DNA from: Oscillospiraceae bacterium
GTDB lineage: Bacteria > Bacillota > Clostridia > Oscillospirales > Oscillospiraceae
Length of the DNA stretch: 64,000 nt
NCBI GenBank assembly: GCA_015068325.1
Contig: SVKQ01000021.1
Location: 62,001 to 126,000, forward strand
Reading direction: 5' to 3'
The notes beneath the pieces were generated by a model. It did no database searches and had not been told where the DNA came from. It saw nothing but the letters and a program-made list of their open reading frames with translations. This document shows, piece by piece, positions 1-64,000 of the stretch. A program made the translations under genes and the position numbers. Every line of letters begins with the position of its first letter. Within the stretch, counting starts at the first letter, position 1.

Positions 1-452
1 TCCGGGCCCAGCACCGCCGCCACCGCCCGCTGCCGACGCGCGGCAAAGGTAACGCCGTCGTCCGCCGCATCGCACAGCGCAGCACGGTATTCCCCGCTGT
101 CCAGCGTGTCGGCCACCGCCGTCAGTTCCACCGCATCGGCACACTCGGCGCCGAAAGCCAGCGTGTCCACCACGCCGGTTTGACGCAGCACCTCCACGCC
201 GCCCCGGGCAAATCGCTCCGCCGTGGCGGCGGCCCAGGGGGTGGGGATCTCCAGCACTAAGTCGGCGCCGCAGCGCAGCGCCATCTCGGCCCGGGCCAGC
301 TTGCCGACCACCGCCGCCTCACCGCGCTGGACGAAGTGGCCGCTCATGGCGCATACGATGCCTTCATATCCCTGCTGGCGCAGCAGGTGCAGCATCCGCT
401 CGTGGCCCCTGTGAAGGGGATTGTATTCACATATTATACCGACAACCGCCAT
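1..452 (-). CDS. tmcAL: tRNA(Met) cytidine acetate ligase / nucleotidyltransferase family (YlbM/TmcAL), C-terminus outside window
   Basis: Minus-strand translation MAVVGIICEYNPLHKGHERMLHLLRQQGYEGIVCAMSGHFVQRGEAAVVGKLARAEMAL; GIICEYNPLHKGH and SGHFVQRGEPA-like motifs. Confidence 0.88.
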   Translation of the reverse strand, partial: MAVVGIICEYNPLHRGHERMLHLLRQQGYEGIVCAMSGHFVQRGEAAVVGKLARAEMALRCGADLVLEIPTPWAAATAERFARGGVEVLRQTGVVDTLAFGAECADAVELTAVADTLDSGEYRAALCDAADDGVTFAARRQRAVAAVLGP

Positions 453-659
453 GGCATTCTTCCCTGTTCCATTACAAAAGGTTACAATCTGCACACAAAC
501 CGGCCTGTGATACCCGCTGCCTTGGCGCTTTTGCCGCATAGTAACGGCATACCGTACAGAAAGGTATATTTTTATTATTATATCCGATTTTTGCGCTAAA
601 TGCAACTGCCCTTGACAGCGGCGCCCCGGGGCAGATAGAATACAAGCGAGGTGAGCGCC

Positions 660-833
660 ATGAACGGCAAATGCGAGAGCTGCAACTTCTATAATTATGA
701 TGAGGCCTTCGACAACTACATCTGCGAGATGGACCTGGATGAGGACGAGATGACCCGCTTTCTGGCGGGTCGTGCCGACGACTGCCCCTTCTGGCGGCCC
801 GGCGACGAATACCGCACCGCGCGGCGGCAGTAG
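660..833 (+). CDS. Small Cys-containing protein (DUF6472-like)
   Basis: MNGKCESCNFYNYDEAFDNYICEMDLDEDEM..CPFWRPGDEY; RBS gaggtgag upstream. Confidence 0.7.
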   Translation: MNGKCESCNFYNYDEAFDNYICEMDLDEDEMTRFLAGRADDCPFWRPGDEYRTARRQ

Positions 834-962
834 ACTGTTTGCCCAATGCCCGTGCTCCAGGCCCCGGAGAGGCAGGACAGCTACCTTGACGCGACGGGGG
901 TTTTCCGCTAAAATGAGGAGCAAACCGATATAAAATGCGTGTTCCAAGGAGGATCGGCACAG

Positions 963-2243
963 ATGGCGAGCGGATTTATCGACAAGGCCCGGATCACCTG
1001 CCGCGCCGGCAACGGCGGCAACGGTGCGGTGGCCTTTCACCGGGAGAAATATGTGGCCGCCGGCGGCCCGGACGGCGGCGACGGCGGCGACGGCGGCTCC
1101 ATCATCCTGCAGGTGGATGACAACATGTCCACCCTGATGGACTTCCGATACAAGCGCAAATACGTGGCCTCCAACGGCGTGGACGGCCAGGGCGGACGCA
1201 AGTCCGGCAAGGACGGCCAGAGCCTCATCATCCGCGTGCCCCGGGGCACGCTGGTGCGAGACGCCGAGACGAACGAGATCATCCGCGACATGTCCGGTGA
1301 TGAGCCCTTCGTCCTTTGCAAGGGCGGCCGGGGCGGCTGGGGCAACCAGCACTTCGCCACCCCCACCCGCCAGGTGCCCCGCTTCGCCAAGGCGGGACTG
1401 CCCGGCGAAACCCACGACGTGGTGCTGGAGCTGAAGCTGCTGGCCGACGTGGGGTTGGTGGGCTTCCCCAACGTGGGCAAATCCACCTTTTTGAGCGTGG
1501 TCAGCAAGGCGCACCCCAAGATCGCCAACTACCATTTTACCACCCTGTATCCTAACCTGGGCGTGGTGTATGTGGACGAGGGTATCAGCTTCGTCATGGC
1601 GGACATCCCAGGCATCATCGAGGGTGCCAGCGTGGGTGCCGGTCTGGGCCACGACTTCCTGCGCCACATCGACCGCTGCCGGTTGCTGGTGCACCTGGTG
1701 GATGTGTCCGGCAGCGAGGGCCGCGACCCCGTCGCAGATTTTGAGGCCATCAATGCCGAACTGCGGGAATATAACGCCGACCTAGCAGCCCGGCCCCAGA
1801 TCGTGGTGGCCAACAAGACCGATCTTCTGTACGATACCGCGCCGCTGGACGCGCTCCGCGCCCACGTGGAGGCACAGGGCTACGAGTTCTTTACCATGTC
1901 CGCCGCCACCCACCAGGGCACACGGGAGCTGGTGCAGTGCATCGGCCAGCGGCTGGCCGACCTGCCGCCGGTAGCAGTCTACGAGCCGGAGTACGTGCCC
2001 CGCATGCCGGAGGTGGACACCTCCGAGCCGCTGCATATCGAGCGTGAGGACAACACCTGGCTTGTGGAAGGTCCGTGGCTCCAGCGACTCATGGCCAACA
2101 TCAACTTCTCCGATTACGAGAGCCGCCTGTATTTCGACAAACAGCTCCGCGCCTCCGGCCTGTTCGACCGGCTGGAGCAAATGGGCATCCAGGACGGCGA
2201 CATCGTGTCCATGTACAACCTGGAATTTGAATACCAGCGCTGA
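963..2243 (+). CDS. obgE: GTPase ObgE/CgtA
   Basis: Obg fold GGxGG repeats, GLVGFPNVGKSTFLS, DIPGIIEGA, NKTD, C-terminal OCT domain. Confidence 0.97.
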   Translation: MASGFIDKARITCRAGNGGNGAVAFHREKYVAAGGPDGGDGGDGGSIILQVDDNMSTLMDFRYKRKYVASNGVDGQGGRKSGKDGQSLIIRVPRGTLVRDAETNEIIRDMSGDEPFVLCKGGRGGWGNQHFATPTRQVPRFAKAGLPGETHDVVLELKLLADVGLVGFPNVGKSTFLSVVSKAHPKIANYHFTTLYPNLGVVYVDEGISFVMADIPGIIEGASVGAGLGHDFLRHIDRCRLLVHLVDVSGSEGRDPVADFEAINAELREYNADLAARPQIVVANKTDLLYDTAPLDALRAHVEAQGYEFFTMSAATHQGTRELVQCIGQRLADLPPVAVYEPEYVPRMPEVDTSEPLHIEREDNTWLVEGPWLQRLMANINFSDYESRLYFDKQLRASGLFDRLEQMGIQDGDIVSMYNLEFEYQR

Positions 2244-2250
2244 CTCTTAT

Positions 2251-2294
2251 GCAAAAAGAGCCGGACCGCCTGTAAACGGTCCGGCTCTTTTTGC
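2251..2294 (+). terminator. Intrinsic terminator after obgE
   Basis: GCAAAAAGAGCCGGACCG-cctgtaaa-CGGTCCGGCTCTTTTTGC. Confidence 0.9.
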
Positions 2295-2345
2295 ATATTT
2301 TCGCATACCCGGTCCACACTACGGTGTGAAAGGAGTGCAGGAACC

Positions 2346-2522
2346 ATGTACTGTCACGATCTCACTGAGCTGCTCAATCGGGATGCCGCCGCCTACACCT
2401 ATTTTTACTCCCTCTCACCCAAGACCCAGGCCCTTCTGCAGGGCCGCGACATCCGCACGCTGGACGAGCTGCACCGAGCTGCAGAGGAACTGCGCGTGCG
2501 CCGCCGTCCCGATGTTTTTTGA
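2346..2522 (+). CDS. Small hypothetical protein (58 aa)
   Basis: MYCHDLTELLNRDAAAYTYFYSLSPKTQALLQGRDIRTLDELHRAAEELRVRRRPDVF*; RBS aaaggag upstream. Confidence 0.55.
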   Translation: MYCHDLTELLNRDAAAYTYFYSLSPKTQALLQGRDIRTLDELHRAAEELRVRRRPDVF

Positions 2523-2548
2523 GAGGCCGGCCAGTCAAAATCCTTATA

Positions 2549-2634
2549 TTAGCTATAACTAACTTTTTTCTGAAAACCCCTTGACAAACAAAAAAACTGT
2601 GGTATCATCATATCAAAAGTTAGCATTAGCTAAC
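2549..2634 (+). promoter_or_regulatory. Promoter flanked by two DtxR-like boxes
   Basis: TTAGCTATAACTAA (2549-2562), TTGACA (2581) -16 nt- TATCAT, GTTAGC-ATTA-GCTAAC (2619-2634). Confidence 0.6.
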
Positions 2635-2658
2635 TGCTTTCAGGGGAGGGGCGCCGCT

Positions 2659-3213
2659 GTGTCGGAGGAGCTGATCATACGCTGCGCCGCCCCTACGCTG
2701 GCGGGGCTGAAAACAGGGAGCCTGTTCTCCTGCCGCTTCGACTCTCTTCATCAACTCCACCGGGAGATTCGGGACGTCAACCGCCGTGTGGCGGGAAAGG
2801 GGCTACGGCTGCTGCCGTTGCGTGTCACGGACGACACCGCGCTACTCTACCTCTACCGCCCCCTGTATCTGCAGCGGGATCTGGAGAACGACGAAGCGCG
2901 AAAGCTGCTGGCGGAGACGGGCTACGACGATCTCCGCCCCGGCCGGTGCCTGCCCCACCTGCTGCAGCGATTTCGCGGCGGCGGCGACTTCCCCCACGAA
3001 GTCGGGCTGTTCCTCAGCTATCCGCCGGAGGATGTGCGGGGCTTCATCCGCAACAAGGGCCGCCACTGCAAGTGCGCGGGCTGTTGGAAGGTCTACGGCG
3101 ATCCAGAGCAGGCGCGCCGCCGTTTCGAGGGCTATCACCGCTGTACAGAGGACTGCTGCCGGCAATACGCTATGGGCGTGTCCCTGGACGAACTGCTGGT
3201 ATCTGTATCATAA
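2659..3213 (+). CDS. DUF3793 family protein
   Basis: GTG start after AGGGGAGGGG; HEVGLFLSYPPEDVRGFIRNKGRHCKCAGCWKVYGD typical of the family, next to flavodoxin. Confidence 0.85.
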   Translation: MSEELIIRCAAPTLAGLKTGSLFSCRFDSLHQLHREIRDVNRRVAGKGLRLLPLRVTDDTALLYLYRPLYLQRDLENDEARKLLAETGYDDLRPGRCLPHLLQRFRGGGDFPHEVGLFLSYPPEDVRGFIRNKGRHCKCAGCWKVYGDPEQARRRFEGYHRCTEDCCRQYAMGVSLDELLVSVS

Positions 3214-3253
3214 CGTATTCCAAACGCCGAACACATAGAAAGGAAACAAAGCC

Positions 3254-3676
3254 ATGAAAAAAGTTGCGATCGTCTATTGGAGCGGCACCGGCAACACGGA
3301 GCAGATGGCGCAGGCTGTGGCGGAGGGTGCCCGCAGCGCCGGCGCCGAGGCCACGCTGCTGACCCCCGCCGACTTCGACAGCTCCCAGGTTAGCCGGTTC
3401 GACGCCTTTGCCTTCGGCTGTCCCGCCATGGGAAACGAGGTGCTGGAGGAGTTGGATTTTGAGCCCATGTTCACCGGTTGTACCGGCGCGCTGGGCTTCC
3501 GGCCCATCGCCCTGTTCGGCTCCTACGGCTGGGGCGACGGCGAGTGGATGCGCAGTTGGGAGCGCACCTGTGAGGACGCCGGACTCAACCGCGTCCATGA
3601 CAGCGTGATCTGCTGCGAGGCTCCCGACGACGAGGCGCTGGCCGCCTGCCGCGATCTGGGTGCCGCCTTGGCGTGA
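3254..3676 (+). CDS. Flavodoxin
   Basis: MKKVAIVYWSGTGNTEQMAQ FMN-binding motif; small acidic protein. Confidence 0.93.
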   Translation: MKKVAIVYWSGTGNTEQMAQAVAEGARSAGAEATLLTPADFDSSQVSRFDAFAFGCPAMGNEVLEELDFEPMFTGCTGALGFRPIALFGSYGWGDGEWMRSWERTCEDAGLNRVHDSVICCEAPDDEALAACRDLGAALA

Positions 3677-3786
3677 CGCCTGCTTACCTTACTAATCCTC
3701 ATCTTTCCTACCAATAGGCAGACGGCCGCTCCCTCCGGGGGGCGGCCGTCTGCCGCAGCGTGACGAGAAAGCTCTGTCTGCGGCTT

Positions 3787-3815
3787 GAGGCGCCCTGCCA
3801 TCTGGCAGGGCGCCT
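3787..3815. terminator. Terminator hairpin
   Basis: GGCGCCCTGCC-atct-GGCAGGGCGCCTTTCT. Confidence 0.65.
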
Positions 3816-3837
3816 TTCTGTGTTCGTCTGTTTCTGT

Positions 3838-4476
3838 TTACAGCTCGCGCCGCCGGTACAGTCGGATCGACACCAGCCATGACACGGCGTAGCCGACCGC
3901 CGCGGCCGCCAGCAGTACTGCCGCCAAAGCGCCGGCGGACAGCATCGGCTGTCCGGCCGTCAGCTCCAGCAGCCTGTCGGACAACGTCAGACTGCTGACG
4001 CAGAAGAGAAATACCATGCCGAAGTTGATGATGCGACCCTTCTCCACGCCGAAGTGCAGCATCAGCGGCAGCGTGACGGAGGGTGCCAGCAGGGACAGGC
4101 AGAGCAGCAGCGCCATCTGCAGCAGCAACGCCTCCGGCGCCGCTGCCGTGCCACGTAGCACGCGGGCCAGAGTTGTCGCCAGCCACAGCACCCAAACGCA
4201 GCCTACTGCACACAAGCCCACCACATACTTGGCCGACACCAGCTGGGCGCGGGTATAGGGCAGCGTACCACTGTATACGCTCCACTTGCTCTGCTCGTCA
4301 TAAGACAGCAGTGTGCCGGGGAGCATCCCGGCGATCAGGCCGGGATAGAAGGTGAAGAACAGGTTCTCCCGCTCCATCGGCAGCAGGGAGACGACCGAAA
4401 ATATTACCACCAGCAGCAAGTATATGCGGCAGTGCTTTGCGGCCACGTACCATTCCTTTCGCAGCAGTCCTCTCAT
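3838..4476 (-). CDS. ABC-2 type transporter permease
   Basis: Multi-TM protein, translated directly downstream of the ABC ATPase. Confidence 0.75.
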   Translation of the reverse strand: MRGLLRKEWYVAAKHCRIYLLLVVIFSVVSLLPMERENLFFTFYPGLIAGMLPGTLLSYDEQSKWSVYSGTLPYTRAQLVSAKYVVGLCAVGCVWVLWLATTLARVLRGTAAAPEALLLQMALLLCLSLLAPSVTLPLMLHFGVEKGRIINFGMVFLFCVSSLTLSDRLLELTAGQPMLSAGALAAVLLAAAAVGYAVSWLVSIRLYRRREL

Positions 4477-4477
4477 G

Positions 4478-5320
4478 TCACCTCTCCCCTTTCACCATGT
4501 ATACGAACAGCTCCTCGATGGTCACAGGCCCCAGGAACAGCCCCTCCGGTACGGCGCGGCGCAGCACGATGGCCTCCGCGCCGTAGCTGTTCTCCCGCCG
4601 GTGCAGGATGGCGTCCTGATCCAGCGCCGCCAGCTGCTGCGGCGTGCAGCGGACCATGCCGTACTCCTCCAGCAGACGGTCCTTCTCCTCGCACAGCAGC
4701 AGCCTGCCCCTGTGGAGGAAGGCGATGTAGTCACAGATGCGCTCCAGATCGCTGACGATGTGGGAGGAGAGCAGCACGGAGTGCCCCTCATCCCGGGTGA
4801 ACTCCTCCAGCATCTCCACCACCTGATCCCGCACCACCGGATCCAGCCCGCTGGTGGCCTCGTCCAGCAACAGAAGCTTCGGGTGGTGGGACAGGGCAAT
4901 GGCGATGCCCAGCTTCATGCGGTTACCGCGGGAGAGGTCCCTGAAGGCCTTGTCCGCGGGAATGTCCAGCGAGCGCAGATATCCCTCATAGGCCGCGCCG
5001 TCCCAGCTGCGGAAGGTGCCGGCCATGACCTTGCCGGCCTGCACCGCCGTCAAGCAGTCCGGCAGGCCCACATCGTCCAGCACCACACCCATCTCCTCCT
5101 TGATGAGATGGATGTTCCGGCCGTTGTCCCGGCCCAGGATGGTGACGGTGCCGCCATCCTTGTGCAGCATATCCAGAATCAGCTTGATGGTGGTGCTCTT
5201 GCCGGCGCCGTTTTCGCCGATGAGGCCCAGGATGCAGCCGCCCGGCAGCGTCAGGTCCAACCCCTCCAGCCGGAAGCCCGGAAACGATTTGGTCAGTCCT
5301 CTGATCTCCAGTGCGTTCAT
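4478..5320 (-). CDS. ABC transporter ATP-binding protein
   Basis: Walker A GENGAGKSTTIK, signature LSRGNRMKLGIAIALSHHPKLLLLDEATSGLD. Confidence 0.93.
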   Translation of the reverse strand: MNALEIRGLTKSFPGFRLEGLDLTLPGGCILGLIGENGAGKSTTIKLILDMLHKDGGTVTILGRDNGRNIHLIKEEMGVVLDDVGLPDCLTAVQAGKVMAGTFRSWDGAAYEGYLRSLDIPADKAFRDLSRGNRMKLGIAIALSHHPKLLLLDEATSGLDPVVRDQVVEMLEEFTRDEGHSVLLSSHIVSDLERICDYIAFLHRGRLLLCEEKDRLLEEYGMVRCTPQQLAALDQDAILHRRENSYGAEAIVLRRAVPEGLFLGPVTIEELFVYMVKGER

Positions 5321-5694
5321 TGATACTCCTCCAGTCCGAATTCCACCATGGACAGCACATCCTGCCGGGTCAACCGGCAGGCGGCCGCCAGGCGGGCGAT
5401 CTCGTCGATATGCTCCTCGATCCTCTTCAGGTTCTCCTCCCGGATCAGCTCCACATTTTTGGCGGCCACGAAGCACCCCTTGCCGGGGATGGTGTAGAGA
5501 AAGCCCTCCTTCTCCAGTTCCTCATAGGCCCGCTTGGTGGTGATGAAGCTGATGCGAAGATCCTTGGCCAGCCCCCGGATGGAGGGCAGCATATCGTCCT
5601 CCCGTAGCTCGCCGCCCAGGATCTGGCCCTTGATCTGGGTGTAGATCTGGTCGTAGATCGGAGTGCCGTTTCTGTTGTCGATGAAGATAGTCAC
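5317..5694 (-). CDS. GntR family transcriptional regulator (YtrA subfamily)
   Basis: TPIYDQIYTQIKGQILGGELREDDMLPSIRGLAKDLRIS wHTH; short C-terminus; 4-nt overlap with ABC gene. Confidence 0.92.
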   Translation of the reverse strand: MTIFIDNRNGTPIYDQIYTQIKGQILGGELREDDMLPSIRGLAKDLRISFITTKRAYEELEKEGFLYTIPGKGCFVAAKNVELIREENLKRIEEHIDEIARLAAACRLTRQDVLSMVEFGLEEYQ

Positions 5695-5713
5695 GCCGTC
5701 ACCTCTCTGTTGT

Positions 5714-5755
5714 CTGTATCAACTGTATATGTCGTATTATATACAGTTGATACAG
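5714..5755 (-). promoter_or_regulatory. GntR autoregulatory operator over a sigma-A promoter
   Basis: Perfect 17-bp inverted repeat CTGTATCAACTGTATAT-N8-ATATACAGTTGATACAG; minus-strand TTGACA (5763-5758) -16- TATAAT (5741-5736). Confidence 0.85.
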
Positions 5756-5798
5756 TTTGTCAATCCCCCTCGCGAAAACTTTCGCTCTCCGGCGCAAA

Positions 5799-5833
5799 AA
5801 AAAACGGCGTGACCTGTTGGTCACACCGTTTTT
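5799..5833. terminator. Bidirectional terminator after rpmA
   Basis: AAAACGGCGTGAC-ctgttg-GTCACACCGTTTTT. Confidence 0.85.
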
Positions 5834-5845
5834 CCGGTTTGGTTT

Positions 5846-6127
5846 TTACTCGGCGGGGTAAACAGAGACCTGCTTGCGGTCCTTGCCCAGGCGCTCGAAG
5901 CGCACCACGCCGTCCGCCTTGGCGAAGAGCGTATCGTCGGTGCCGATGCCCACGTTCTTGCCGGGGTGGATGTGGGTGCCGCGCTGGCGAACCAGGATAT
6001 TGCCGGCCAGGACCCGCTGCCCGTCGGCGCGCTTGGGGCCAAGGCGCTTGGACTCGGAATCACGGCCGTTCTTGGTGGAGCCCATACCTTTTTTATGGGC
6101 GAAGAACTGCAGACCAATATACAGCAT
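5846..6127 (-). CDS. rpmA: 50S ribosomal protein L27 with cleavable N-terminal extension
   Basis: [37 protein letters not shown]... Confidence 0.98.
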
Positions 6128-6174
6128 GTGTCAGTACCATCCTTTCTGTAAGATGATCGAGGAAACAGGAGGGA

Positions 6175-6504
6175 TCAAGCCTCCATCACTTCGATGTTGT
6201 CCGGATACTCGTCGTGAAGGGTCGCCAGATAGACCATCATACCCGTCAGTATCGCCTGACAGGTAGCTTCCGCCGTCTGAGAGAGCCCTCCCGGCAGGCG
6301 GAAAGCGATGGAACCCGTTTCTTCGTCGACTTTCACCGAGGCACACAGCCCCATCACGTCGTTGACGGTGGCCTCGACAAGGCGCACCGCACTGGTGATG
6401 GCCGCGCAGACGATGTCCTCGCCCGCTGCGGCATAGCCGCTGTGGCCGGTCGCATCAAATCCGTTGATGCGCGCTTCCTCCGTGAGGAACGTTACGGTCG
6501 TCAT
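6175..6504 (-). CDS. prp: Ribosomal-processing cysteine protease Prp
   Basis: GFDATGHSGYAAAGEDIVCAAITSAVRL; lies between L21 and L27 as in Firmicutes. Confidence 0.95.
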   Translation of the reverse strand: MTTVTFLTEEARINGFDATGHSGYAAAGEDIVCAAITSAVRLVEATVNDVMGLCASVKVDEETGSIAFRLPGGLSQTAEATCQAILTGMMVYLATLHDEYPDNIEVMEA

Positions 6505-6513
6505 GCTTGTCCC

Positions 6514-6825
6514 TTAGAAGGAGATCTTGCCGATCTCGACCTTGGTATAGGGCTGACGATGGCCCTGACGCTTGCGGTAGCCCTTCTTGGGGGTGTACTT
6601 GAACACGCGGATCTTCTTGCCCTTGCCGTTCTTGACGACCTTGGCATCCACCTTCGCACCCTCCACCACGGGAGTGCCGAATCTGGTGTTCTCGCCGTCC
6701 ACGATGGCCAGGACCCGGTCGAACACCACGTCCTCACCGGCCTCCGCGTCCAGCTTCTCGATAAACAGCGTGTCGCCCTCAGAGACGTTGTACTGCTTAC
6801 CACCGGTCACGATGATTGCCTGCAT
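6514..6825 (-). CDS. rplU: 50S ribosomal protein L21
   Basis: [25 protein letters not shown]...[23 protein letters not shown]. Confidence 0.98.
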
Positions 6826-6914
6826 ACCTTGCTGCACCTGCCTTTCCTTTATCACGGACTCGCTGTCGGGGGCGTCCGAATCGCCGTTCGGCCCTTTGTG
6901 CCCATTCAAAGCGG
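6826..6914 (-). ncRNA. Candidate ribosomal protein L21 leader
   Basis: About 90-nt structured 5' UTR (GGGCACAAAGGGCCGAACGGCGATTCGGACGCCC..) between promoter TTGACA-17-TAAACT and rplU. Confidence 0.55.
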
Positions 6915-6987
6915 CTTATACAGTTTATCAGCGCCTTTCCACCTTGTCAACAGAAATTTTCCGCTTTTCTGCTGTTTTTTGCATTTT

Positions 6988-7821
6988 TCAGTACAGACGC
7001 TGCTTTTTGGCGATGACCTCCCCGTCCACCAGGATGCTCTGGCGACCGCTGGGGCTGAAGGACGTAGCGATCTCACGGCCGTCCACCACGGCGGATATGG
7101 TGTACTCCGTCTCGATGACCCCCTCCTGCCGGCCGTAGACCCGGCCGTCAATGACCAGCTCGGTGAGGCCGCGGCTGCGCAGCGTCTGGATGTGGTGGCC
7201 GCCGCAGTCGGCCTCCACCAGCACCCGGGCCTTCTCCGCCGGCAGGCCGATGGGGCGGCTGTCCGGTCTCAGTCCATCATACCCGCTCTGCGGCGCGGTG
7301 TCGGTCATATCATAAAAGTCGCTGTCTCCTGTGCCGCTGCGCGTCGGCGGAGCGTCCCACGGCTCCCGCTGCTCCGGTGCCTTTTCCGTGGTCTGCGCGC
7401 TCTTTCCGGCGGCAAAGCCCAGGAGCAGCGACACCAGAACGAAGACGTGGAACAACAGGTCCATGAACAGGTCCCCGGCACCCAGCTGCAGCAGATCGCT
7501 GACCACGATGCCTGTGTCGACCAGAAACAGCAGCGCCGCCAGCAGCAGCCAGATCCGCTGCTTTTTGGACAGCAACCAGCACACCAGATAAACCGCCAGG
7601 ATGGCCAGCGCGATCAGGGCACCCCGGACCAGCGCGCCGGTGCCGCCGGTGAACGCAAAGACCATCCGGCCCTTCAGCGCCTCGATATACGCCAGGTAAT
7701 TGGAAAACAGAAAGTAGGTGTTGCTGCCCACCAGGGCCAGCACGGTATTCACCGCGCCGAAGATTACCACCGCCAGCAGGCTGCTGCGGCCCGAGCTGTA
7801 CCGCCGTGTCTTTTTGTCCAT
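6988..7821 (-). CDS. Membrane protein of unknown function
   Basis: Four predicted TM segments then soluble C-terminal domain (LVEADCGGHHIQTLRSRGLTELVIDGRVYGRQEG). Confidence 0.65.
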   Translation of the reverse strand: MDKKTRRYSSGRSSLLAVVIFGAVNTVLALVGSNTYFLFSNYLAYIEALKGRMVFAFTGGTGALVRGALIALAILAVYLVCWLLSKKQRIWLLLAALLFLVDTGIVVSDLLQLGAGDLFMDLLFHVFVLVSLLLGFAAGKSAQTTEKAPEQREPWDAPPTRSGTGDSDFYDMTDTAPQSGYDGLRPDSRPIGLPAEKARVLVEADCGGHHIQTLRSRGLTELVIDGRVYGRQEGVIETEYTISAVVDGREIATSFSPSGRQSILVDGEVIAKKQRLY

Positions 7822-8013
7822 ATATCTCTCCCCTTTGCGGTGCAGAGTTTTTCTTTCTTTATCAATTATAGTTTTCGGTTCCGCCCGCGTCAATGTGCTC
7901 CGCCGTTTTTTTTGACAGTTTGCCCGACGGAGTTGCATTCGCCCTCCCTTTGTGATATATAAAAGGATACACGCCGCAGAGGGCGAAGCATTTTTTCAAG
8001 CGGGAGGTCAGCC

Positions 8014-8715
8014 ATGACGTACGCCGTCAGTGATATACACGGTTGCTGTGATACCTGGCTGCAGGCGCTGGATGTAATCCGCTTTTCCGACGATGACACC
8101 CTGTATGTGCTGGGCGACATGGTGGACCGGGGTCCCGCCCCCATCCGCCTGCTGCAGGACATGATGGCCCGGCCCAACGTGATCCCCCTGCTGGGCAACC
8201 ACGAGTATATGGCTGCCACGGTGCTGCAGAAGCTGCTAGTGGAAGTCACCGCCGACAACGTCGCCTCCCATCTCACCGCCGACGACCTGCGGGGCTGCGC
8301 CATCTGGATAGCAAACGGCGGACAGACCACGCTGGAGGAGCTGCGCCGCCTGCCCCGCAAAGCGCAGCGCGACGTGCTGGACTACCTGGTCGAGTGCTCC
8401 CTCTGCGAGGAGATCACAGCGGGCGGGCACGACTACGTGTTGGTCCACGCCGGCTTCTCCCCCTATGTCCCCGGCCGGTCTCCCGCGGACTACGGTCCGG
8501 AGGCCACCCTCTTCACCCCGCCGGAGGAGGGGCGTGTCTACTTCCCCGGCCGCTGGCTGGTCACCGGTCATATCCCCACCGCCGCCGGTCGTATCTTCCG
8601 TAAAGGGAATCACCTTTCCATCGATTGCGGCTGCGTATTTGGCGGCCATCTGGCTGTGCTGCGGCTGGAGGACCAGCAGGTATTCTATATACCGGGTCCG
8701 CAAGGAGTCCGCTGA
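8014..8715 (+). CDS. Metallophosphoesterase, Ser/Thr protein phosphatase-like
   Basis: SDIHGCCDTW, LGDMVDRGP, LLGNHEYM metallophosphatase motifs. Confidence 0.92.
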   Translation: MTYAVSDIHGCCDTWLQALDVIRFSDDDTLYVLGDMVDRGPAPIRLLQDMMARPNVIPLLGNHEYMAATVLQKLLVEVTADNVASHLTADDLRGCAIWIANGGQTTLEELRRLPRKAQRDVLDYLVECSLCEEITAGGHDYVLVHAGFSPYVPGRSPADYGPEATLFTPPEEGRVYFPGRWLVTGHIPTAAGRIFRKGNHLSIDCGCVFGGHLAVLRLEDQQVFYIPGPQGVR

Positions 8716-8738
8716 ACTCATGCAGAGGAGGTTTTCAC

Positions 8739-9206
8739 ATGCTTGTCCGACGCGCCTGTGAGGCGGATATCCCCGCCGTGCTGCGATTGCTGGTGCAGGT
8801 GAACATGGTGCACCACACCATCCGGCCGGATCTGTTCCGGGGGCCCACCACCAAATACAACGCAGATGACCTGCGCACTCTGTTCCGCGACGACAGCCAG
8901 CCCGTCTTTGTGGCGGCGGACGAGGGCGGGACCGTACTGGGCCACTGCTTCTGCCAGCTGCAGCAGCGAGACGCCCCCATCTTCACCCCGGTCAGGACGT
9001 TGTACATCGACGACATCTGCGTGGATGAGGCTGCCCGGAACCGCGGCGTGGGCCGCACTCTCTACGATCACGCCGCGGACTTTGCCCGCGCCGCCGGATG
9101 CTGCAACGTGACGCTGAACGTGTGGGCCGGCAACGAGGCCGCCCGATCGTTCTATGAGGGCTGCGGCATGACTGTGCAGCGGGTCACCATGGAGCAGATC
9201 CTGTAA
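8739..9206 (+). CDS. GNAT family N-acetyltransferase
   Basis: LYIDDICVDEAARNRGVGRTLYDHAADFA acetyl-CoA motif A; RBS gaggagg. Confidence 0.92.
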   Translation: MLVRRACEADIPAVLRLLVQVNMVHHTIRPDLFRGPTTKYNADDLRTLFRDDSQPVFVAADEGGTVLGHCFCQLQQRDAPIFTPVRTLYIDDICVDEAARNRGVGRTLYDHAADFARAAGCCNVTLNVWAGNEAARSFYEGCGMTVQRVTMEQIL

Positions 9207-9224
9207 GGTTAAACTTTTACAATA

Positions 9225-9260
9225 AAAAGGCACGGGAGAGTGACTCTCCCGTGCCTTTTT
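9225..9260. terminator. Bidirectional terminator
   Basis: AAAAAGGCACGGGAGAG-tga-CTCTCCCGTGCCTTTTT. Confidence 0.9.
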
Positions 9261-9882
9261 ACGACAGTTGCTCCGTGAACTCTTCGATCTCCGCCGGGCG
9301 CATGATGCTGACCTCATAGGCCACTCGCTCCTCGGCACCGCTGGGCAGCACCTTGGTATAGGTGCGGCTTTGGACGCGACCCTCCAGCGTCAGCCGTCGC
9401 CCCACGCCCATGGCCGCCGTCTGCTGGGCCACGGCGCCCCAGGCGATGCAGGGCAGATAGTCGGCCCGGCCGTAGCGGCGGTTCACCGCCAGGATGATGT
9501 CACAGATGTCCCGTCCCAGGGGTGTGCGCCGCAAAACGGGCGCCTTGCAGATGACGCCGGAGAGCTGGATGCAGTTCTCCGGCTCAAGGCCGCCGGGTCC
9601 CAACTCCCGAGCAAAGACGGAGATCACCAGGCGCCGGCCCTGACCGCTCTTGTTGTTGAAGGACCGCAGCTGGCCCAGTACCCGCAGCCGCTCCCCGGCA
9701 GCGCACGGGGCCCGCTCCAGCAGCACCCACGGCGCCACCACCGTCAGCTCATCGCTCTGGCCACTGAGCCGCGGCACCGACAGGGGAAACTTGTAAAAGC
9801 TCTCCCCATGGTTGATATGGGACAGGTACGGTTCTCCCGTCACGACGCCGCACAGGACCACCCGGTTGAAATTTTGCTCCAT
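9259..9882 (-). CDS. Single-stranded DNA-binding (SSB/OB-fold) family protein
   Basis: MEQNFNRVVLCGVVTGEPYLSH..; two OB-like repeats, second with VNRRYGRADYLPCIAWG. Confidence 0.75.
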   Translation of the reverse strand: MEQNFNRVVLCGVVTGEPYLSHINHGESFYKFPLSVPRLSGQSDELTVVAPWVLLERAPCAAGERLRVLGQLRSFNNKSGQGRRLVISVFARELGPGGLEPENCIQLSGVICKAPVLRRTPLGRDICDIILAVNRRYGRADYLPCIAWGAVAQQTAAMGVGRRLTLEGRVQSRTYTKVLPSGAEERVAYEVSIMRPAEIEEFTEQLS

Positions 9883-10003
9883 GGCTCCACCTCGTTGGTT
9901 AAGATGGAACAATTTATGCGATCTCAGCGCCGAATATGCTCTTTTCAAACGGCGGGATCTGTGGCATAATGGGTCTATCAGCATTGTGAAGGAGCGTTGC
10001 GCC

Positions 10004-10870
10004 ATGCGATATAAGGGAAAGGTATACCGTCCGCCCAGCGAGGCCTACAGCCTCATCGTGCAGGTCACCTATGGCTGCAGCCACAACCGCTGCGCCTTCT
10101 GCGACATGTATGATGACAAGCACTTTGCCTTGCGCCCCATGGAGGAGATCCGGGAGGATTTCGAGACGGCACGGCAGGCCTATCGCCACGTGGAACGGGT
10201 CTTTCTGGCCGATGGCGACGCCCTGATCCGTCCGGCGGCCCAGATGCTGGAGATCCTGGGGTGGGTCTATGAGCTGTTTCCCGAGTGCCGGCGGGTCACC
10301 TGCTATGCCTCCCCCGCCAGCATCCATGTGCGCACCGAGGAAGAACTGCACGCCCTGCGCGGAGCGGGGCTCACCATGGTGTACATGGGGCTGGAGTCCG
10401 GCTGCGACGCGGTGCTGGAACGCATGAACAAGGGCCACACCGTCGCCTCCATCATCGAGGCGGGGCAGAAAGCCCGCCGCTGCGGTCTGGCGCTGAGCGT
10501 CACCGCCATCTCCGGTCTGGGCAGTCTGGAGCTGCTGGCTGACCACGCCATGGGCACCGCCCAGGCTCTGTCCGCCATGCAGCCGGAGTATATCGGACTG
10601 CTGACACTGATGGTGGAGCCGGGCACACCACTGGAGCGCTGGGTCCGGGAGGGCAGCTTCATCGTGCCGCAAGCGCCGGATATCCTGCGGGAGACGGAGA
10701 TCTTCCTCCACTACATCGACAGCGAGGGCAGTATCTTTCGCATGAATCACGCCAGCAACTACCTGACACTCAAGGGCACCCTGAACACCGACAAGCCGGC
10801 GCTGCTGGCCCGCGTCCACCAGGGGATGGCCGGTCACGGCCTGCGCCCCGCCTATCTGCGGGCCCTGTAA
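10004..10870 (+). CDS. Radical SAM protein
   Basis: VTYGCSHNRCAFCDMYDDKHF [4Fe-4S] motif; MGLESGCDAVLERMNKGH. Confidence 0.9.
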   Translation: MRYKGKVYRPPSEAYSLIVQVTYGCSHNRCAFCDMYDDKHFALRPMEEIREDFETARQAYRHVERVFLADGDALIRPAAQMLEILGWVYELFPECRRVTCYASPASIHVRTEEELHALRGAGLTMVYMGLESGCDAVLERMNKGHTVASIIEAGQKARRCGLALSVTAISGLGSLELLADHAMGTAQALSAMQPEYIGLLTLMVEPGTPLERWVREGSFIVPQAPDILRETEIFLHYIDSEGSIFRMNHASNYLTLKGTLNTDKPALLARVHQGMAGHGLRPAYLRAL

Positions 10871-10907
10871 AGGGTCGTATCATTATATCTGATAAAGGAG
10901 CTCATCC

Positions 10908-11585
10908 ATGAATATTGCTCTTATGTACGCCATGCGCGCCGAGATTGCCAGTCTGCTCCGGGGGGATGAAACCCCCCTGCTGCAGTCGGTGGCCGGCGTG
11001 GAATTCTACCGCATCCGCCCCAATGTGATCGCCTGCTGCGGCGGCGTGGGCAAGGTCAACGCCGCCATGTCCGCCCAACTGTTGATCCAGCTCTATCACC
11101 CCGATCTCATCATCAACGTGGGTGTGGCAGGCTGCTTCGAGAACGTGCCCATCGGCACGGTGGTGCTGGCCGAGGGCTTCGTGCAGCACGATTTCGACAC
11201 CAGCGCTTTGGACGGGCCGGAATACGAGGGCTTTGTGGCCACCGTACACCGCACCGTCTTCCCCACCGCCGATCCTGACCGGGCCAGGGCCGCCATGGAC
11301 GCCACCGGCCAACCCTACCGCACCGGTCTGGTGGCCACCGGCGACTGGTTCGCCACCGACACGCCCCGGGCCCGCCACATCGCCGAAAAATTCCATCCCC
11401 TGCTGTGCGAAATGGAGGGGGGCGCCGTGGCCCATGTGTGCCTGCGCAACGAGGTGCCCTTCATGGCTGTCAAGTCCGTGTCCGACTGTCTTTTCGGCGA
11501 CAATGACTTCTCCTTCAATTTCCCCGCCGCCATGGAGAAGCTGGACACGGTGGTGATGGACTTTATTGACCACCTGGAGGGCTGA
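10908..11585 (+). CDS. mtnN: 5'-methylthioadenosine/S-adenosylhomocysteine nucleosidase
   Basis: AMRAEIASL, CGGVGKVNAAMSAQ, CEMEGGAVAHVCL; adjacent to luxS. Confidence 0.93.
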   Translation: MNIALMYAMRAEIASLLRGDETPLLQSVAGVEFYRIRPNVIACCGGVGKVNAAMSAQLLIQLYHPDLIINVGVAGCFENVPIGTVVLAEGFVQHDFDTSALDGPEYEGFVATVHRTVFPTADPDRARAAMDATGQPYRTGLVATGDWFATDTPRARHIAEKFHPLLCEMEGGAVAHVCLRNEVPFMAVKSVSDCLFGDNDFSFNFPAAMEKLDTVVMDFIDHLEG

Positions 11586-11587
11586 CT

Positions 11588-12055
11588 ATGGAACGGATCG
11601 CCAGCTTTACTGTCGACCACACCGTCCTGGTGCCGGGTCTGTATTTGAGCCGCCGGGATGGCAGCGTGGTCACCTTTGACTTGCGCTTCAAGCGTCCCAA
11701 CGCCGGCGACCTGCTCAGCAATGCGGAGATGCACTCGGTGGAGCATCTGATCGCCACATTGCTGCGCAACAGCGACCGCAGCGACGCCGTCATCTATTTC
11801 GGCCCCATGGGCTGCCAGACAGGCTTCTACTTCCTCTTCGACGAATCCCAACTCTCCTGCAGCGAGGCCATCGCCCTGTTGCAGCGCTGTTTCGCCGATG
11901 CCGCCGTCTACGACGGCCCTATGCCCGGTAAAAGCGCTGCGGAGTGCGGAAATTATGTCAACCTTGATCTGCCGCTGGCCAGGACCTGCTGTGCCTGGTA
12001 CGTCGACCGCATCGCCGGCTGGACAGAAGCCCAGTTGGTTTATCCCAATGCGTGA
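11588..12055 (+). CDS. luxS: S-ribosylhomocysteine lyase LuxS
   Basis: MHSVEHLIATLLRN zinc site; FGPMGCQTGFYFL; GKSAAECGNYVNLDL. Confidence 0.97.
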   Translation: MERIASFTVDHTVLVPGLYLSRRDGSVVTFDLRFKRPNAGDLLSNAEMHSVEHLIATLLRNSDRSDAVIYFGPMGCQTGFYFLFDESQLSCSEAIALLQRCFADAAVYDGPMPGKSAAECGNYVNLDLPLARTCCAWYVDRIAGWTEAQLVYPNA

Positions 12056-12069
12056 TGTATAAAAGTCAA

Positions 12070-12108
12070 AAACGAGCCCTCCGGTGCACCGGAGGGCTCG
12101 TTTTTGAT
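12070..12108. terminator. Bidirectional terminator
   Basis: AAAAACGAGCCCTCCGG-tgca-CCGGAGGGCTCGTTTTT. Confidence 0.9.
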
Positions 12109-12114
12109 GCGATC

Positions 12115-13023
12115 TCAGAAATTGACGATGCCGTTGAAGACCCGGAGATCATAGGGCTCAAACACCACATTGCGATAGGCATCTACGTCCAGCTTGACGC
12201 CGGTCCAGTCGGAGTGGATCTCGCCGTTCTGCTTGATGACGATGTCGTAGAGAATGTCATAGGTCACGCCGTTGGCATCCGTCTCCACAATGGTGGAATA
12301 GGGCAGCGTCTTGTGGTAGGTCATGTGCAGGCCCTTATAGTCGAAGTGGAAGCCGTTGCGCATGCGGCAGCCATCCAGTCCCTTGTAGGTGAACAGGCGC
12401 TTGAGATCCTGCAGGATGCGGTCATTCTCCTCCTCATAGAGGTTGTCCGGCGTGGTCTCGGTATAGTCATAGCGGAACTGCACAGGAATCCCGTAGCGCA
12501 GAAAGCGCTCCACATAGGCCGGCAGTTTGTCCACCGGATAGTGCTTGTAGAGCACGCAGTTGATGCGGGTGGGGCAGGCGATGCGGCCCAGCACCTCGTC
12601 AGGGGACTCCTCCACGTACTTCTGCAGGTGGCGGGAGATGTTCATACAGGTGATTTTGTCACAGTTGCGCGCAGTAAAGGCCAGCATCTCCTCGATGGAG
12701 GTGTGGGCCTGGACCGGGAAGGTGGTGTTGATGTAGATCTTATGTGTGGCGGGGATCACATCCAGCATCCGCTGCAGCGCGTCCAGATCCGCCAGAGGCT
12801 CGCCGCCGGTGAACACGAAGTCACAGTAGGGAGTAATACCATCCATCACGCGGATGCTGTCGATGATGGCATCCACGCTGAAACCGGTGCAGTCGGCATA
12901 TTCACGCTTATTGATGCAGAACGGGCAGTTGTTCTGGCAGTCATAGGGCACAAACACTGTGACGGTGGCACCGCCCGCTCTGGTCTTGTAGGGATTGCTC
13001 ATTTCCTCCGTGAACCTTTCCAT
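12115..13023 (-). CDS. Radical SAM protein
   Basis: YDCQNNCPFCINKREY CX3CX2C; FTGGEPLADLDALQRML. Confidence 0.9.
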   Translation of the reverse strand: MERFTEEMSNPYKTRAGGATVTVFVPYDCQNNCPFCINKREYADCTGFSVDAIIDSIRVMDGITPYCDFVFTGGEPLADLDALQRMLDVIPATHKIYINTTFPVQAHTSIEEMLAFTARNCDKITCMNISRHLQKYVEESPDEVLGRIACPTRINCVLYKHYPVDKLPAYVERFLRYGIPVQFRYDYTETTPDNLYEEENDRILQDLKRLFTYKGLDGCRMRNGFHFDYKGLHMTYHKTLPYSTIVETDANGVTYDILYDIVIKQNGEIHSDWTGVKLDVDAYRNVVFEPYDLRVFNGIVNF

Positions 13024-13134
13024 AAAGTGTCAACGATGATTATAGTATACACAGGGCGGAAAAGTCAAGATATATCTGATGAACAGGCAATTTTCCGCAC
13101 CGGCGGCCAACACCGGCGGTTGGGCCGCCGCCAC

Positions 13135-13677
13135 TCAATAGTTTGGATCCCGCAGTTCCAGGCGAACATGGGCAAAAGCGATAGCCTCGCCGTGCTCCTT
13201 CAGCAGCAGCAGCCAGCGGTCCAGCAGGTCGCTGGTCTCCGGGTGGATCAGGATGTGGCCCTTGCTCTTCTGGTAATAGTCATAGGGCGAGGCATCGGTG
13301 TACTTCTCCCCCTGGTAGATGCGGCAGGCGGCGATGCGGTCGCAGAACATCTCCGCCACATAGCGCTTGGGCATCTTGCAGCCGCCCACGAACACCTGGC
13401 CGTCCTCGCCGACGCGATAGTCGATCCAGTACTCGAAGTGGTGGCGGTTGCGGCCCTTGTGATGGAGCCAGGACAGGCTGACGCCCGTCTCCATCCGCTC
13501 CTGGTCGTTGGGGGACCGGTAGCCCTGATAGTATTTGGCACCCCGCCAGAACTCCGTGGGGGAGTATTTGGACAGGTCGTGGGTCAGTCCCTGCCACACC
13601 AAGCCAAGCTTCAGGCAATAGGCGCGCACCAGTGCCCGGTGGCGATTGACGGTATTCCAATGCTCCCTGATCTGCAC
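13135..13677 (-). CDS. DUF5662 family protein
   Basis: GTG start after GGGAGGGG; HDLSKYSPTEFWRGAKYYQG, HHKGRNRHHFEYW. Confidence 0.8.
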   Translation of the reverse strand: MQIREHWNTVNRHRALVRAYCLKLGLVWQGLTHDLSKYSPTEFWRGAKYYQGYRSPNDQERMETGVSLSWLHHKGRNRHHFEYWIDYRVGEDGQVFVGGCKMPKRYVAEMFCDRIAACRIYQGEKYTDASPYDYYQKSKGHILIHPETSDLLDRWLLLLKEHGEAIAFAHVRLELRDPNY

Positions 13678-13798
13678 GGCGGCCCCTCCCTGAAAAGATG
13701 TACGGGTGTGATGTTGGAAAACATTATACCACAAATTCCCACGCCGCGCAGCATAATTTTTCATCCGCCCGCGAAAAATATGGACGAGGTGAAAAACC

Positions 13799-14221
13799 AT
13801 GGCGGCCTATGTCTGCTTTTGCGGAAACGAATTGATTCCCGCCCTGCCGCCGGATGTGGTCGGCGGCGACGCGCCGGGACCCTGGGTGCTGTGCGCCATG
13901 ACGGCGGCCGGCGCGGCGCGGATGGCCAACCACCGGCTGATCTGCCGGACTCTGCTGATACCGGAGGGGCTGTACCGGCCCGTCTGGCAGGCGGAGCAGG
14001 TGGTCGGCTACGGTCTGTCGGGCCACAGTACCCTGACGCTCTCCAGCATGGGACGGCGGGACATGCTCTGCGTGCAGCGGACCTTGACGGACAGTTCCGG
14101 CCGCATTGTGGAGCAGCAGGAGCTGCCGCTGCCGGGCCGTTGGGGCGTCTTCCCGCCCTCGGACCGGCTGCTGCTGGCCGGCGTATGGCTGCTGCGCGGC
14201 GTACCTCCGGAGGAGACGTGA
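13799..14221 (+). CDS. Hypothetical protein
   Basis: MAAYVCFCGNELIPALPPDVVGGDAPGPWVLC..; RBS acgaggtg. Confidence 0.6.
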   Translation: MAAYVCFCGNELIPALPPDVVGGDAPGPWVLCAMTAAGAARMANHRLICRTLLIPEGLYRPVWQAEQVVGYGLSGHSTLTLSSMGRRDMLCVQRTLTDSSGRIVEQQELPLPGRWGVFPPSDRLLLAGVWLLRGVPPEET

Positions 14222-14288
14222 ACGGTCGGCAGTAAAACAGGGTCTGCCGCTGGCGGCAGACCCTGTTTTTTGGGAAAAGATCCCTTTG

Positions 14289-14486
14289 TTACAGGCTCTT
14301 CTCGTAGGACTCGATCATCTTCTTGACCATCTGGCCACCGACGGAACCGGCCTCGCGGGAGGTCAGATCGCCATTGTAGCCCTGCTTCAGGTTCACGCCC
14401 ACGTCGTTGGCGGCCTGCATCTTGAACTTATCCATGGCGGCCTTGGACTCGGGAACATTCAGCTTGTTGGAATTCTTGCTGGACAT
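14289..14486 (-). CDS. Small acid-soluble spore protein, alpha/beta type
   Basis: AMDKFKMQAANDVGVNLKQGYNGDLTSREAGSVGGQMVKKMIESYE. Confidence 0.95.
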   Translation of the reverse strand: MSSKNSNKLNVPESKAAMDKFKMQAANDVGVNLKQGYNGDLTSREAGSVGGQMVKKMIESYEKSL

Positions 14487-14657
14487 AGTGGTAATTCTCC
14501 TTTCAATTCGTTTGAGCCATGCGCTCGGTTGGGTATCGCAAACATAGCTTTTCCCGCTTTTGCCGCCATATTCCGCCGGGCTGTTGGTAAATTCTGCAGA
14601 AAAAACAGGTCCCGGAGCCGGGGCCTGTTTTTATGACTATTTGATGGATCGAGCGTA

Positions 14658-15578
14658 TTACTCCAGCACGCGGCACTTCAGCACCTGGCCGTCTACCTCG
14701 ACGGTGATGATGGCGGTTCCCACGTCCAACCGGGTGATGGTGCCGTTGGAGGTCACCGCAACGGCAGCGGGACTGCTGCTGGTCCACGTCGCCTCGCTGT
14801 CGGTACCGATGATAATCAGATGCACAGAGGGCGCGCCCGCCTTCAGGGTAACATCATACATTGTCTCGCCGCCCACAGTCACGGTAGGCAGAGCTGTTCT
14901 CCCGGACTCCACAGCGCCGATGACCAGCACCGTATCCGGCGGTGTGCTCTCTTCGTTGTTGTCATCGGGCTCCTGGTTATCGTTTGGGGTCTGCTCATTG
15001 CCTGGCTCCGTGTTCCCGTCATCCGGAGTCTGCTCGTTGCCGGGCTCCGTGTTTCCGTCATCCGGCACGGTGGGCTCCTGCACGGTCACGACGCACTGGG
15101 CCAGTTTGTTACCGCCCGCCTCGGCGGCGGTAATCACTGCGGAACCCACGCCGACGGCGGTCACGTTGCCCAGCTCGTCCACCGTGGCTACGGCGTCGCT
15201 GCTGCTGCTCCAGACAAAGCTGTCGGCACCGGAGGCGGTCAGCAGGCGAATCTCACCCACCGCCAGCTCCATCTCCGCCGGCTCCAGTGAAATCTGCGTC
15301 ACCACCGGCGGCTGGACTTCTTCATTGTCCCCCTTGTGGATGGCCTCGCGGATCCTGTCTCCAAAGAAGGTATAGACCAGAAATGCGACCAGCAGCAGGA
15401 GCACGACGACCATCGCCGGGCCAAGGATGTTGGGGCCGCGCCGCGTTTCCACCCGGCGGCCCGGGACCTTGCGGCGCTTGACGGTGCCCTCGTAGGGCCC
15501 GCTCTCGGCACAGAAGGGACAGGCTTTATAGCTATCGGAATACATCTCGCCGCAAATCGGACATTTTACCAGCTTCAT
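14658..15578 (-). CDS. Zinc-ribbon membrane-anchored protein with bacterial Ig-like (Big_2) domains
   Basis: KCPICGEMYSDSYKACPFC zinc ribbon; TM; ATVDELGNVTAVGVGSAVITA and VTSNGTITRLDVGTAIITV Big_2 motifs. Confidence 0.85.
   Translation of the reverse strand: MKLVKCPICGEMYSDSYKACPFCAESGPYEGTVKRRKVPGRRVETRRGPNILGPAMVVVLLLLVAFLVYTFFGDRIREAIHKGDNEEVQPPVVTQISLEPAEMELAVGEIRLLTASGADSFVWSSSSDAVATVDELGNVTAVGVGSAVITAAEAGGNKLAQCVVTVQEPTVPDDGNTEPGNEQTPDDGNTEPGNEQTPNDNQEPDDNNEESTPPDTVLVIGAVESGRTALPTVTVGGETMYDVTLKAGAPSVHLIIIGTDSEATWTSSSPAAVAVTSNGTITRLDVGTAIITVEVDGQVLKCRVLE
14985..15075. repeat. In-frame tandem repeat in Pro/Asp/Glu linker
   Basis: PDDGNTEPGNEQT encoded twice in tandem plus partial copies. 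Confidence 0.75.
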
Positions 15579-15801
15579 GACGCTTCCTCCATCAAAAACA
15601 CCGGCGCAGCGGTGTGAGCATCGTCGATATCAATATTTACATAATACTCAAAACCGCTGTCCCCGTCAACTCCCATTGCGCAAATTCAATCTTTTTTTAC
15701 AACTTGCCGCGACGTCCTTGTTTTTGTCACGCTGTCTTTCTATAATGGAGGTATCTATCGGAAAGGATCCCATGCACACATGAACTGTTTACTCAGCGCC
15801 G

Positions 15802-16590
15802 TTGGGCGCCCCCTCCGCCATGCGGCCGCGCGATGAGTGCGCCGCCCGGCGCCGTCCCTTTGCAGGTGCGGTGTGTCTGGCGCTGGCGGTTATCTTCCTG
15901 CTGCCGCTGGCCGGCGGTATTCTACACGTCGGCATGGTGTGGCCGGCGGCACTGCTGCTGCTGGCCACCTCCCTGTGCTTTTGGCCCCGCTGGCCAGGAT
16001 ACCTTCCCCATGCGCTGCGGCGCACCGCAGCGGCGGCGATCGGCATCGGGCTGGCAGCGGCGCTGATCATTTTGGCCCTGATGGCCACAGCCGCCCTCCA
16101 TCGTCCCGATGAGGCCGATCCGCCGGCTACCGTCATCGTGCTGGGCTGCCAGGCCTACGCCGACGGACGGCCCAGTACCATGCTGCAAAACCGCATCGAC
16201 GCTGCCTACGACTACCTCACCGCCCATCCGGAGGCCGTATGCATCGCCTCCGGCGGCATGGACGACCAAGAGAATATCACCGAGGCCGCCTGCATCCGCA
16301 CCACGCTGCTGTCCATGGGGATCGCACCGGAGCGCATCTATCTGGAGGACGCATCCGGCTCCACCTATGAGAACATGGCCTTCTCCGCCGCCCTGATCCG
16401 GGAAAACGGTCTGGACACCCGCGTGGTGCTGGCCACGGACAACTTCCACCAGTACCGCAGCCAGTTCTTTGCCCGGCAGGCGGGGCTGACTCCCTGCGCC
16501 TCCGGCTGTGCCGCCTATCTGCCCATGGTGCCCGGTTACTGGGCCCGGGAGGTGGCAGGCGTGGCGGCCGCTTGGATCCGGGGCTATTGA
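15802..16590 (+). CDS. YdcF/SanA family (DUF218) protein
   Basis: TVIVLGCQAYADGRPSTMLQNRIDAAYDYL, SGGMDDQENITEA, NFHQYRSQFFARQAGL. Confidence 0.9.
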   Translation: MGAPSAMRPRDECAARRRPFAGAVCLALAVIFLLPLAGGILHVGMVWPAALLLLATSLCFWPRWPGYLPHALRRTAAAAIGIGLAAALIILALMATAALHRPDEADPPATVIVLGCQAYADGRPSTMLQNRIDAAYDYLTAHPEAVCIASGGMDDQENITEAACIRTTLLSMGIAPERIYLEDASGSTYENMAFSAALIRENGLDTRVVLATDNFHQYRSQFFARQAGLTPCASGCAAYLPMVPGYWAREVAGVAAAWIRGY

Positions 16591-16599
16591 AACGGCATA

Positions 16600-16637
16600 C
16601 GAAAAGGACCCCTCCGTGCCCCGGAGGGGTCCTCTGC
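16600..16637. terminator. Terminator between convergent genes
   Basis: GGACCCCTCCG-tgcc-CCGGAGGGGTCC. Confidence 0.8.
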
Positions 16638-16645
16638 TTTCCTCA

Positions 16646-17206
16646 TCAAAATGCGAACACGACGCCCACCACGGCGCTGACCAGAATGAACACGATGGGG
16701 TGCAGCTTTTTTGTGGGCTCCACCCAGCGGGTCAGTACCAGCAACACCGCCGCCAACACTGCGCCTTTCCAGTTGAACCGGGACAGACCCGCGGCCGCGC
16801 CGTTCCACATGGTCAACAGCAGCACTGACAAGCCCGCCGAGGCCACCATGGCGGTGGAGGCGGGGCGCAGGCCGTAAAAGGCGGCGTTGACCCAGCGGTT
16901 GTCCCGGAAAGCCTTCAGGAACGCAGCAATGATCAGGATGATGATGACGGACGGGGTGATCAGGCCCAGCGTGGCCACCACGGCGCCGCCGATGCCGGCG
17001 GTGGCATAGCCCACGTAGGTGGCCATATTGACGCCAATGGGGCCCGGTGTGGATTCGCTGACCGCCACCATGTCCGCCAGCTGTGCGGCGGTGAACCAGC
17101 CGGTCCGGGCGGAGATGTCTCTGAGGAACGGCAGCGTGGCCAGTCCGCCGCCCACGGCGAACAGACCCGTTTTGAAAAACTCCCAGAAGAGCTGCAGATA
17201 GATCAT
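16646..17206 (-). CDS. Chromate transporter, second half of split ChrA
   Basis: LFAVGGGLATLPFL, ESTPGPIGVNMATYVGY. Confidence 0.92.
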   Translation of the reverse strand: MIYLQLFWEFFKTGLFAVGGGLATLPFLRDISARTGWFTAAQLADMVAVSESTPGPIGVNMATYVGYATAGIGGAVVATLGLITPSVIIILIIAAFLKAFRDNRWVNAAFYGLRPASTAMVASAGLSVLLLTMWNGAAAGLSRFNWKGAVLAAVLLVLTRWVEPTKKLHPIVFILVSAVVGVVFAF

Positions 17207-17769
17207 CTCTTTTGCCGCCCCCTTATCACTTCGATCACGAGTCCTGCGGCGGCCGCGGCCAGCACGTAGAGAACAGGCGACAGGTCCAGGAACACCGCAC
17301 CGGCGAACACAACCAAAAAGATCACCAGGGCAGACCGGTCCTTTACCGCGCTCTTCCACAGCTTCAGCACGGCGTTGAAAATCAGCACGCACACGCACAC
17401 GCGGATACCGGCAAAGGCGTGCTGCACCCACGGCAAATGGGAAAAGGCGGTAATGACACCGGCCAGCGCCGTGATGATCACCAGGGACGGGAACACCACG
17501 CCCAGCGTGGTCACGACGCCGCCCAAGATCCCCCGCTTCTTCTGACCGATGAAGGTGGCCGTATTCACGGCGATGACGCCGGGTGTACACTGGCCGATGG
17601 CGAAATAATCCGTCAGCTCCTCGTCGGTGGCCCAGCCCTTGTTCTCCACCACCTCACGCTGCAGGATGGGCAGCATAGCATAGCCGCCGCCAAAGGTCAT
17701 GACGCCCACCCTGGCGAAGGTCAGAAACATATCCAGCAGCTCTCTCAAGTCCTTTTCCCCCCTACACAT
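17203..17769 (-). CDS. Chromate transporter, first half of split ChrA (start could also be a TTG at 17748)
   Basis: VMTFGGGYAMLPILQREVV, GQCTPGVIAVNTATFIG. Confidence 0.9.
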   Translation of the reverse strand: MCRGEKDLRELLDMFLTFARVGVMTFGGGYAMLPILQREVVENKGWATDEELTDYFAIGQCTPGVIAVNTATFIGQKKRGILGGVVTTLGVVFPSLVIITALAGVITAFSHLPWVQHAFAGIRVCVCVLIFNAVLKLWKSAVKDRSALVIFLVVFAGAVFLDLSPVLYVLAAAAAGLVIEVIRGRQKR

Positions 17770-18748
17770 ATCCGTACAATCCCCGCACCGACACCTCGCC
17801 GGAGCGGAGCGTTTCCGTCGTTCCGTCGTCATAGCGCACCGTCAGTCCGAACCGGTCGTCCACGGCCAGGGCCTCCGCCTCGGCATGGACATCGCCCCGC
17901 AGCACCTGCACGCGGCTGCCCACGGTGAGACACCGGGCGCGGTAGGACTCCAGCCACCGCTCCGGCGCGAACAGCACTCCCCGCCGCAGCTCATCCAGCT
18001 CCTCCAGCAGCGCTGCCGCCAGCGCCGCGCGCCGGACCGGCGCCGGCAGCACCATATCCAGCGAGGCGGCGATATCCGCCAGCTCCGGCGGGAAGTCCTC
18101 CGCCCGCTGACGGCAGTTGACACCGATGCCCACGATCACATGGTCCACCCGGCCGCTCTCCCCCTCCAGGGACATCTCCGTCAGGATGCCGCAGAGCTTC
18201 CTCCCCTTCAGCACCAGGTCATTGGGCCACTTGATGGCAGGGCTGACGCCGCTCAAACGCTTGACGGCGCGGCAGACCGCCACGGCGCTGAGCGCCGTCA
18301 GCGGCAGCAGCAATTCCGGCGCACAATCCGGCCGCCACAGGATAGACAGGTACAGCCCCTGCCCCGCCGGGGAGAGAAAACTGCGGCCGCGGCGTCCCTT
18401 GCCCGCCGTCTGGCAGTCGGCCATGACCACCGTGCCGTCTGGCGCGCCGTCTGCGGCCAGGCGGCGGCAGGCCGTGTTGGTAGAGTCCACCTGGGCCAGC
18501 ACCTGCCAGTTGTCCCGCGGGGCCGTCAGGCAGGCCTCCACCGTCTGCCGGTCCAGCAAATCCGGCGTGGCTGCCAGCCGATAACCCAGTCCGCTGCGGG
18601 CCTCGATCTCACAGCCTCTGCTGCGCAGCGCAGCCACAGCCTTCCACACCGCCGCTCGGCTGACACCCAAACGGCGGCTCAACTCCTGGCCGGAGAGAAA
18701 TTCCCCCTGCCGCTCTGCCAGCGCCTGATAGACCCGATCTCGGCTCAT
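17762..18748 (-). CDS. birA: Bifunctional biotin--[acetyl-CoA-carboxylase] ligase / biotin operon repressor
   Basis: N-terminal wHTH (LSRRLGVSRAAVWKAV), QTAGKGRRGRSFLSP biotin-AMP loop. Confidence 0.96.
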   Translation of the reverse strand: MSRDRVYQALAERQGEFLSGQELSRRLGVSRAAVWKAVAALRSRGCEIEARSGLGYRLAATPDLLDRQTVEACLTAPRDNWQVLAQVDSTNTACRRLAADGAPDGTVVMADCQTAGKGRRGRSFLSPAGQGLYLSILWRPDCAPELLLPLTALSAVAVCRAVKRLSGVSPAIKWPNDLVLKGRKLCGILTEMSLEGESGRVDHVIVGIGVNCRQRAEDFPPELADIAASLDMVLPAPVRRAALAAALLEELDELRRGVLFAPERWLESYRARCLTVGSRVQVLRGDVHAEAEALAVDDRFGLTVRYDDGTTETLRSGEVSVRGLYGYV

Positions 18749-18828
18749 GGCAATGCCCATCCTTTCCCAAGATATTCCCACTCTACCACGAAAGGAGGCA
18801 TTTGTAAACGCGCCTTTTATAAATGCAG

Positions 18829-18886
18829 TTGACAAATCCCGTCTTTCACTGTATTGTAAACCTATATTTCAATATGAGGTTTACAA
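18829..18886 (+). promoter_or_regulatory. bioY promoter with BirA operator
   Basis: TTGACA -17- TATTGT; TTGTAAACC (18854-18862)-N15-GGTTTACAA (18878-18886). Confidence 0.93.
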
Positions 18887-18888
18887 TT

Positions 18889-19437
18889 ATGAGGACACGC
18901 GCACTGATCTATACCGCTCTCTTTGCCGCGCTCACAGCCGTCGGTGCCTTTTTGCGCATTCCTGTGGGGCCGGTGCCCATCACGCTGCAGTTCCTGTTCA
19001 CCGCCATGGCAGGCATCTTGTTGGGGCAGCGCTATGGTGCGCTGAGTCAGCTGGTCTACGTGGCGCTGGGTCTGGTGGGTCTTCCCATCTTCACCCAGGG
19101 CGGCGGGCCGGGATATGTATTCCAGCCCAGCTTCGGCTTTCTGCTGGGGCTGATTCCCTGCGCCTGGGTCATCGGAGCCCTCGCCAGGCGGCGCTCCGAC
19201 GCGCCGTGGCTGGCACTGTCCTGCGCAGCCGGTTTGGCCGTGCTGTATCTGGTGGGCGTGCCCTACATGGCGCTGATTCTGAACGTTTATCTGGACAAGG
19301 GGCTGGACCTGACGGCCGTTCTCAAGATTGGTATGTTGCCCTTCTTGCCCGGCGACGCGCTGAAGATCACGGCGGCCGCGGTCGTCTGCCCTGTCCTGCG
19401 GAGGCGTTTGTGCAATTTTGACGAATTTCGCGCGTGA
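18889..19437 (+). CDS. bioY: Biotin transporter BioY
   Basis: LTAVGAFLRIPVGPVPITLQFLFTAMAGILLG, GLPIFTQGGGPGYVFQPSFGFLLG. Confidence 0.97.
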   Translation: MRTRALIYTALFAALTAVGAFLRIPVGPVPITLQFLFTAMAGILLGQRYGALSQLVYVALGLVGLPIFTQGGGPGYVFQPSFGFLLGLIPCAWVIGALARRRSDAPWLALSCAAGLAVLYLVGVPYMALILNVYLDKGLDLTAVLKIGMLPFLPGDALKITAAAVVCPVLRRRLCNFDEFRA

Positions 19438-19467
19438 AATTTTTCTCCATGTTGGGGAAGAAATGTA

Positions 19468-19626
19468 TTGCTTTTTTTGCCATCGGCCCGTATAATAAGC
19501 AAGAAAATTCGAGGAGGTGAGAGGCATGACGCTGCAGGTGTACTGCAAGAAGAGCGCCGTTCTCTCCGTTTCTTCCTCTGTCAGTGCCATTTCCTTTTGA
19601 CCGGTTTTTCACCGGTCCTTTTTTTT
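19468..19626 (+). promoter_or_regulatory. Promoter + leader peptide + intrinsic terminator (attenuator) ahead of uracil permease
   Basis: TTGCTT-17-TATAAT; leader ORF 19526-19600; GACCGGT-ttttc-ACCGGTC stem followed by T8, stop codon overlaps stem. Confidence 0.75.
19526..19600 (+). CDS. Putative leader peptide MTLQVYCKKSAVLSVSSSVSAISF
   Basis: Strong RBS gaggaggtgagaggc; stop codon at base of terminator hairpin. Confidence 0.65.
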   Translation: MTLQVYCKKSAVLSVSSSVSAISF

Positions 19627-19683
19627 GCCTGTCGTCAGCAATTTTTAATGGATATACAAAACGGAGAAAGAGAGGTCAACCAC

Positions 19684-21018
19684 ATGAAAAAAGATTCCCT
19701 TGGCCAGGAGGCCATCTACGACGCCCGGTCGCTGGGCGTGCCACGCATGCTGGTGCTGGGCCTGCAGCACCTGTGTGCCATGTTCGGCGCCACCGTGGTC
19801 GTTCCCATCATCATCAGCGGCGCCTACGGTCTGCCCATGACCGTACAGACCACACTGCTGATGGCCGGGCTGGGCACGCTGCTGTTCCACGTACTCACGA
19901 AGTTCAAGGTTCCCGCCTTCCTGGGCTCCTCCTTCGCCTATCTGGGCGGCTTCGGCATCATGGGTGGCTTGGATGCCGGCAAATATGCCACCATGAGCGG
20001 CGACGAGAAGCTGGCCTACGCCCTGGGCGGCGTGGTGGTGGCCGGTCTTCTCTACCTGTTGCTGGCCCTGCTGTTTAAGCTCATTGGCGTGAAGAAGGTC
20101 ATGCGCTTCTTCCCGCCCATCGTCACCGGTCCCATTATCATCCTGGTCGGTTTACATCTGGCGGGCTCCGCTGTGGATAACGCCAGCCAGAACTGGGGCA
20201 TCGCTCTGGTCTCTATTCTAATCGTTATCGTTGTCAATATTTGGGGCAAGGGTATGATCAAAATCATCCCCATCCTGCTGGGTGTGGTAGGCGGCTGCGT
20301 CGTAGCGGCCCTCACCGGCAACATGAGCTTTGCGGAGGTTCATGACGCCAGCTTTTTTGGTCTGCAAAAGTTTACAATGGCAAAGTTTGATCTAACCGCC
20401 GTTTTGGTCATGGCGCCCATCGCCATCGCCGCCATGATGGAGCACATCGGCGATGTGTCTGCCATCTCCTCCACCACAGGCCGCAACTTCATCGAGGATC
20501 CCGGCCTACACCGCACCCTGCTGGGCGATGGTCTGGCCACTGCTTTAGCTGGTTTCTTCGGCGGCCCTCCCAATACCACCTATGGTGAGAACACCGGTGT
20601 TTTGGTGCTCTCCAAGGTATATGATCCCCGTGTCGTGCGTCTGGCCGCCTATTTTGCCATTATCCTGAGTTTCTCCCCCAAGTTTGACGCGTTGGTTACC
20701 TCCGTACCCGCCGCAGTAATCGGCGGTGTCAGCTTCATCCTCTATGGTATGATTGCTGCTGTGGGTGTCCGCAATGTTGTGGAGAATCAGGTCGATTTGA
20801 CTAAGTCCCGCAATTTGATCATTGCGGCCGTGATTTTCGTCAGCGGTCTGGGTATCAACGGTATCACTTTCACCTTGGGCGGTGCTGACGTCACCATCAC
20901 TGGTATGGCAATTGCCGCTTTGGCCGGTGTGTTGCTCAACGCCATCCTTCCCGGTAAAGACTATGAGTTTGGCACAAGTGTCAAGGGCGACAAGTCCGCC
21001 GACATGGGCTCCTATTGA
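19684..21018 (+). CDS. Uracil-xanthine permease family (NCS2)
   Basis: LGLQHLCAMFGATVVVPIIIS, GGPPNTTYGENTGVL NCS2 signature motifs. Confidence 0.95.
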   Translation: MKKDSLGQEAIYDARSLGVPRMLVLGLQHLCAMFGATVVVPIIISGAYGLPMTVQTTLLMAGLGTLLFHVLTKFKVPAFLGSSFAYLGGFGIMGGLDAGKYATMSGDEKLAYALGGVVVAGLLYLLLALLFKLIGVKKVMRFFPPIVTGPIIILVGLHLAGSAVDNASQNWGIALVSILIVIVVNIWGKGMIKIIPILLGVVGGCVVAALTGNMSFAEVHDASFFGLQKFTMAKFDLTAVLVMAPIAIAAMMEHIGDVSAISSTTGRNFIEDPGLHRTLLGDGLATALAGFFGGPPNTTYGENTGVLVLSKVYDPRVVRLAAYFAIILSFSPKFDALVTSVPAAVIGGVSFILYGMIAAVGVRNVVENQVDLTKSRNLIIAAVIFVSGLGINGITFTLGGADVTITGMAIAALAGVLLNAILPGKDYEFGTSVKGDKSADMGSY

Positions 21019-21069
21019 TCCAGCGCGGACAGACAGGAATAACCTAAACACAAAAAAGCACGACCCCGA

Positions 21070-21110
21070 GGGAGGCACTTCGTAAGGAAGTGCTTCCTTC
21101 CCTTTTGAAA
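21070..21110. repeat. Dispersed hairpin repeat, copy 1
   Basis: GGGAGGCACTTCGTAAGGAAG identical 21-mer to copy at 29241; forms GCACTTC-gtaag-GAAGTGC. Confidence 0.6.
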
Positions 21111-21189
21111 GTTAGTTAATTGACCACGCGGGTCCGCCATGGTACAATGATTAAAACAAATCGGGATTTGCGGAGGTGAAGGCAGGAAC

Positions 21190-21714
21190 ATGATTATTTT
21201 GTTAACCGGAGCATCTCACACCGGAAAGACTCTTCTGGCACAGCGGATGCTCGAAAAGTACAAATATCCATATCTCTCCATTGACCATCTGAAGATGGGG
21301 CTGATCCGCAGCGGCAACACAGAACTTGGGCCGGAAGACGACGATGCTCTCACAGAGTATCTGTGGCCCATTGTCCGCGAGATAATCAAGACCGCAGTCG
21401 AAAACAGACAGGATCTGATCGTAGAGGGCTGCTACGTTCCCGCAGATTGGAGAAATGACTTTGATGCGCATTATTATCTGCCGTCTATTCGATTCATTTG
21501 CCTTGCCATGACCGAAGAATACATTGACAGTCATTATCATGAGATCATCGGGCATGAGTCGGATATAGAATCCAGATTGATGGAAGCCGATTGTACCCCC
21601 GATGACCTGAAGGAATGCAACAGATGGTACATCGACACGTTCGGAAGTGCCGGCGAGAATGTCATTCTTATAGAGGATGATTACAACAAGGCATTGACAG
21701 AACTTATAGAATGA
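21190..21714 (+). CDS. P-loop AAA/adenylate-kinase-like ATPase
   Basis: GASHTGKTLLAQRML Walker A; DLIVEGCYVP. Confidence 0.75.
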   Translation: MIILLTGASHTGKTLLAQRMLEKYKYPYLSIDHLKMGLIRSGNTELGPEDDDALTEYLWPIVREIIKTAVENRQDLIVEGCYVPADWRNDFDAHYYLPSIRFICLAMTEEYIDSHYHEIIGHESDIESRLMEADCTPDDLKECNRWYIDTFGSAGENVILIEDDYNKALTELIE

Positions 21715-21799
21715 TAAATTCCGGTTTGCCGAATAGATCTTCTATTGTCCACAGTTATAACGAGCATCGGATTTTGCCCCACAAAATCCAAGAGACAAA

Positions 21800-21832
21800 A
21801 CCGGCGTGACCGCAGCGGTCACGCCGGTTTCA
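21800..21832. terminator. Terminator
   Basis: AAACCGGCGTGACCG-ca-GCGGTCACGCCGGTTT. Confidence 0.8.
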
Positions 21833-21914
21833 TATCCTTTTGAGCCGGTGATTGCCGCCTCAAAACAGCTTCTTTACGGAGTCCGCCCCGAGGGAGCCGT
21901 GCCTTTTTGTGTTT

Positions 21915-23426
21915 TTACTCAACCTCTTCTGCCGACGCTTCCCGCTCTGCGCGGCCGTACATGACGGTCATCCCGCGGATCTCCGCCGCCAGCTCCGCCG
22001 TGGCTTCGCCGGGCAGCATACGCCAGGTCCAGTTGCCGCTGCGGGTGCCGGGCGTGTTCATGCGGTGGCCGCGGCCCAGCGCCAGGTAGTCCTGCATCTG
22101 TGCCACGAACAGCTCCGCCACGCTGCTCATGCCGCCGCGGATCACGCCGCGGCAGAAGCCCTCCTGCTCATTGAGACCCAGATATCGGGCCGCATAGGCG
22201 ATATCCTCCGGTGCCGCCTCCTCCCGCCACAGAGCCAGGGGGCTGTTGTCGTGAGTACCGGTGTAGCAGATACAATAGGGCGTATATGTGTGGGGCAGGT
22301 AGCTGCTGGAATCGCGGGAGTCGAAGGCGAATTCCAGCACCTTCATACCGGGCCAGCCGGAGTCGGCCAGCAGCTTCGCTACACCGGGGGTGGGATATCC
22401 CAGATCCTCGGCAATGAACCGCAGCTGGGGGAACCAGCCGTTCAGCACGTCCACCAGATCCATACCGGGCCCCTGTACCCATCGCCCGGCGCGGGCGGTG
22501 GTTTCACCATAGGGCACGGCCCAATAGCTGTCAAAGCCCCGGAAATGGTCGATGCGCAGCACATCGTAGAGCCTGCCGGCAGCGTCGATCCGGCGGATCC
22601 ACCAGCCGTAGCCGTCATCCTTCATCCGCTCCCAGTCATAGAGGGGATTGCCCCAGAGCTGCCCATCGGCGCTGAAGTAATCCGGCGGCACACCGGCGAC
22701 CTCCCGGGGCATACCGTCCTCATCCAGTTGGAAAAACTGCGGCTCTGCCCACACGTCGGCGCTGTCCATGGCTACATAGATGGGCAGGTCGCCGATGATC
22801 CGGATGCCCAGGCTGTGGACATAGTCCCGCAGGGCATTCCACTGCCGGAAGAACAGAAACTGGATATAGACGAATAGCTCCACATCCTCCCGCAGCAGCG
22901 CGCGGTACCGCTCCAGCGCATCGCCGCGGCGCAGGCGTAGTGCCTCGTCCTCCCACTCGGTCCAGGGGCGCATGCCGAAGCGACGCTTGCAGGCCATGAA
23001 CAGAGCATAGTCCGGCAGCCAGCGGCTGTTTTCAGCGGCAAAGGCCGCCACAGCCTCCCGGTCGCGCTCCCAGCCCCGCTCCCTGGCCCGGGCCAGCACG
23101 TCGAACCGGCCTTCGTAGATCCTGCCGTAGTCCACATGGCGGGCCTCGCCGCCCCAATCGACAGCGTCGATCTCCTGCTCCGTCAGGAGTCCGTCCTCGA
23201 CCAGCAGATCCAGGTCGATGAAGTACGGGTTGCCGGCATGGGTGGAAAAACTTTGGTACGGCGAGTCGCCGTAGCTGGTGGGTCCCAGGGGGAGCACCTG
23301 CCAGTACCGCTGACCGGCGGCGTGGAGAAAGTCGGCAAAGTCGTAGGCCGCCCTGCCGAAGGTGCCGATCCCGTGGGGGGACGGCAGCGAGGTAACAGGC
23401 ATCAGAATGCCGCTGCTTCTTGTCAT
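21915..23426 (-). CDS. malQ: 4-alpha-glucanotransferase
   Basis: RSSGILMPVTSLPSPHGIGTFG, YWQVLPLGPTSYGDSPYQSFS, RIDHFRGFDSYW, TGTHDN. Confidence 0.97.
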   Translation of the reverse strand: MTRSSGILMPVTSLPSPHGIGTFGRAAYDFADFLHAAGQRYWQVLPLGPTSYGDSPYQSFSTHAGNPYFIDLDLLVEDGLLTEQEIDAVDWGGEARHVDYGRIYEGRFDVLARARERGWERDREAVAAFAAENSRWLPDYALFMACKRRFGMRPWTEWEDEALRLRRGDALERYRALLREDVELFVYIQFLFFRQWNALRDYVHSLGIRIIGDLPIYVAMDSADVWAEPQFFQLDEDGMPREVAGVPPDYFSADGQLWGNPLYDWERMKDDGYGWWIRRIDAAGRLYDVLRIDHFRGFDSYWAVPYGETTARAGRWVQGPGMDLVDVLNGWFPQLRFIAEDLGYPTPGVAKLLADSGWPGMKVLEFAFDSRDSSSYLPHTYTPYCICYTGTHDNSPLALWREEAAPEDIAYAARYLGLNEQEGFCRGVIRGGMSSVAELFVAQMQDYLALGRGHRMNTPGTRSGNWTWRMLPGEATAELAAEIRGMTVMYGRAEREASAEEVE

Positions 23427-23540
23427 AATCTCTCTTCTCTCAAACAGACGATTTGCCCCCGGAACACCCGGGGAAAGAAGCCTGTCCGCCAGCAGGGACT
23501 GACGGACAGGAGGATATGCGTTTGCTGCCGGACGGGGGGA

Positions 23541-24398
23541 TCAGCCCTTGACCGCGCCGGCGGCCACACCCTTGATGATGTGCTTCTGGCACAGCAGATA
23601 AAAGATGATCACGGGAATGATGCTCAGCAGGATCAGCGCCATGGTGGCGCCCAGATCCACGGTGCCGTAGCTGCCCTTCAGGTACTGGATGTGGATGGGG
23701 ATGGTGCGGTACTCGTTGATGTCCAGCACCAGGTAGGGGAGCAGATAATCGTTCCACACCCACATGATCTCCAGGATGCCCACGGAGATTAGGGTGGGTT
23801 TGAGCATGGGCAGCACCACAGAGAAGAAGGTACGCATGGGGCCGCAGCCGTCCACCGCCGCCGCCTCCTCGATCTCCAGGGGGATGCTCTTGACAAAGCC
23901 CACGAACATGAAGATTGCCAGGCCGGCGCCGAAGCCCAGATAGACGATGGGGATCGTCCAGGGGGTGTTTAGGTGCAGAGTATCCGCCGTCTTGGACAGG
24001 GTGAACATGACCATCTGGAAAGGCACCACCATGGAGAATACGCACAGGTAATAGATGATGCGGCAGACGCGGGAGTTGACCCGGGCGATGTACCATGCCG
24101 CCATGGAGGTGAACAGCAGGATCAGGAATGTGGACAGCACCGTGATGAGGATACTGTAGAGCACGGACTTGACGAAGGGATAGTTTCCGAAGGTCATACC
24201 CTTGAGGAAGTTGGCGAAGCCGGCCCACATCTCTCCGGTGGGGATGGCAAAGGTATCCGTCTTGACGAAGGTATTCACCTTGAAGGAGTTGATGACCACC
24301 GCCAGGACGGGCAGCACATAGATGATACAGATGGCCGCCAGCACCACGGAGAGAACGGTCTTTCTGCGGCGCTCGGCCGACAGGGTATTCTGTTTCAT
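23541..24398 (-). CDS. Carbohydrate ABC transporter permease (MalG-type)
   Basis: EAAAVDGCGPMRTFFSVVLPMLKP EAA motif. Confidence 0.93.
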   Translation of the reverse strand: MKQNTLSAERRRKTVLSVVLAAICIIYVLPVLAVVINSFKVNTFVKTDTFAIPTGEMWAGFANFLKGMTFGNYPFVKSVLYSILITVLSTFLILLFTSMAAWYIARVNSRVCRIIYYLCVFSMVVPFQMVMFTLSKTADTLHLNTPWTIPIVYLGFGAGLAIFMFVGFVKSIPLEIEEAAAVDGCGPMRTFFSVVLPMLKPTLISVGILEIMWVWNDYLLPYLVLDINEYRTIPIHIQYLKGSYGTVDLGATMALILLSIIPVIIFYLLCQKHIIKGVAAGAVKG

Positions 24399-25312
24399 TA
24401 CTGCTGCACCTCCTTCTTACGGGTGTAGCTGAGCTGGAGCAGACCCAGCCCCGCCACCAGGATAAAGAACAGCACGGCCTTCGCCTGGGCCACGCCGGGG
24501 GATTTTGCACCGGAGCCGTAGAATGTATTGAAGATGTTCAGTGCCAGCATCTCCGTGGTTTTGATGGCAGAGCCGTCCGGCTGGATGAGGAAGGGCTGAC
24601 CGGCAGTCAGCGCCAGGTTCTGGTCGAACAGCTTGAAGCCGTTGGTCAGACCCAGGAATGTGCAGATGGTGATAGAGGGCATCACGTTGGGGATGGTGAC
24701 CCTCCAGAGCGTCTGCCAACGGGAGGCGCCGTCGATCTTGGCCGCCTCCAGCATGTCCTCCGGCACAGCCTGCAGTCCGGCGATGTAGATGATCATCATA
24801 TAGCCGATCTGCTGCCAGGCTACCAGGATGATAAGCCCCCAGAAGCCGTACTTTGTCTCCATCAGGACGGAGGTGCCGTAGCGGGAGAGGATGCCGTCGA
24901 AGATCATGGACCAGATATAGCCCAGGACGATGCCGCCGATCAGGTTCGGCATGAAGAACACGGTGCGGAACAGATTGCTGCCCTTGATGCCCTGGGTCAG
25001 CGCATAGGCCACCGCAAAGGCCAGCACATTGATGAGCACCAGTGACACGAGGGCAAACAGCGCCGTGTACCAGAAGGCGTGGCGGAAGCTGCCATCCTGC
25101 AACGCCTTGAGGTAGTTGCCAAAGCCGATGAATTCGGCGTCGCGGATCAGGCGGAACTGGCAGAAGGACAAATAGATGCCCTGAATGAACGGCCATACGA
25201 AGCCGATGACAAACGCCGCGACCACCGGTCCCACAAAGATCGGCGACCACAGACGCTTCGCGCGGGTCAGTGAGTTGCTGGTGCCTGGTCTCTTCTTTCT
25301 CAACGCGATCAT
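24398..25312 (-). CDS. Sugar ABC transporter permease (MalF-type)
   Basis: EAAKIDGASRWQTLWRVTIPNVMP EAA motif. Confidence 0.93.
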   Translation of the reverse strand: MIALRKKRPGTSNSLTRAKRLWSPIFVGPVVAAFVIGFVWPFIQGIYLSFCQFRLIRDAEFIGFGNYLKALQDGSFRHAFWYTALFALVSLVLINVLAFAVAYALTQGIKGSNLFRTVFFMPNLIGGIVLGYIWSMIFDGILSRYGTSVLMETKYGFWGLIILVAWQQIGYMMIIYIAGLQAVPEDMLEAAKIDGASRWQTLWRVTIPNVMPSITICTFLGLTNGFKLFDQNLALTAGQPFLIQPDGSAIKTTEMLALNIFNTFYGSGAKSPGVAQAKAVLFFILVAGLGLLQLSYTRKKEVQQ

Positions 25313-25340
25313 CTCCCCTGAAAACACTTTATCGGATTGC

Positions 25341-25405
25341 CATTCCTCCGGCCTCATGCAGCCGGAGGAATGATAGGTCGCGGGGCAGGCGAAAGCCCGC
25401 CCCGC
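25341..25405 (-). promoter_or_regulatory. Two consecutive intercistronic stem-loops
   Basis: CATTCCTCCGGC-N8-GCCGGAGGAATG and GCGGGGCaGGC-gaaa-GCCcGCCCCGC between SBP and permease genes. Confidence 0.7.
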
Positions 25406-25440
25406 GTCTTCCATTATGTGCGGATCGTGTCAACAGCCAA

Positions 25441-26781
25441 TCAGTGGGTGTTGGCATAGGCAGCAGCCCAGCCCTCCACGATGGCAGTGCGGACAGTCTC
25501 CCAGTTGGCGTCGCTCTGGTCGGCGCAGTAGGCGTTCAGAGCAGCGACGATGCCGGCGCGATAGTTGTCCACATCGGGCTGATAGTTGGTGGCCCAGTCG
25601 AAGACGTAGCAGCCCTCATCGGTGTAGCGGGCGGCGTCGTTCAGGAAGCCGTTGGTGGACTCCACAGCGGACTTATAGGGCATGATGCCCAGCTGCTCCA
25701 CCAGCAGGGCGCTGGCCTCGGGATCGGTGACCATCCAGACCATGAAGTCGATGGTGGCCTTCTGATCCGCCTCGGAGACCTTGGCGTTGACAGCCCAGTT
25801 GTTCTCGGTACCGCAGTTCAGGCCGGCTTTCTCCTCGCCCTCCACGCCGCAGTAGTAGGGGATCATGGTCGCGTTGGGCACGTCGCCGGAAACAGCGGCA
25901 TACTCCCAGGAACCGTTGACGAAGAAGGCAGCCTTGCCGCTCTTGAACTCAGCCTCGGCATCGTGGCCACCGGTGGCCAGGGTGTTGGGCTCCACGGTGC
26001 TGTTGTTGATGCACAGGTCGAACAGGTTCTTGAAGTTGGGCACGAACTCGCCGGTGATGGAGGCGGGCTGCTCGGTCCAGATGGTGCCGGCGGCGCGCTC
26101 TTCATACACGTAGTCCAGGTTGATCATGTGGCCGGTGAAGCGCCAGCTGGAGCTGCCGTCCATGTCGGAGGCGGAGAAGGCGTCGAATCCTAGCTCGTCA
26201 GCGCGGGCGTGGATGTCCTCGGCGACGGTCTTCAGGCCCTCGAAGTTCTTGATCTCATCCATAGAATGGCCGGCCTTCTCGATCAGGTCGGGATTGACGA
26301 TGATGCCATAGCACTCATAGCAGTAGCCGATGGCATCCAGCTTTTTGGCGTCGTTGACGTTATAGAGGTTGTAGGCGTCGGTGTTCAGTTCGTTGGCGAT
26401 GGCGGTGCCGGTCAGATCCAGCGCGTAGTCGCCCCACTCGTCATCCATGCTGGGGTTGGTGATGACGAACATGGTGGGAGGCGCGGACTTGTCCATCTCG
26501 GCGGTCAGGGTCTGGCCATAGGTGCCGGAGGCAGCAGTAACGACCTTGACGGACACGCCGGTCTTATCCGTGTACATTTTTGCCAGCTTCTGAGCGGTGT
26601 CGTCCAGCTCGGGCTTGAAGTTCAGCCAGTAGACGGAACCGGTCTCGGTGGTCTCGTTGGTGGTATTGGTGTCGGTGTTGGCGTCGTTGCCGCCCTCATT
26701 GGACTGGTTGCTGTTACCGCCGCAGGCGACCAGAGCCAGAGCCATGATGAGGGCCAGCATCAGTGCAAGAAACTTCTTCAT
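25441..26781 (-). CDS. Extracellular sugar-binding lipoprotein (ABC transporter)
   Basis: MKKFLALMLALIMALALVACGG lipobox; solute-binding protein family 1 features. Confidence 0.93.
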   Translation of the reverse strand: MKKFLALMLALIMALALVACGGNSNQSNEGGNDANTDTNTTNETTETGSVYWLNFKPELDDTAQKLAKMYTDKTGVSVKVVTAASGTYGQTLTAEMDKSAPPTMFVITNPSMDDEWGDYALDLTGTAIANELNTDAYNLYNVNDAKKLDAIGYCYECYGIIVNPDLIEKAGHSMDEIKNFEGLKTVAEDIHARADELGFDAFSASDMDGSSSWRFTGHMINLDYVYEERAAGTIWTEQPASITGEFVPNFKNLFDLCINNSTVEPNTLATGGHDAEAEFKSGKAAFFVNGSWEYAAVSGDVPNATMIPYYCGVEGEEKAGLNCGTENNWAVNAKVSEADQKATIDFMVWMVTDPEASALLVEQLGIMPYKSAVESTNGFLNDAARYTDEGCYVFDWATNYQPDVDNYRAGIVAALNAYCADQSDANWETVRTAIVEGWAAAYANTH

Positions 26782-26840
26782 CTTTCAGATCTCCTCAATC
26801 TTAGTTTTATTTTCGCACCCGATGGGTGGGAAAACCGTTG

Positions 26841-27851
26841 TTACAGCGCGCGGACCGAGCAGCCCTGCCGCAGTGTGGTGGACAGGATCACTTGCCGGTT
26901 CTCGCCGCGCCCCTGCACCAAATCCAGCAGGATCGCAGCGCTCCGGCGGCCCATCTCCTCCGTTGGCTGGCAGAGCGTGGTCAGCCGCGGCGTGATATAG
27001 TCGGATACCTCCAGCCCGTCGATGGCCACCACGGAGCAGTTCTCCGGCACGCGCCGGCCCTGCTCATCCAGCGCCCGCATCGCACCCATGGCCATGACGT
27101 CGGAGATGGCGAACACCGCTGAGAAGTCCGTTCCGGCCGCCAGTGCCCGCTTCATAGCACGATAGGCGCCCCGAATATCAAAGCTGTCGGCGCACAACAC
27201 CAGCGACTCATCCACGGCGATACCGTTGTCGGCCAAGGTCTTTGTATAACCCCGATAGCGCAGCTGACTGATGGAGCGGTCATCCGTACGGGACAGCAGC
27301 GCCGCAATGCGCCGGTGGCCGCTGTCGATCAGCAGCTGTACCGCCTGACAGGCGGTCTTCTCGTCGTCGATGGAGACAGAGGAATATTCCTCCGCCCGCA
27401 GCGTGCCGTACCGGTTGGAGTAGGCGCAGCAGACAAAGGGGATGTTCAGCAGCGCCAGATCCCGGGGCGCGTAGTCGAACCGCCCGCCCAGGAAGATCAG
27501 GCCACGCAGCCGCTTCTCCCGCTCCATGACGGCGCCGCTCTTGACCTCATCGTCGCTTTCTCCAATCTGCTGCATCACCAGGGTGAAGCCGGCGGCGGTG
27601 ATCTCCTGTTCGATGGCGCGGATGATGTCCGTGTAGAAAGGGTTTCCGACGCCCCGTACCACCAGACCGATGCTGTCCGACTTGGTGCGCACCAGGTCGC
27701 GGGCAGAGTTGTTGGGGATATAGTTGGTGCGCTCAATAAAGTCCAGCACCCGCCGGCGATTCTCATCGCTGACATCCGGCCGGTCGTTGAGTACCCGCGA
27801 GACGGTGCTGACACTGACGCCGCAGGCTTTCGCGATGTCCTTGATCGTCAT
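26841..27851 (-). CDS. LacI family transcriptional regulator
   Basis: MTIKDIAKACGVSVSTVSRVLNDRPDVSDENRRRV. Confidence 0.96.
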   Translation of the reverse strand: MTIKDIAKACGVSVSTVSRVLNDRPDVSDENRRRVLDFIERTNYIPNNSARDLVRTKSDSIGLVVRGVGNPFYTDIIRAIEQEITAAGFTLVMQQIGESDDEVKSGAVMEREKRLRGLIFLGGRFDYAPRDLALLNIPFVCCAYSNRYGTLRAEEYSSVSIDDEKTACQAVQLLIDSGHRRIAALLSRTDDRSISQLRYRGYTKTLADNGIAVDESLVLCADSFDIRGAYRAMKRALAAGTDFSAVFAISDVMAMGAMRALDEQGRRVPENCSVVAIDGLEVSDYITPRLTTLCQPTEEMGRRSAAILLDLVQGRGENRQVILSTTLRQGCSVRAL

Positions 27852-27872
27852 GTCAGTTCCTCGCTCTCCCGC

Positions 27873-27901
27873 TTTCCGGAAACCTTTCCGGTAACGTTTC
27901 C
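27873..27901 (-). promoter_or_regulatory. Candidate LacI-family operator(s)
   Basis: TTTCCGGAAA palindrome and GGTAACGTTTCC, directly upstream of lacI-type gene. Confidence 0.5.
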
Positions 27902-28063
27902 AGTCCTGTTGATAAACATCGTATCAACTTTCAACGCGGCTGTCAACGGCTTTTGGAAACTTTGGCACTTTCTCCATGTATTTTGCACTTTTTCCGTTGT
28001 TTTGCCCAACGAAAAACGGCATACCGGCCGCCTTCTCGCATATCCTTCACCGCTTTAGTGCGT

Positions 28064-28546
28064 TCAATGCTCCGCAGGGGGCAGTTCCCGGCCGTTGAGG
28101 ACAGCCTGGCGCAGGTTCTCCCCCTCATAGCGTAGCTTCAGAGAGAAAAAGGGCTCTCCCTGCTCCAGCAGGCGCAGAAAGATGCGGTCGCCGGCCCATT
28201 GAGGTAGCGACCACAACCGGTCCCTGTCGATCCACTCCAGCACGCCCTCGTCGCACTGACGCAGCGCACCGGCGAAGCCGGCTGCGGTGAACAGATGCAT
28301 GTATTCCGTCTCCCACTGGTCGCTGACAAAGGTGACAAGGCCCCGGTAGCGGTAGTCGGTCAGCGTCAGGCCCGTCTCCTCCAGAGTCTCCCGCAGGACG
28401 CATTCCTCCGGGCTCTCTCCGTCCTCGAATTTGCCTCCGATGCCGATCCACTTGTCGTGGTTGGCGTCATGCTCCTTTTTCACCCGGTGCAGCATCAGAT
28501 ACTGCCCCCGCTCGTTTTGAATGTAGCAGAGCGTAGATTGAATCAT
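28064..28546 (-). CDS. NUDIX hydrolase (8-oxo-dGTP diphosphatase-like)
   Basis: GKFEDGESPEECVLRETLEETGL Nudix box. Confidence 0.93.
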   Translation of the reverse strand: MIQSTLCYIQNERGQYLMLHRVKKEHDANHDKWIGIGGKFEDGESPEECVLRETLEETGLTLTDYRYRGLVTFVSDQWETEYMHLFTAAGFAGALRQCDEGVLEWIDRDRLWSLPQWAGDRIFLRLLEQGEPFFSLKLRYEGENLRQAVLNGRELPPAEH

Positions 28547-28677
28547 ATGCTCCCCCCTCTCCACTTCATTATAACGCCCGCGGCGCCGCAGCGTAAAGGT
28601 GTTTTTCATGTCTTCCTTTGCCTTTCATGGCGCTTTGTGGTACGATATATCCACACAGCAAGGAAGGAGCTGATCCC

Positions 28678-29193
28678 TTGACGGAATACACCGTGATCCG
28701 TTCGGCCCGCCGCACCATGGCGCTGCAGATCACCCGGGAGGCGCAGGTGGTAGTCCGGGTACCGTACCGTGCCTCACAGTGGGATATCGACCGTTTCGTG
28801 GAGGGCCACCAGACGTGGATTGAGACCCATCTGGCCCAGCGGCAGGCCTATCTGGCGGCGCATCCGCCCCTGCCGGAGTCGGCCCTCGCCGCACTGCGGG
28901 CGCAGGCAAAAACAGTTTTGCCGCAGCGGGTCGCCTTTTGGGCGCGGCGAATGGGTGTAACGCCCACAGGGATAAAAATCACATCGGCTCGCACCCGCTT
29001 CGGCAGCTGCTCTGCCAGAAACAGCCTGTGCTTCTCCCTGTACCTGATGCAGTATCCGCAAGAGGCCATCGACTACGTGGTGGTACACGAACTGGCTCAT
29101 ATACGCCACAAGGATCACGGGCCTGCCTTTTACGCCGAGGTGGAGCGATATCTGCCCGACTACCGTCGGTGCCAGTCATTGCTGCGGCCCTGA
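28678..29193 (+). CDS. YgjP-like M48 family metallopeptidase
   Basis: RTRFGSCSARNSLCFS, VVHELAHIRHKDHGPAFY; TTG start. Confidence 0.93.
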   Translation: MTEYTVIRSARRTMALQITREAQVVVRVPYRASQWDIDRFVEGHQTWIETHLAQRQAYLAAHPPLPESALAALRAQAKTVLPQRVAFWARRMGVTPTGIKITSARTRFGSCSARNSLCFSLYLMQYPQEAIDYVVVHELAHIRHKDHGPAFYAEVERYLPDYRRCQSLLRP

Positions 29194-29240
29194 ACAGCCC
29201 GCCGCCCTATATGCAGGAAGCAAACAGAGAGGCCGCTCCA

Positions 29241-29280
29241 GGGAGGCACTTCGTAAGGAAGCTGCCTTCCTTCGGCTTTT
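29241..29280. repeat. Dispersed hairpin repeat, copy 2
   Basis: GGGAGGCACTTCGTAAGGAAG identical to 21070-21090, followed by CTGCCTTCC. Confidence 0.6.
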
Positions 29281-29336
29281 GTAATCAGCCAGAATGATTG
29301 AATTGCAGAGACCAATCGTATTTGGTGGATTACATC

Positions 29337-29671
29337 ATGAAAAAGTACATTACGGACGAAACAACCGGACTGGAGTATGAACCGGTCAGCGACTGCTTCT
29401 TTTTAGCCGGGGATGACAAACCGGAGAATAATTGCCTCTTTGGCATGTGGGGCAACGACACCTGTGGTATCTCCGGTAGCACCGAAAACTCTACACAGAA
29501 CTGCTGACCTCCGGCAAACTGAACGCTTATCTGTCAGATTTGAACGAGCAGGCCGAGACCATGTTTCTTGAGCCGATAAAACAGATGGCTGCCCGTGGGG
29601 GCGTCACCGAACAACTCAAAGGCCAAGATCAGATTCTATGGGTACAGCGAATGAATAACATTCAGCCTTGA
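29337..29671 (+). pseudogene. Degenerate transposon-encoded TnpV-like protein
   Basis: MKKYITDETTGLEYEPVSDCFFLAGDD..MWG then frameshift; other frame QRHLWYLR*HRKLYTELLTSGKLNAYLSDLNEQAE..IKQMAARGGVTEQLKGQDQILWVQRMNNIQP*. Confidence 0.8.
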
Positions 29672-29718
29672 GCATTGGAAATCGCGACCCATGAGCCAAT
29701 CTACGCACAGGCGACAGG

Positions 29719-29748
29719 ACGGTGGGGAGAGATCCCCACCGTTCCCCT
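29719..29748 (+). terminator. Terminator-like hairpin
   Basis: ACGGTGGGGA-gaga-TCCCCACCGTTCCCCTTT. Confidence 0.7.
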
Positions 29749-29827
29749 TTATGTTGTGGTAGAAAAGAACACGTCCTCATGTTATAATATTTTAAGGGCC
29801 CGTCTGATGATGAATATGAGGTGCAAC

Positions 29828-30742
29828 ATGCAATTGAAGCCAAAATGGAACAAGCATATGCAAATGCTCAAAAAAGATATAAAGGAACTGAGGATTATCA
29901 ATTTCCTTCTTTTGACTGCTGCAGGAACTGTAAACGCATTTGGCGTTTCACTTTTTCTGTTTCCGGTTAAGCTGTATGATAGCGGCATATCAGGACTTTC
30001 TATGCTGCTCGATCAAATCACGCCGCCGACGCTTACTCTGTCCCTGTTCCTCATACTCCTGAATTTCCCAATATTCTTGTTTGGTTTTCGAAGGCAAGGC
30101 CCTACATTTACCATTTATTCCTTATTCGCTATTGTGGTTTATTCTCTGGTCTCTTATCTGATTATGCATGTGCTGCCCATAGACGTAAATTTTGTCTCAC
30201 CCCTGGCCGGAACTGATTTACTTCTGTGTGCGGTTTTCGGAGGAGTAATTTCGGGAGTTGGCAGCGGGTTAACAATTCGTTTTGGCGGAGCGATCGACGG
30301 ACTTGATGTATTATCTGTAATCTTCGCAAAAAGGCTTGGAATTTCTATCGGGACATTTGTGATGGCTTTCAACATACTTCTGTACATTGTCTGCGGCATT
30401 GCCATCAAAAGCTGGATTTTGCCGCTTTATTCCATTGTTACTTACTTTATAGGGTCCCGCACAGTGGACTATATTGTAGAGGGGTTTGACCGATCCATGT
30501 GCGCCATGGTCGTAACGAATAAAGCGGAAGAGATCTCTGAAGCATTGTCAGAAACCTTCAAGGCCGGAGGGACGATCGTCAATGCGACCGGTGGCTATTC
30601 AAAAGATGAGAAGCAAATTATTTTTTTCATAGTCAATCGCTTTCAAATCAATAAATTGAAGAAGATCGTAAAAGACATTGATAGCCTGGCTTTTATTTCT
30701 CTGCAAAATGTTGCGGATATTGTGAGAAAACCGGCAGGTTGA
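29828..30742 (+). CDS. YitT family membrane protein (DUF161/DUF2179)
   Basis: GVSLFLFPVKLYDSGISGLSMLLDQ..; C-terminal VNATGGYSKDEKQIIFFIVNRFQINKLKKIVKDID. Confidence 0.9.
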   Translation: MQLKPKWNKHMQMLKKDIKELRIINFLLLTAAGTVNAFGVSLFLFPVKLYDSGISGLSMLLDQITPPTLTLSLFLILLNFPIFLFGFRRQGPTFTIYSLFAIVVYSLVSYLIMHVLPIDVNFVSPLAGTDLLLCAVFGGVISGVGSGLTIRFGGAIDGLDVLSVIFAKRLGISIGTFVMAFNILLYIVCGIAIKSWILPLYSIVTYFIGSRTVDYIVEGFDRSMCAMVVTNKAEEISEALSETFKAGGTIVNATGGYSKDEKQIIFFIVNRFQINKLKKIVKDIDSLAFISLQNVADIVRKPAG

Positions 30743-30810
30743 TCATGTGCTACTAATCATTTGCATATTGGGCAGAAGGCTCTCCTGTTCCTCTTACCAA
30801 TGACCCTTTC

Positions 30811-30839
30811 TTGACAAAAAGGCGTTTTTGTGCTACATT
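30811..30839 (+). promoter_or_regulatory. Sigma-A promoter
   Basis: TTGACA-17 nt-TACATT upstream of riboswitch. Confidence 0.75.
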
Positions 30840-30845
30840 GAATTG

Positions 30846-30968
30846 CGGTATCAGGGAGTAGCTGGCGCAAATGCGCAACATATTCCGTCAGTACGGGAAT
30901 TATCCCCGGAATTTGTTCGAAGCAGCAAGACTTTTACCACAGCTTCGGTTGTGGTAAAAGTCTTTTTT
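30846..30968 (+). ncRNA. yybP-ykoY family (Mn2+) riboswitch with expression-platform terminator
   Basis: AGGGAGUAGC ... AACAUAUUCCGUCAGUACGG ... AGCAAGACUUUUACC consensus blocks, then hairpin GACTTTTACCACAgcttcggTTGTGGTAAAAGTC + T7. Confidence 0.75.
30929..30968 (+). terminator. Intrinsic terminator inside leader
   Basis: GACTTTTACCACA-gcttcgg-TTGTGGTAAAAGTCTTTTTTT. Confidence 0.92.
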
Positions 30969-31007
30969 TATCGCCTATTTTGCAATATACGATATTGGGA
31001 GGCACCT

Positions 31008-32765
31008 ATGAGCATTTTTTCTATATTCACGTTACTAGGCGGATTGGCATTCTTTATCTACGGCATGAATCAAATGTCACATAGCTTAGAAATCATTGCC
31101 GGTGAAAAAATGGAATCCATTATTAATAAGCTTACAAGTAATCGTTTCCTTGGATTGCTTCTTGGGTGTGCTATCACAATAGCAATTCAAAGTTCATCCG
31201 CTGTAACGGTCATGTTGGTCGGCCTTGTCAATTCAGGGCTCATGGATCTTTCTAACACAGTCGGTATTATTATGGGTTCCAATATCGGGACGACAGTTAC
31301 AGCTTGGATTATGAGCTTGATCGGCGTTTCAAGTAAAAACATCTTCGTACAGATGTTGAAGCCCGAATCGTTTGCTCCTTTGCTTGCATTTATCGGCATT
31401 GTATTGCTCATGCTTGCAAAGCTTCCCAAAAGAAAAGAAATTGGTAATGCCTTTGTTGGTTTTGCGGTTTTGATGTTTGGCATGATGCTGATGAGCAATT
31501 CGGTGGCACCGCTTGCTGACAGTCCTGCGTTTGCAAAACTATTGACCGCCTTTCAGAACCCGCTGTTAGGCGTATTTACAGGATTGGTCGTTACAGCTAT
31601 TATACAGAGTTCTGCTGCCAGCATTGGCATGCTTCAGGCCCTGTCCATGACAGGAGGCATTACATACGGGATTGCGATACCGATCATTATGGGCCAGAAC
31701 ATCGGGACCTGTGCAACGGCGATTCTTTCCAGTATCGGAGTCAACCGAAACGCAAAAAGGGTAGCCGCCATTCATTTGTCATTCAATTTGATCGGCACCA
31801 CTGTTTTCATGATCATCTACTGTGCGCTCCATTCATTTCTGGATGCCTCATTTCTCAATCTGAAGGTAGCTCCCGTAGAAATTGCCGTTTGCCATAGCAT
31901 TTTCAATGTATCAACTACGATCCTGCTTCTGCCGTTTTCAAAAATGCTTGTCAGAATTGCCGAAGGTTTCATAAAGGAAGATGCTGTGCTGCAAATCGCT
32001 TTCCTTGACGAAAGGCTTTTTAATACCCCTTCTATTGCAGTGGGGAAATGCGATACTTTTGCGAATGAGATGGCAGAATCAGCACAGTCCGCTGTTCACC
32101 TGGCCATTGAAAACTACTTTGATTACGAAGAAAATAACGGGCACATGGTGAGAGACCTCGAAAGCCGTATTGATACATACGAAGATCGGTTGGGAACTTA
32201 TCTGATAAAGCTCTCCGGGAGCAAGAATACCCAAAGGGACAAGCGCAGGATTGCCAAGATGCTGCATTCCATAGGAGATTGGGAGCGCATCAGCGATTAT
32301 GCGCGGGACTTAACAAAAAGCGCTTTGGAAATCAAAGAGAAAAAGCTGGAAATCTCTGAGCAGGCAAAAGCGGAACTAAAAACGCTGTCGAAAGCAGTTG
32401 CGGAGATCGTATCATTAACGGCAGAGGCCTTTGTTCATTCCGATGCAGAGCTTGCCACAAGGGTCGAGCCGCTGGAGCAAGTGATTGATCTGTTGGTAAC
32501 AAAATGCAGGGAAAACCATATTCATAGGCTTCAAGACGGCGTATGCACGCTCGAACGTGGCTTTGTTCTTGCTGATACACTCAACAGTTATGAAAGAATA
32601 TCCGGCCACTGCTCCAATATCGCAATCGCTGTACTGGAAGAAGGCAAAGAGAAATTTGGTCCTCATGGATATATGCAGCAGCTTAAATCCGGTAACGATC
32701 CGGTTTTTCAGAAACTGTTCCAAGAATATCAGACGTGTTATTTATCGGACTTTCAAGAGAAATGA
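31008..32765 (+). CDS. Na/Pi cotransporter family protein (with PhoU-like C-terminal domain)
   Basis: LGGLAFFIYGMNQMSHSLE, QSSSAVTVMLVGLVNSG, GSNIGTTVTAWI, repeated QSSAAS / GQNIGTCATA; helical C-terminus. Confidence 0.95.
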   Translation: MSIFSIFTLLGGLAFFIYGMNQMSHSLEIIAGEKMESIINKLTSNRFLGLLLGCAITIAIQSSSAVTVMLVGLVNSGLMDLSNTVGIIMGSNIGTTVTAWIMSLIGVSSKNIFVQMLKPESFAPLLAFIGIVLLMLAKLPKRKEIGNAFVGFAVLMFGMMLMSNSVAPLADSPAFAKLLTAFQNPLLGVFTGLVVTAIIQSSAASIGMLQALSMTGGITYGIAIPIIMGQNIGTCATAILSSIGVNRNAKRVAAIHLSFNLIGTTVFMIIYCALHSFLDASFLNLKVAPVEIAVCHSIFNVSTTILLLPFSKMLVRIAEGFIKEDAVLQIAFLDERLFNTPSIAVGKCDTFANEMAESAQSAVHLAIENYFDYEENNGHMVRDLESRIDTYEDRLGTYLIKLSGSKNTQRDKRRIAKMLHSIGDWERISDYARDLTKSALEIKEKKLEISEQAKAELKTLSKAVAEIVSLTAEAFVHSDAELATRVEPLEQVIDLLVTKCRENHIHRLQDGVCTLERGFVLADTLNSYERISGHCSNIAIAVLEEGKEKFGPHGYMQQLKSGNDPVFQKLFQEYQTCYLSDFQEK

Positions 32766-32776
32766 TGAGGGAAAAA

Positions 32777-34045
32777 ATGAAGATTTTTGCTTTAATCCTG
32801 TTTGCTTTGATGTATGTCCTTATGATTGCCAAGCCAAAATTCAGGCCGTTTTACGCCCTGTCAGTGGCAGTGATCTTTCTGATCTCAGGCATTTTACCGC
32901 CGGATAATCTGTTGTCAACGATTAACTGGAATGTTTTGTTGATGATAGCGGGAACAATGATCATCGTTTATTACTTCATCGATTCCCACATGCCGAATCT
33001 TTTGGCAGATATCCTGCTGGGAAAATCCAAGAATGTCATGTGGGTAACCATACTGATGTCTCTCTTTGCCGGCGTAATCTCGGCATTCATCGACAATGTT
33101 GCCACGGTATTGATGGTTGCTCCCGTAGGAATGGCAATTTGCAAAAAGCTGAAGATGAGTCCTGTGGGGATGATTCTTTCCATTGCTGTATCTTCTAATC
33201 TTCAGGGTGCTGCCACACTTGTCGGGGATACTACATCAATTATGCTAGGTGACTATGCGAACATGAATTTCATGAATTTCTTCTGGATGAACGGGCGGCC
33301 TGGAATCTTTTTTGCCGTAGAGCTCGGCGCGCTCGCTACCGTCCCTGTCATGTTGTTCTTGTTCCGTAATGATAAGGCTCCGGTCTCTTCAACAGAGAGA
33401 ACCGCCGTCAGCAACTATGTGCCTACAGTAATGCTGCTCCTTATGGTTGCTGCTCTGATTACCGCTTCATTCATCCCGGATGCGCCGCAGATGATAAATG
33501 GCATTATTTGCTGCTCGCTGGCAATTGCCACTATCTTGATTGATTTCATTCACGAGAAAAAGGCACATAATGCCATCACAGCCGTGAAGAATCTGGACTT
33601 TGAAACACTGGGGCTTCTTACGGGTTTGTTTATCGTAATCGGCGGACTGACAAATGTTGGTATCATTGATGACTTTGCGAGTCTGATCGTTAAATTCGGC
33701 GGCAATAATATCTTCCTGTTATATACAATTGTAGTCTGGGGATCAGTGCTTATTTCTGCCTTTGTTGATAATATCCCTTATGTGGCGACTATGCTGCCTG
33801 TTCTGACGGCTGTAACGGCTGCGCTGGGAATGGAGCCGTATCTTCTGTACTTCGGGTTGTTGTCCGGTGCGACCTTAGGCGGCAACATCACCCCTATTGG
33901 TGCATCTGCTAATATTGCCGCTGTGGGAATGCTCAGAAAAGAAGGGTATCAGGTGTCGTTTACAGAGTTTATGCGAATAGGACTGCCTTACACCTTCGTT
34001 GCGGTGATGACCGGGTATCTATACTTCTGGTTAATTTGGGCATAA
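32777..34045 (+). CDS. SLC13/ArsB-NhaD superfamily permease
   Basis: SAFIDNVATVLMVAPVG, GAATLVGDTTSIMLGDYA, SAFVDNIPYVATMLPVL, GGNITPIGASANIAAVG (two inverted-repeat halves). Confidence 0.92.
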   Translation: MKIFALILFALMYVLMIAKPKFRPFYALSVAVIFLISGILPPDNLLSTINWNVLLMIAGTMIIVYYFIDSHMPNLLADILLGKSKNVMWVTILMSLFAGVISAFIDNVATVLMVAPVGMAICKKLKMSPVGMILSIAVSSNLQGAATLVGDTTSIMLGDYANMNFMNFFWMNGRPGIFFAVELGALATVPVMLFLFRNDKAPVSSTERTAVSNYVPTVMLLLMVAALITASFIPDAPQMINGIICCSLAIATILIDFIHEKKAHNAITAVKNLDFETLGLLTGLFIVIGGLTNVGIIDDFASLIVKFGGNNIFLLYTIVVWGSVLISAFVDNIPYVATMLPVLTAVTAALGMEPYLLYFGLLSGATLGGNITPIGASANIAAVGMLRKEGYQVSFTEFMRIGLPYTFVAVMTGYLYFWLIWA

Positions 34046-34113
34046 TCGTTGGGCAATTATCTTGCTCCATGCGTCATGGTTGAACTCTATGATCAATTGA
34101 CGGATTGCATGGT

Positions 34114-34150
34114 AAGCCCTGTAGGTCTACACCTGCAGGGCTTGTTCTTG
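34114..34150 (+). terminator. Terminator after SLC13-type gene
   Basis: AAGCCCTGTAGGT-ctac-ACCTGCAGGGCTTGTTCTTGTT. Confidence 0.8.
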
Positions 34151-34170
34151 TTGTCGTAATGACTTGACAA

Positions 34171-34371
34171 TCGCACAAGCGCCGGGAGCTGAACAAGGCC
34201 AAGCGCCGGATTGCCGAGATCGACGGGCTGATTCAGAAACTCTACGAGGACAACGCCAAAGAAAAACTCTCCGGTGACCGCTACGCCACCTTTGTAACAA
34301 GAATGGTTTCCCCTGTTATTCTTCCGGTGATTGCCGTCATGGGCGATGACCTGGGAGATATAATCGACTGA
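34171..34371 (+). pseudogene. Remnant of a large serine recombinase (internal/C-terminal fragment)
   Basis: SHKRRELNKAKRRIAEIDGLIQKLYEDNAKEKLSGDRYATFV resembles serine recombinase zinc-ribbon/coiled-coil region; no N-terminus. Confidence 0.75.
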
Positions 34372-34515
34372 TAAAAAGAAAAGCGGCTATACCGGGCGAT
34401 GATACTCGATATAGCCGTTATTTCTTTTGTGGATCCGCTTGAAGACGTCACTAAAACGGTTAATTTGAACTGTCGTTAAGTGAGTGCCTCCAAGGTGCAG
34501 TTCTCTTATATGCAG

Positions 34516-34968
34516 TCACTCGTTTTTCTGCTCCTGCAGCACATCCAGCAGGGTGTACAGAAGCCGGTACAGCTCGGAGGCATCCTCCTGCTGCAGGTGA
34601 ACACAGCCGGCCATCTGCGCCGGCACGGAGAGGGCCCGGTCACGCAGCGCCAACCCCTCCCGGGTGAGGGTCGCCAGTACCATGCGCTCATCATCCGCCG
34701 AGCGGCGGCGCGTCAGGTATCCCTTTCCCTCCAGACTCTTCAGCACCGGCGTCAGGGTACCGCTGTCCAGAAACAGCTTTTTTCCAAGTTCCTTTACGCT
34801 GACCTCTCCCGTTTCCCACAGCACCATCATGGCAATGTACTGGGTGTAGGTCAGATCCAACGCATCCAGATAGGGTCGATACCGTTTGATCACCTCGCGG
34901 GCCGCGGCATACAGGGGAAAGCAGATCTGGTTTTCCAGCTTCAGCGCGTCATACTGTTCCTGGCTCAT
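34516..34968 (-). CDS. MarR family regulator, OhrR-like
   Basis: LKLENQICFPLYAAAREVIKRYRPYLDALDLTYTQYIAMMVLWE; conserved N-terminal Cys. Confidence 0.92.
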   Translation of the reverse strand: MSQEQYDALKLENQICFPLYAAAREVIKRYRPYLDALDLTYTQYIAMMVLWETGEVSVKELGKKLFLDSGTLTPVLKSLEGKGYLTRRRSADDERMVLATLTREGLALRDRALSVPAQMAGCVHLQQEDASELYRLLYTLLDVLQEQKNE

Positions 34969-34994
34969 AGTGTGCCTCCGTCACGATCAATAAA

Positions 34995-35011
34995 CGGCAG
35001 ATCGTCTGCCG
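34995..35011 (-). promoter_or_regulatory. Candidate MarR/OhrR operator
   Basis: CGGCAGA-TCG-TCTGCCG inverted repeat just upstream of regulator. Confidence 0.5.
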
Positions 35012-35053
35012 TACGATTTGTGAAAATGATTATACCACAGCTCCCTCGGTTTT

Positions 35054-36169
35054 TCAATCGCTTTCGGCAGTCTGTGCGGCTCGCCAGAGCGTCTCCACCT
35101 TGTCCCGGTGCTCAAAGAGTACGCAGCCGCCGGTGTGCTGCCCCTGCAGCAGTCCATCATTCTGCAACACCCGGAACAGCTCCGACTTCATGGCTTGGCG
35201 CAAAGAGGTCTTTGCTACGTTGCCCACATCATACGGGGAGAAGGGGCAAGGCTCGGCACCGCCATGGGAGTTGATGTGGAAGAAGCCGCGGCCCGCAGCC
35301 AAACAGCCGTCGGTGGCCAGCTCGTCGCCAGGGAAAGAGATGTAGAACAGGCTGTCGCCGCTCTGACGCAGTTCCAGGATACGATCTGCCAGTGCCTGGC
35401 GGCAGGCCTCGTCCGGTGCCAAATCGTCCATGTCGTGGGCGGTAGGCACGAACTCCACATAGATCACCGCCTTGCAGCCGGCATCCCGCAGCGTCTGCAG
35501 AAACGCATCGGACGTGACCTCGCCCAGGTTGGCCGTCGTCACCGTCACCGACACGCCGAACACGATGCGGCGTTTCTTCAGCTCTTCCATTGCCTTCTGC
35601 AACCGCTCATAGACGCCCAACCCGCGGCGCTGGTCAGTGGTAAGACGCTCACCCTCCATGCTGATGACGGGCAGCAGATTGCGGTTTTTGTCCAGCAGTT
35701 CCAGATATGCCTCGTTCATCATGGTGCCGTTGGTAAAGATAGGAAAGGCGATCTCCGGGTACTTGGCCGCCTGCTCCAGCACATCGCGGCGCACCATGGG
35801 CTCGCCGCCGGCCAGCAGGATAAAGCTGATGCCCAGATCCACCGCCTCGGCAAAGATCCGGCCCCACTCCTCCCCCGTCAGCTGCTGGACCGGCTCGCCA
35901 TCGGTGCAGGTGTCCAGCGAGCGGGCGTAGCATCCGGCACAGTGGAGGTTGCACAGACTGGTGATGCTGGCGATGAGGAAGGACGGTATGTGCTCACCCT
36001 GCAGCTCCAGTTCGTGGCGGCGGGCTGCCGCCCGGCGGCTGGCCAGGGCAAATTTTGCCATGAAGCGGCTGGCGGACGGATGGAGCAGCGACGCCTTGGC
36101 CAGATCACGAACGATGTCCTCCACGCCCTCGCTCATATAGCGCTCCAGGTTGAAATCCTTCTCGTGCAT
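35054..36169 (-). CDS. Radical SAM protein with SPASM-like C-terminus
   Basis: SITSLCNLHCAGCYARS CX3CX2C; LLAGGEPMVRRDVLEQAAKYP; C-terminal GGAEPCPFSPYDVGN. Confidence 0.92.
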   Translation of the reverse strand: MHEKDFNLERYMSEGVEDIVRDLAKASLLHPSASRFMAKFALASRRAAARRHELELQGEHIPSFLIASITSLCNLHCAGCYARSLDTCTDGEPVQQLTGEEWGRIFAEAVDLGISFILLAGGEPMVRRDVLEQAAKYPEIAFPIFTNGTMMNEAYLELLDKNRNLLPVISMEGERLTTDQRRGLGVYERLQKAMEELKKRRIVFGVSVTVTTANLGEVTSDAFLQTLRDAGCKAVIYVEFVPTAHDMDDLAPDEACRQALADRILELRQSGDSLFYISFPGDELATDGCLAAGRGFFHINSHGGAEPCPFSPYDVGNVAKTSLRQAMKSELFRVLQNDGLLQGQHTGGCVLFEHRDKVETLWRAAQTAESD

Positions 36170-36207
36170 ACAGGTCACCCTCTCTTATTCTTTCCGCGCA
36201 GGTTGCT

Positions 36208-36468
36208 TTATGACGCGTGCAGCTCGTTATAGGCCCGGCGCACGGCGATGGCCAACTGGTCGGCGCAGGAGGTGGGCCGATACCCGCAGGTGTTGCCACG
36301 CAGGTATTTCTCGATCTTATCTACCGTCCAGCCATCCACCAGCTTGGAGATGGCCTTCAGATTGCCGTTGCAGCCGCCGAGAAAGCGGATGTTGGTGACC
36401 ACGTCGTCCTCGATGTGAAAGCTGATCTGCGAGCTGCAGACCATGGAGGTGTTGTAAGTGTAGTCCAT
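36208..36468 (-). CDS. TIGR03905-like TSCPD domain protein
   Basis: TYNTSMVCSSQISFHIEDDVVTNIRFLGGCNGNLKAISKLVDG..CGYRPTSCADQLA. Confidence 0.92.
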   Translation of the reverse strand: MDYTYNTSMVCSSQISFHIEDDVVTNIRFLGGCNGNLKAISKLVDGWTVDKIEKYLRGNTCGYRPTSCADQLAIAVRRAYNELHAS

Positions 36469-36660
36469 TGTGCGTTTGCTCCTTCGTGTTCCGGCTGCCC
36501 CGCCATCGCGGTACAGCTCCGTAATTTATATTGGGCTCAATTGAATTATAGTCTTGCGCCAATCTGTTGTCAACCATCATTTCGGGCCGATGAAGGGCCC
36601 CTCTCCCGTCGCGGGAGAGGGGCCTTTTTGCTATGCTGTTTTATGGGGATGCGACTGTCT

Positions 36661-38547
36661 TTATATCGTCCGTTTTACCGTCAGAAGGCGCATGGAGTTG
36701 AGGATGCACAGCACCGCCACACCCACGTCGGCAAACACCGCCGTCCACATATTGGCCACACCGAAAGCGCTGAGCACCAGCACGATCAGCTTCACCGCCA
36801 ATGCAAACACAATGTTCTGGCGGGCGATGGCCACTGTGCGGCGGGCGATCCCCATCACAGAGGCGATACGGCGCAGATCGTCGTCCATGATGACCACATC
36901 CGCTGCCTCGATAGCGGCATCGGACCCCAGAGAGCCCATGGCGATGCCCACATCGGAACGGGCCAGCACCGGCGCATCGTTGATGCCGTCACCCACAAAG
37001 GCCAGCTTGCCCTCCTTCTGCTCCGCCAGCAGCGCCTCCACCTGCGCCACCTTGCCGGCGGGCAGCAGCTCGGCACAGATCCGGTCCACGCCCAGCTCCC
37101 GGCCTACCGCATCACCTGCGGCGCGGCGGTCTCCGGTTAACATAATGATTTGATCCACTCCCTGGGTGCGGAGGGCCGATACGGCCTCCCGGGCCTCGGG
37201 CTTCACCTGATCCCGGATCAGGATAGCGCCAAGGTAGCGGCCGTCCTCTGCCACGCGGCAGACAGTAGCCGCGTTATCCGATACGGCAGGGCAGACTATG
37301 CCCTCCGACGCCAACAGCGCATCGCTGCCCACCAGTATCCGGCGGCCAGATACCGAAGCGATCAATCCGCGGCCGGACACATTCTCCACACTCGTCACCG
37401 CAGACAGGTCTGTTTCCCGCTCCCCCAGCGCCTCCCGGATGGATTGGGCGATGGGGTGCGTGGACAGGCCCTCCGCCAGTGCGGCAATATGCAGCACAGT
37501 GCCGCGCTTTACGCCCGGAGCACAGAGCACCTCTGCGACGCGAAAATCTCCCATGGTCAGCGTGCCGGTCTTGTCGGAGACCAGTGTACGGACCTGCGCC
37601 ATCAGTTCCAGATAGTTGGAGCCCTTTACCAGCACACCGCCGCGGCTGGCCGCGCCGATGCCGCCAAAAAAGGCCAATGGCACGGAGATCACCAGCGCAC
37701 AGGGACAGGAGATGACCAGAAAGGCGCAGGCCCGGTAGATCCAGGTGGCCCAACCGCCCGCGAACAGCGGTGGAAAGATTGCCAGCAGCACGGCTGTGCA
37801 CACCACGATGGGAGTATAGTAGCGGGCAAAACGGGTGATGAAGCTCTCGGTGCGTGACTTCTTCTCTGACGCCGTCTCCACCAACTCCAGGATGCGGGTC
37901 ACCGCGGAATCCTCGAAGGCCTTTTCCGCACGGACACGCAGCAGCCCGTCGCCGTTGATGCAGCCGGAGATGACCGCGTCGCCGGAACGGGCGGCACGGG
38001 GCACCGGCTCGCCGGTCAGGGCGGCGGTGTTGATGAGACTCTCGCCGGAGAGCACCGTGCCGTCCACCGGGATGCGCTCGCCAGGGCGGATCACCAGTAC
38101 GTCGCCCACGGCGACCTCATCCGGGTCCACCGTCTCCACGGTACCGCCCGGGCGCTCCACGTTGGCAGATTCCGGCACGATGTCCATCAGCTCGGTGATG
38201 GAGCGGCGGGAACGGCCCACGGCATAGCCCTGGAACCACTCACCCACCTGATAGAACAGCATCACCGCCGCGGCCTCGGCGTTTTCCCCGATGGCAAAGG
38301 CTCCTACAGTGGCCACCGTCATCAAAAACGATTCGTCGAACATCTGCCGGTTTTTGATACCCAACAGCGCCTTGCGCAGCACCGGCGCACCGCACAGCAG
38401 ATACGGCACCAGATACAGCGCCAGGCTGAGCCAGCGGTTTTCAAATATCGCCGGCGCCAGATGGAGCCGGTCCGCCAACAGCAGACAAAGGAACAGCGCC
38501 GCCGTCAGCAGGATCTTGTTCAGTTCTCTCTTCTGCTTGGCACCCAT
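36661..38547 (-). CDS. Heavy-metal translocating P-type ATPase (Zn/Cd/Pb class)
   Basis: VISCPCALVISVPLAFFGG, SDKTGTLTMG, GDGINDAPVLARSDVGIAMG; no N-terminal HMA domain. Confidence 0.96.
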   Translation of the reverse strand: MGAKQKRELNKILLTAALFLCLLLADRLHLAPAIFENRWLSLALYLVPYLLCGAPVLRKALLGIKNRQMFDESFLMTVATVGAFAIGENAEAAAVMLFYQVGEWFQGYAVGRSRRSITELMDIVPESANVERPGGTVETVDPDEVAVGDVLVIRPGERIPVDGTVLSGESLINTAALTGEPVPRAARSGDAVISGCINGDGLLRVRAEKAFEDSAVTRILELVETASEKKSRTESFITRFARYYTPIVVCTAVLLAIFPPLFAGGWATWIYRACAFLVISCPCALVISVPLAFFGGIGAASRGGVLVKGSNYLELMAQVRTLVSDKTGTLTMGDFRVAEVLCAPGVKRGTVLHIAALAEGLSTHPIAQSIREALGERETDLSAVTSVENVSGRGLIASVSGRRILVGSDALLASEGIVCPAVSDNAATVCRVAEDGRYLGAILIRDQVKPEAREAVSALRTQGVDQIIMLTGDRRAAGDAVGRELGVDRICAELLPAGKVAQVEALLAEQKEGKLAFVGDGINDAPVLARSDVGIAMGSLGSDAAIEAADVVIMDDDLRRIASVMGIARRTVAIARQNIVFALAVKLIVLVLSAFGVANMWTAVFADVGVAVLCILNSMRLLTVKRTI

Positions 38548-38559
38548 AGAGTCCCCTTC

Positions 38560-38775
38560 TCAGCACTCCACAGAGAAATCCGGCTCGATCTTCTTCCCCA
38601 CGGAGATGGCCTGCCGCAGCACATCGTCAAAGCGGGCCTCGTCGGCGTCCAGTGTGAACTTCTGCATCATGAAGTTCACCTTCACGTCGTTGACGCCGTC
38701 CAGCGCGGCAATGGCCTCCTCCACCTTGGCGGCACAGTTGGCACAGTCGATCTCACAGTTGAATTTCTTTTTCAT
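38560..38775 (-). CDS. Stand-alone heavy-metal-associated (HMA) domain protein
   Basis: FNCEIDCANCAAKVEEAIAALDGV CxxC motif. Confidence 0.93.
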   Translation of the reverse strand: MKKKFNCEIDCANCAAKVEEAIAALDGVNDVKVNFMMQKFTLDADEARFDDVLRQAISVGKKIEPDFSVEC

Positions 38776-38805
38776 AGCTCTGCTTCCTTCCCATCTGTTT
38801 CTACC

Positions 38806-39138
38806 TTATTGTTCCTCGATGTGTTCCTTGCCCATGGCGATGATGGTCTTTACATGGTCATCCGCCAGGAAATAGATCATTTGCTTGCCCAAGCGGCGTG
38901 AACCGATGAGCCGCGCCGTTTTCAGGAGCTTCAGCTGGTGGGAGACTGCCGATTGGTTCATCTCCAGATCGATGCAGATTTCCGTCACGTTCTTCTCTCC
39001 GCTGAACAGGTCGTACAGGATCTTGATCCTGGTGGAGTCGCCGAAGACCTTGAACAGCTCCGCCAGATCGCTCAGTTCGTTCTCCGGTACGTCAGCAATC
39101 AGATGATCCGCCGCACCGGCCGCACATTTTTTCTCCAT
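38806..39138 (-). CDS. ArsR/SmtB family metalloregulator
   Basis: LFKVFGDSTRIKILYDLFSGEKNVTEICIDLEMNQSAVSHQLKLLKTARLI. Confidence 0.95.
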   Translation of the reverse strand: MEKKCAAGAADHLIADVPENELSDLAELFKVFGDSTRIKILYDLFSGEKNVTEICIDLEMNQSAVSHQLKLLKTARLIGSRRLGKQMIYFLADDHVKTIIAMGKEHIEEQ

Positions 39139-39187
39139 GATGCAGCCCTCCCCTCTTTGCCATTTATATAATGAACTATTGCTCATA

Positions 39188-39209
39188 TGAATATATTATC
39201 ATATATTCA
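39188..39209 (-). promoter_or_regulatory. ArsR/SmtB operator over promoter
   Basis: TGAATATAT-TATC-ATATATTCA perfect 9-4-9 palindrome; minus-strand TTGACA-16-TAATAT overlaps it. Confidence 0.8.
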
Positions 39210-39371
39210 GTATATGTCAAGAGCCAAATAGAAGCAACCGCACCTTTTTTAACGCTTTGCGTCGTTTGTGCAAATACCTGCTCCATAAGGCAGCAGAGCG
39301 CTCCGTTCCAAAACTGGAAGCTTTGGCACGGAGCGCTCTGTTTTCCATGGATTATTTGTGAATACTCTCTG

Positions 39372-40307
39372 TCAGAAATTGACCTTGTCGCCGCCCTTGA
39401 GGCTGAGCATCTCGCGGGCATCGGCGGGAGTGGCGATCTCGAAATCGAGATCCTCCAGGATCTGCTTCATCTTCAGGACTTGCTGGGCGTTGCTGACGGC
39501 CAGCTCGCCGTTGGGTTTGATGTAGAGACTGTCCTCCATACCGACACGGACGTTGCCTCCCTGCAGCGCCATCATGGTGGCGTTGCGGAACATGCGCCTG
39601 CCCGCAGAGACGGTGCTGTACTGGATGTCATTGCCCAGCATCTTCTTGGCCTGGTCGATCATAAACATCATGCCCTCGTTGCTGATGGGGTAGCCGCCCA
39701 TGACGCCCGGAACGAACTGAATATAGATGGGCTGGGTGATGACACCCTCCTTCTGGAAGTACTGGAGGTTGGCCAGCTGGCCGTAATCGAACACCTCATA
39801 CTCCGGCAGAGTGCCGCACTTGTTCATGGTGGTGATACAGTACTCGATGTCCTTGAAGGTGTTTTTGAAGACGTTGTCATAGGTCCGCGCCACGAACGGG
39901 ACCTCCCAGCTGTACTTGGGGGTCGGACCCATGGCCTGCTGGAGCCTGTGGAAGCAGAAGTTCATGGAGCCGCCGTTGGCAGAGGCCATTTCGGGCTGGA
40001 ACTCCTCGATCACGGAGAAACGCTCCTCCGTGGTCATTCCTTGAGCGCCGCCAGTGGTGATGCCGATGACGGCATCGACCTCATTTTTGATGGCAGATAG
40101 GATCTGACGGAAGGTATCGAAGTCGCCCACAGGCATTCCGTCTTCGCGGCGTGCGTGGATATGGATCACGGCAGCGCCCGCTTTTGCCGCGTCGATGGCC
40201 TGCGTGGCGATCTGCTCGGGCGTAAAGGGAAGATAAGGGGACAGGCTGGGGGTGTGGATGGCCCCTGTGATCGCCGCAGAGATGATGACTGTCTTTTGCT
40301 TTTTCAT
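39372..40307 (-). CDS. 3-keto-5-aminohexanoate cleavage enzyme family (BKACE, DUF849)
   Basis: ISAAITGAIHTPSLSPYLPFTPEQIATQAIDAAKAGAAVIHIHARREDGMP; GGNVRVGMEDSLY. Confidence 0.95.
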   Translation of the reverse strand: MKKQKTVIISAAITGAIHTPSLSPYLPFTPEQIATQAIDAAKAGAAVIHIHARREDGMPVGDFDTFRQILSAIKNEVDAVIGITTGGAQGMTTEERFSVIEEFQPEMASANGGSMNFCFHRLQQAMGPTPKYSWEVPFVARTYDNVFKNTFKDIEYCITTMNKCGTLPEYEVFDYGQLANLQYFQKEGVITQPIYIQFVPGVMGGYPISNEGMMFMIDQAKKMLGNDIQYSTVSAGRRMFRNATMMALQGGNVRVGMEDSLYIKPNGELAVSNAQQVLKMKQILEDLDFEIATPADAREMLSLKGGDKVNF

Positions 40308-40713
40308 ATTTCACTCCTCCATATGATTCATCAATATTATTTGTAGCCAATTACTGCTTATCGCAGAATCCGGTGTCAGTCTAAACCACCGTTTGCTCAC
40401 CGAAAACAGAAGCATATCCCTTGTCCGCTGCCAGGCTCGCCCGCAGTTCACTTTTTGCCGCCACACCTGCAGCCGCATATCACACCTTTGCCGTTCAGCA
40501 GCACTCTTTCCAACGAGATCTGCTTTACCTGCTCCATACACCCTCTGCGAGGCATTCGCAGTATGCGAGCAACCCCATTCGCCGCAAATTCTCAACGGTT
40601 TAACGTTTGCCGATAATTATTCTTGCTCAAATGTTCGTATTATGTTATTATACTGTTAAACATGGAACATGCTTTTTCACACAGATGTAAAGTTATAGTT
40701 GGAGTACATTGCT

Positions 40714-41781
40714 ATGAAGAATCAGCCGGTCACACTTATTGACGTTGCCAAATATGCGGGCGTTTCTGCTTCCACCGTTTCGCGAGTATTGCATCAAAAT
40801 CCGAAAGTCGATGAAGTGCTGCGGCAACGTGTTCTCCATGCGGTACAGGTTCTCAAATACCAGCCGAATGCAAACGCGCAGAGCTTAAAAACAAATCACA
40901 CCTACGTCATCGGATTTCTGGTATCGGATATCTCCAACCCATACTACGGCATCATTGCCCGCACAATCGAAAACATCATCAGCCCCCGTAACTATAACCT
41001 GATCCTGTGCTCCCACGCCGAGCTCCCCGAGCGGGAGAGCTCCTACCTGACCATGCTGATGCAGCGCCATGTGGAGGTTCTGGTGATCAACCCCACCTGT
41101 GAAAACAACAGCCAGTTGGCACAGCTCAGCAGCTATATCCCCACGATAACGATGAACCGAAAGGTGATTCACCCTGATTTTGTGGGCGACTATATCGATA
41201 CCGACGGTTATGCCGGCTGTTACGCACTGGCCAAGCGTCTGCTGGCCGCAGGGCATCGGGACATCTATTGTGTACACGCACCTTTCAAGTATCCAAATGC
41301 AGTTGATCGGTTTCGCGGTTTCGTAGATGCAATGGCAGAATATGGAATCACCGTAGATGAGAATTATCCCTTTTTGTTCGACGGAAAATTTACAGAGCAG
41401 GGGGGCGTAAATGCCATCAGGCATATGGCATCCTTTTCCTCCAGAATGCCCACTGCTATTCTCTCGCTCAGCAACCTGAGCACATTGGGAATCCTGGAAA
41501 TGTTGCAGAAATGCGGCATCTCCATCCCGCAGGATGTTTCCGTAGCAACTCATGACCAAATTGAGAACTCCGGCCTGTTCCGGTGGCGTCCTGAAACCGC
41601 CACATACGACCTGCAGGAAATCGCGGAAACGGTGGGAAATCTGATCCTGTACCGTGTGCAGAACCGGGAAACAAAGCCGGTCCAAAAGATATTTGAGCCC
41701 ATTATCCTCCACGGAAACACCATCGCCCACCCCTCCAACACGCTGGGCGCCAAGCTCATCGACGCTCTCTGGAACATCTGA
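40714..41781 (+). CDS. LacI family transcriptional regulator
   Basis: VTLIDVAKYAGVSASTVSRVLHQNPKVDEVLRQRV. Confidence 0.96.
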   Translation: MKNQPVTLIDVAKYAGVSASTVSRVLHQNPKVDEVLRQRVLHAVQVLKYQPNANAQSLKTNHTYVIGFLVSDISNPYYGIIARTIENIISPRNYNLILCSHAELPERESSYLTMLMQRHVEVLVINPTCENNSQLAQLSSYIPTITMNRKVIHPDFVGDYIDTDGYAGCYALAKRLLAAGHRDIYCVHAPFKYPNAVDRFRGFVDAMAEYGITVDENYPFLFDGKFTEQGGVNAIRHMASFSSRMPTAILSLSNLSTLGILEMLQKCGISIPQDVSVATHDQIENSGLFRWRPETATYDLQEIAETVGNLILYRVQNRETKPVQKIFEPIILHGNTIAHPSNTLGAKLIDALWNI

Positions 41782-41888
41782 TCGCATCCCGCGATGAAAT
41801 GGATAGCGGCAAATGCCGCTATCCATTTCTTTTTTCTTTTTCAGGCCGGGGCCGGCCCTCGCGGGGAAAGGAGATCTGCAGATGAATA

Positions 41889-42353
41889 TCAGTTCTCGTA
41901 GGGAGCGAAGTGGTTGCCGTCGGCCTCGGGATCATACGCGCGGATGAAGTTGCCGCCCACGACCTCGACGATGATGACCTCGATGGTGGCCAGAGAGGGG
42001 CTCTCACCGGCAATGATGTGCCCGCCGTAGAACACGCCGTCATCACCGCACATGCTGGCATGAATATGCAGCCCGCCCTCACAGATCAGGCCCATCGCAT
42101 TGCAGAGCTCTACGGGGAATGTCCTGTTGTTCGCTGCGCCGTAACCGGCGCCCAGCTTGGCATCGTTCTTTTCCAGATAGTAGTAACTGGTCTTTTCCAG
42201 ACTCCCGATCATGGAGACCCAGCCGTTCTGGATCCCCTTTTCCTGGATGATCTTGGTGATACCTTCACACAGGTCCGTGCCGGGCAGGATACGGGCCAGA
42301 ACGATACGGCCGATCCGGCCCTCAGAATACGCGACTCTCACTTCTTTGCTCAT
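41889..42353 (-). CDS. PCC/DUF296 domain protein
   Basis: RIVLARILPGTDLCEGITKIIQEKGIQNGWVSMIGSLEKTSYYYLEK..GGLHIHASMCGDDGVFYGGHI. Confidence 0.85.
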   Translation of the reverse strand: MSKEVRVAYSEGRIGRIVLARILPGTDLCEGITKIIQEKGIQNGWVSMIGSLEKTSYYYLEKNDAKLGAGYGAANNRTFPVELCNAMGLICEGGLHIHASMCGDDGVFYGGHIIAGESPSLATIEVIIVEVVGGNFIRAYDPEADGNHFAPYEN

Positions 42354-42421
42354 GTTGTTTCCTCCTTTATTATTTTGACATATTCCATTAGCTTTACATC
42401 GGTGGCTATGCTGCACAATAT

Positions 42422-43342
42422 TCACTCTTTGCAGCGATAAGCCACTTCTTTCTTGACCTTTGCGACCATAACGTAGTCGGGATTCACCATGCTTCCCACA
42501 TGGATCTCGACCTCCTGAGACAGGCACTGAAGCGCTTCGATCCTATCCCAGCCCAGTTCTACCATCCACTCTACCAATTCGACATACGCCACTCTGGCAG
42601 CGTCCTCCATCGGTTTTGCACAGCCAACACACATGATCTCTTCAGGGCTCTCGATCCGCGGCCATTGAATCGTTTTGCCCTTGATCAGTTCAAACTTGAG
42701 TCTGATTTTGCAGCTGATCTCCAGTGCCGCACCGGCAACTTCGCCGTGGCCCTGCTTCGCATGGCAGTCTCCGGTAGAAAAATAGGCGCCTGCAACCATG
42801 ACGGGAAGATACACAATGTTCCCGGGACAAACTTCCGGGGTATCCATGTTCCCTCCCTGACGGGTAGGCTTCAGGGACGAGATGGCCTCTCCCTCTCCCG
42901 GGGCAGTGGCCATAGTGCCCATGAAAGGCTCCCAAGCGTGGTAGAGATGCTTGCCGTTGCGGAACATCCCGTCCTTATATTCATAGATCCAAACTTTTTC
43001 CGGTAGTGGCTCGTTCAGCAGCCTGGTGGTGGCATTAGCCACAACGCCGCCGAAGTTTTTCACCAAAGCGCTTACTGCCCACGGGCGGACCATTTCGATA
43101 TCCAAGATATGCACCGCCAGTGTATCACCGGGTTCCGCACCATTGACATAGATCGGTCCCGTCTGAGGATTGTTGCAGTCGCCCTTGGATTCGCTGGGAT
43201 TTTGGTCCTCTCTGGTGATGCGGCCCACATAGGCATCTTCTGTATAGAGGACGATCTCTTCACCGGGATCCACATACGCGAGGGGTTCCGCATATGCGCC
43301 AAATACGCCCTGATATTTTCCGTTGGGATTGATTTCTCTCAT
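42422..43342 (-). CDS. Acetamidase/formamidase family protein
   Basis: GPIYVNGAEPGDTLAVHILDIE; VYLPVMVAGAYFSTGDCHAKQGHGEVAGAALEI. Confidence 0.95.
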   Translation of the reverse strand: MREINPNGKYQGVFGAYAEPLAYVDPGEEIVLYTEDAYVGRITREDQNPSESKGDCNNPQTGPIYVNGAEPGDTLAVHILDIEMVRPWAVSALVKNFGGVVANATTRLLNEPLPEKVWIYEYKDGMFRNGKHLYHAWEPFMGTMATAPGEGEAISSLKPTRQGGNMDTPEVCPGNIVYLPVMVAGAYFSTGDCHAKQGHGEVAGAALEISCKIRLKFELIKGKTIQWPRIESPEEIMCVGCAKPMEDAARVAYVELVEWMVELGWDRIEALQCLSQEVEIHVGSMVNPDYVMVAKVKKEVAYRCKE

Positions 43343-43356
43343 AAAAACTCCTTTCT

Positions 43357-44055
43357 TTACACGGTCAAATAGCTGTTTACGATCGCGTTATCCATCAAAT
43401 CAGCTTTTGACAACTCACCGACCACGATCCCCTTGTCAATGGCATAGGCACGCTGGGCCGTCTGCTGGATCAGCCGCAGATGCTGTTCCACCATCAAAGT
43501 GGTCAACCCCAGTTCCTTATTGCACTTGATAATGATCTCACCGATCTGGTGGACCACGTTGGGTTGAATGCCCTCCGAGGGCTCGTCAAGGATCATGAGC
43601 TTCGGCTGGCCTACCAGCACGCGGGCAATGGACAGCATGGCCTGCTGGCCGCCGCTGAGCGTACCGCCCTTTTGTCGTTTGCGCTCGAACAGAATGGGAA
43701 AGTAGTCATAGGCGATGTCGAGACTCTTGCTCTTTACCGCAGTATTGATCTTCAACCCCATCTTCAGGTTTTCTTCCACAGTCAAATCCGGAAAAATCGC
43801 ATGCCCCTGTTCCACACAGCCAATGCCATCATTTGCGCGGGTATGAGGTCTGAGCTTGGTATAGTCTTTTCCATTGAATATGATGCTGCCATCCATGGTA
43901 CGTACTATACCCATTATTGTTTTGATCAGTGTGGTCTTTCCGACGCCGTTCCGGCCGATCACGGCTACCAGTTCTCCTTCGCTGATTTTCATGGAAACTC
44001 CACGAAGCACCTGGATCGTACCATATCCGGATGCAATGTTCTTTACTTCAAGCAT
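43357..44055 (-). CDS. Branched-chain amino acid/amide-type ABC transporter ATP-binding protein (LivF-like)
   Basis: GRNGVGKTTLIKTIMG, LSGGQQAMLSIARVL. Confidence 0.94.
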   Translation of the reverse strand: MLEVKNIASGYGTIQVLRGVSMKISEGELVAVIGRNGVGKTTLIKTIMGIVRTMDGSIIFNGKDYTKLRPHTRANDGIGCVEQGHAIFPDLTVEENLKMGLKINTAVKSKSLDIAYDYFPILFERKRQKGGTLSGGQQAMLSIARVLVGQPKLMILDEPSEGIQPNVVHQIGEIIIKCNKELGLTTLMVEQHLRLIQQTAQRAYAIDKGIVVGELSKADLMDNAIVNSYLTV

Positions 44056-44078
44056 CGTTTGTACCATCCTTTCGCCTG

Positions 44079-44804
44079 TCATTCATCGCCCAAATAAATG
44101 AGTTTGACGTCCTCATTGTTTTCAATCTCCGCCAAGGATCCTTCGGCGAAGACCTCACCATAATGAAGAACAGTGACCTTCTGTGCGATGCGGCGGACAA
44201 AATCCATGTCGTGGTCGATGAAAATGATGGTGATGCCCTGCGCGTGGATATCCTTCACCAACTTAGCTGTATAGGCCGTCTCTTCCGGACCCATACCGGC
44301 TGTGGGCTCATCCAACAGGAGCAGCTTTGGCTTGAGCGCAATGGACATGGCAATCTCCAACCACTGCTGCTGGCCGTGGGACATGTTCATGGCCAGAGGG
44401 TTGCCGATGTTGTCAATGCCTACCATTTTAACCAGGCGCTCGATCTCATCATCAATGTGCTTGGGATCAACATGGCGCTGTAGAGCAATGCGGATATTGT
44501 CACGAAGGGACAATGTGCCGTATACGCCTGGCTTCTGCAGTTTCATACTGATGCCGCCGTTCATACGTTTCCAGGTGGGTTCATTATTGATAGGCTTGCC
44601 ACAATACAGGACCTGCCCGGAAGTAGGGGGATACATGCCGACCACCAAATTTAAAATCGTAGTTTTTCCTGCACCGTTGGGGCCGATCAGGCAGCGCAAC
44701 TCGCCTTCGTACACCTCCATGTTCACATCGTGGACTGCACGAATACCGCCGAAGGATTTGCAGAGGTTCGTCAATTTCAGAATGGGTTCAGATTGATTCA
44801 TCAC
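44079..44804 (-). CDS. ABC transporter ATP-binding protein (LivG-like)
   Basis: GPNGAGKTTILNLVVG, MSHGQQQWLEIAMSIALKPKLLLLDEPTAGM. Confidence 0.94.
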   Translation of the reverse strand: MMNQSEPILKLTNLCKSFGGIRAVHDVNMEVYEGELRCLIGPNGAGKTTILNLVVGMYPPTSGQVLYCGKPINNEPTWKRMNGGISMKLQKPGVYGTLSLRDNIRIALQRHVDPKHIDDEIERLVKMVGIDNIGNPLAMNMSHGQQQWLEIAMSIALKPKLLLLDEPTAGMGPEETAYTAKLVKDIHAQGITIIFIDHDMDFVRRIAQKVTVLHYGEVFAEGSLAEIENNEDVKLIYLGDE

Positions 44805-45838
44805 TCAGCGCTCCTCTCTCTGTTGCGATTGTTTATCTTCAGTTTGTCAAAGATGTGCTTGTCAAGAAAGCGAAACAGTGTACCGAAGATGCCGTCTGGC
44901 AGAAAAAGCATGACCACAATCATCAAGAGGCCCTGCAGGATCAAAGCATACTGGTTGCCGGCTACGGACATCCTCTGAGAGAGATTCAGATACAGCAAGG
45001 AAAAGGCAAATACTGCTGCAGGGTTTCTTTTGCCGCCGGCTGCCACCAGCATAACAGGGATCGTGGCCGTCTGCAGGTCAAACATTTTGATGCCCACATA
45101 GTTGCCCCAGGCGCTGTACAGAATCCCCGCAAAAGCTGCAATGGCCGCGCCGGCCGCAAATACGATCACTTGAATCAGCTGCGTATTATAACCCAACAAT
45201 TGTGTACGATGGCGGTTGTCCCGTACAGCGATCATGGTATATCCCGCACGGGTCGTAGAGATTTTCTTGAGCGCAAAGAAAATGGCTGCAAACGATATCA
45301 ATACAAACGCGTAAAACTCAAACCCGGATAGCTTATGCGCTCCGATGGTCAGCATCGGCACCTGGTTGATGCCGTTGTAACCGCCCAACGCGGCAGAACC
45401 GATCCTCCACTTTTCATTGGCCGTCTGTGCCATGAAGGTATTCAGCGTCATCGTCACACACATGGTCACAAGGCCTACGAACATGTCGTTGATGCCGCCA
45501 TAAAACATGAAGTAACCCAGAACCAATGCGACGATTACCGCCACTACAATGCCGGCAACCATTGCTAAGGGCGTATATGCAGCGCTGCCCAGGTTCTTTA
45601 AAAGAATCGCATATGTATAGCCTGCGAAGCCATAGAAAATCGTCTGGCCGAAGCTGAAGATACCGCAGTAACCCCAAATCAGAAGTACACTGGAGGCAAA
45701 AATCATCTGGGCAATGAAGCTGGCCATATTCAACGCGCGATATTCGCTGGATACGAAGGGATAGACAATCAGGAAGATAAACAGAACAACTGTTGCAATC
45801 GTCTCAGAATTGAATTTGAAAGTCATACTCCGCTTCAT
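44801..45838 (-). CDS. Branched-chain amino acid-type ABC permease (LivM-like)
   Basis: Multi-TM; GYCGIFSFGQTIFYGFAGYTYAILLKN; AVRDNRHRTQLLGYN. Confidence 0.93.
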   Translation of the reverse strand: MKRSMTFKFNSETIATVVLFIFLIVYPFVSSEYRALNMASFIAQMIFASSVLLIWGYCGIFSFGQTIFYGFAGYTYAILLKNLGSAAYTPLAMVAGIVVAVIVALVLGYFMFYGGINDMFVGLVTMCVTMTLNTFMAQTANEKWRIGSAALGGYNGINQVPMLTIGAHKLSGFEFYAFVLISFAAIFFALKKISTTRAGYTMIAVRDNRHRTQLLGYNTQLIQVIVFAAGAAIAAFAGILYSAWGNYVGIKMFDLQTATIPVMLVAAGGKRNPAAVFAFSLLYLNLSQRMSVAGNQYALILQGLLMIVVMLFLPDGIFGTLFRFLDKHIFDKLKINNRNRERSAE

Positions 45839-46725
45839 ACAGATCCCTTCTTTCTCATGTACTCTGCCCTGGCTCTGTCAACAAAGCCGGAAACACCTCC
45901 GGGCAGTACACGCAGCACGATGATTGCGGCAATCAAGAGGCCCATGCGGCCAATGAAAGATCCATACAGCAGAGACAACGGGGATTCCACCAGGGACAGT
46001 ACACCTGCAGCGCCCACGGTACCGATCAGTGGATCGCTGCCACCTACGATAACAGTCAACATACTCTGATTGTGGAAATTCTGACCGGTCGTAGGAACCA
46101 TCGCCATGGTGCAGGCATACAGGCCACCAGCCAGGCCTGCAAAGGCGGAGCCCAGCATAAAGGTCAGTGAATACATTCTCCGCCGATTGGTGCCCAGCAT
46201 ACTGGCGCTGTCAGGACGCTGCATGGTAGCCCTGGATTCTAAACCAAAACGGGTTTTTTTGAAAATCAAATACAACGCGATGGGGAGCGCTATGCCCACT
46301 GCAATCAGAACCAAGCGGTAAACAGGATAGGTATATTTGCCGTATGCCACCGTACCCAAAGGGATGGAGAACACCGGCAGCGCCGGGCCAAAAATCATCA
46401 AAGTCGCCTGCTGAATAATGGCGCTCAGTCCCCACGTCACAACAATAGAATCAATCGGGCGGTTATACAGTCTGGACATCAGGATCCGGTCCATAAGCAA
46501 GCCAAACAGGCCCATACCTACAGCACCCAGGATAATGCCGATTACCAGCGGCACACCGCTGGTGACAGTAAGTGTCGTGATATACGCCCCCATCATGATG
46601 AAGTCGCCATGAGCCAAGTTGATAATACCCATCATGCCAAAGATAATGGCCAAGCCCATTGCGCTGATCATCAGAAATGCATAGCTGTTTAAAACGTTAT
46701 ACAGAACATGCACTATTTCTTCCAA
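45835..46725 (-). CDS. Branched-chain amino acid-type ABC permease (LivH-like)
   Basis: AMGLAIIFGMMGIINLAHGDFIMMGAY. Confidence 0.95.
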   Translation of the reverse strand: MEEIVHVLYNVLNSYAFLMISAMGLAIIFGMMGIINLAHGDFIMMGAYITTLTVTSGVPLVIGIILGAVGMGLFGLLMDRILMSRLYNRPIDSIVVTWGLSAIIQQATLMIFGPALPVFSIPLGTVAYGKYTYPVYRLVLIAVGIALPIALYLIFKKTRFGLESRATMQRPDSASMLGTNRRRMYSLTFMLGSAFAGLAGGLYACTMAMVPTTGQNFHNQSMLTVIVGGSDPLIGTVGAAGVLSLVESPLSLLYGSFIGRMGLLIAAIIVLRVLPGGVSGFVDRARAEYMRKKGSV

Positions 46726-46821
46726 AGAAAGCCCTCCTTATTAGTGATGAAGCGACATAGTTTAGTGAAAGAGGAAGGGCAACTGCCCTTCCTCTTCATC
46801 CAGGCCTAACCCTGCTATCAG

Positions 46822-48144
46822 TCACCCATTCTCACGCATTGCAAGCATATCCGCGATGACGAACTGCTTATTGGCATTCTCTTTCCTCAGGTCAACACCC
46901 ATCACATCAGACAGCCAGTAGGGGCGGACCTGCTCAAACTTCTGGTCGAAAATCATGTCATGGTTTTCATCGATGTGCGCGCTCCAAACATCCTGGATAC
47001 AGTGGTGGGTAGCGCCATCCAGAGTGACTGTACCGCTGGGCATGTTCTCCAAAGTAATGCCGGATTCCAGTGCCGCAACCACAGCGTCGCTCTCAACGGT
47101 GCCAGCCTGTTCAACAGCCTTGGCCCACATGTGGATGCCAATATACTCGTTGGCTGCCTCCATACCGACATACTCCAAAGAGGAATCAATGGTACGAACA
47201 TCCTTGACAAAACGAGCAGCATCCTCAGAAACGGAAGCCATTTCCTCGGTGTAGTTGCAAGTCAAGTTCAGGTTTGCCAGTGCGGGAGGATCAAAGCGCT
47301 TGTGCTCATAGTACTGCAGACCGACGAAAGTAGAGCACATGGGCAGATTCAAACCGCTGGTGGAATACTGCGCGAAGAAGGAGCTTTGGGACGCGCCGAC
47401 CAATCCGATTACCAGGAAGTCGGCATTCGCAGCCTTGATCTTATCAATACTGGCGGAGAACTCAGACACGCCTGTGGGAACAAACTCCTCGCCAACGCAT
47501 TCAGCTCCGTTCTCCTCAACACCCACATACTCGACCCAGTTGGCCAACTCGGTACCGGCGTTGTAGTCAGCAGCGATGATGTAATACTTGGGACCATACG
47601 TCTTGATCATGTACTGCATCATGGGAACCACCTGCTGTTCGGAAACCAAGCCTGTACAGAAGGTGTATTTGCTGGCCACGCCGCCCTCATACTGGTTGTT
47701 GTAGAAGTAGACCATCTTGTTCTCTTCGAAGATGGGACGAATGGCCTCGCGGTCCATAGAGGCTGCAGCACCAAATACAGCCGCCACTTTGTCTTCAAAT
47801 ACCAACTGGCGAGCCAGTTCCTGGTATCTTGTGGTAGTGGACTGGGCATCGGGATCGATGACCTCGATCTGCTTGCCCAATACGCCGCCGGCATCGTTGA
47901 TCTCTTTCACAGCCAACATGGCAGCCGCATGCTTCTGAACGCCCAGCAATGCATACTCACCACTGCGATCGGTCAGCAGGCCGATTTTAATGGTTTCCAC
48001 AGACGTGTTGGAATCGGTATTCGTATTGGTCTCAGTATTCGTATTAGTGGGCGTATCGTTGGACGTATTGCTGGAATTAGATCCGCAGGCTACCAAGCAC
48101 ACAAGGGAGACAACGACAAGTGCAAGGGACAAGAATCTCTTCAT
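46822..48144 (-). CDS. Liv/amide-type ABC substrate-binding lipoprotein
   Basis: LALVVVSLVCLVACGSNSS lipobox; IKIGLLTDRSGEYALLGVQKHAAAMLAVKEINDAGGVLGKQIEV. Confidence 0.94.
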   Translation of the reverse strand: MKRFLSLALVVVSLVCLVACGSNSSNTSNDTPTNTNTETNTNTDSNTSVETIKIGLLTDRSGEYALLGVQKHAAAMLAVKEINDAGGVLGKQIEVIDPDAQSTTTRYQELARQLVFEDKVAAVFGAAASMDREAIRPIFEENKMVYFYNNQYEGGVASKYTFCTGLVSEQQVVPMMQYMIKTYGPKYYIIAADYNAGTELANWVEYVGVEENGAECVGEEFVPTGVSEFSASIDKIKAANADFLVIGLVGASQSSFFAQYSTSGLNLPMCSTFVGLQYYEHKRFDPPALANLNLTCNYTEEMASVSEDAARFVKDVRTIDSSLEYVGMEAANEYIGIHMWAKAVEQAGTVESDAVVAALESGITLENMPSGTVTLDGATHHCIQDVWSAHIDENHDMIFDQKFEQVRPYWLSDVMGVDLRKENANKQFVIADMLAMRENG

Positions 48145-48186
48145 ACTTTTTACCTCCTCATATTGTTGTTTTCAGCCCGATATATA

Positions 48187-48217
48187 TTACCAAACACTTG
48201 GTGCAGTTGTTTGGTAA
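48187..48217 (-). promoter_or_regulatory. Stem-loop in long 5' UTR of SBP gene
   Basis: TTACCAAAC-N13-GTTTGGTAA. Confidence 0.5.
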
Positions 48218-48629
48218 CATTCTTTTCATGCTACGTTCCATTTCTAACGCAAAACTGTTTCACTTGAATTCACGGCCATTCCTTCTTTGATGATTATTTC
48301 AGTGCGGTTATAAGAAATTATTTCTAAGATAACGTTCTCTCATGCAAGAAAAAATAAAAACCTAGTGAGAAAACCTTTTCTGTTACTAAAATACTGCTTT
48401 TTGAAGGTCTTGTCAATTTGTAATTGTCACAAAAAAGATGCTCTCAAATTATACATTATGTGCAGTACGCGTCGTATAACATGGTTACTTCTTTGTCACA
48501 TATGTTTTGCGTAGAAACCTTTGATCTTTTACGCGTATCGGTTTCACAGAGCCACCGTTGAAAATAACCGGCCTCTATTGACACTTTTTCAAAAAACTGC
48601 TGCGTATCATTTTCAGTTCAATCAAAAGC

Positions 48630-48668
48630 AAAACAGCGAGTCACCAGCTTGGTTGACTCGCTGTTTTC
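48630..48668. terminator. Terminator
   Basis: AAACAGCGAGTCA-ccagcttgg-TTGACTCGCTGTTTT. Confidence 0.85.
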
Positions 48669-48674
48669 TACTTC

Positions 48675-49169
48675 TCAATCCTTCAGCACGGCACAATCCA
48701 TGGGCTTGCCCCGCAGCATGGTCAGGCCATGATCCAGGGTGCCCAGTACTGCCTCCAGGTTCTCTCGGGCGGCCTTGGGGCTGCCGGGCAGATTGATGAT
48801 GAGTGTCCGGTCCCGGATACCGGCAGCGGCACGGGAGAGCATGCCCCGGGGCGTGATGGCCATGGAGACAGCCCGCATGGCCTCTGGGATGCCGGGCGTC
48901 AGCCGTTGGCACACGGCCACAGTGGCCTCCGGCGTCACATCCCGTGGAGCGAAGCCGGTACCGCCGGTGGTGACCACCAGCGCCACATCCTCTGCCGCGG
49001 CGTCCATCAGCTCGCGGCGGATCTCCAGTTCCTCGTCGGGGACGATGACCACATCGTCCACTCGATAGCCTGCCTCCTCCAGTAACCGGCGCACCAGCGG
49101 GCCGCCCTCATCGGGCCGCTCGCCCCGGTAACTCCTGTCGCTGACGGTAATGACTCTGGCTGTAAACAT
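48675..49169 (-). CDS. Molybdenum cofactor biosynthesis protein (MogA/MoaB)
   Basis: TVSDRSYRGERPDEGGP, TTGGTGFAPRDVTPEAT. Confidence 0.94.
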   Translation of the reverse strand: MFTARVITVSDRSYRGERPDEGGPLVRRLLEEAGYRVDDVVIVPDEELEIRRELMDAAAEDVALVVTTGGTGFAPRDVTPEATVAVCQRLTPGIPEAMRAVSMAITPRGMLSRAAAGIRDRTLIINLPGSPKAARENLEAVLGTLDHGLTMLRGKPMDCAVLKD

Positions 49170-49180
49170 GAACTTCTCCC

Positions 49181-50200
49181 TCACTTTCCAAAGGGGCAGA
49201 TGGGATAATGGCACGCCCCGCATCCCAGGCACAGTCCGCCCTCGCCCATGTCCACAAAGTCGTCGCGGGCCATTTCCACGCCGGCGGCAATGCGGGGCAG
49301 GACCAGATCAAAGATGGTAGCCCCGGCGTACATGACACAACCGGGCAGGCCCATGATGGGGACGCCGTCGTCAAAATAGCCCAACAGGAACATAGCGCCC
49401 GGCAGCACCGGCGCCCCATAGGTAACGATTCGCGCACCGCTGCGCTTGATGGCCCCGGGGGTGTTGTCGTCCGGGTCCACGCTCATGCCGCCGGTACAGA
49501 GGATCAGCTCCACATCCCTGCGGTGCATCTCGTCGATGGCGGTTCGGATGTTCTCAAGCCCATCGTCTACGGTGATGTGAGCCGTCATTTCGATGCCATA
49601 GCTGTTCAGCTTCCGCTCCACCACAGGGGTGAAGCTGTCGGTGATGCGGCCGTGGAATACCTCACTGCCGGTGGTGATGACAGCGGCCCTCTTCAGTTTG
49701 TAGGGCAGCAACTCCAAAATGGGCGCACCACCCGCGGCCTGCTCGGCGGCAATCAGCTTCGCCTCGTCGATGACCAGTGGGATGCAGCGTGTGCCGCACA
49801 GCTTGTCTCCTGCGCGGACTGGCGTATTTCCGTGGCGGGTAGCAATCATCAGCTCGTCGATGGCGTTCACCGCCCGCAGACGGGCGCTGTCCACCCGAAA
49901 GAGGCCGTCGGCAGTGGCTTTCAGCTCAATCTTGCCCTCCTTGACGGGGGTTGTGGTCATGTGAGCGCCGCGGCACAGAGCCGCCAGCCGCTCCGCCGCT
50001 TCATTCTCGTGGAGCATGCCCTCCGCCTTTTCCCAGACGTACAGGTTCTCCTTTCCCATAGCCAATAGCACCGGTACATCCTCCTCCGTGACGATATGAC
50101 CCTTGCGGAAACGGGCGTCCTTATACTGTTCGGGGATGATCTGAGTCATGTCGTGGCACAACACATGTCCCACGGCGTTCTGCGTACGGATCAGCTTCAT
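49181..50200 (-). CDS. Molybdopterin-binding protein (MoeA-like domain) with C-terminal Cys cluster
   Basis: AAVITTGSEVFHGRITDSF, LCTGGMSVDPDDNTP, C-terminal CLGCGACHYPICPFGK. Confidence 0.92.
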   Translation of the reverse strand: MKLIRTQNAVGHVLCHDMTQIIPEQYKDARFRKGHIVTEEDVPVLLAMGKENLYVWEKAEGMLHENEAAERLAALCRGAHMTTTPVKEGKIELKATADGLFRVDSARLRAVNAIDELMIATRHGNTPVRAGDKLCGTRCIPLVIDEAKLIAAEQAAGGAPILELLPYKLKRAAVITTGSEVFHGRITDSFTPVVERKLNSYGIEMTAHITVDDGLENIRTAIDEMHRRDVELILCTGGMSVDPDDNTPGAIKRSGARIVTYGAPVLPGAMFLLGYFDDGVPIMGLPGCVMYAGATIFDLVLPRIAAGVEMARDDFVDMGEGGLCLGCGACHYPICPFGK

Positions 50201-50637
50201 GGTACCGCCTCCTCCAGAGTGATCTTATCGCCGCTCTGTATGCGGCCCTCCTCCAGCACCACGGCAAAGATGCCCTCGGTGGGCATGACGCACTTACCGG
50301 TGGTCTGCCGGATAGCGCAGTCGCTGTGGCACTCCTTGCCGATCTGGGTCACCTGCAGCAACGCCGGACCAATCCGCAGCCGGGTGCCCAAGGGCAGCGC
50401 CTTCAGTTCGATACCCCGGGTGAGGATGTTCTCGGCAAAGGCGCCGGCCTCCAGCGTCAGACCCAATGCGCGCATGGTGTCCACGCTCTCATCGGCCAGC
50501 AGGCTCACCTGCCGGTGCCAGTCGCCGGCGTGGGCATCCCCTACGATGCCGTGGCGGCAACGCAGGTCGATATGGGGTACCGGCTTCTTCACCACGCCCT
50601 TTATCTCGCTGACGCAGACGGCGATCACTTCCGCCAT
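50197..50637 (-). CDS. MOSC domain-containing protein
   Basis: HGIVGDAHAGDWHRQVSLLADESVD, ENILTRGIELKALPLGTRLRIG. Confidence 0.93.
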   Translation of the reverse strand: MAEVIAVCVSEIKGVVKKPVPHIDLRCRHGIVGDAHAGDWHRQVSLLADESVDTMRALGLTLEAGAFAENILTRGIELKALPLGTRLRIGPALLQVTQIGKECHSDCAIRQTTGKCVMPTEGIFAVVLEEGRIQSGDKITLEEAVP

Positions 50638-50638
50638 A

Positions 50639-51112
50639 TCACTTTTCCCCCCTCCGGAAATCGCCGCTTTTGCCGCCGCTCTTCTCTAACAGGCGGATAT
50701 CGGTGATTTCTATGTCTCTCTGCAACGCCTTGCACATGTCGTAGATCGTCAGCGCCGCGGCGGAGACGGCAGTCAGTGCCTCCATCTCCACCCCTGTCTC
50801 CCCCTTGCAGCGGGCGGTGGCCCAAATGTCCACCCGGTCCGCGCCCAGAGAGAAGCGGATATCCACACCCGTCAGCGCAATGGAGTGGCACATGGGAATC
50901 AACTCCCCCGTGCGCTTGGCGGCCATGATACCGGCCACTTGGGCCACCGCCAGCACGTCGCCCTTGGTCATGCCGCCGGTGCGGATGGCCTCCGCCGTGG
51001 CGGGCGCCATCTTCACCGTGCCCGCGGCGGTGGCCGTGCGCATCGTGGCCGCCTTATCCGTCACGTCCACCATGCGGGCACGGCCCTGCTCATTGAAATG
51101 GGTAAACTCCAT
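50639..51112 (-). CDS. moaC: Cyclic pyranopterin monophosphate synthase
   Basis: [68 protein letters not shown]. Confidence 0.97.
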
Positions 51113-51116
51113 GGTT

Positions 51117-52061
51117 TTATCCTCCGATCTCATGCATGGCGCGGGGGCTGTCGCTGCCGCCCGCTGCCAGATGGTGCCGCAGCGGCTTGACGGCGACGCC
51201 CTGCCGGATGGTCTCCTCCAGCTCCATGCCGTGGAGGCCCCGCAGGGAAATCTCCTGCCTGGAGTGGAGACAGGGTTTCAGCCTGCCGTCGGCAGTAATG
51301 CGGATGCGGTCACAGGCGGCACAGAAGCAACAGCTTATCGGACGGATCAGACCCACGGTGCCTCTCCAGCCCGGTGCACGGTACAGTTCCGCCACGCCGT
51401 CCTGCCCGATTCTCTCCAGTGCGGGCACGGCCTGCAGCACCGCGTCCGCGGTGCGGAAACGCTCCTCCGGCCAGTCAGCGCACTCTCCGATGGGCATCAA
51501 CTCGATAAACCGCACGCTGAGGTCCCTGTCGCGGGCCAGCTCCGCCAGCGGCGCGATATCCGCGTCGTTGACACCGCCCAGCAGCACTGCGTTGACCTTG
51601 GTGCCGGTAAAGCCGACGGCCTCGGCAGCAGCCAGTCCGGCCAACGCCTCCCGCAGCTCGCCTCGGCGGGTGATGGTGCGAAAGCGCGCCTCGTCCAGCG
51701 TATCCAAGCTGATGTTCAGCCGATCTACGCCGGCAGCCTTTAACTCCCCCGCCATCTGCGGCAGCAGGGTGCCGTTGGTGGTCATAGCCAGTTCCTCCAG
51801 CCCCGGCAGGTCCCGCAGCATCCGACACAGGTCCAGAATGCCCCACCGCACCAGCGGCTCGCCGCCGGTAAGCCGGATCTTTCGCACGCCGCAAGCCACG
51901 GCGGCCCGGCTCATCTCCGTCAGCTCCTCAATGGAGCAGATCTCCCGATGGGGGAGCTTGCAAACGCCTTCCTCGCCCATGCAGTAGATGCACCGGTAGT
52001 TGCACAAGTCGGTCACCGACAGGCGCAGATAGTCGACGGTCCTGCCAGTCAGGTCGCGCAT
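51117..52061 (-). CDS. moaA: GTP 3',8-cyclase
   Basis: [33 protein letters not shown]-terminal [22 protein letters not shown]. Confidence 0.97.
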
Positions 52062-53119
52062 CACAGTCCGCCTCCCGTCAACGGCATCACCTGTGCCGGC
52101 GCCAAGTGGACCGTCAGCGCCTCCGGCTCGCTCAGCGCCTCCCAGACCGCCTTGTCCAGCTCCATCCGCAGCAGCGAGCGCCCCGCCCCGCCGCCCGGCG
52201 TGGCCAGCATCACCACCGTGGAAAACGTATCCTCGATGACCCGCGCCACAGTACAGGAAACGGCGTTCTCCGCTCCCGGTCCCGGCGCGATATGGTGGGC
52301 ACGAATGCCCACCGCCGTTACATCGGGCGGCACCGGCGCCTCCGTATGCAGTATCACGCCCCAGTCGACGCAGCGGGCCGTATGCTCGTCCAGCCGCTCC
52401 GCCAGAGAATAGTTCTTGCAGCCCGACAGCAGCGCCGCGCTGACGGTACCGGGCGACTGCATCAGCTGCCGCACCGACTCCTGCGGTGCGGAACATCCGT
52501 CTGTCAGCACGCACACGGCATCACACAGACGGATCACCTCGCCTCGGTCATGGCTGACGAACACCACGTCGCCGTCGAAGTCCCGCAGCGTGTCCATCAG
52601 TTCCAGCTCCACCTGCCAGCGCAGATAGCTGTCCAACGCGGCAAAGGGTTCATCCAGCAGCAGCGCCTCCGGCTCGCCCACCAGGATGCGCCCCAGCGCC
52701 ACGCGCTGCTGCTGTCCGCCGGAGAGCTGGGTCGGACAGCGATCCTCCAGTCCCTCCAGCCGAAGAGCGCGGACCACCTCCGCCACCCGCCGCCGCCGCT
52801 CTGCGGGCGACAGATGACGGGCTCCGGCGGCGATATTCCGGACCGCCGTCATATGGGGGAACAGGGCGTACTGCTGAAATAGGTATCCCACCCGCCGCCG
52901 CTGGGGCGGCAGATCGATGCGCTTTTCGCTGTCGAACAGCGTCCGACCGTTCAGCACGATGCGGCCGCTGTCCGGCTTCTCCACCCCGGCGATGCACTTG
53001 AGCGTCATACTCTTGCCGCAGCCGGAGGCGCCCAGCAGCGCCAGCGCGCCGCCGTCCGTTTCAAATTGCACGTCCAGTTGGAAACTTCCCAGTTTCTTTT
53101 TTATGTCAACCAAAAGCAT
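52061..53119 (-). CDS. modC: Molybdate ABC transporter ATP-binding protein
   Basis: LLGASGCGKSMTLKCIAG, LSGGQQQRVALGRILV; downstream of modAB. Confidence 0.92.
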   Translation of the reverse strand: MLLVDIKKKLGSFQLDVQFETDGGALALLGASGCGKSMTLKCIAGVEKPDSGRIVLNGRTLFDSEKRIDLPPQRRRVGYLFQQYALFPHMTAVRNIAAGARHLSPAERRRRVAEVVRALRLEGLEDRCPTQLSGGQQQRVALGRILVGEPEALLLDEPFAALDSYLRWQVELELMDTLRDFDGDVVFVSHDRGEVIRLCDAVCVLTDGCSAPQESVRQLMQSPGTVSAALLSGCKNYSLAERLDEHTARCVDWGVILHTEAPVPPDVTAVGIRAHHIAPGPGAENAVSCTVARVIEDTFSTVVMLATPGGGAGRSLLRMELDKAVWEALSEPEALTVHLAPAQVMPLTGGGL

Positions 53120-53123
53120 GTGT

Positions 53124-53783
53124 TCACCTCCTCTGCCGCCGCTCCAGCAGATTCACCGCCAGCAGCACCACGGCTGAGATGGCGATGTTCACCGCCACCC
53201 ACCGGGCGGCCAAGGCGTCGTTGCCGATGCGCCAGAGCTGATAGACCTCCGTGGCCACGGTGGCTGTGCGGCCGGGAGTGTAACCGGCCACCATACTGGT
53301 AGCGCCATATTCGCCGATGGCTCGGGCAAAGGAGAGCACTGCGCCGGCAATGATTCCCTGGCGGCAGCAGGGCATGCGGACACACCAGAAGATATACGTG
53401 TTGGAAAGACCCAGTGTCTGTCCCGCCTGGGCCAGCGTCTCGTCAAAACTCTCAAAGGCGCCGCGGGCAGTGCGGTACATCAGGGGAAACACCACTACCG
53501 TCACGGCAAAGACAGCCGACCACCACTGCATGGTCAGGCGCACGGCAAAGGTGTCCAGAAACCATGCGCCCACCGCGCGGCGGGGCCCCAGCAGACACAG
53601 CAGCAGATAGCCCACCACCGTGGGCGGCAACACCAGCGGCAGCGTCAGCACCACGTCCAGCACACCCTTGAGCAACCGCGGCAGCTTTGCGATATAGTAC
53701 GCCGCAGCGATGCCGGCAAAAAATACGATCGCCGCCGAGATCACCGCAATGCGGAGGGAGTTGAGAAGCGGGTACCAATCCAT
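53124..53783 (-). CDS. modB: Molybdate ABC transporter permease
   Basis: LPLVLPPTVVGYLLL; RAIGEYGATSMVAGYTPGRT. Confidence 0.95.
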   Translation of the reverse strand: MDWYPLLNSLRIAVISAAIVFFAGIAAAYYIAKLPRLLKGVLDVVLTLPLVLPPTVVGYLLLCLLGPRRAVGAWFLDTFAVRLTMQWWSAVFAVTVVVFPLMYRTARGAFESFDETLAQAGQTLGLSNTYIFWCVRMPCCRQGIIAGAVLSFARAIGEYGATSMVAGYTPGRTATVATEVYQLWRIGNDALAARWVAVNIAISAVVLLAVNLLERRQRR

Positions 53784-53885
53784 AGACTTCTCCTTTGCAT
53801 TCTATGATACACCCATTATACAACAGAGCAGGACAATCGGATAAGACGGGGACCCGCCTTGTCCGGTGATATTGTCGCTCTGATT

Positions 53886-54698
53886 TCAGGCCAGCGGCGT
53901 AAATCCCACCGCCTCAAAAATGGAGGAGGCCTCATCCTCCGTCAAATAGTCCAGAAATGCCTGGGCCTGCTCCTGATGCTCAGAGGTATTCAGCACCGCC
54001 GCCGGATAGATCACCTGTCCGCACATGTCAGCGGTAGCGGTGTCCACCGGGGTCAGCCCGGCGGAAAAGGCGTCGGTGGCATAGATGATACCGCAGTCGG
54101 CGGTGGCCTCGGTGACGGCGGTGGTGACCTCCTTGACGTTGGAGCCGTAGGTCAGCTTGTCGGCCACGGCAGCCTCGTCGATACCATAGTAGGCAAAGAT
54201 TTTCTGGGTATACTGCCCCACCGGCACATCGGCGTTGCCCGTGGCCAACAGGATCGGACCCTCCTGCAGCGCCTTGGCTAAATCATCGTAGGAGTTGATA
54301 TTGGCCGGATTCCCCTCTGCCACGCACAGAGCCACTTTGTTCTCCAGCAGATCAATGCGGCTGCCCTGGAGCACGAAGTCCAGCCCGTCAGGGTTGGCCT
54401 CCTTGTCCTTGGAGGCGTCCAGTTGATTCATCTGCTTGGGAGCGGCGGAGATGAACAGATCACAGACCGCGCCCTCGGTGATCTGAGTCTTCAGCGTGCC
54501 GGAGGAATCGAACGTAAAAACCAGATCGATGTCCTGGTGAGCTGCCTCATACTTGGCTTCGATCTCCGTCAGCGTCTCCGTCATGGATGCGGCCGCAAAC
54601 ACGGCCAGCTCTGTCTTTTTCGTTTCTCTCTGCCGCCCGCAGCCGGCCAGTCCCAGCGCCAGCACCAGTACCAAACAGATCGTCAGCCCCCTTTTCAT
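53886..54698 (-). CDS. modA: Molybdate ABC transporter substrate-binding lipoprotein
   Basis: VFAAASMTETLTEIEAKYEAAHQDIDLVFTFDSSGTLKTQITEGAVCDLFISA. Confidence 0.96.
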   Translation of the reverse strand: MKRGLTICLVLVLALGLAGCGRQRETKKTELAVFAAASMTETLTEIEAKYEAAHQDIDLVFTFDSSGTLKTQITEGAVCDLFISAAPKQMNQLDASKDKEANPDGLDFVLQGSRIDLLENKVALCVAEGNPANINSYDDLAKALQEGPILLATGNADVPVGQYTQKIFAYYGIDEAAVADKLTYGSNVKEVTTAVTEATADCGIIYATDAFSAGLTPVDTATADMCGQVIYPAAVLNTSEHQEQAQAFLDYLTEDEASSIFEAVGFTPLA

Positions 54699-54795
54699 CT
54701 CGTTCTCCTTTCTGCCATGATATTCTCAACAAAATCACGGTTTGCAAAAAAATAACGCCTTGTGCTCATTATGATAGCGTAATCCTTTTGTCGAC

Positions 54796-54822
54796 GCAAT
54801 ACATGTATTCAGTATTGCTGAA
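54796..54822. promoter_or_regulatory. Nested palindromes in modA/IclR divergent region
   Basis: GCAATAC-N9-GTATTGC overlapping TTCAG-TATTG-CTGAA and ATACATGTAT. Confidence 0.55.
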
Positions 54823-54895
54823 TTTTCATCCGTTTATAAAGAATATTCTTGTGCTGGGACCGCGAACATGGTATGATGCAAAAAAAGAGGGGGTG

Positions 54896-55669
54896 ATGCC
54901 CGTGGCTGTCGAGACCAATATCGTCCATTCGGTGGACAAGGCGATGACGCTGATCGACCTGCTGCTGCACAGTCGCCGGGCCATGACGCTGCAGGAGCTC
55001 TCTGCCGCATCCGGCTGGCCCAAGAGCACCGTACACGCCCTGCTGGCCACCCTGCGCCGCCACGACATGGTCCGCCAGAACGGCGACGGCCGCTATGCCC
55101 TGGGCATCCGCCTGTTTGAGTGCGGCTGTGCCGTGTCCGCCGCGTGGGACATCTCCCACCAGTGCCGGCCCTATCTGGAGCGGCTGGCGGCCCAGACGGG
55201 GGCGAGCGCCTTTGTGGCCGCGCTGGAGGGAGACTATACCATCTCCTTCGACCAATGTGCCGGCGGCGGCGGACTGCAGGTGATCCCGGAGGTGGGTAGC
55301 CGCCTTCCGCTCCACGCCACGGCCCAGGGCAAGCTGTTTCTCAGCCAGCTCTCGGAGAGCGACATGCTGGGCCGGGTGCAGCGAGCCGGACTCACCGCCT
55401 ACACGCCCCACACCATCACCGACACCGGCAAACTGCTCCACGCGCTGGAGGCCGTGCGCGCCGTCGGCTATGCCGTAGAGGACGGCGAGTTCAAGATCGG
55501 TCTGCGAGCCGTGGCTGCACCGGTGGCCGTCCAAGACGGACAGCACCGCTACGCTTTGGGCGTGGTAGGCCTGTTCCGCCGGGTGGGCAGCGATGAATTC
55601 CAGTATGCCATCGAACAGACCGTGCTCCACGCCCGCCAGCTCTCCCGGGCGCTGGGTGCCCAGATCTGA
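54896..55669 (+). CDS. IclR family transcriptional regulator
   Basis: SVDKAMTLIDLLLHSRRAMTLQELSAASGWPKSTVHALLATL; IclR ligand-binding domain. Confidence 0.94.
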   Translation: MPVAVETNIVHSVDKAMTLIDLLLHSRRAMTLQELSAASGWPKSTVHALLATLRRHDMVRQNGDGRYALGIRLFECGCAVSAAWDISHQCRPYLERLAAQTGASAFVAALEGDYTISFDQCAGGGGLQVIPEVGSRLPLHATAQGKLFLSQLSESDMLGRVQRAGLTAYTPHTITDTGKLLHALEAVRAVGYAVEDGEFKIGLRAVAAPVAVQDGQHRYALGVVGLFRRVGSDEFQYAIEQTVLHARQLSRALGAQI

Positions 55670-55687
55670 CCGAAGGAGGCCTATGTG

Positions 55688-56635
55688 ATGTCGATCAACG
55701 AATTTCGCGCCATCGCCAAGCGCCTGTCGACAGGGTATCCCGCCGACCTGATCCGCACGGCGGAGGGCCGGCGCTACGTGCGGCGCTTTGTGCCGGAGGA
55801 GCGTTTGATCCTGCTGGGCGGCGGCCACATCGCCCAACCGCTGTGCGCCATGGGCGCCATGCTGGATTTCGCTGTCACTGTGGTGGATGACCGTCCCGCC
55901 TTTGCCAACCATGAGCGGTTCCCCACCGCGTCACAGGTGATCTGCGACAACTTTGCCGCCGCCATCGGCGCGCTGGAGCTCCGCTCCACGGACTACGTGT
56001 GTGTAGTCACCCGCGGCCACCGGTGGGACGGCGAATGCCTGCGGCGCATCCTGTCGGGCCGGCTGCCCTCCTACTTGGGTATGATCGGCTCGGCCCGCCG
56101 GGTGGCGGGACTGCTGGGGCTGCTGGCGGAGGAAGGCTATGACACCGACGCCCTGAGCCGCATCCACGCCCCCATCGGGCTGAAGATCGGCGCCGTGACA
56201 CCGGCGGAGATCGCCGTATCCATCTGTGCCCAGCTGGTGGAACACCGGCGCGGTCTGCCCCGGCAGGCGGAAGAGGCAGATCTGATGGCCCAGACAAACA
56301 CCGACCCGGCACTGCTGCAGTATCTGGCGGAGAGCGACGAGCCCAAAGCGGTGCTGCTGGTGCTGTCCTCCATCGGCTCCACGCCGGTGAAATCCGGCGC
56401 CATCATGGCAGTGGACGCCTTGGGCCGTTGCTATGGCACCATTGGCGGCGGCTGCGGCGAGGCGGAGGCCACCACCCGGGCACGCCGGCTCATCGGCACC
56501 GGCAAAAGTCTGATCATTGAGGTGGACATGGACAACGACGTAGCCGAGCAGGAGGGCATGGTCTGCGGTGGAAGCATGCGGGTGCTGATCGAGGACAACG
56601 CCCTCGGACGCACAGGGGAGGCACACAGCGTATGA
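55688..56635 (+). CDS. XdhC/CoxI family protein
   Basis: LILLGGGHIAQPLCAMGAMLDFAVTVVDDRPAFAN; YLGMIGSARRV; GGGCGEAEA. Confidence 0.95.
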   Translation: MSINEFRAIAKRLSTGYPADLIRTAEGRRYVRRFVPEERLILLGGGHIAQPLCAMGAMLDFAVTVVDDRPAFANHERFPTASQVICDNFAAAIGALELRSTDYVCVVTRGHRWDGECLRRILSGRLPSYLGMIGSARRVAGLLGLLAEEGYDTDALSRIHAPIGLKIGAVTPAEIAVSICAQLVEHRRGLPRQAEEADLMAQTNTDPALLQYLAESDEPKAVLLVLSSIGSTPVKSGAIMAVDALGRCYGTIGGGCGEAEATTRARRLIGTGKSLIIEVDMDNDVAEQEGMVCGGSMRVLIEDNALGRTGEAHSV

Positions 56636-57468
56636 GCAGAGAACTGGCGCCATATCAGCAGGCGGAGCGCAGCATCTCCCGAAAATACCGCCGGGAGATC
56701 TGGAAGCCCTTTGTGGCCGCCGTGCAGCAATATGAGCTGATCCAGGCGGGCGACCGGGTCGCGGTGTGCATCTCTGGCGGCAAGGACTCCATGCTGATGG
56801 CCAAGCTGCTGCAGATGCTGCAGCGGATCAGCGATGTGCCATTTGATCTGGTCTACCTGGTGATGGACCCGGGTTACAACGCCGCCAACCGGCAGAAGAT
56901 CGAGGACAACGCCGCGCTACTCCATATCCCTGTCACGGTCTTTGAAACAGACATCTTTGAGGCCGCCAACAGCGCCGATCACTCCCCTTGTTACCTCTGC
57001 GCCAAGATGCGCCGGGGCCACCTGTATGCCAAAGCCCGGGAGCTGGGCTGCAACAAGATCGCCCTGGGCCACCACTTCAACGACGTGATCGAAACCACCG
57101 TGATGGGCATGTTTTACGGGGCGCAGCTGCAGGCCATGATCCCAAAGGTGCACAGTCAAAATTTTCCGGGCATGGAGCTGATCCGGCCCCTGTACCGCAT
57201 CCACGAGGAACACATCCTTGCTTGGAGACGGTACAATGGCCTGGAGTTCATCCAGTGTGCCTGCCGCTTCACCGAGAGCTATGCTGCGGGCACGGGAGAG
57301 TCCAAGCGGCAGGAGATCAAGGAGTTGCTGCGGCAGCTGCGGCGGAACAATCCTAACATCGAAAAGAATATCTTCCACAGTCTCCACACCGTCAGTCTGG
57401 ACACCTTCCCCGGCTACAAGTCGGAGGGGGTGGAGCACTCCTTTCTGGAGCGGTATAACCGGCTGTAG
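56632..57468 (+). CDS. TtcA-like PP-loop ATPase (tRNA 2-thiocytidine synthetase family)
   Basis: VAVCISGGKDSMLMAKLLQ; PCYLCAKMRRGHLYAKARELGCNKIALGHHFNDVIETT. Confidence 0.93.
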   Translation: MSRELAPYQQAERSISRKYRREIWKPFVAAVQQYELIQAGDRVAVCISGGKDSMLMAKLLQMLQRISDVPFDLVYLVMDPGYNAANRQKIEDNAALLHIPVTVFETDIFEAANSADHSPCYLCAKMRRGHLYAKARELGCNKIALGHHFNDVIETTVMGMFYGAQLQAMIPKVHSQNFPGMELIRPLYRIHEEHILAWRRYNGLEFIQCACRFTESYAAGTGESKRQEIKELLRQLRRNNPNIEKNIFHSLHTVSLDTFPGYKSEGVEHSFLERYNRL

Positions 57469-57478
57469 GGCTACGACA

Positions 57479-57517
57479 AAAGAGCGGGGAACGCTGTAAG
57501 CGTTCCCCGCTCTTTAT
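57479..57517. terminator. Bidirectional terminator
   Basis: AAAGAGCGGGGAACGCT-gta-AGCGTTCCCCGCTCTTT. Confidence 0.9.
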
Positions 57518-57531
57518 TTCCAGTAAGCTCT

Positions 57532-58455
57532 TTACAGTTCGTACAGCGTGACCATCAGTGGGATAGTGAGGATACACAGCAGGAGGCCCAGCGCGTTGAT
57601 GACGCTGGCATAGTGGGCCTCATCCTCCTTGAACAGCTGCGTCATCTGCACCACCGTGCTGGCCATGGGCGTACAGCAGCAGATAAAGCAGACCACCAGC
57701 GCGCCGGGATCCATCCCCAGCAGCACGTCCAGCCCTACCAGACGGAACAGCCCCAGCATCACCACCGGCATCAGCAGGAGCCGCAGGCCCAGCACCAACG
57801 GCAGACGGCGGTATTGGCGGACCTGCTCCAGCTGGATGTCGCCCAGCAAAACACCCGCCACCAGCATGGACAGCGGCGCTGTGAAGTTGCTCATGGTAGA
57901 GCACACGCCCGCCAGCACGGAAGGCAGACGCACCCCTGTGAAGAAGAACACCAGCGCCACCAAAAAGGCAATGACGTTGGGGTTGGTGATCACCTTCATC
58001 AGGTTGATGTGCCGCAGGCCCGACAGCTGGCTGGCGCCGTGGGACCACAGGAACACCCCCTGTACCGCGATGAACACACAGGAGTAGATCACATAGTCGG
58101 TCCCCAGCACTGCCATCACCAGCGGGATCACCAGGTTGCCGCAGTTGGGATAGATCACCGAGAGCCGTTCCAGCGGTGTGAGGTGCAGCCACCTGCGCAG
58201 CGCCACGGATATGGTCAGGAAGATCACATGGATCATGATCACCACGGCGAAGGTCAGCAGCAGACTGTAGATCGTATCCGGCGAATAGTCCTTCTGAAAG
58301 CCCATCAGGATCGCGCAGGGCACCGCCACATACAGACAGACCAGCGACAGGCCCCGGCTCTCCTCCTCGCGGATCGCCCCGATCCGCCGCATCGCAAAGC
58401 CGATCAGCAGCATGATGAGCATTTCCAGTATTTTCGGTATCAGCAGTTGGCTCAT
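57532..58455 (-). CDS. AEC (auxin efflux carrier) family transporter
   Basis: 10-TM-like; LSVIYPNCGNLVIPLVMAVLG; SNFTAPLSMLVAGVLLG. Confidence 0.92.
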   Translation of the reverse strand: MSQLLIPKILEMLIMLLIGFAMRRIGAIREEESRGLSLVCLYVAVPCAILMGFQKDYSPDTIYSLLLTFAVVIMIHVIFLTISVALRRWLHLTPLERLSVIYPNCGNLVIPLVMAVLGTDYVIYSCVFIAVQGVFLWSHGASQLSGLRHINLMKVITNPNVIAFLVALVFFFTGVRLPSVLAGVCSTMSNFTAPLSMLVAGVLLGDIQLEQVRQYRRLPLVLGLRLLLMPVVMLGLFRLVGLDVLLGMDPGALVVCFICCCTPMASTVVQMTQLFKEDEAHYASVINALGLLLCILTIPLMVTLYEL

Positions 58456-58620
58456 TCCAACACTCCCCTGTCTTCCCGTTCCACGCCCCGCTGCACAGTA
58501 CCGGGGTGTCATGCGCAGCGGCACGCCGTACTTACTATATCCCCGGCGCGGATCGCCCGCCATAGTTTTCGGCACAAAAAGCGGATTTGTTTTTATCTCA
58601 TGAGCACAAAAGATGTGTGC

Positions 58621-59337
58621 TCACTGTTGCTGCTCACTCCCGGGCAGAGAATAGCCGGTGGCCTCTTTGATGTGCTCTGTCATGAGGGCAGCCGCCAGGT
58701 CGCCATCGCGCCGCCGCAGCGCCTCATAAATGTTCAGGTGCATGTCATTGGCCCGGCCCACGGAATCCCGGTGCCGATAGAACGTCTCATAGGCAAAGGC
58801 CCGGATATTCTGCAGCACAGAGGAGAATATCATCGCCAGATACCGGTTGCCGCTGCCGTTGGCGATGATCATGTGAAACTCCATGTCGCACTCTACATAG
58901 CGGTCATAGTCCTCCGGCCCATGCAGATGCTCCGAAAGCTCGATCTGCTCATCCGCCTTCTCCCGCAGGGAATGGATGAAAGACTCCGCCGCGTTTTCAG
59001 CGAACAGCCGCGCCATATAGGACTCGATCAGGACGCGGACGTCCGTCAGCTGGCTCAGCAGCCCCTCCTCCATGATGTTGCGGGTGGAAGGAAACCGAAT
59101 CCACAAATCCGGATTGTCGCAGACGACCACGGTGCCCAGCTTCGGCCGCTGTATCACCGCACCCATGGCGCGCATGATCTGTATCCCCTCCCGCAGCGAC
59201 AGACGGCTGATTCCCAGCTGCCGGGCGTATTCGATCTCGTTGGGCAGCTTGTCGCCCTTCTTCAGCTTTCCTGTACGGATCCGTTTTTCAAAGTCATCCA
59301 CCACCAGATCCGCCACGCGCATCTTCTCGATCGCCAT
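58621..59337 (-). CDS. GntR family regulator, FadR subfamily (FCD domain)
   Basis: GDKLPNEIEYARQLGISRLSLREGIQIMRAMGAV; FCD ligand domain. Confidence 0.93.
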   Translation of the reverse strand: MAIEKMRVADLVVDDFEKRIRTGKLKKGDKLPNEIEYARQLGISRLSLREGIQIMRAMGAVIQRPKLGTVVVCDNPDLWIRFPSTRNIMEEGLLSQLTDVRVLIESYMARLFAENAAESFIHSLREKADEQIELSEHLHGPEDYDRYVECDMEFHMIIANGSGNRYLAMIFSSVLQNIRAFAYETFYRHRDSVGRANDMHLNIYEALRRRDGDLAAALMTEHIKEATGYSLPGSEQQQ

Positions 59338-59374
59338 ATCTGTTCAGCACCTCTTTCCGGGAGATAATGTCTTT

Positions 59375-59385
59375 TTGTCCGACAA
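59375..59385. promoter_or_regulatory. Candidate FadR-type GntR operator
   Basis: TTGTC-C-GACAA palindrome in regulator upstream region. Confidence 0.5.
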
Positions 59386-59550
59386 TTATACATTATATAT
59401 TACGCCGCATCCGGATGGATTGCAATCATAAATTCTTACAAAAATCAGCGATCTTTTCAGTTTTCTGTTGACATCCCAGTCGCTGCGGAGTATCATCATA
59501 TTAGTCATACAATATAACTATTTGGATACAAGTCAATTTGGAGGTGCAAC

Positions 59551-60594
59551 ATGAACAACGAGTATTTCTGGAGAGTGCGCCGGCAGACCGGCACCAATTT
59601 CTGGGTCAACAACGTAACCATTGAGCAGGCGCGGCTGGGGCTGGCGGCCGGCGCCGTGGGCAGCACGCAGAATCCTGCTTACCTGTCCAAGATTCTGGGT
59701 GTCTCCTCGGACGCTGCCGATGTAGACAAAATGCTGACCGAACTGGTAGCGCAGGAGAGCGACGACAGCGAGGTGCTTGCCAAGCTGCAGTGTGTGCAGA
59801 TCAACCGCATCGCTGAGGTCTTCCTGCCCCTCTATGAGCAGACCGGCGGTCGGGACGGCTACGTCAGCATCCAGGGCGATCCCTTCAAGGAGAACACCGA
59901 GGATATTCTCCGCTTTGCCCACATGGCGCGGGAGAAGTATCCCAACATCATCTGCAAGATCCCCATCGTGGAGGAGGCTCTCCCGGCTCTGCGGGTGCTG
60001 ATGAAGGAGCATGTGCCCATTCTGGGCACGGAGGTCATGAGCGTGGACCAGGCGCTGGTCCTGAACGATCTCTATGAAGAGGTCCTGGCTGAGGATCCCA
60101 ACCTCGCCCCCCTGTTCATGGCTCATATCTCCGGCATCTTCGACGAGCAGCTGCAGGCCGAAGTGAAGGATGGCCAGATCGACGTGAGCCGCGATGCCCT
60201 CTGGCAGGCCGGCGTAGCCGTGGCCAAGAAGACCAAGCAGCTGTTGGATGAGCGCCAGTCCCATATCCGCTTCATGGACGGCGGTGCCCGCGGTCTGCAT
60301 CACTTCACGGAGTTGGTGGGCTGCCGTGGCTACGTGACCATCAACTGGAAGGGCACGGCCGACAAGCTGATCGCCGAGGATCCCGTGGTCATCGACCGCT
60401 TCAACGCCCCTATCGCCCCCTCTGTAACGGATGAACTCATCGAAAAGGTCCCCAACTTCAGGCGGGCCTACCTGACCCACCAGCTCTCAATTGAGGAATT
60501 CGAGTCCTTCCCGCCGGTGGTGCGGTTCCGCAAGCAGTTTGAAAACGGCTGGCTGACCGGTCTGGAGTACATCCGCAACTTCCGCCAGAAGTAA
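59551..60594 (+). CDS. Transaldolase family protein
   Basis: FWVNNVTIEQARLGLAAGAVGSTQNPAYLSK; YVSIQGDP; ICKIPIVEEALPALRVL. Confidence 0.9.
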   Translation: MNNEYFWRVRRQTGTNFWVNNVTIEQARLGLAAGAVGSTQNPAYLSKILGVSSDAADVDKMLTELVAQESDDSEVLAKLQCVQINRIAEVFLPLYEQTGGRDGYVSIQGDPFKENTEDILRFAHMAREKYPNIICKIPIVEEALPALRVLMKEHVPILGTEVMSVDQALVLNDLYEEVLAEDPNLAPLFMAHISGIFDEQLQAEVKDGQIDVSRDALWQAGVAVAKKTKQLLDERQSHIRFMDGGARGLHHFTELVGCRGYVTINWKGTADKLIAEDPVVIDRFNAPIAPSVTDELIEKVPNFRRAYLTHQLSIEEFESFPPVVRFRKQFENGWLTGLEYIRNFRQK

Positions 60595-60648
60595 TTCTCT
60601 ACGGCACGCCTTCCCTGTCGGCGCAGGGAGGGCATGTCCGCGATCACA

Positions 60649-60696
60649 CAACCAGAAAGCAGAGCTGCCCATTCAGGTGGCTCTGCTTTCTGGTTC
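60649..60696. terminator. Bidirectional terminator
   Basis: AACCAGAAAGCAGAGC-N14-GCTCTGCTTTCTGGTT. Confidence 0.85.
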
Positions 60697-60708
60697 AGTT
60701 GGTTTTTC

Positions 60709-61011
60709 TTACGCGAACAGGCGATAGCGGACAGCCTTGGTCTCCAGCACGTAGTCGGGCTTGAAGCTTGCCAGCTTCTTCACGTTGTCGGTGAAGGGAT
60801 GCGCATCGGCAGCCTCGGAGCTGGCCCACTTTTCGATGAGCACCAGGGTGTCCTCTTCCTCCAGAGGGAGATAGAAATTGTAGCCCAGATTGCCCGGCTC
60901 CTGCCGCACACCGGCGGCCACGCCGGACTCGGTGACGGCCTTGAAGAAGGCCTCCGCCTTGCCAGGCAGCGTCTTATAGGTCACGATAATGGTCAACGCG
61001 GTAGAATCCAT
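60709..61011 (-). CDS. Antibiotic biosynthesis monooxygenase (ABM) domain protein
   Basis: IIVTYKTLPGKAEAFFKAVTESG..EPGNLGYNFYLPLEEEDTLVLIEKWAS. Confidence 0.92.
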   Translation of the reverse strand: MDSTALTIIVTYKTLPGKAEAFFKAVTESGVAAGVRQEPGNLGYNFYLPLEEEDTLVLIEKWASSEAADAHPFTDNVKKLASFKPDYVLETKAVRYRLFA

Positions 61012-61074
61012 GGTATAATCCTCCTTATATAAAGTGTTTATGTTTTTATTTGACAATGCTGTAAGAACACTTCG

Positions 61075-62448
61075 TCACCGGGTCAGCGGCGTGTGCTCCC
61101 ATCTGTGCCCCCGGTAGCGGATGACAAAGACGATGCTGCGGAAGAGAAAGTCCACCGCCCAGGCCAGCCAGACGCCGATCACGCCCGTTTGCAGCACCCC
61201 CACCAGTACATAACTCAACCCCACCCGGAACAGCCACATGGAGGCTATGCTGACCGCCATGGAAAACCGCGCGTCGCCGGCGGCGCGCATGCCGTTGTTC
61301 AGGGCGAAAGCGGTGGGCCAGAGCAGCATGGACGAGACCGTATGCACCAGCATGACCTGCGCGGCCAGCTGCGCCGTCTCCTGTGGAGCGTGATAGATCC
61401 GCGTGATGAGCGGAATCGCCAGGATCATGACCAGGCAGACCAGTCCCTGCACCCAATAGATGATGACGGACAGCCTGCGGATATAGTAGCGCGCCTGTGA
61501 AAAATCCCATGCGCCCACGCACTGGCTGACCACCGGTATCATACCGGAGTTGACAGCCACTCCCACCACCACGTGGAAGTTACCCACCGTGTTGCCGATG
61601 GCATTGGCCGTGATGGCCGCCAGCGGAAGCGTAGACACCAAGCTCAGCAGCAGGATCTTGCCCAGCTGGAACATGCTGTTCTCGATCCCATTGGGGACAC
61701 CGATAGACAGGATGCTGCGAATCATCCGTCCGTCGTAACGGTACTGGCGCAGAGGCGTAACCGTCAGCGGAAAGCGCGGCCGCAGGACCAGGCTGCAGAT
61801 GAGCGCTGCCGCCACGCCGCGGGAGACCAGTGTCGGGATGGCCACACCGATGACTCCCAGCCGCAGCCCGTAGATCAGCCAGGCGTTGCCGCCCACATTG
61901 ACGGCATTCATCAGCAGCGAGATACGCATAGGGGTCGTACTGTCGCCCAGCGTGCGAAACAGCGCCACCGCGCCATTGTACACCGCAATGAAAGGGATCG
62001 ACAGCATAACGATCCGATAATACGCAAAACAGTTTGCCAGCACGGCGGCATCCGTCCTACCGTAGATAAGACGCAGCAGCGGTCCCTGCGCCAGTTCCAG
62101 CAGCACAGTCAATCCGACGGAGAGCATCAGCAGAAACACCAGCAGCTGCCGGGCAGCCAGCCGGCTGTTTTTGCGGTCGCGGTGCCCCCAGTACTGGCCG
62201 ACGACCACTGCGCCGCCGGTAGCCAGGGCGGAAAAAGCATTCAGCAACAGCACGCTGATGGAATCCACCATGGAGACCGCGGAAACGGCCGCCCCACCTG
62301 CGCTGGATACCATCACTGAGTCCGCCAGACCCACCAGATAGGACAGCAGCTGCTCCGCGATGAGCGGCGCCAGCAGCGCCAGCAGTTGCCGGTCGGAAAA
62401 GCGAAGCTCCTCCGCCGGCAGTTTCGGAGCAGGTATCAGGCGCGGCAT
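61075..62448 (-). CDS. MATE family efflux transporter
   Basis: LLALLAPLIAEQLLSYLVGLADSVMVSSAGGAAVSAVSMVDSI; 12-TM MATE. Confidence 0.95.
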   Translation of the reverse strand: MPRLIPAPKLPAEELRFSDRQLLALLAPLIAEQLLSYLVGLADSVMVSSAGGAAVSAVSMVDSISVLLLNAFSALATGGAVVVGQYWGHRDRKNSRLAARQLLVFLLMLSVGLTVLLELAQGPLLRLIYGRTDAAVLANCFAYYRIVMLSIPFIAVYNGAVALFRTLGDSTTPMRISLLMNAVNVGGNAWLIYGLRLGVIGVAIPTLVSRGVAAALICSLVLRPRFPLTVTPLRQYRYDGRMIRSILSIGVPNGIENSMFQLGKILLLSLVSTLPLAAITANAIGNTVGNFHVVVGVAVNSGMIPVVSQCVGAWDFSQARYYIRRLSVIIYWVQGLVCLVMILAIPLITRIYHAPQETAQLAAQVMLVHTVSSMLLWPTAFALNNGMRAAGDARFSMAVSIASMWLFRVGLSYVLVGVLQTGVIGVWLAWAVDFLFRSIVFVIRYRGHRWEHTPLTR

Positions 62449-62762
62449 CACGGCTGCGGATCCAAAATCCAGATCACCAGCAGGATCGCCCATATAACCA
62501 GCACCACCACATCCTGTCCCAGCAACGTGCGGCGGTACTCCTCGAAGCCACCCTTGCGTATGGTGGCGATGGCGCCCACAGCGATCATACCCACCAGTGC
62601 GACGGTGGTGCCGATCTGGTGCAACAACTGATGGGACGACCAGTAGGATGTGACCAAGATCACAGCCGCCGCGATACCCAGCAGGATGTAGATCACCTTG
62701 GCCGGACCGGTGAATTTCCGCTTCAGCGGCGCCTGATAGAGAGAGTCGATCAGCCTTGACAT
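62448..62762 (-). CDS. Small membrane protein of unknown function
   Basis: Three predicted TMs; stop overlaps MATE start. Confidence 0.65.
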   Translation of the reverse strand: MSRLIDSLYQAPLKRKFTGPAKVIYILLGIAAAVILVTSYWSSHQLLHQIGTTVALVGMIAVGAIATIRKGGFEEYRRTLLGQDVVVLVIWAILLVIWILDPQP

Positions 62763-62837
62763 GGGTTTGCTCCTTTACAAGCAGAGCGGCATGAGAGGTG
62801 GAACGATCCACCCCTCATGCCGGCAGCAGAACGGGAA

Positions 62838-64000
62838 TCAGCCTCCGATGAGGCACAGGGTCACCCAAGGCACCATGGTGATGATGACCAAGGTGATGAA
62901 CAGCGGCACATAGAAGGGCAGCGCGCCCTTGAGCATCCGCTCAAAGCTCAGGCCGGCCACGCGGGAGGTAGCGTACAAGCACATGCCCACCGGCGGGGTC
63001 AGCAGGCCGCACATCAGGTTGAACACCATGATCAGGCCAAAGTGCACCGGGTTGACGCCGAAGGAGATGGCCGCCGGCGTCAGGATGGGCGCCATGATCA
63101 GGATGGCCGCGTTGGACTCCATGAAGCAGCCCACGAACAGCAGGAACACGTTGATCATCAGCAGGAACACATACTTGCTGCTGCTGACGCTCAGGAAGAA
63201 GTTTAGCACGATGGTGGGGATCTGGAACTTGGTCAGCATGAAGCCGTACAGCGTGGAGGCTGCCACCACCAGCATGATGGCGGCGGCTTCGCCGCAGACC
63301 TCCTTAAAGGTACGGACCAGATCCTTCAGTCCCACCTCGCGGTACACCAGGCACACCAGGATCATCGCGTACAGCGCGGCCACAGAGGCGGCCTCGGTGG
63401 CGGTGAAGACACCGGAGAGGATGCCGCCGATCAGGATGACCGGCGTCAGCAGGGACATGAACGCCTGGCCGAACAGCCGCAGCAGCTCGATCAGACCGGG
63501 CAGCTTACGGCGGGGATAGTGGCGGCGGAGAGAGATGACCGCCACCATGACGCCCAGGGCGATGGCGCACACCACACCGGGCACGATGCCGCCCACCAGC
63601 AGGTCAGAGATGGACACGCCGAACGCGCTGGTGGCGCAGCCGAACATGATCAGCGGGATCGAGGGGGGGATGATGGGACCGATGGTGGAAGACGCCGCTG
63701 TGATACCGGCGGCGAACTCCGTGTCAAAGCCATCATCCTTCATGGCGGCGATCTCAATGGTGCCCAGGCCCGCGGCATCCGCCACAGCGGAACCGCTCAT
63801 GCCGGCGAACACCACCGACGCCAGGATGTTCACCTGGCCCAGGCCGCCGGGGATCCAGCCCACCAGCGCGCCGCAAAAGTTGAAGATACGGCGGGTGATG
63901 CTGCCCACATTCATCAGCTTGCCGGCCAGCAGGAAGAAGGGAATGGCCAGCAGCGTAAAGCTGTTGACACCGGCCGCCATCTTCTGGGCCATGGTGCCCA
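62838..64000 (-). CDS. TRAP transporter large permease (DctM), N-terminus outside window
   Basis: VNSFTLLAIPFFLLAGKLMNVGSITRRIFNF; AGMSGSAVADAAGLGTIEI; GPIIPPSIPLIMFG. Confidence 0.95.
   Translation of the reverse strand, partial: GTMAQKMAAGVNSFTLLAIPFFLLAGKLMNVGSITRRIFNFCGALVGWIPGGLGQVNILASVVFAGMSGSAVADAAGLGTIEIAAMKDDGFDTEFAAGITAASSTIGPIIPPSIPLIMFGCATSAFGVSISDLLVGGIVPGVVCAIALGVMVAVISLRRHYPRRKLPGLIELLRLFGQAFMSLLTPVILIGGILSGVFTATEAASVAALYAMILVCLVYREVGLKDLVRTFKEVCGEAAAIMLVVAASTLYGFMLTKFQIPTIVLNFFLSVSSSKYVFLLMINVFLLFVGCFMESNAAILIMAPILTPAAISFGVNPVHFGLIMVFNLMCGLLTPPVGMCLYATSRVAGLSFERMLKGALPFYVPLFITLVIITMVPWVTLCLIGG

Follow-up and report, generated by a model that had tools for sequence, protein, structure and literature searches.

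The uracil permease gene analysed here is preceded by a leader that is quite probably a UTP-sensing, translation-coupled transcription attenuator; judged from comparative sequence analysis and from analogy with known systems, it would turn uracil import on when UTP is low. Comparison showed the leader open reading frame (ORF), its uridine-rich second half and a stop codon in or next to the terminator to be under selection across Oscillospiraceae. The leader lies in a window of 64,000 nucleotides, i.e. the whole stretch of DNA that was analysed, from an Oscillospiraceae bacterium.

Anatomy of the leader and its surroundings

Direct reading of the plus strand located a promoter of the form TTGCTT-17-TATAAT (19468..19496), with its -35 box TTGCTT at 19468-19473, its -10 box TATAAT at 19491-19496 and a spacer of 17 nt; TTG-17-TATAAT was displayed by 25 of 25 genus leaders. 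It was missed by a consensus scan because TTGCTT matches the -35 consensus at only three of six positions. Transcription would start at about 19503. Downstream, on the same strand, are found a Shine-Dalgarno (SD) sequence (AGGAGGTG, 19512..19519) and a leader ORF of 24 sense codons plus UGA (19526..19600), in which the ATG is at 19526, the sense codons read MTLQVYCKKSAVLSVSSSVSAISF and the UGA occupies 19598-19600. Codons 12-24 (19559..19597, plus strand) form a uridine-rich 3' half, enriched in U and in third-position T, which is proposed as the zone of UTP-dependent RNA polymerase pausing. The intrinsic terminator GACCGGT-TTTTC-ACCGGTC, followed by C and T8 (19599..19626, plus strand), was recognised by reading, by covariation and by a terminator scan; its stem arms are at 19599-19605 and 19611-19617 and its T8 tract at 19619-19626. 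The permease has its own SD sequence, GAGAGG (19670..19675, plus strand, direct reading), and starts 83 nt past the end of the leader ORF. The sequence-only reading had claimed this promoter, SD sequence, 24-codon ORF and terminator as well as a permease ATG at 19684, and direct reading and the terminator scan recovered all of them at the coordinates claimed; the UGA was also placed rightly within the 5' arm of the stem, which starts inside the stop codon. The two strands of the window carry 24 terminator-like hairpins, of which that of the permease leader was the sole one found to be entered by a short, U-rich, SD-led ORF.

The permease (19684..21018, plus strand, 444 aa) is a UraA-like member of NCS2. 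In profile searches it scored above the cut-off of TIGR00801 and matched PF00860, and its nearest solved relatives were UraA uracil permeases, which have the EH and NTTYGEN segments in common with it. Homology, motif and context are the grounds for calling it a uracil permease, since its score against the strict UraA equivalog model (325) was below the cut-off (477). In other lineages, the permease homologue adjoins pyrR (L036 and L232) or upp (L223), lying 3' of them.

Directly upstream of the leader is bioY (about 18889-19437, plus strand, stop at 19437), which is divergent from a birA-like gene (17762-18835, minus strand). The sequence TTGTAAACC-N15-GGTTTACAA between these two genes (18854-18886) is a likely BirA operator, through which biotin control beside the leader is likely to be of the ordinary kind.

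No further copies of the device were recovered from the window's own genome, in which model R1 detected only the permease leader above chance. No comparable leader was present in the pyrB, pyrE, upp and second NCS2 regions examined there, and none was seen when the sequence upstream of pyrG was read.

Conservation and uridine content across Oscillospiraceae

The permease was present in 49 of 60 relatives according to the genome search. All 25 genus leaders (own genome counted) kept the promoter, SD sequence, ORF, stop-fused terminator and NCS2 permease, in a common plan consisting of TTGNNN-17-TATAAT, an SD sequence, an ORF of 19-28 codons, a stop fused to the base of the terminator, a T-run and the permease. 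Pooling 110 permease loci yielded 98 with a terminator, of which 85 (87 %) displayed an ORF with SD sequence and ATG ending in or next to it; an ORF running into the terminator arose by chance in 1.4 % of dinucleotide shuffles. These locus statistics rely on a strict rule (ATG start only, stop in the stem), under which ~13 % of terminator-bearing loci lacked an ORF. Under a looser rule, leader ORFs were also proposed for L146, L164, L168 and L178; these were rejected, being actually the ends of upstream genes. Leader ORF length ranged across loci from 14 to 42 codons (median 23.5). As judged from 80 named loci, the plan reaches Flavonifractor, Pseudoflavonifractor, Flintibacter, Lawsonibacter, Oscillibacter sp. 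ER4, MSJ-31 and others, and its cultured carriers include Flavonifractor plautii ATCC 29863, Flintibacter muris and Oscillibacter sp. ER4.

Between genera, the ORF itself was kept and the leader peptides were unrelated, as were the terminator sequences (e.g. GACAAUCAC and GCAAUUGUU types). The expectation of the earlier reading that an alignment in related Oscillospiraceae would reveal a conserved ORF and terminator with a variable peptide was thus confirmed. Weak constraint on the peptide is possible, as leader dN/dS was roughly 0.2-0.8 on these very short sequences. Two loci (L119 and L120) encode permeases 92-93 % identical to that of the window, yet their hairpin differs and places the stop codon at the loop, an instance of fast terminator turnover inside a kept plan. 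Outside the family, the device was found in some families of the order and missing in many, and order-wide matches of model R1 outside Oscillospiraceae were mostly terminators at chance level. In L032, L196 and L216, which belong to another family (f7 and the like), the terminator (GCAUUUUUAUUCUU..AAGGAUAAAGGUGC) takes its 5' arm from the U-rich end of the leader, and the stop codon falls at the loop.

The consensus fold of the leaders retained the terminator alone as a conserved structure, and no conserved antiterminator was found in it. Four of the eight terminator pairs displayed compensatory change. In the outermost pair, one partner of which is the second base of the stop codon, GC stood in 17 leaders, AU in five and GU in three; the change from UGA..UC to UAA..UU at this pair indicates that frame and stem are kept together. 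An SD/CU pairing in the single-sequence fold of the window was considered as an antiterminator and rejected, as it was not conserved.

Uridine content was assessed over the last 12 codons (36 nt) of 72 distinct leaders, with the same peptides recoded in host-permease codon usage and random permease stretches as controls. The U fraction was 0.48, versus 0.32 after recoding and 0.22 in random permease coding, and UUU stood at 5.15 versus 1.10 and 0.29, respectively, i.e. ~5-fold over recoding. Third-position T was observed 425 times versus 86.9 expected from the amino acids. Associated p-values treat relatives as independent and overstate significance, so that the safer measure is that 71 of the 72 leaders, across many genera, exceeded their own recoded version in U. 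C was depleted over the same 36 nt, YC dimers were not raised (6.57 versus 9.18 recoded and 7.08 in random coding) and the A fraction of the leader end was 0.11. Within the genus, third-position T reached 70 % in the last ten codons versus 11 % in permeases, and GTT accounted for 89 % of Val codons in leaders versus 7 % in permeases. Along the leader, U was 0.21-0.29 up to 36 nt past the AUG and then rose to ~0.5, near which it remained as far as the stop. From the U and UUU excess over recoding, the C depletion, the low A fraction and the 71 leaders, it follows that the selected property is uridine in RNA rather than amino acid, C or general AT-richness. The description of the leader end as pyrimidine-rich in the earlier reading thus held for its uridine-rich part and failed for C, which is not enriched. 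Such U-specific selection at codon level is what UTP sensing would predict.

Proposed mechanism and alternative explanations

A ribosome extends ~15 nt ahead of its P-site codon and RNA polymerase holds ~14 nt of RNA. With these footprints, the polymerase would have left the leader start site free by about +29, shortly ahead of the U-rich zone, and a ribosome with the UGA in its A site would reach ~19610, covering the whole 5' arm and the loop. Most leaders have their stop inside the stem or directly at it, which makes overlap between ribosome and hairpin possible by position. When UTP is ample, the polymerase would cross the U-rich stretch fast and leave the ribosome behind; the hairpin would then fold and transcription would end short of the permease. 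At low UTP, the polymerase would pause in the U-rich stretch just past clearance of the leader start site, letting a ribosome load, catch up and reach the stop codon as the hairpin is made. By covering the 5' arm, this ribosome would block termination, the permease would be made and imported uracil would restore UTP. In this scheme, the pausing, its dependence on UTP and the direction of control are inferred. In E. coli, a ribosome at a stop codon located five bp ahead of a terminator reduced termination from ~90 % to below 10 % (PMC4824070). Runaway transcription in B. subtilis, as cited in PMC9226507, would fit termination by default and make the catching up of the ribosome strongly pause-dependent.

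The gene content of the carriers would suit a UTP-gated importer. The own genome, which is 95 % complete, had no full-length CarB match and encodes PyrE and Upp by sequence. Its sole pyrB over cut-off (L079, G000:C14:136500-147500) is accompanied by pyrK- and pyrD-like genes and adjoins TRAP-type transporter, ornithine-cyclodeaminase-like and Asp/Glu-racemase-like genes; this cluster is perhaps catabolic rather than biosynthetic. Eight carriers that were at least 90 % complete (G002, G010, G014, G015, G018, G022, G024 and G026) displayed no pyrB over cut-off, and all of them except G015 also lacked a pyrD-family match over cut-off; together with the missing CarB of the own genome, this suggests that much of the genus is auxotrophic for pyrimidines. 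Since several carriers are without pyrB and mostly without pyrD, uracil uptake is likely to be essential in them.

The strongest rival, although improbable, is that the T-rich tract serves NusG-stimulated pausing and that the signal is leader translation (inhibitors or general rate) instead of UTP, in the style of yxjB/tlrB. It ranks first because stop codon and terminator work together in the same manner in the tlrB leader: in B. subtilis, T-rich non-template DNA is contacted by NusG, and pausing at tlrB buys loading time for a ribosome that blocks the terminator, so that the same anatomy would serve both readings (PMC6851288). Against this, TTNTTT was counted 69 times versus 66 +/- 8 after codon-order shuffling and did not occur in the window leader, the elemental pause motif showed no enrichment, and the genes involved encode a uracil permease, not a resistance determinant, behind peptides with no conserved arrest sequence. 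Sensing of Ser, Val or Phe by leader-peptide attenuation of the trp/his type would account for the frequency of Ser, Val, Phe and Ile in the final codons; it is very unlikely, since no position displayed a fixed amino acid or codon run, the property shared by the leaders being U-rich codons, no conserved antiterminator was found and no amino-acid gene is controlled.

Control by PyrR, or by another ligand-binding RNA that the models miss, has little probability left. The own genome does encode PyrR, as a stand-alone gene (L080, 3066-3596, minus strand; NF003549, 231 bits versus a cut-off of 138), and sub-threshold PyrR RNA matches were encountered in the relatives G006, G012 and G029, some of them a short distance 5' of pyr genes. 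The own genome itself yielded no PyrR-binding RNA, however; neither a PyrR site nor another relevant Rfam family was detected in the leader at gathering or lenient thresholds, and Rfam matches were absent from the entire window and from 20 related permease loci. The statement of the sequence-only reading that the leader carries no obvious PyrR-binding motif thereby withstood a covariance search of the leader and these 20 loci. The terminator was the only conserved structure, and an RNA aptamer would need neither an ORF nor third-position U. A ZMP/ZTP riboswitch was observed in G012 (L083, 2032-2113, minus strand). About as doubtful as amino-acid sensing is the view that the hairpin is simply where transcripts of bioY, or of a short untranslated RNA, end, that the permease has a separate downstream promoter and that the ORF is incidental: the bioY transcript would also meet the terminator, but a conserved promoter and SD sequence lie between the two, the promoter scan of the window found no promoter-like match 3' of the terminator, and both the frequency of ORFs entering terminators and the selection for U-rich codons would be left unexplained. 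Rho-dependent control, with the pyrimidine-rich leader as a rut site exposed when untranslated, is the least credible alternative. Species with runaway transcription do terminate purine-poor exposed RNA by Rho (PMC13323073), but the depletion of C and the unenriched YC dimers speak against a rut site, and an intrinsic terminator is present.

Relation to known attenuators

To our knowledge, UTP-sensing translation-coupled attenuation is enterobacterial and Firmicutes use PyrR; no published Firmicute case of such an attenuator was found in the open-access literature. A wider reading, which we hold tentatively and consider slightly less than evenly balanced, is that Bacillota independently evolved a UTP gauge that joins ribosome to polymerase under UTP scarcity alone, in a possibly otherwise uncoupled lineage, and that this gauge displaced PyrR at the permease, peptide and terminator drifting while U content, frame and stop-in-stem were kept. 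If true, a regulator-free nucleotide sensor arose convergently in the abundant gut Oscillospiraceae, and this counterpart sits on a uracil importer in several likely pyrimidine auxotrophs. The leader would be a natural test of ribosomes catching RNA polymerase in Bacillota, B. subtilis being reportedly uncoupled, and the cultured carriers make its mechanism testable.

Two Firmicute systems invite comparison. The B. subtilis yxjB/tlrB leader likewise has an ORF whose ribosome, near the stop, disturbs the terminator hairpin; it responds to tylosin and needs a NusG pause for timing (PMC6851288). The Oscillospiraceae leaders differ in their uracil permease target and their U enrichment throughout, and they have no conserved arrest peptide, the peptides being unrelated across genera. 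With the PyrR attenuators of Firmicute pyr genes (RF00515), which precede uracil permease as well as pyr genes, they share a terminator before a uracil permease and a presumed response to pyrimidines; in place of a PyrR RNA, which was not found, they display an ORF and a U-codon bias.

The pyrBI leader pyrL works through U-dependent pausing (PMC10135430). Common to both are a dedicated short leader ORF, a U-rich stretch before an intrinsic terminator, a pyrimidine-related target and the lack of a dedicated regulator. In contrast to pyrBI, the Oscillospiraceae target is a transporter, the host phylum is Bacillota and the leader peptide is apparently unrelated. pyrL, with 44 codons, runs past the terminator and ends shortly ahead of pyrB, whereas the Oscillospiraceae ORF stops in or at the stem; an ORF reaching through the terminator to near the gene, as a strict definition of the pyrBI type would have it, was not found in the window leader. 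The term pyrBI-like used in the earlier reading is thus apt for the leader ORF, U-rich stretch and terminator, and inapt for the position of the stop. Under a broader definition covering pyrBI and pyrE, the leader displays an SD-led ORF before a terminator, a U-rich segment and ribosome overlap by position, with no binding RNA or antiterminator. In the E. coli rph-pyrE attenuator, the stop is located at the base of the stem, unlike the read-through of pyrBI, and the geometry of the Oscillospiraceae leader is nearer to that of rph(orfE)-pyrE; rph is a full gene, whereas the Oscillospiraceae mini-ORF is a dedicated one whose peptide is not conserved.

What the first reader, a model, noticed from the sequence alone, without database searches (positions are those of the whole stretch)
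30811..34045. Likely yybP-ykoY (Mn2+) riboswitch controlling a Na/Pi cotransporter + SLC13-type permease pair
Seen: promoter TTGACA-17-TACATT; leader with AGGGAGUAGC, AACAUAUUCCGUCAGUACGG and AGCAAGACUUUUACC; then a terminator (30929-30968) whose 5' arm overlaps the block that should be the 3' strand of aptamer P1; gene at 31008. Established: yybP-ykoY riboswitches sense Mn2+ and usually precede Mn exporters (MntP, P-type ATPases, TerC). Inference: here the output is an NptA/PhoU-type transporter plus a SLC13/ArsB-like permease, so one of them may be an unrecognised Mn2+ (or Mn-phosphate) homeostasis exporter.
Basis: partly seen in the sequence, partly recalled or inferred. Interest (0 to 1): 0.82.

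Follow-up and report, generated by a model that had tools for sequence, protein, structure and literature searches.

The report
Manganese riboswitch controlling unusual transporter pair
A gut Clostridia genome carries a genuine manganese-sensing RNA switch in front of a phosphate-type transporter and an SLC13-type permease, and the same switch has been placed in front of that permease again and again in related bacteria, which points to the permease as an unrecognised part of manganese detoxification.

Summary
Positions 30846-30970 are a yybP-ykoY (Mn2+) riboswitch with a terminator that overlaps its P1 switch helix, ahead of an Npt-PhoU gene (31008-32765) and an SLC13/ArsB-like permease gene (32777-34045). 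A covariance model built from this leader and four relatives found similar leaders in 147 of 298 genomes of the order, preceding OadB-like, P-type ATPase, CaCA and MntP genes, with strong covariation. A second model, built from those leaders, found the class across the phylum in front of TerC, GDT1, MntP and P-type ATPase genes, the classic set. New here: of the 80 nearest permease homologues in GTDB, 30 carry the leader, 28 directly upstream, with at least 13-19 gains or losses on the permease tree. Npt is an insert in the window's lineage; a second leader-Npt-permease operon, next to a Mn/Ca-type ATPase, arose separately. The permease is therefore the likely primary effector, probably Mn2+ (or Mn-complex) efflux. 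Transport and metal binding are untested.

The parts
30811..30839 (+). sigma-70-type promoter, TTGACA-17-TACATT with extended TG
   Evidence: 10 of 12 consensus matches
30846..30938 (+). yybP-ykoY (Mn2+) aptamer, complete
   Evidence: model R1 84.2 bits (by construction one of its 5 seeds); R2 74.6 bits; sub-threshold end-to-end match to RF02617 SSRC10, 33.5 bits
30847..30854 (+). 5' strand of switch helix P1 (GGUA..AG)
   Evidence: pairs with 30931-30938; helix 1 covaries across relatives, 94% of cells paired
30854..30862 (+). L1 5' side, GGGAGUAGC
   Evidence: GGAGUA core found by motif scan in nearly every related leader
30865..30876 (+). helix P2 (GCGC-AAAU-GCGC)
   Evidence: covaries, 92% of cells paired
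30877..30917 (+). helix P3 with L3 (UCAGUACG, 30888-30895); A30890 corresponds to the Mn-sensing adenosine A41 of L. lactis
   Evidence: site assignment from PMC9190785 and PMC6754395
30924..30930 (+). L1 3' side, AGCAAGA
   Evidence: conserved in related leaders
30931..30938 (+). 3' strand of P1, shared with the 5' arm of the terminator
   Evidence: mutually exclusive folds: the MFE of 30846-30938 holds P1, the MFE of 30846-30970 does not
30927..30969 (+). intrinsic terminator (17 bp, UUCG loop, U-run)
31008..32765 (+). Npt-PhoU protein, 585 aa (Na_Pi_cotrans PF02690 + PhoU PF01895)
32777..34045 (+). SLC13/ArsB-type permease, 422 aa (PF03600), Asp-Asn at both hairpin-tip motifs
34111..34146 (+). 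terminator-like hairpin after the two-gene operon
   Evidence: consensus scan only

Best explanation
A transcriptional ON riboswitch of the yybP-ykoY class. When Mn2+ is scarce, the 3' strand of P1 is captured by the terminator hairpin and transcription stops before 30970. When cytosolic Mn2+ rises, it docks L1 against L3, stabilises P1, blocks the terminator and lets the Npt and permease genes be transcribed. The SLC13-type permease is the primary effector and most likely lowers cytosolic Mn2+ by secondary-active export of Mn2+ or a Mn complex. Npt-PhoU is a later-added partner that handles the accompanying phosphate or Na+ load. Shown here by comparison: class membership, anatomy, mutually exclusive folds, recurrent gene link. 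Inferred: Mn2+ as ligand (from the class and the conserved metal site; about 0.93), permease as Mn exporter (about 0.5), role of Npt (about 0.25).
For: Similar leaders in 147 of 298 genomes of the order. The first downstream genes of about 100 leaders are OadB 34, P-type ATPase 24, CaCA 20, MntP 13-15, Npt 4, permease 2, SPFH 2. In a 61-genome phylum sample model R2 finds the class before TerC, GDT1, MntP, CaCA and P-type ATPases. 86.4% of cells paired and a covariation score of 0.579 against 0.224 shuffled and at most 0.123 when slid. L3 UCAGUACG matches the crystallised L. lactis type UCA41AUUC (PMC6754395, PMC9190785). SSRC10 lies just upstream of a putative calcium transporter gene (PMC3675131), and a GBS Ca/Mg-ATPase gene has a yybP-ykoY leader (PMC4448216). 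Permease link: 5 of 22 other homologues in an order sample and 30 of 80 nearest GTDB homologues, 28 of them direct, with 13-19 changes on the tree. Neighbours: leader-Npt-permease-leader-P-type ATPase (L258), permease-leader-P-type ATPase (L279), divergent mntP beside leader-permease (L204).
Against: No RF00080 hit, though the positive controls fail too; model R2 also misses the E. coli leaders. The window's P1 is imperfect (an internal mismatch). 48 of the 79 permeases on the tree lack the leader, so they work under other control as well. L3 type correlates with the downstream gene (MntP mostly the X. oryzae type; permease, OadB and CaCA mostly the L. lactis type), so a shift in metal preference is possible. 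The genome also has an mntP gene without a leader. No transport data exist for this permease.
Confidence: 0.6

Rival explanations
1. The leader senses Mn2+, but the permease and Npt do not move Mn. They correct a secondary effect of Mn overload (phosphate, citrate, Na+ or pH balance).
For: Npt-PhoU is a phosphate-transporter architecture; the permease fold is close to VcINDY and ArsB, which carry anions; SPFH and LemA genes, which are not transporters, also follow the leader.
Against: The permease alone is the direct output in 28 loci, in the place that MntP, P-type ATPase, TerC or GDT1 take elsewhere. Its two SNT-type motifs carry invariant Asp-Asn instead, which fits a cation better than a dianion.
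Confidence: 0.35
2. The L. lactis-type L3 subgroup in Clostridia has drifted to another divalent ion (for example Ca2+), and OadB, CaCA, permease and Npt form a regulon for that ion.
For: L3 type is tied to gene type: 81:6 for OadB, CaCA, permease and Npt against 1:12 for MntP (not corrected for kinship). Breaker and colleagues expect yybP variants with changed specificity (PMC7266159). CaCA and PMR1-like ATPases are Ca2+ families.
Against: The L. lactis aptamer with this L3 type is Mn2+-specific, and the sensing adenosine is kept (PMC6754395, PMC9190785). TerC genes and many P-type ATPases use the same L3 type. The G059/L258 Npt-permease operon uses the other L3 type and its neighbouring ATPase this one.
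Confidence: 0.1
3. The leader is only a small RNA or attenuator like SSRC10, with no metal sensing.
For: The best Rfam match is RF02617, typed as an sRNA; SSRC10 was seen as a discrete Northern band (PMC3675131).
Against: SSRC10 itself lies directly upstream of a transporter gene and ends in a terminator, as a terminated leader would. The leader precedes Mn-related genes across the phylum.
Confidence: 0.03

Closest known systems
L. lactis yoaB yybP-ykoY Mn2+ riboswitch (PDB 4Y1I)
   Same: P1/P2/P3 architecture, GGAGUAGC and AGCRAGA of L1, L3 of the UCA41-type, ON switch by P1.1 antitermination
   Different: one G fewer before GGAGUAGC; output is Npt plus SLC13-type permease, not a P-type ATPase
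Rfam RF02617 SSRC10 (Streptococcus)
   Same: aligns end to end at 33.5 bits, including L3 CGUCAAUACGG and the overlapping terminator
   Different: below its gathering score of 56; filed in Rfam as an sRNA; in S. pyogenes upstream of a putative calcium transporter gene
ArsB (10tp) and VcINDY (DASS/IT superfamily)
   Same: same fold: TM 0.83 and 0.81 to the permease model
   Different: 18-19% identity; permease has Asp-Asn at both hairpin tips, where VcINDY has SNT (or SNV) and ArsB has AND/MNN
NptA/YjbB-type Npt-PhoU proteins
   Same: Na_Pi_cotrans plus C-terminal PhoU domain
   Different: no phosphate control seen here; placed under a Mn riboswitch and next to the permease

Membership tests
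yybP-ykoY (Mn2+) riboswitch | score over RF00080 gathering cut-off | tested here: inconclusive
   no hit, but the model also misses the validated E. coli mntP and alx leaders, so a miss carries no weight
yybP-ykoY (Mn2+) riboswitch | L1 blocks GGAGUAG and AGCRAGA | tested here: met
   30854-30862 and 30924-30930; shared across related leaders
yybP-ykoY (Mn2+) riboswitch | L3 with the invariant Mn-sensing adenosine (UCA41 or ACA48) | tested here: met
   UCAGUACG, A30890; site named in PMC9190785 and PMC6754395; correspondence read by eye
yybP-ykoY (Mn2+) riboswitch | P1, P2, P3 helices supported by covariation | tested here: met
   (alignment fitted to the model; slid and shuffled controls far lower)
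yybP-ykoY (Mn2+) riboswitch | class precedes MntP, TerC, GDT1, P-type ATPase genes | tested here: met
yybP-ykoY (Mn2+) riboswitch | P1 3' strand shared with the expression platform | tested here: met
   119 of 137 leaders
yybP-ykoY (Mn2+) riboswitch | selective Mn2+ binding and Mn2+-dependent read-through | not testable with these tools
   needs in-line probing and transcription assays
SSRC10 (RF02617) | score over gathering (56 bits) | tested here: not met
   33.5 bits; not filed as SSRC10
DASS (SLC13) anion symporters | PF03600 domain and DASS fold | tested here: met
DASS (SLC13) anion symporters | TIGR00785 cut-off and SNT motifs | tested here: not met
   60.8 of 198.6 bits; Asp-Asn replaces the Ser-Asn motifs
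ArsB arsenite exporters | NCBIfam ArsB cut-offs | tested here: not met
   46.8 of 760 and 53.7 of 457 bits
Na/Pi symporters (NF037997) | curated cut-off | tested here: met
   170.5 over 50 bits
Known Mn2+ exporters (MntP, YoaB-type ATPase, GDT1, TerC) | domain match of either window protein | tested here: not met
   neither protein matches these Pfam families

The most novel reading that the evidence does not exclude
The Asp-Asn SLC13/ArsB-like permease is an unrecognised family of Mn2+ (or Mn-complex) exporters in gut Clostridia, recruited repeatedly under Mn riboswitches and sometimes paired with an Npt-PhoU protein that co-exports phosphate. Stand-alone OadB-like and CaCA proteins under the same switch would be further Mn exporters.
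Probability: 0.4. Interest if true: 0.75.

Novelty: new member of a known kind. Interest (0 to 1): 0.57.

Why it matters
The switch is known, but its outputs in this order are mostly transporter families not established as Mn transporters (SLC13-type, Npt, OadB-like, CaCA). Because the Rfam Mn model misses these leaders, this regulon is probably absent from surveys that rely on it. A recurrent riboswitch-gene link gives a direct, testable substrate prediction for annotated-by-fold permeases, and the strong tie between L3 type and gene type offers a natural test of whether the aptamer's metal preference varies.

Tried and rejected
RF00080 as arbiter: rejected after the E. coli positive controls failed. 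A second own-genome hit (C1:202356, 23.1 bits) lies inside a peptidase gene and is a false positive. Several low-scoring SSRC10 hits in relatives (L005, L006, L010, L012, L013) are ordinary terminators or a tRNA region. Npt as the main effector: rejected, because 29 close Npt homologues from other genomes carry no leader and the nearest permease relatives have the leader without Npt. Permease-neighbour clustering gave no further strong functional clue beyond Npt and the P-type ATPase. Literature searches for the Npt, SLC13 or OadB link to Mn riboswitches found none in the open library; the two founding papers of 2015 are not held, so prior mention there cannot be excluded. The Npt structure model was too uncertain (pTM 0.51) to use.

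Full report
What is there. The leader at 30846-30970 starts 6 nt after a good sigma-70 promoter (30811-30839) and ends in a 17-bp terminator (30927-30964) with a U-run. An Npt-PhoU gene (31008-32765) and, 11 nt after it, a permease gene (32777-34045) follow. Pfam gives Na_Pi_cotrans plus PhoU for the first and CitMHS, with weak ArsB, for the second.

Rfam. No family reaches gathering in the window. The best sub-threshold match is RF02617 SSRC10, 33.5 bits, end to end. RF00080 does not see the leader even at E 10. This is not a refutation: the same model fails on the loci of the order sample and of GTDB that carry such leaders, many of them in front of mntP, P-type ATPase or other transporter genes, and on the validated E. 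coli mntP and alx leaders. SSRC10 in S. pyogenes lies directly upstream of a putative calcium transporter gene and ends in a terminator (PMC3675131); the GBS ATPase gene gbs0560 has a yybP-ykoY leader (PMC4448216); a Streptococcus Mn-sensing riboswitch on a Mn/Ca ATPase is cited in PMC11477304. SSRC10 is therefore probably a terminated Mn-riboswitch leader (inference).

Class membership. Model R1 was built from this leader and four relatives found with SSRC10 (P2 of one and P4 of another were trimmed by hand for the alignment). It found leaders in 147 of 298 genomes of the order. About 100 were fetched with their downstream genes. First genes: OadB-like 34, P-type ATPase 24, CaCA 20, MntP 13-15, Npt 4, permease 2, SPFH 2; representatives were checked with Pfam and NCBIfam. 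Helices P1, P2 and P3 covary: 86.4% of cells paired, covariation score 0.579 against 0.224 for shuffles and at most 0.123 for slid versions (the alignment is fitted to the model, which inflates this). In a 61-genome phylum sample model R2 finds the class in front of TerC, GDT1, MntP, P-type ATPase, CaCA and LemA genes. TerC (the YkoY family), MntP, GDT1 and YoaB-type ATPases are the established outputs of yybP-ykoY. R2 does not detect the E. coli leaders, so it is a clade-limited tool.

Ligand site. PMC9190785 and PMC6754395 give the Mn site: phosphates of L1 and L3 residues and N7 of A41 (L. lactis UCA41AUUC) or A48 (X. oryzae ACA48UACU). The window has UCAGUACG, the L. lactis type, with the adenosine at 30890. 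Both types are crystallised Mn2+ aptamers.

Switch. With P1's 3' strand just made (30846-30938) the minimum-energy fold contains P1 (-27.5 kcal/mol); with the terminator made (30846-30970) P1 is lost (-48.5). In 119 of 137 leaders an arm complementary to the P1 3' strand follows within 75 nt, 105 with a T-run, against 11 for shuffled downstream sequence. This is the antitermination layout described for L. lactis (PMC11087558). The window's P1 is imperfect.

Which gene is the target. Of 22 other permease homologues in a 149-genome sample of the order, 4 have the leader directly upstream and 1 via Npt. With roughly 0.6 leaders per genome and about 2000 genes, the chance for a random gene is about 3 in 10,000 (my estimate). 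Of the 80 nearest homologues in GTDB, 30 have the leader, 28 directly and 2 via Npt. A motif scan of 45 of the leaderless homologues found no missed motif. On the permease tree (window plus 78 homologues) the leader needs 19 changes, at least 13 forced by supported branches (quick tree). The nearest relatives of the window's permease are L202 (leader-permease) and L203 (leader-Npt-permease); the next ones are mostly leader-permease, so Npt was most simply inserted between leader and permease in the ancestor of window and L203. L258 (same genome as G059) shows a separate leader-Npt-permease operon followed by its own leader and a PMR1-like P-type ATPase; L279 has permease-leader-ATPase; L204 has mntP divergently beside leader-permease. 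Npt and permease also neighbour each other without a leader (L260, L265, L184, L196). Npt alone rarely carries the leader: 29 close homologues from other genomes carry none.

What the permease may do. Its predicted structure (pLDDT 87) matches ArsB (TM 0.83) and VcINDY (0.81). At the first hairpin tip, where VcINDY has SNT and ArsB AND, it has D106-N107; at the second it has D331-N332 where ArsB has NN (the second position against VcINDY was not aligned directly). Both Asp-Asn pairs are invariant in 39 homologues. Two carboxylates at the ion and substrate sites fit a cation better than a dianion (inference). Leader-bearing and leaderless homologues share these residues, so the residues do not prove Mn transport. 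The own genome also has an mntP gene without a leader and no other credible leader.

Open point. L3 type and gene are linked: OadB, CaCA, permease and Npt 81:6 for the L. lactis type, MntP 1:12 (regex classes, not corrected for kinship). P-type ATPases use both (8:17). PMC7266159 expects yybP variants with altered specificity. I hold Mn2+ for the window at about 0.93, because the L. lactis type itself is Mn-specific, the adenosine is kept, TerC genes use this type too, and the L258 operon reaches the same Npt-permease pair through the other type.

Verdict. Real, correctly read, and the class is known. The new part is the recurrent placing of an Asp-Asn SLC13-type permease, at times with Npt, under Mn control, and an RNA regulon that the Rfam Mn model misses.

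Noticed in passing
L044, L045, L046 and about 31 further loci: The commonest output of this leader class in the order is a stand-alone OadB-like protein (PF03977, Na+ decarboxylase beta, about 374 aa), 34 of about 100 leaders; no link between OadB and Mn was found in the literature searched.
   Followed up: partly
L047:8123-9058, L090, L101, L109 and others: CaCA-type Na+/Ca2+ antiporter genes (PF01699, TIGR00367) are the first gene after 20 leaders.
   Followed up: partly
Rfam RF02617 (SSRC10): The Streptococcus 'sRNA 10' family is probably the terminated leader of a Mn riboswitch in front of an ATPase gene, not an independent sRNA.
   Followed up: partly
Rfam RF00080, release 15: The 177-position Manganese model misses the validated E. 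coli mntP and alx leaders and all tested Clostridia leaders at gathering.
   Followed up: yes
L047:5194-6379: One genome has two leaders about 1 kb apart: leader-SPFH/HflC-like, then leader-Npt-CaCA.
   Followed up: no
L292, L293: LemA-family genes follow the leader in two genomes of one genus in the phylum sample.
   Followed up: no
L080:101-191: A close but damaged copy of the window's leader (GGAGCAG, GCGGGAC) lies in front of a secreted protein gene; probably a decaying relic of the operon.
   Followed up: no
window 36661-38547 (-) and 38806-39186 (-): A P-type ATPase gene and a small ArsR-like regulator gene lie downstream on the other strand, a probable separate metal-efflux unit.
   Followed up: no
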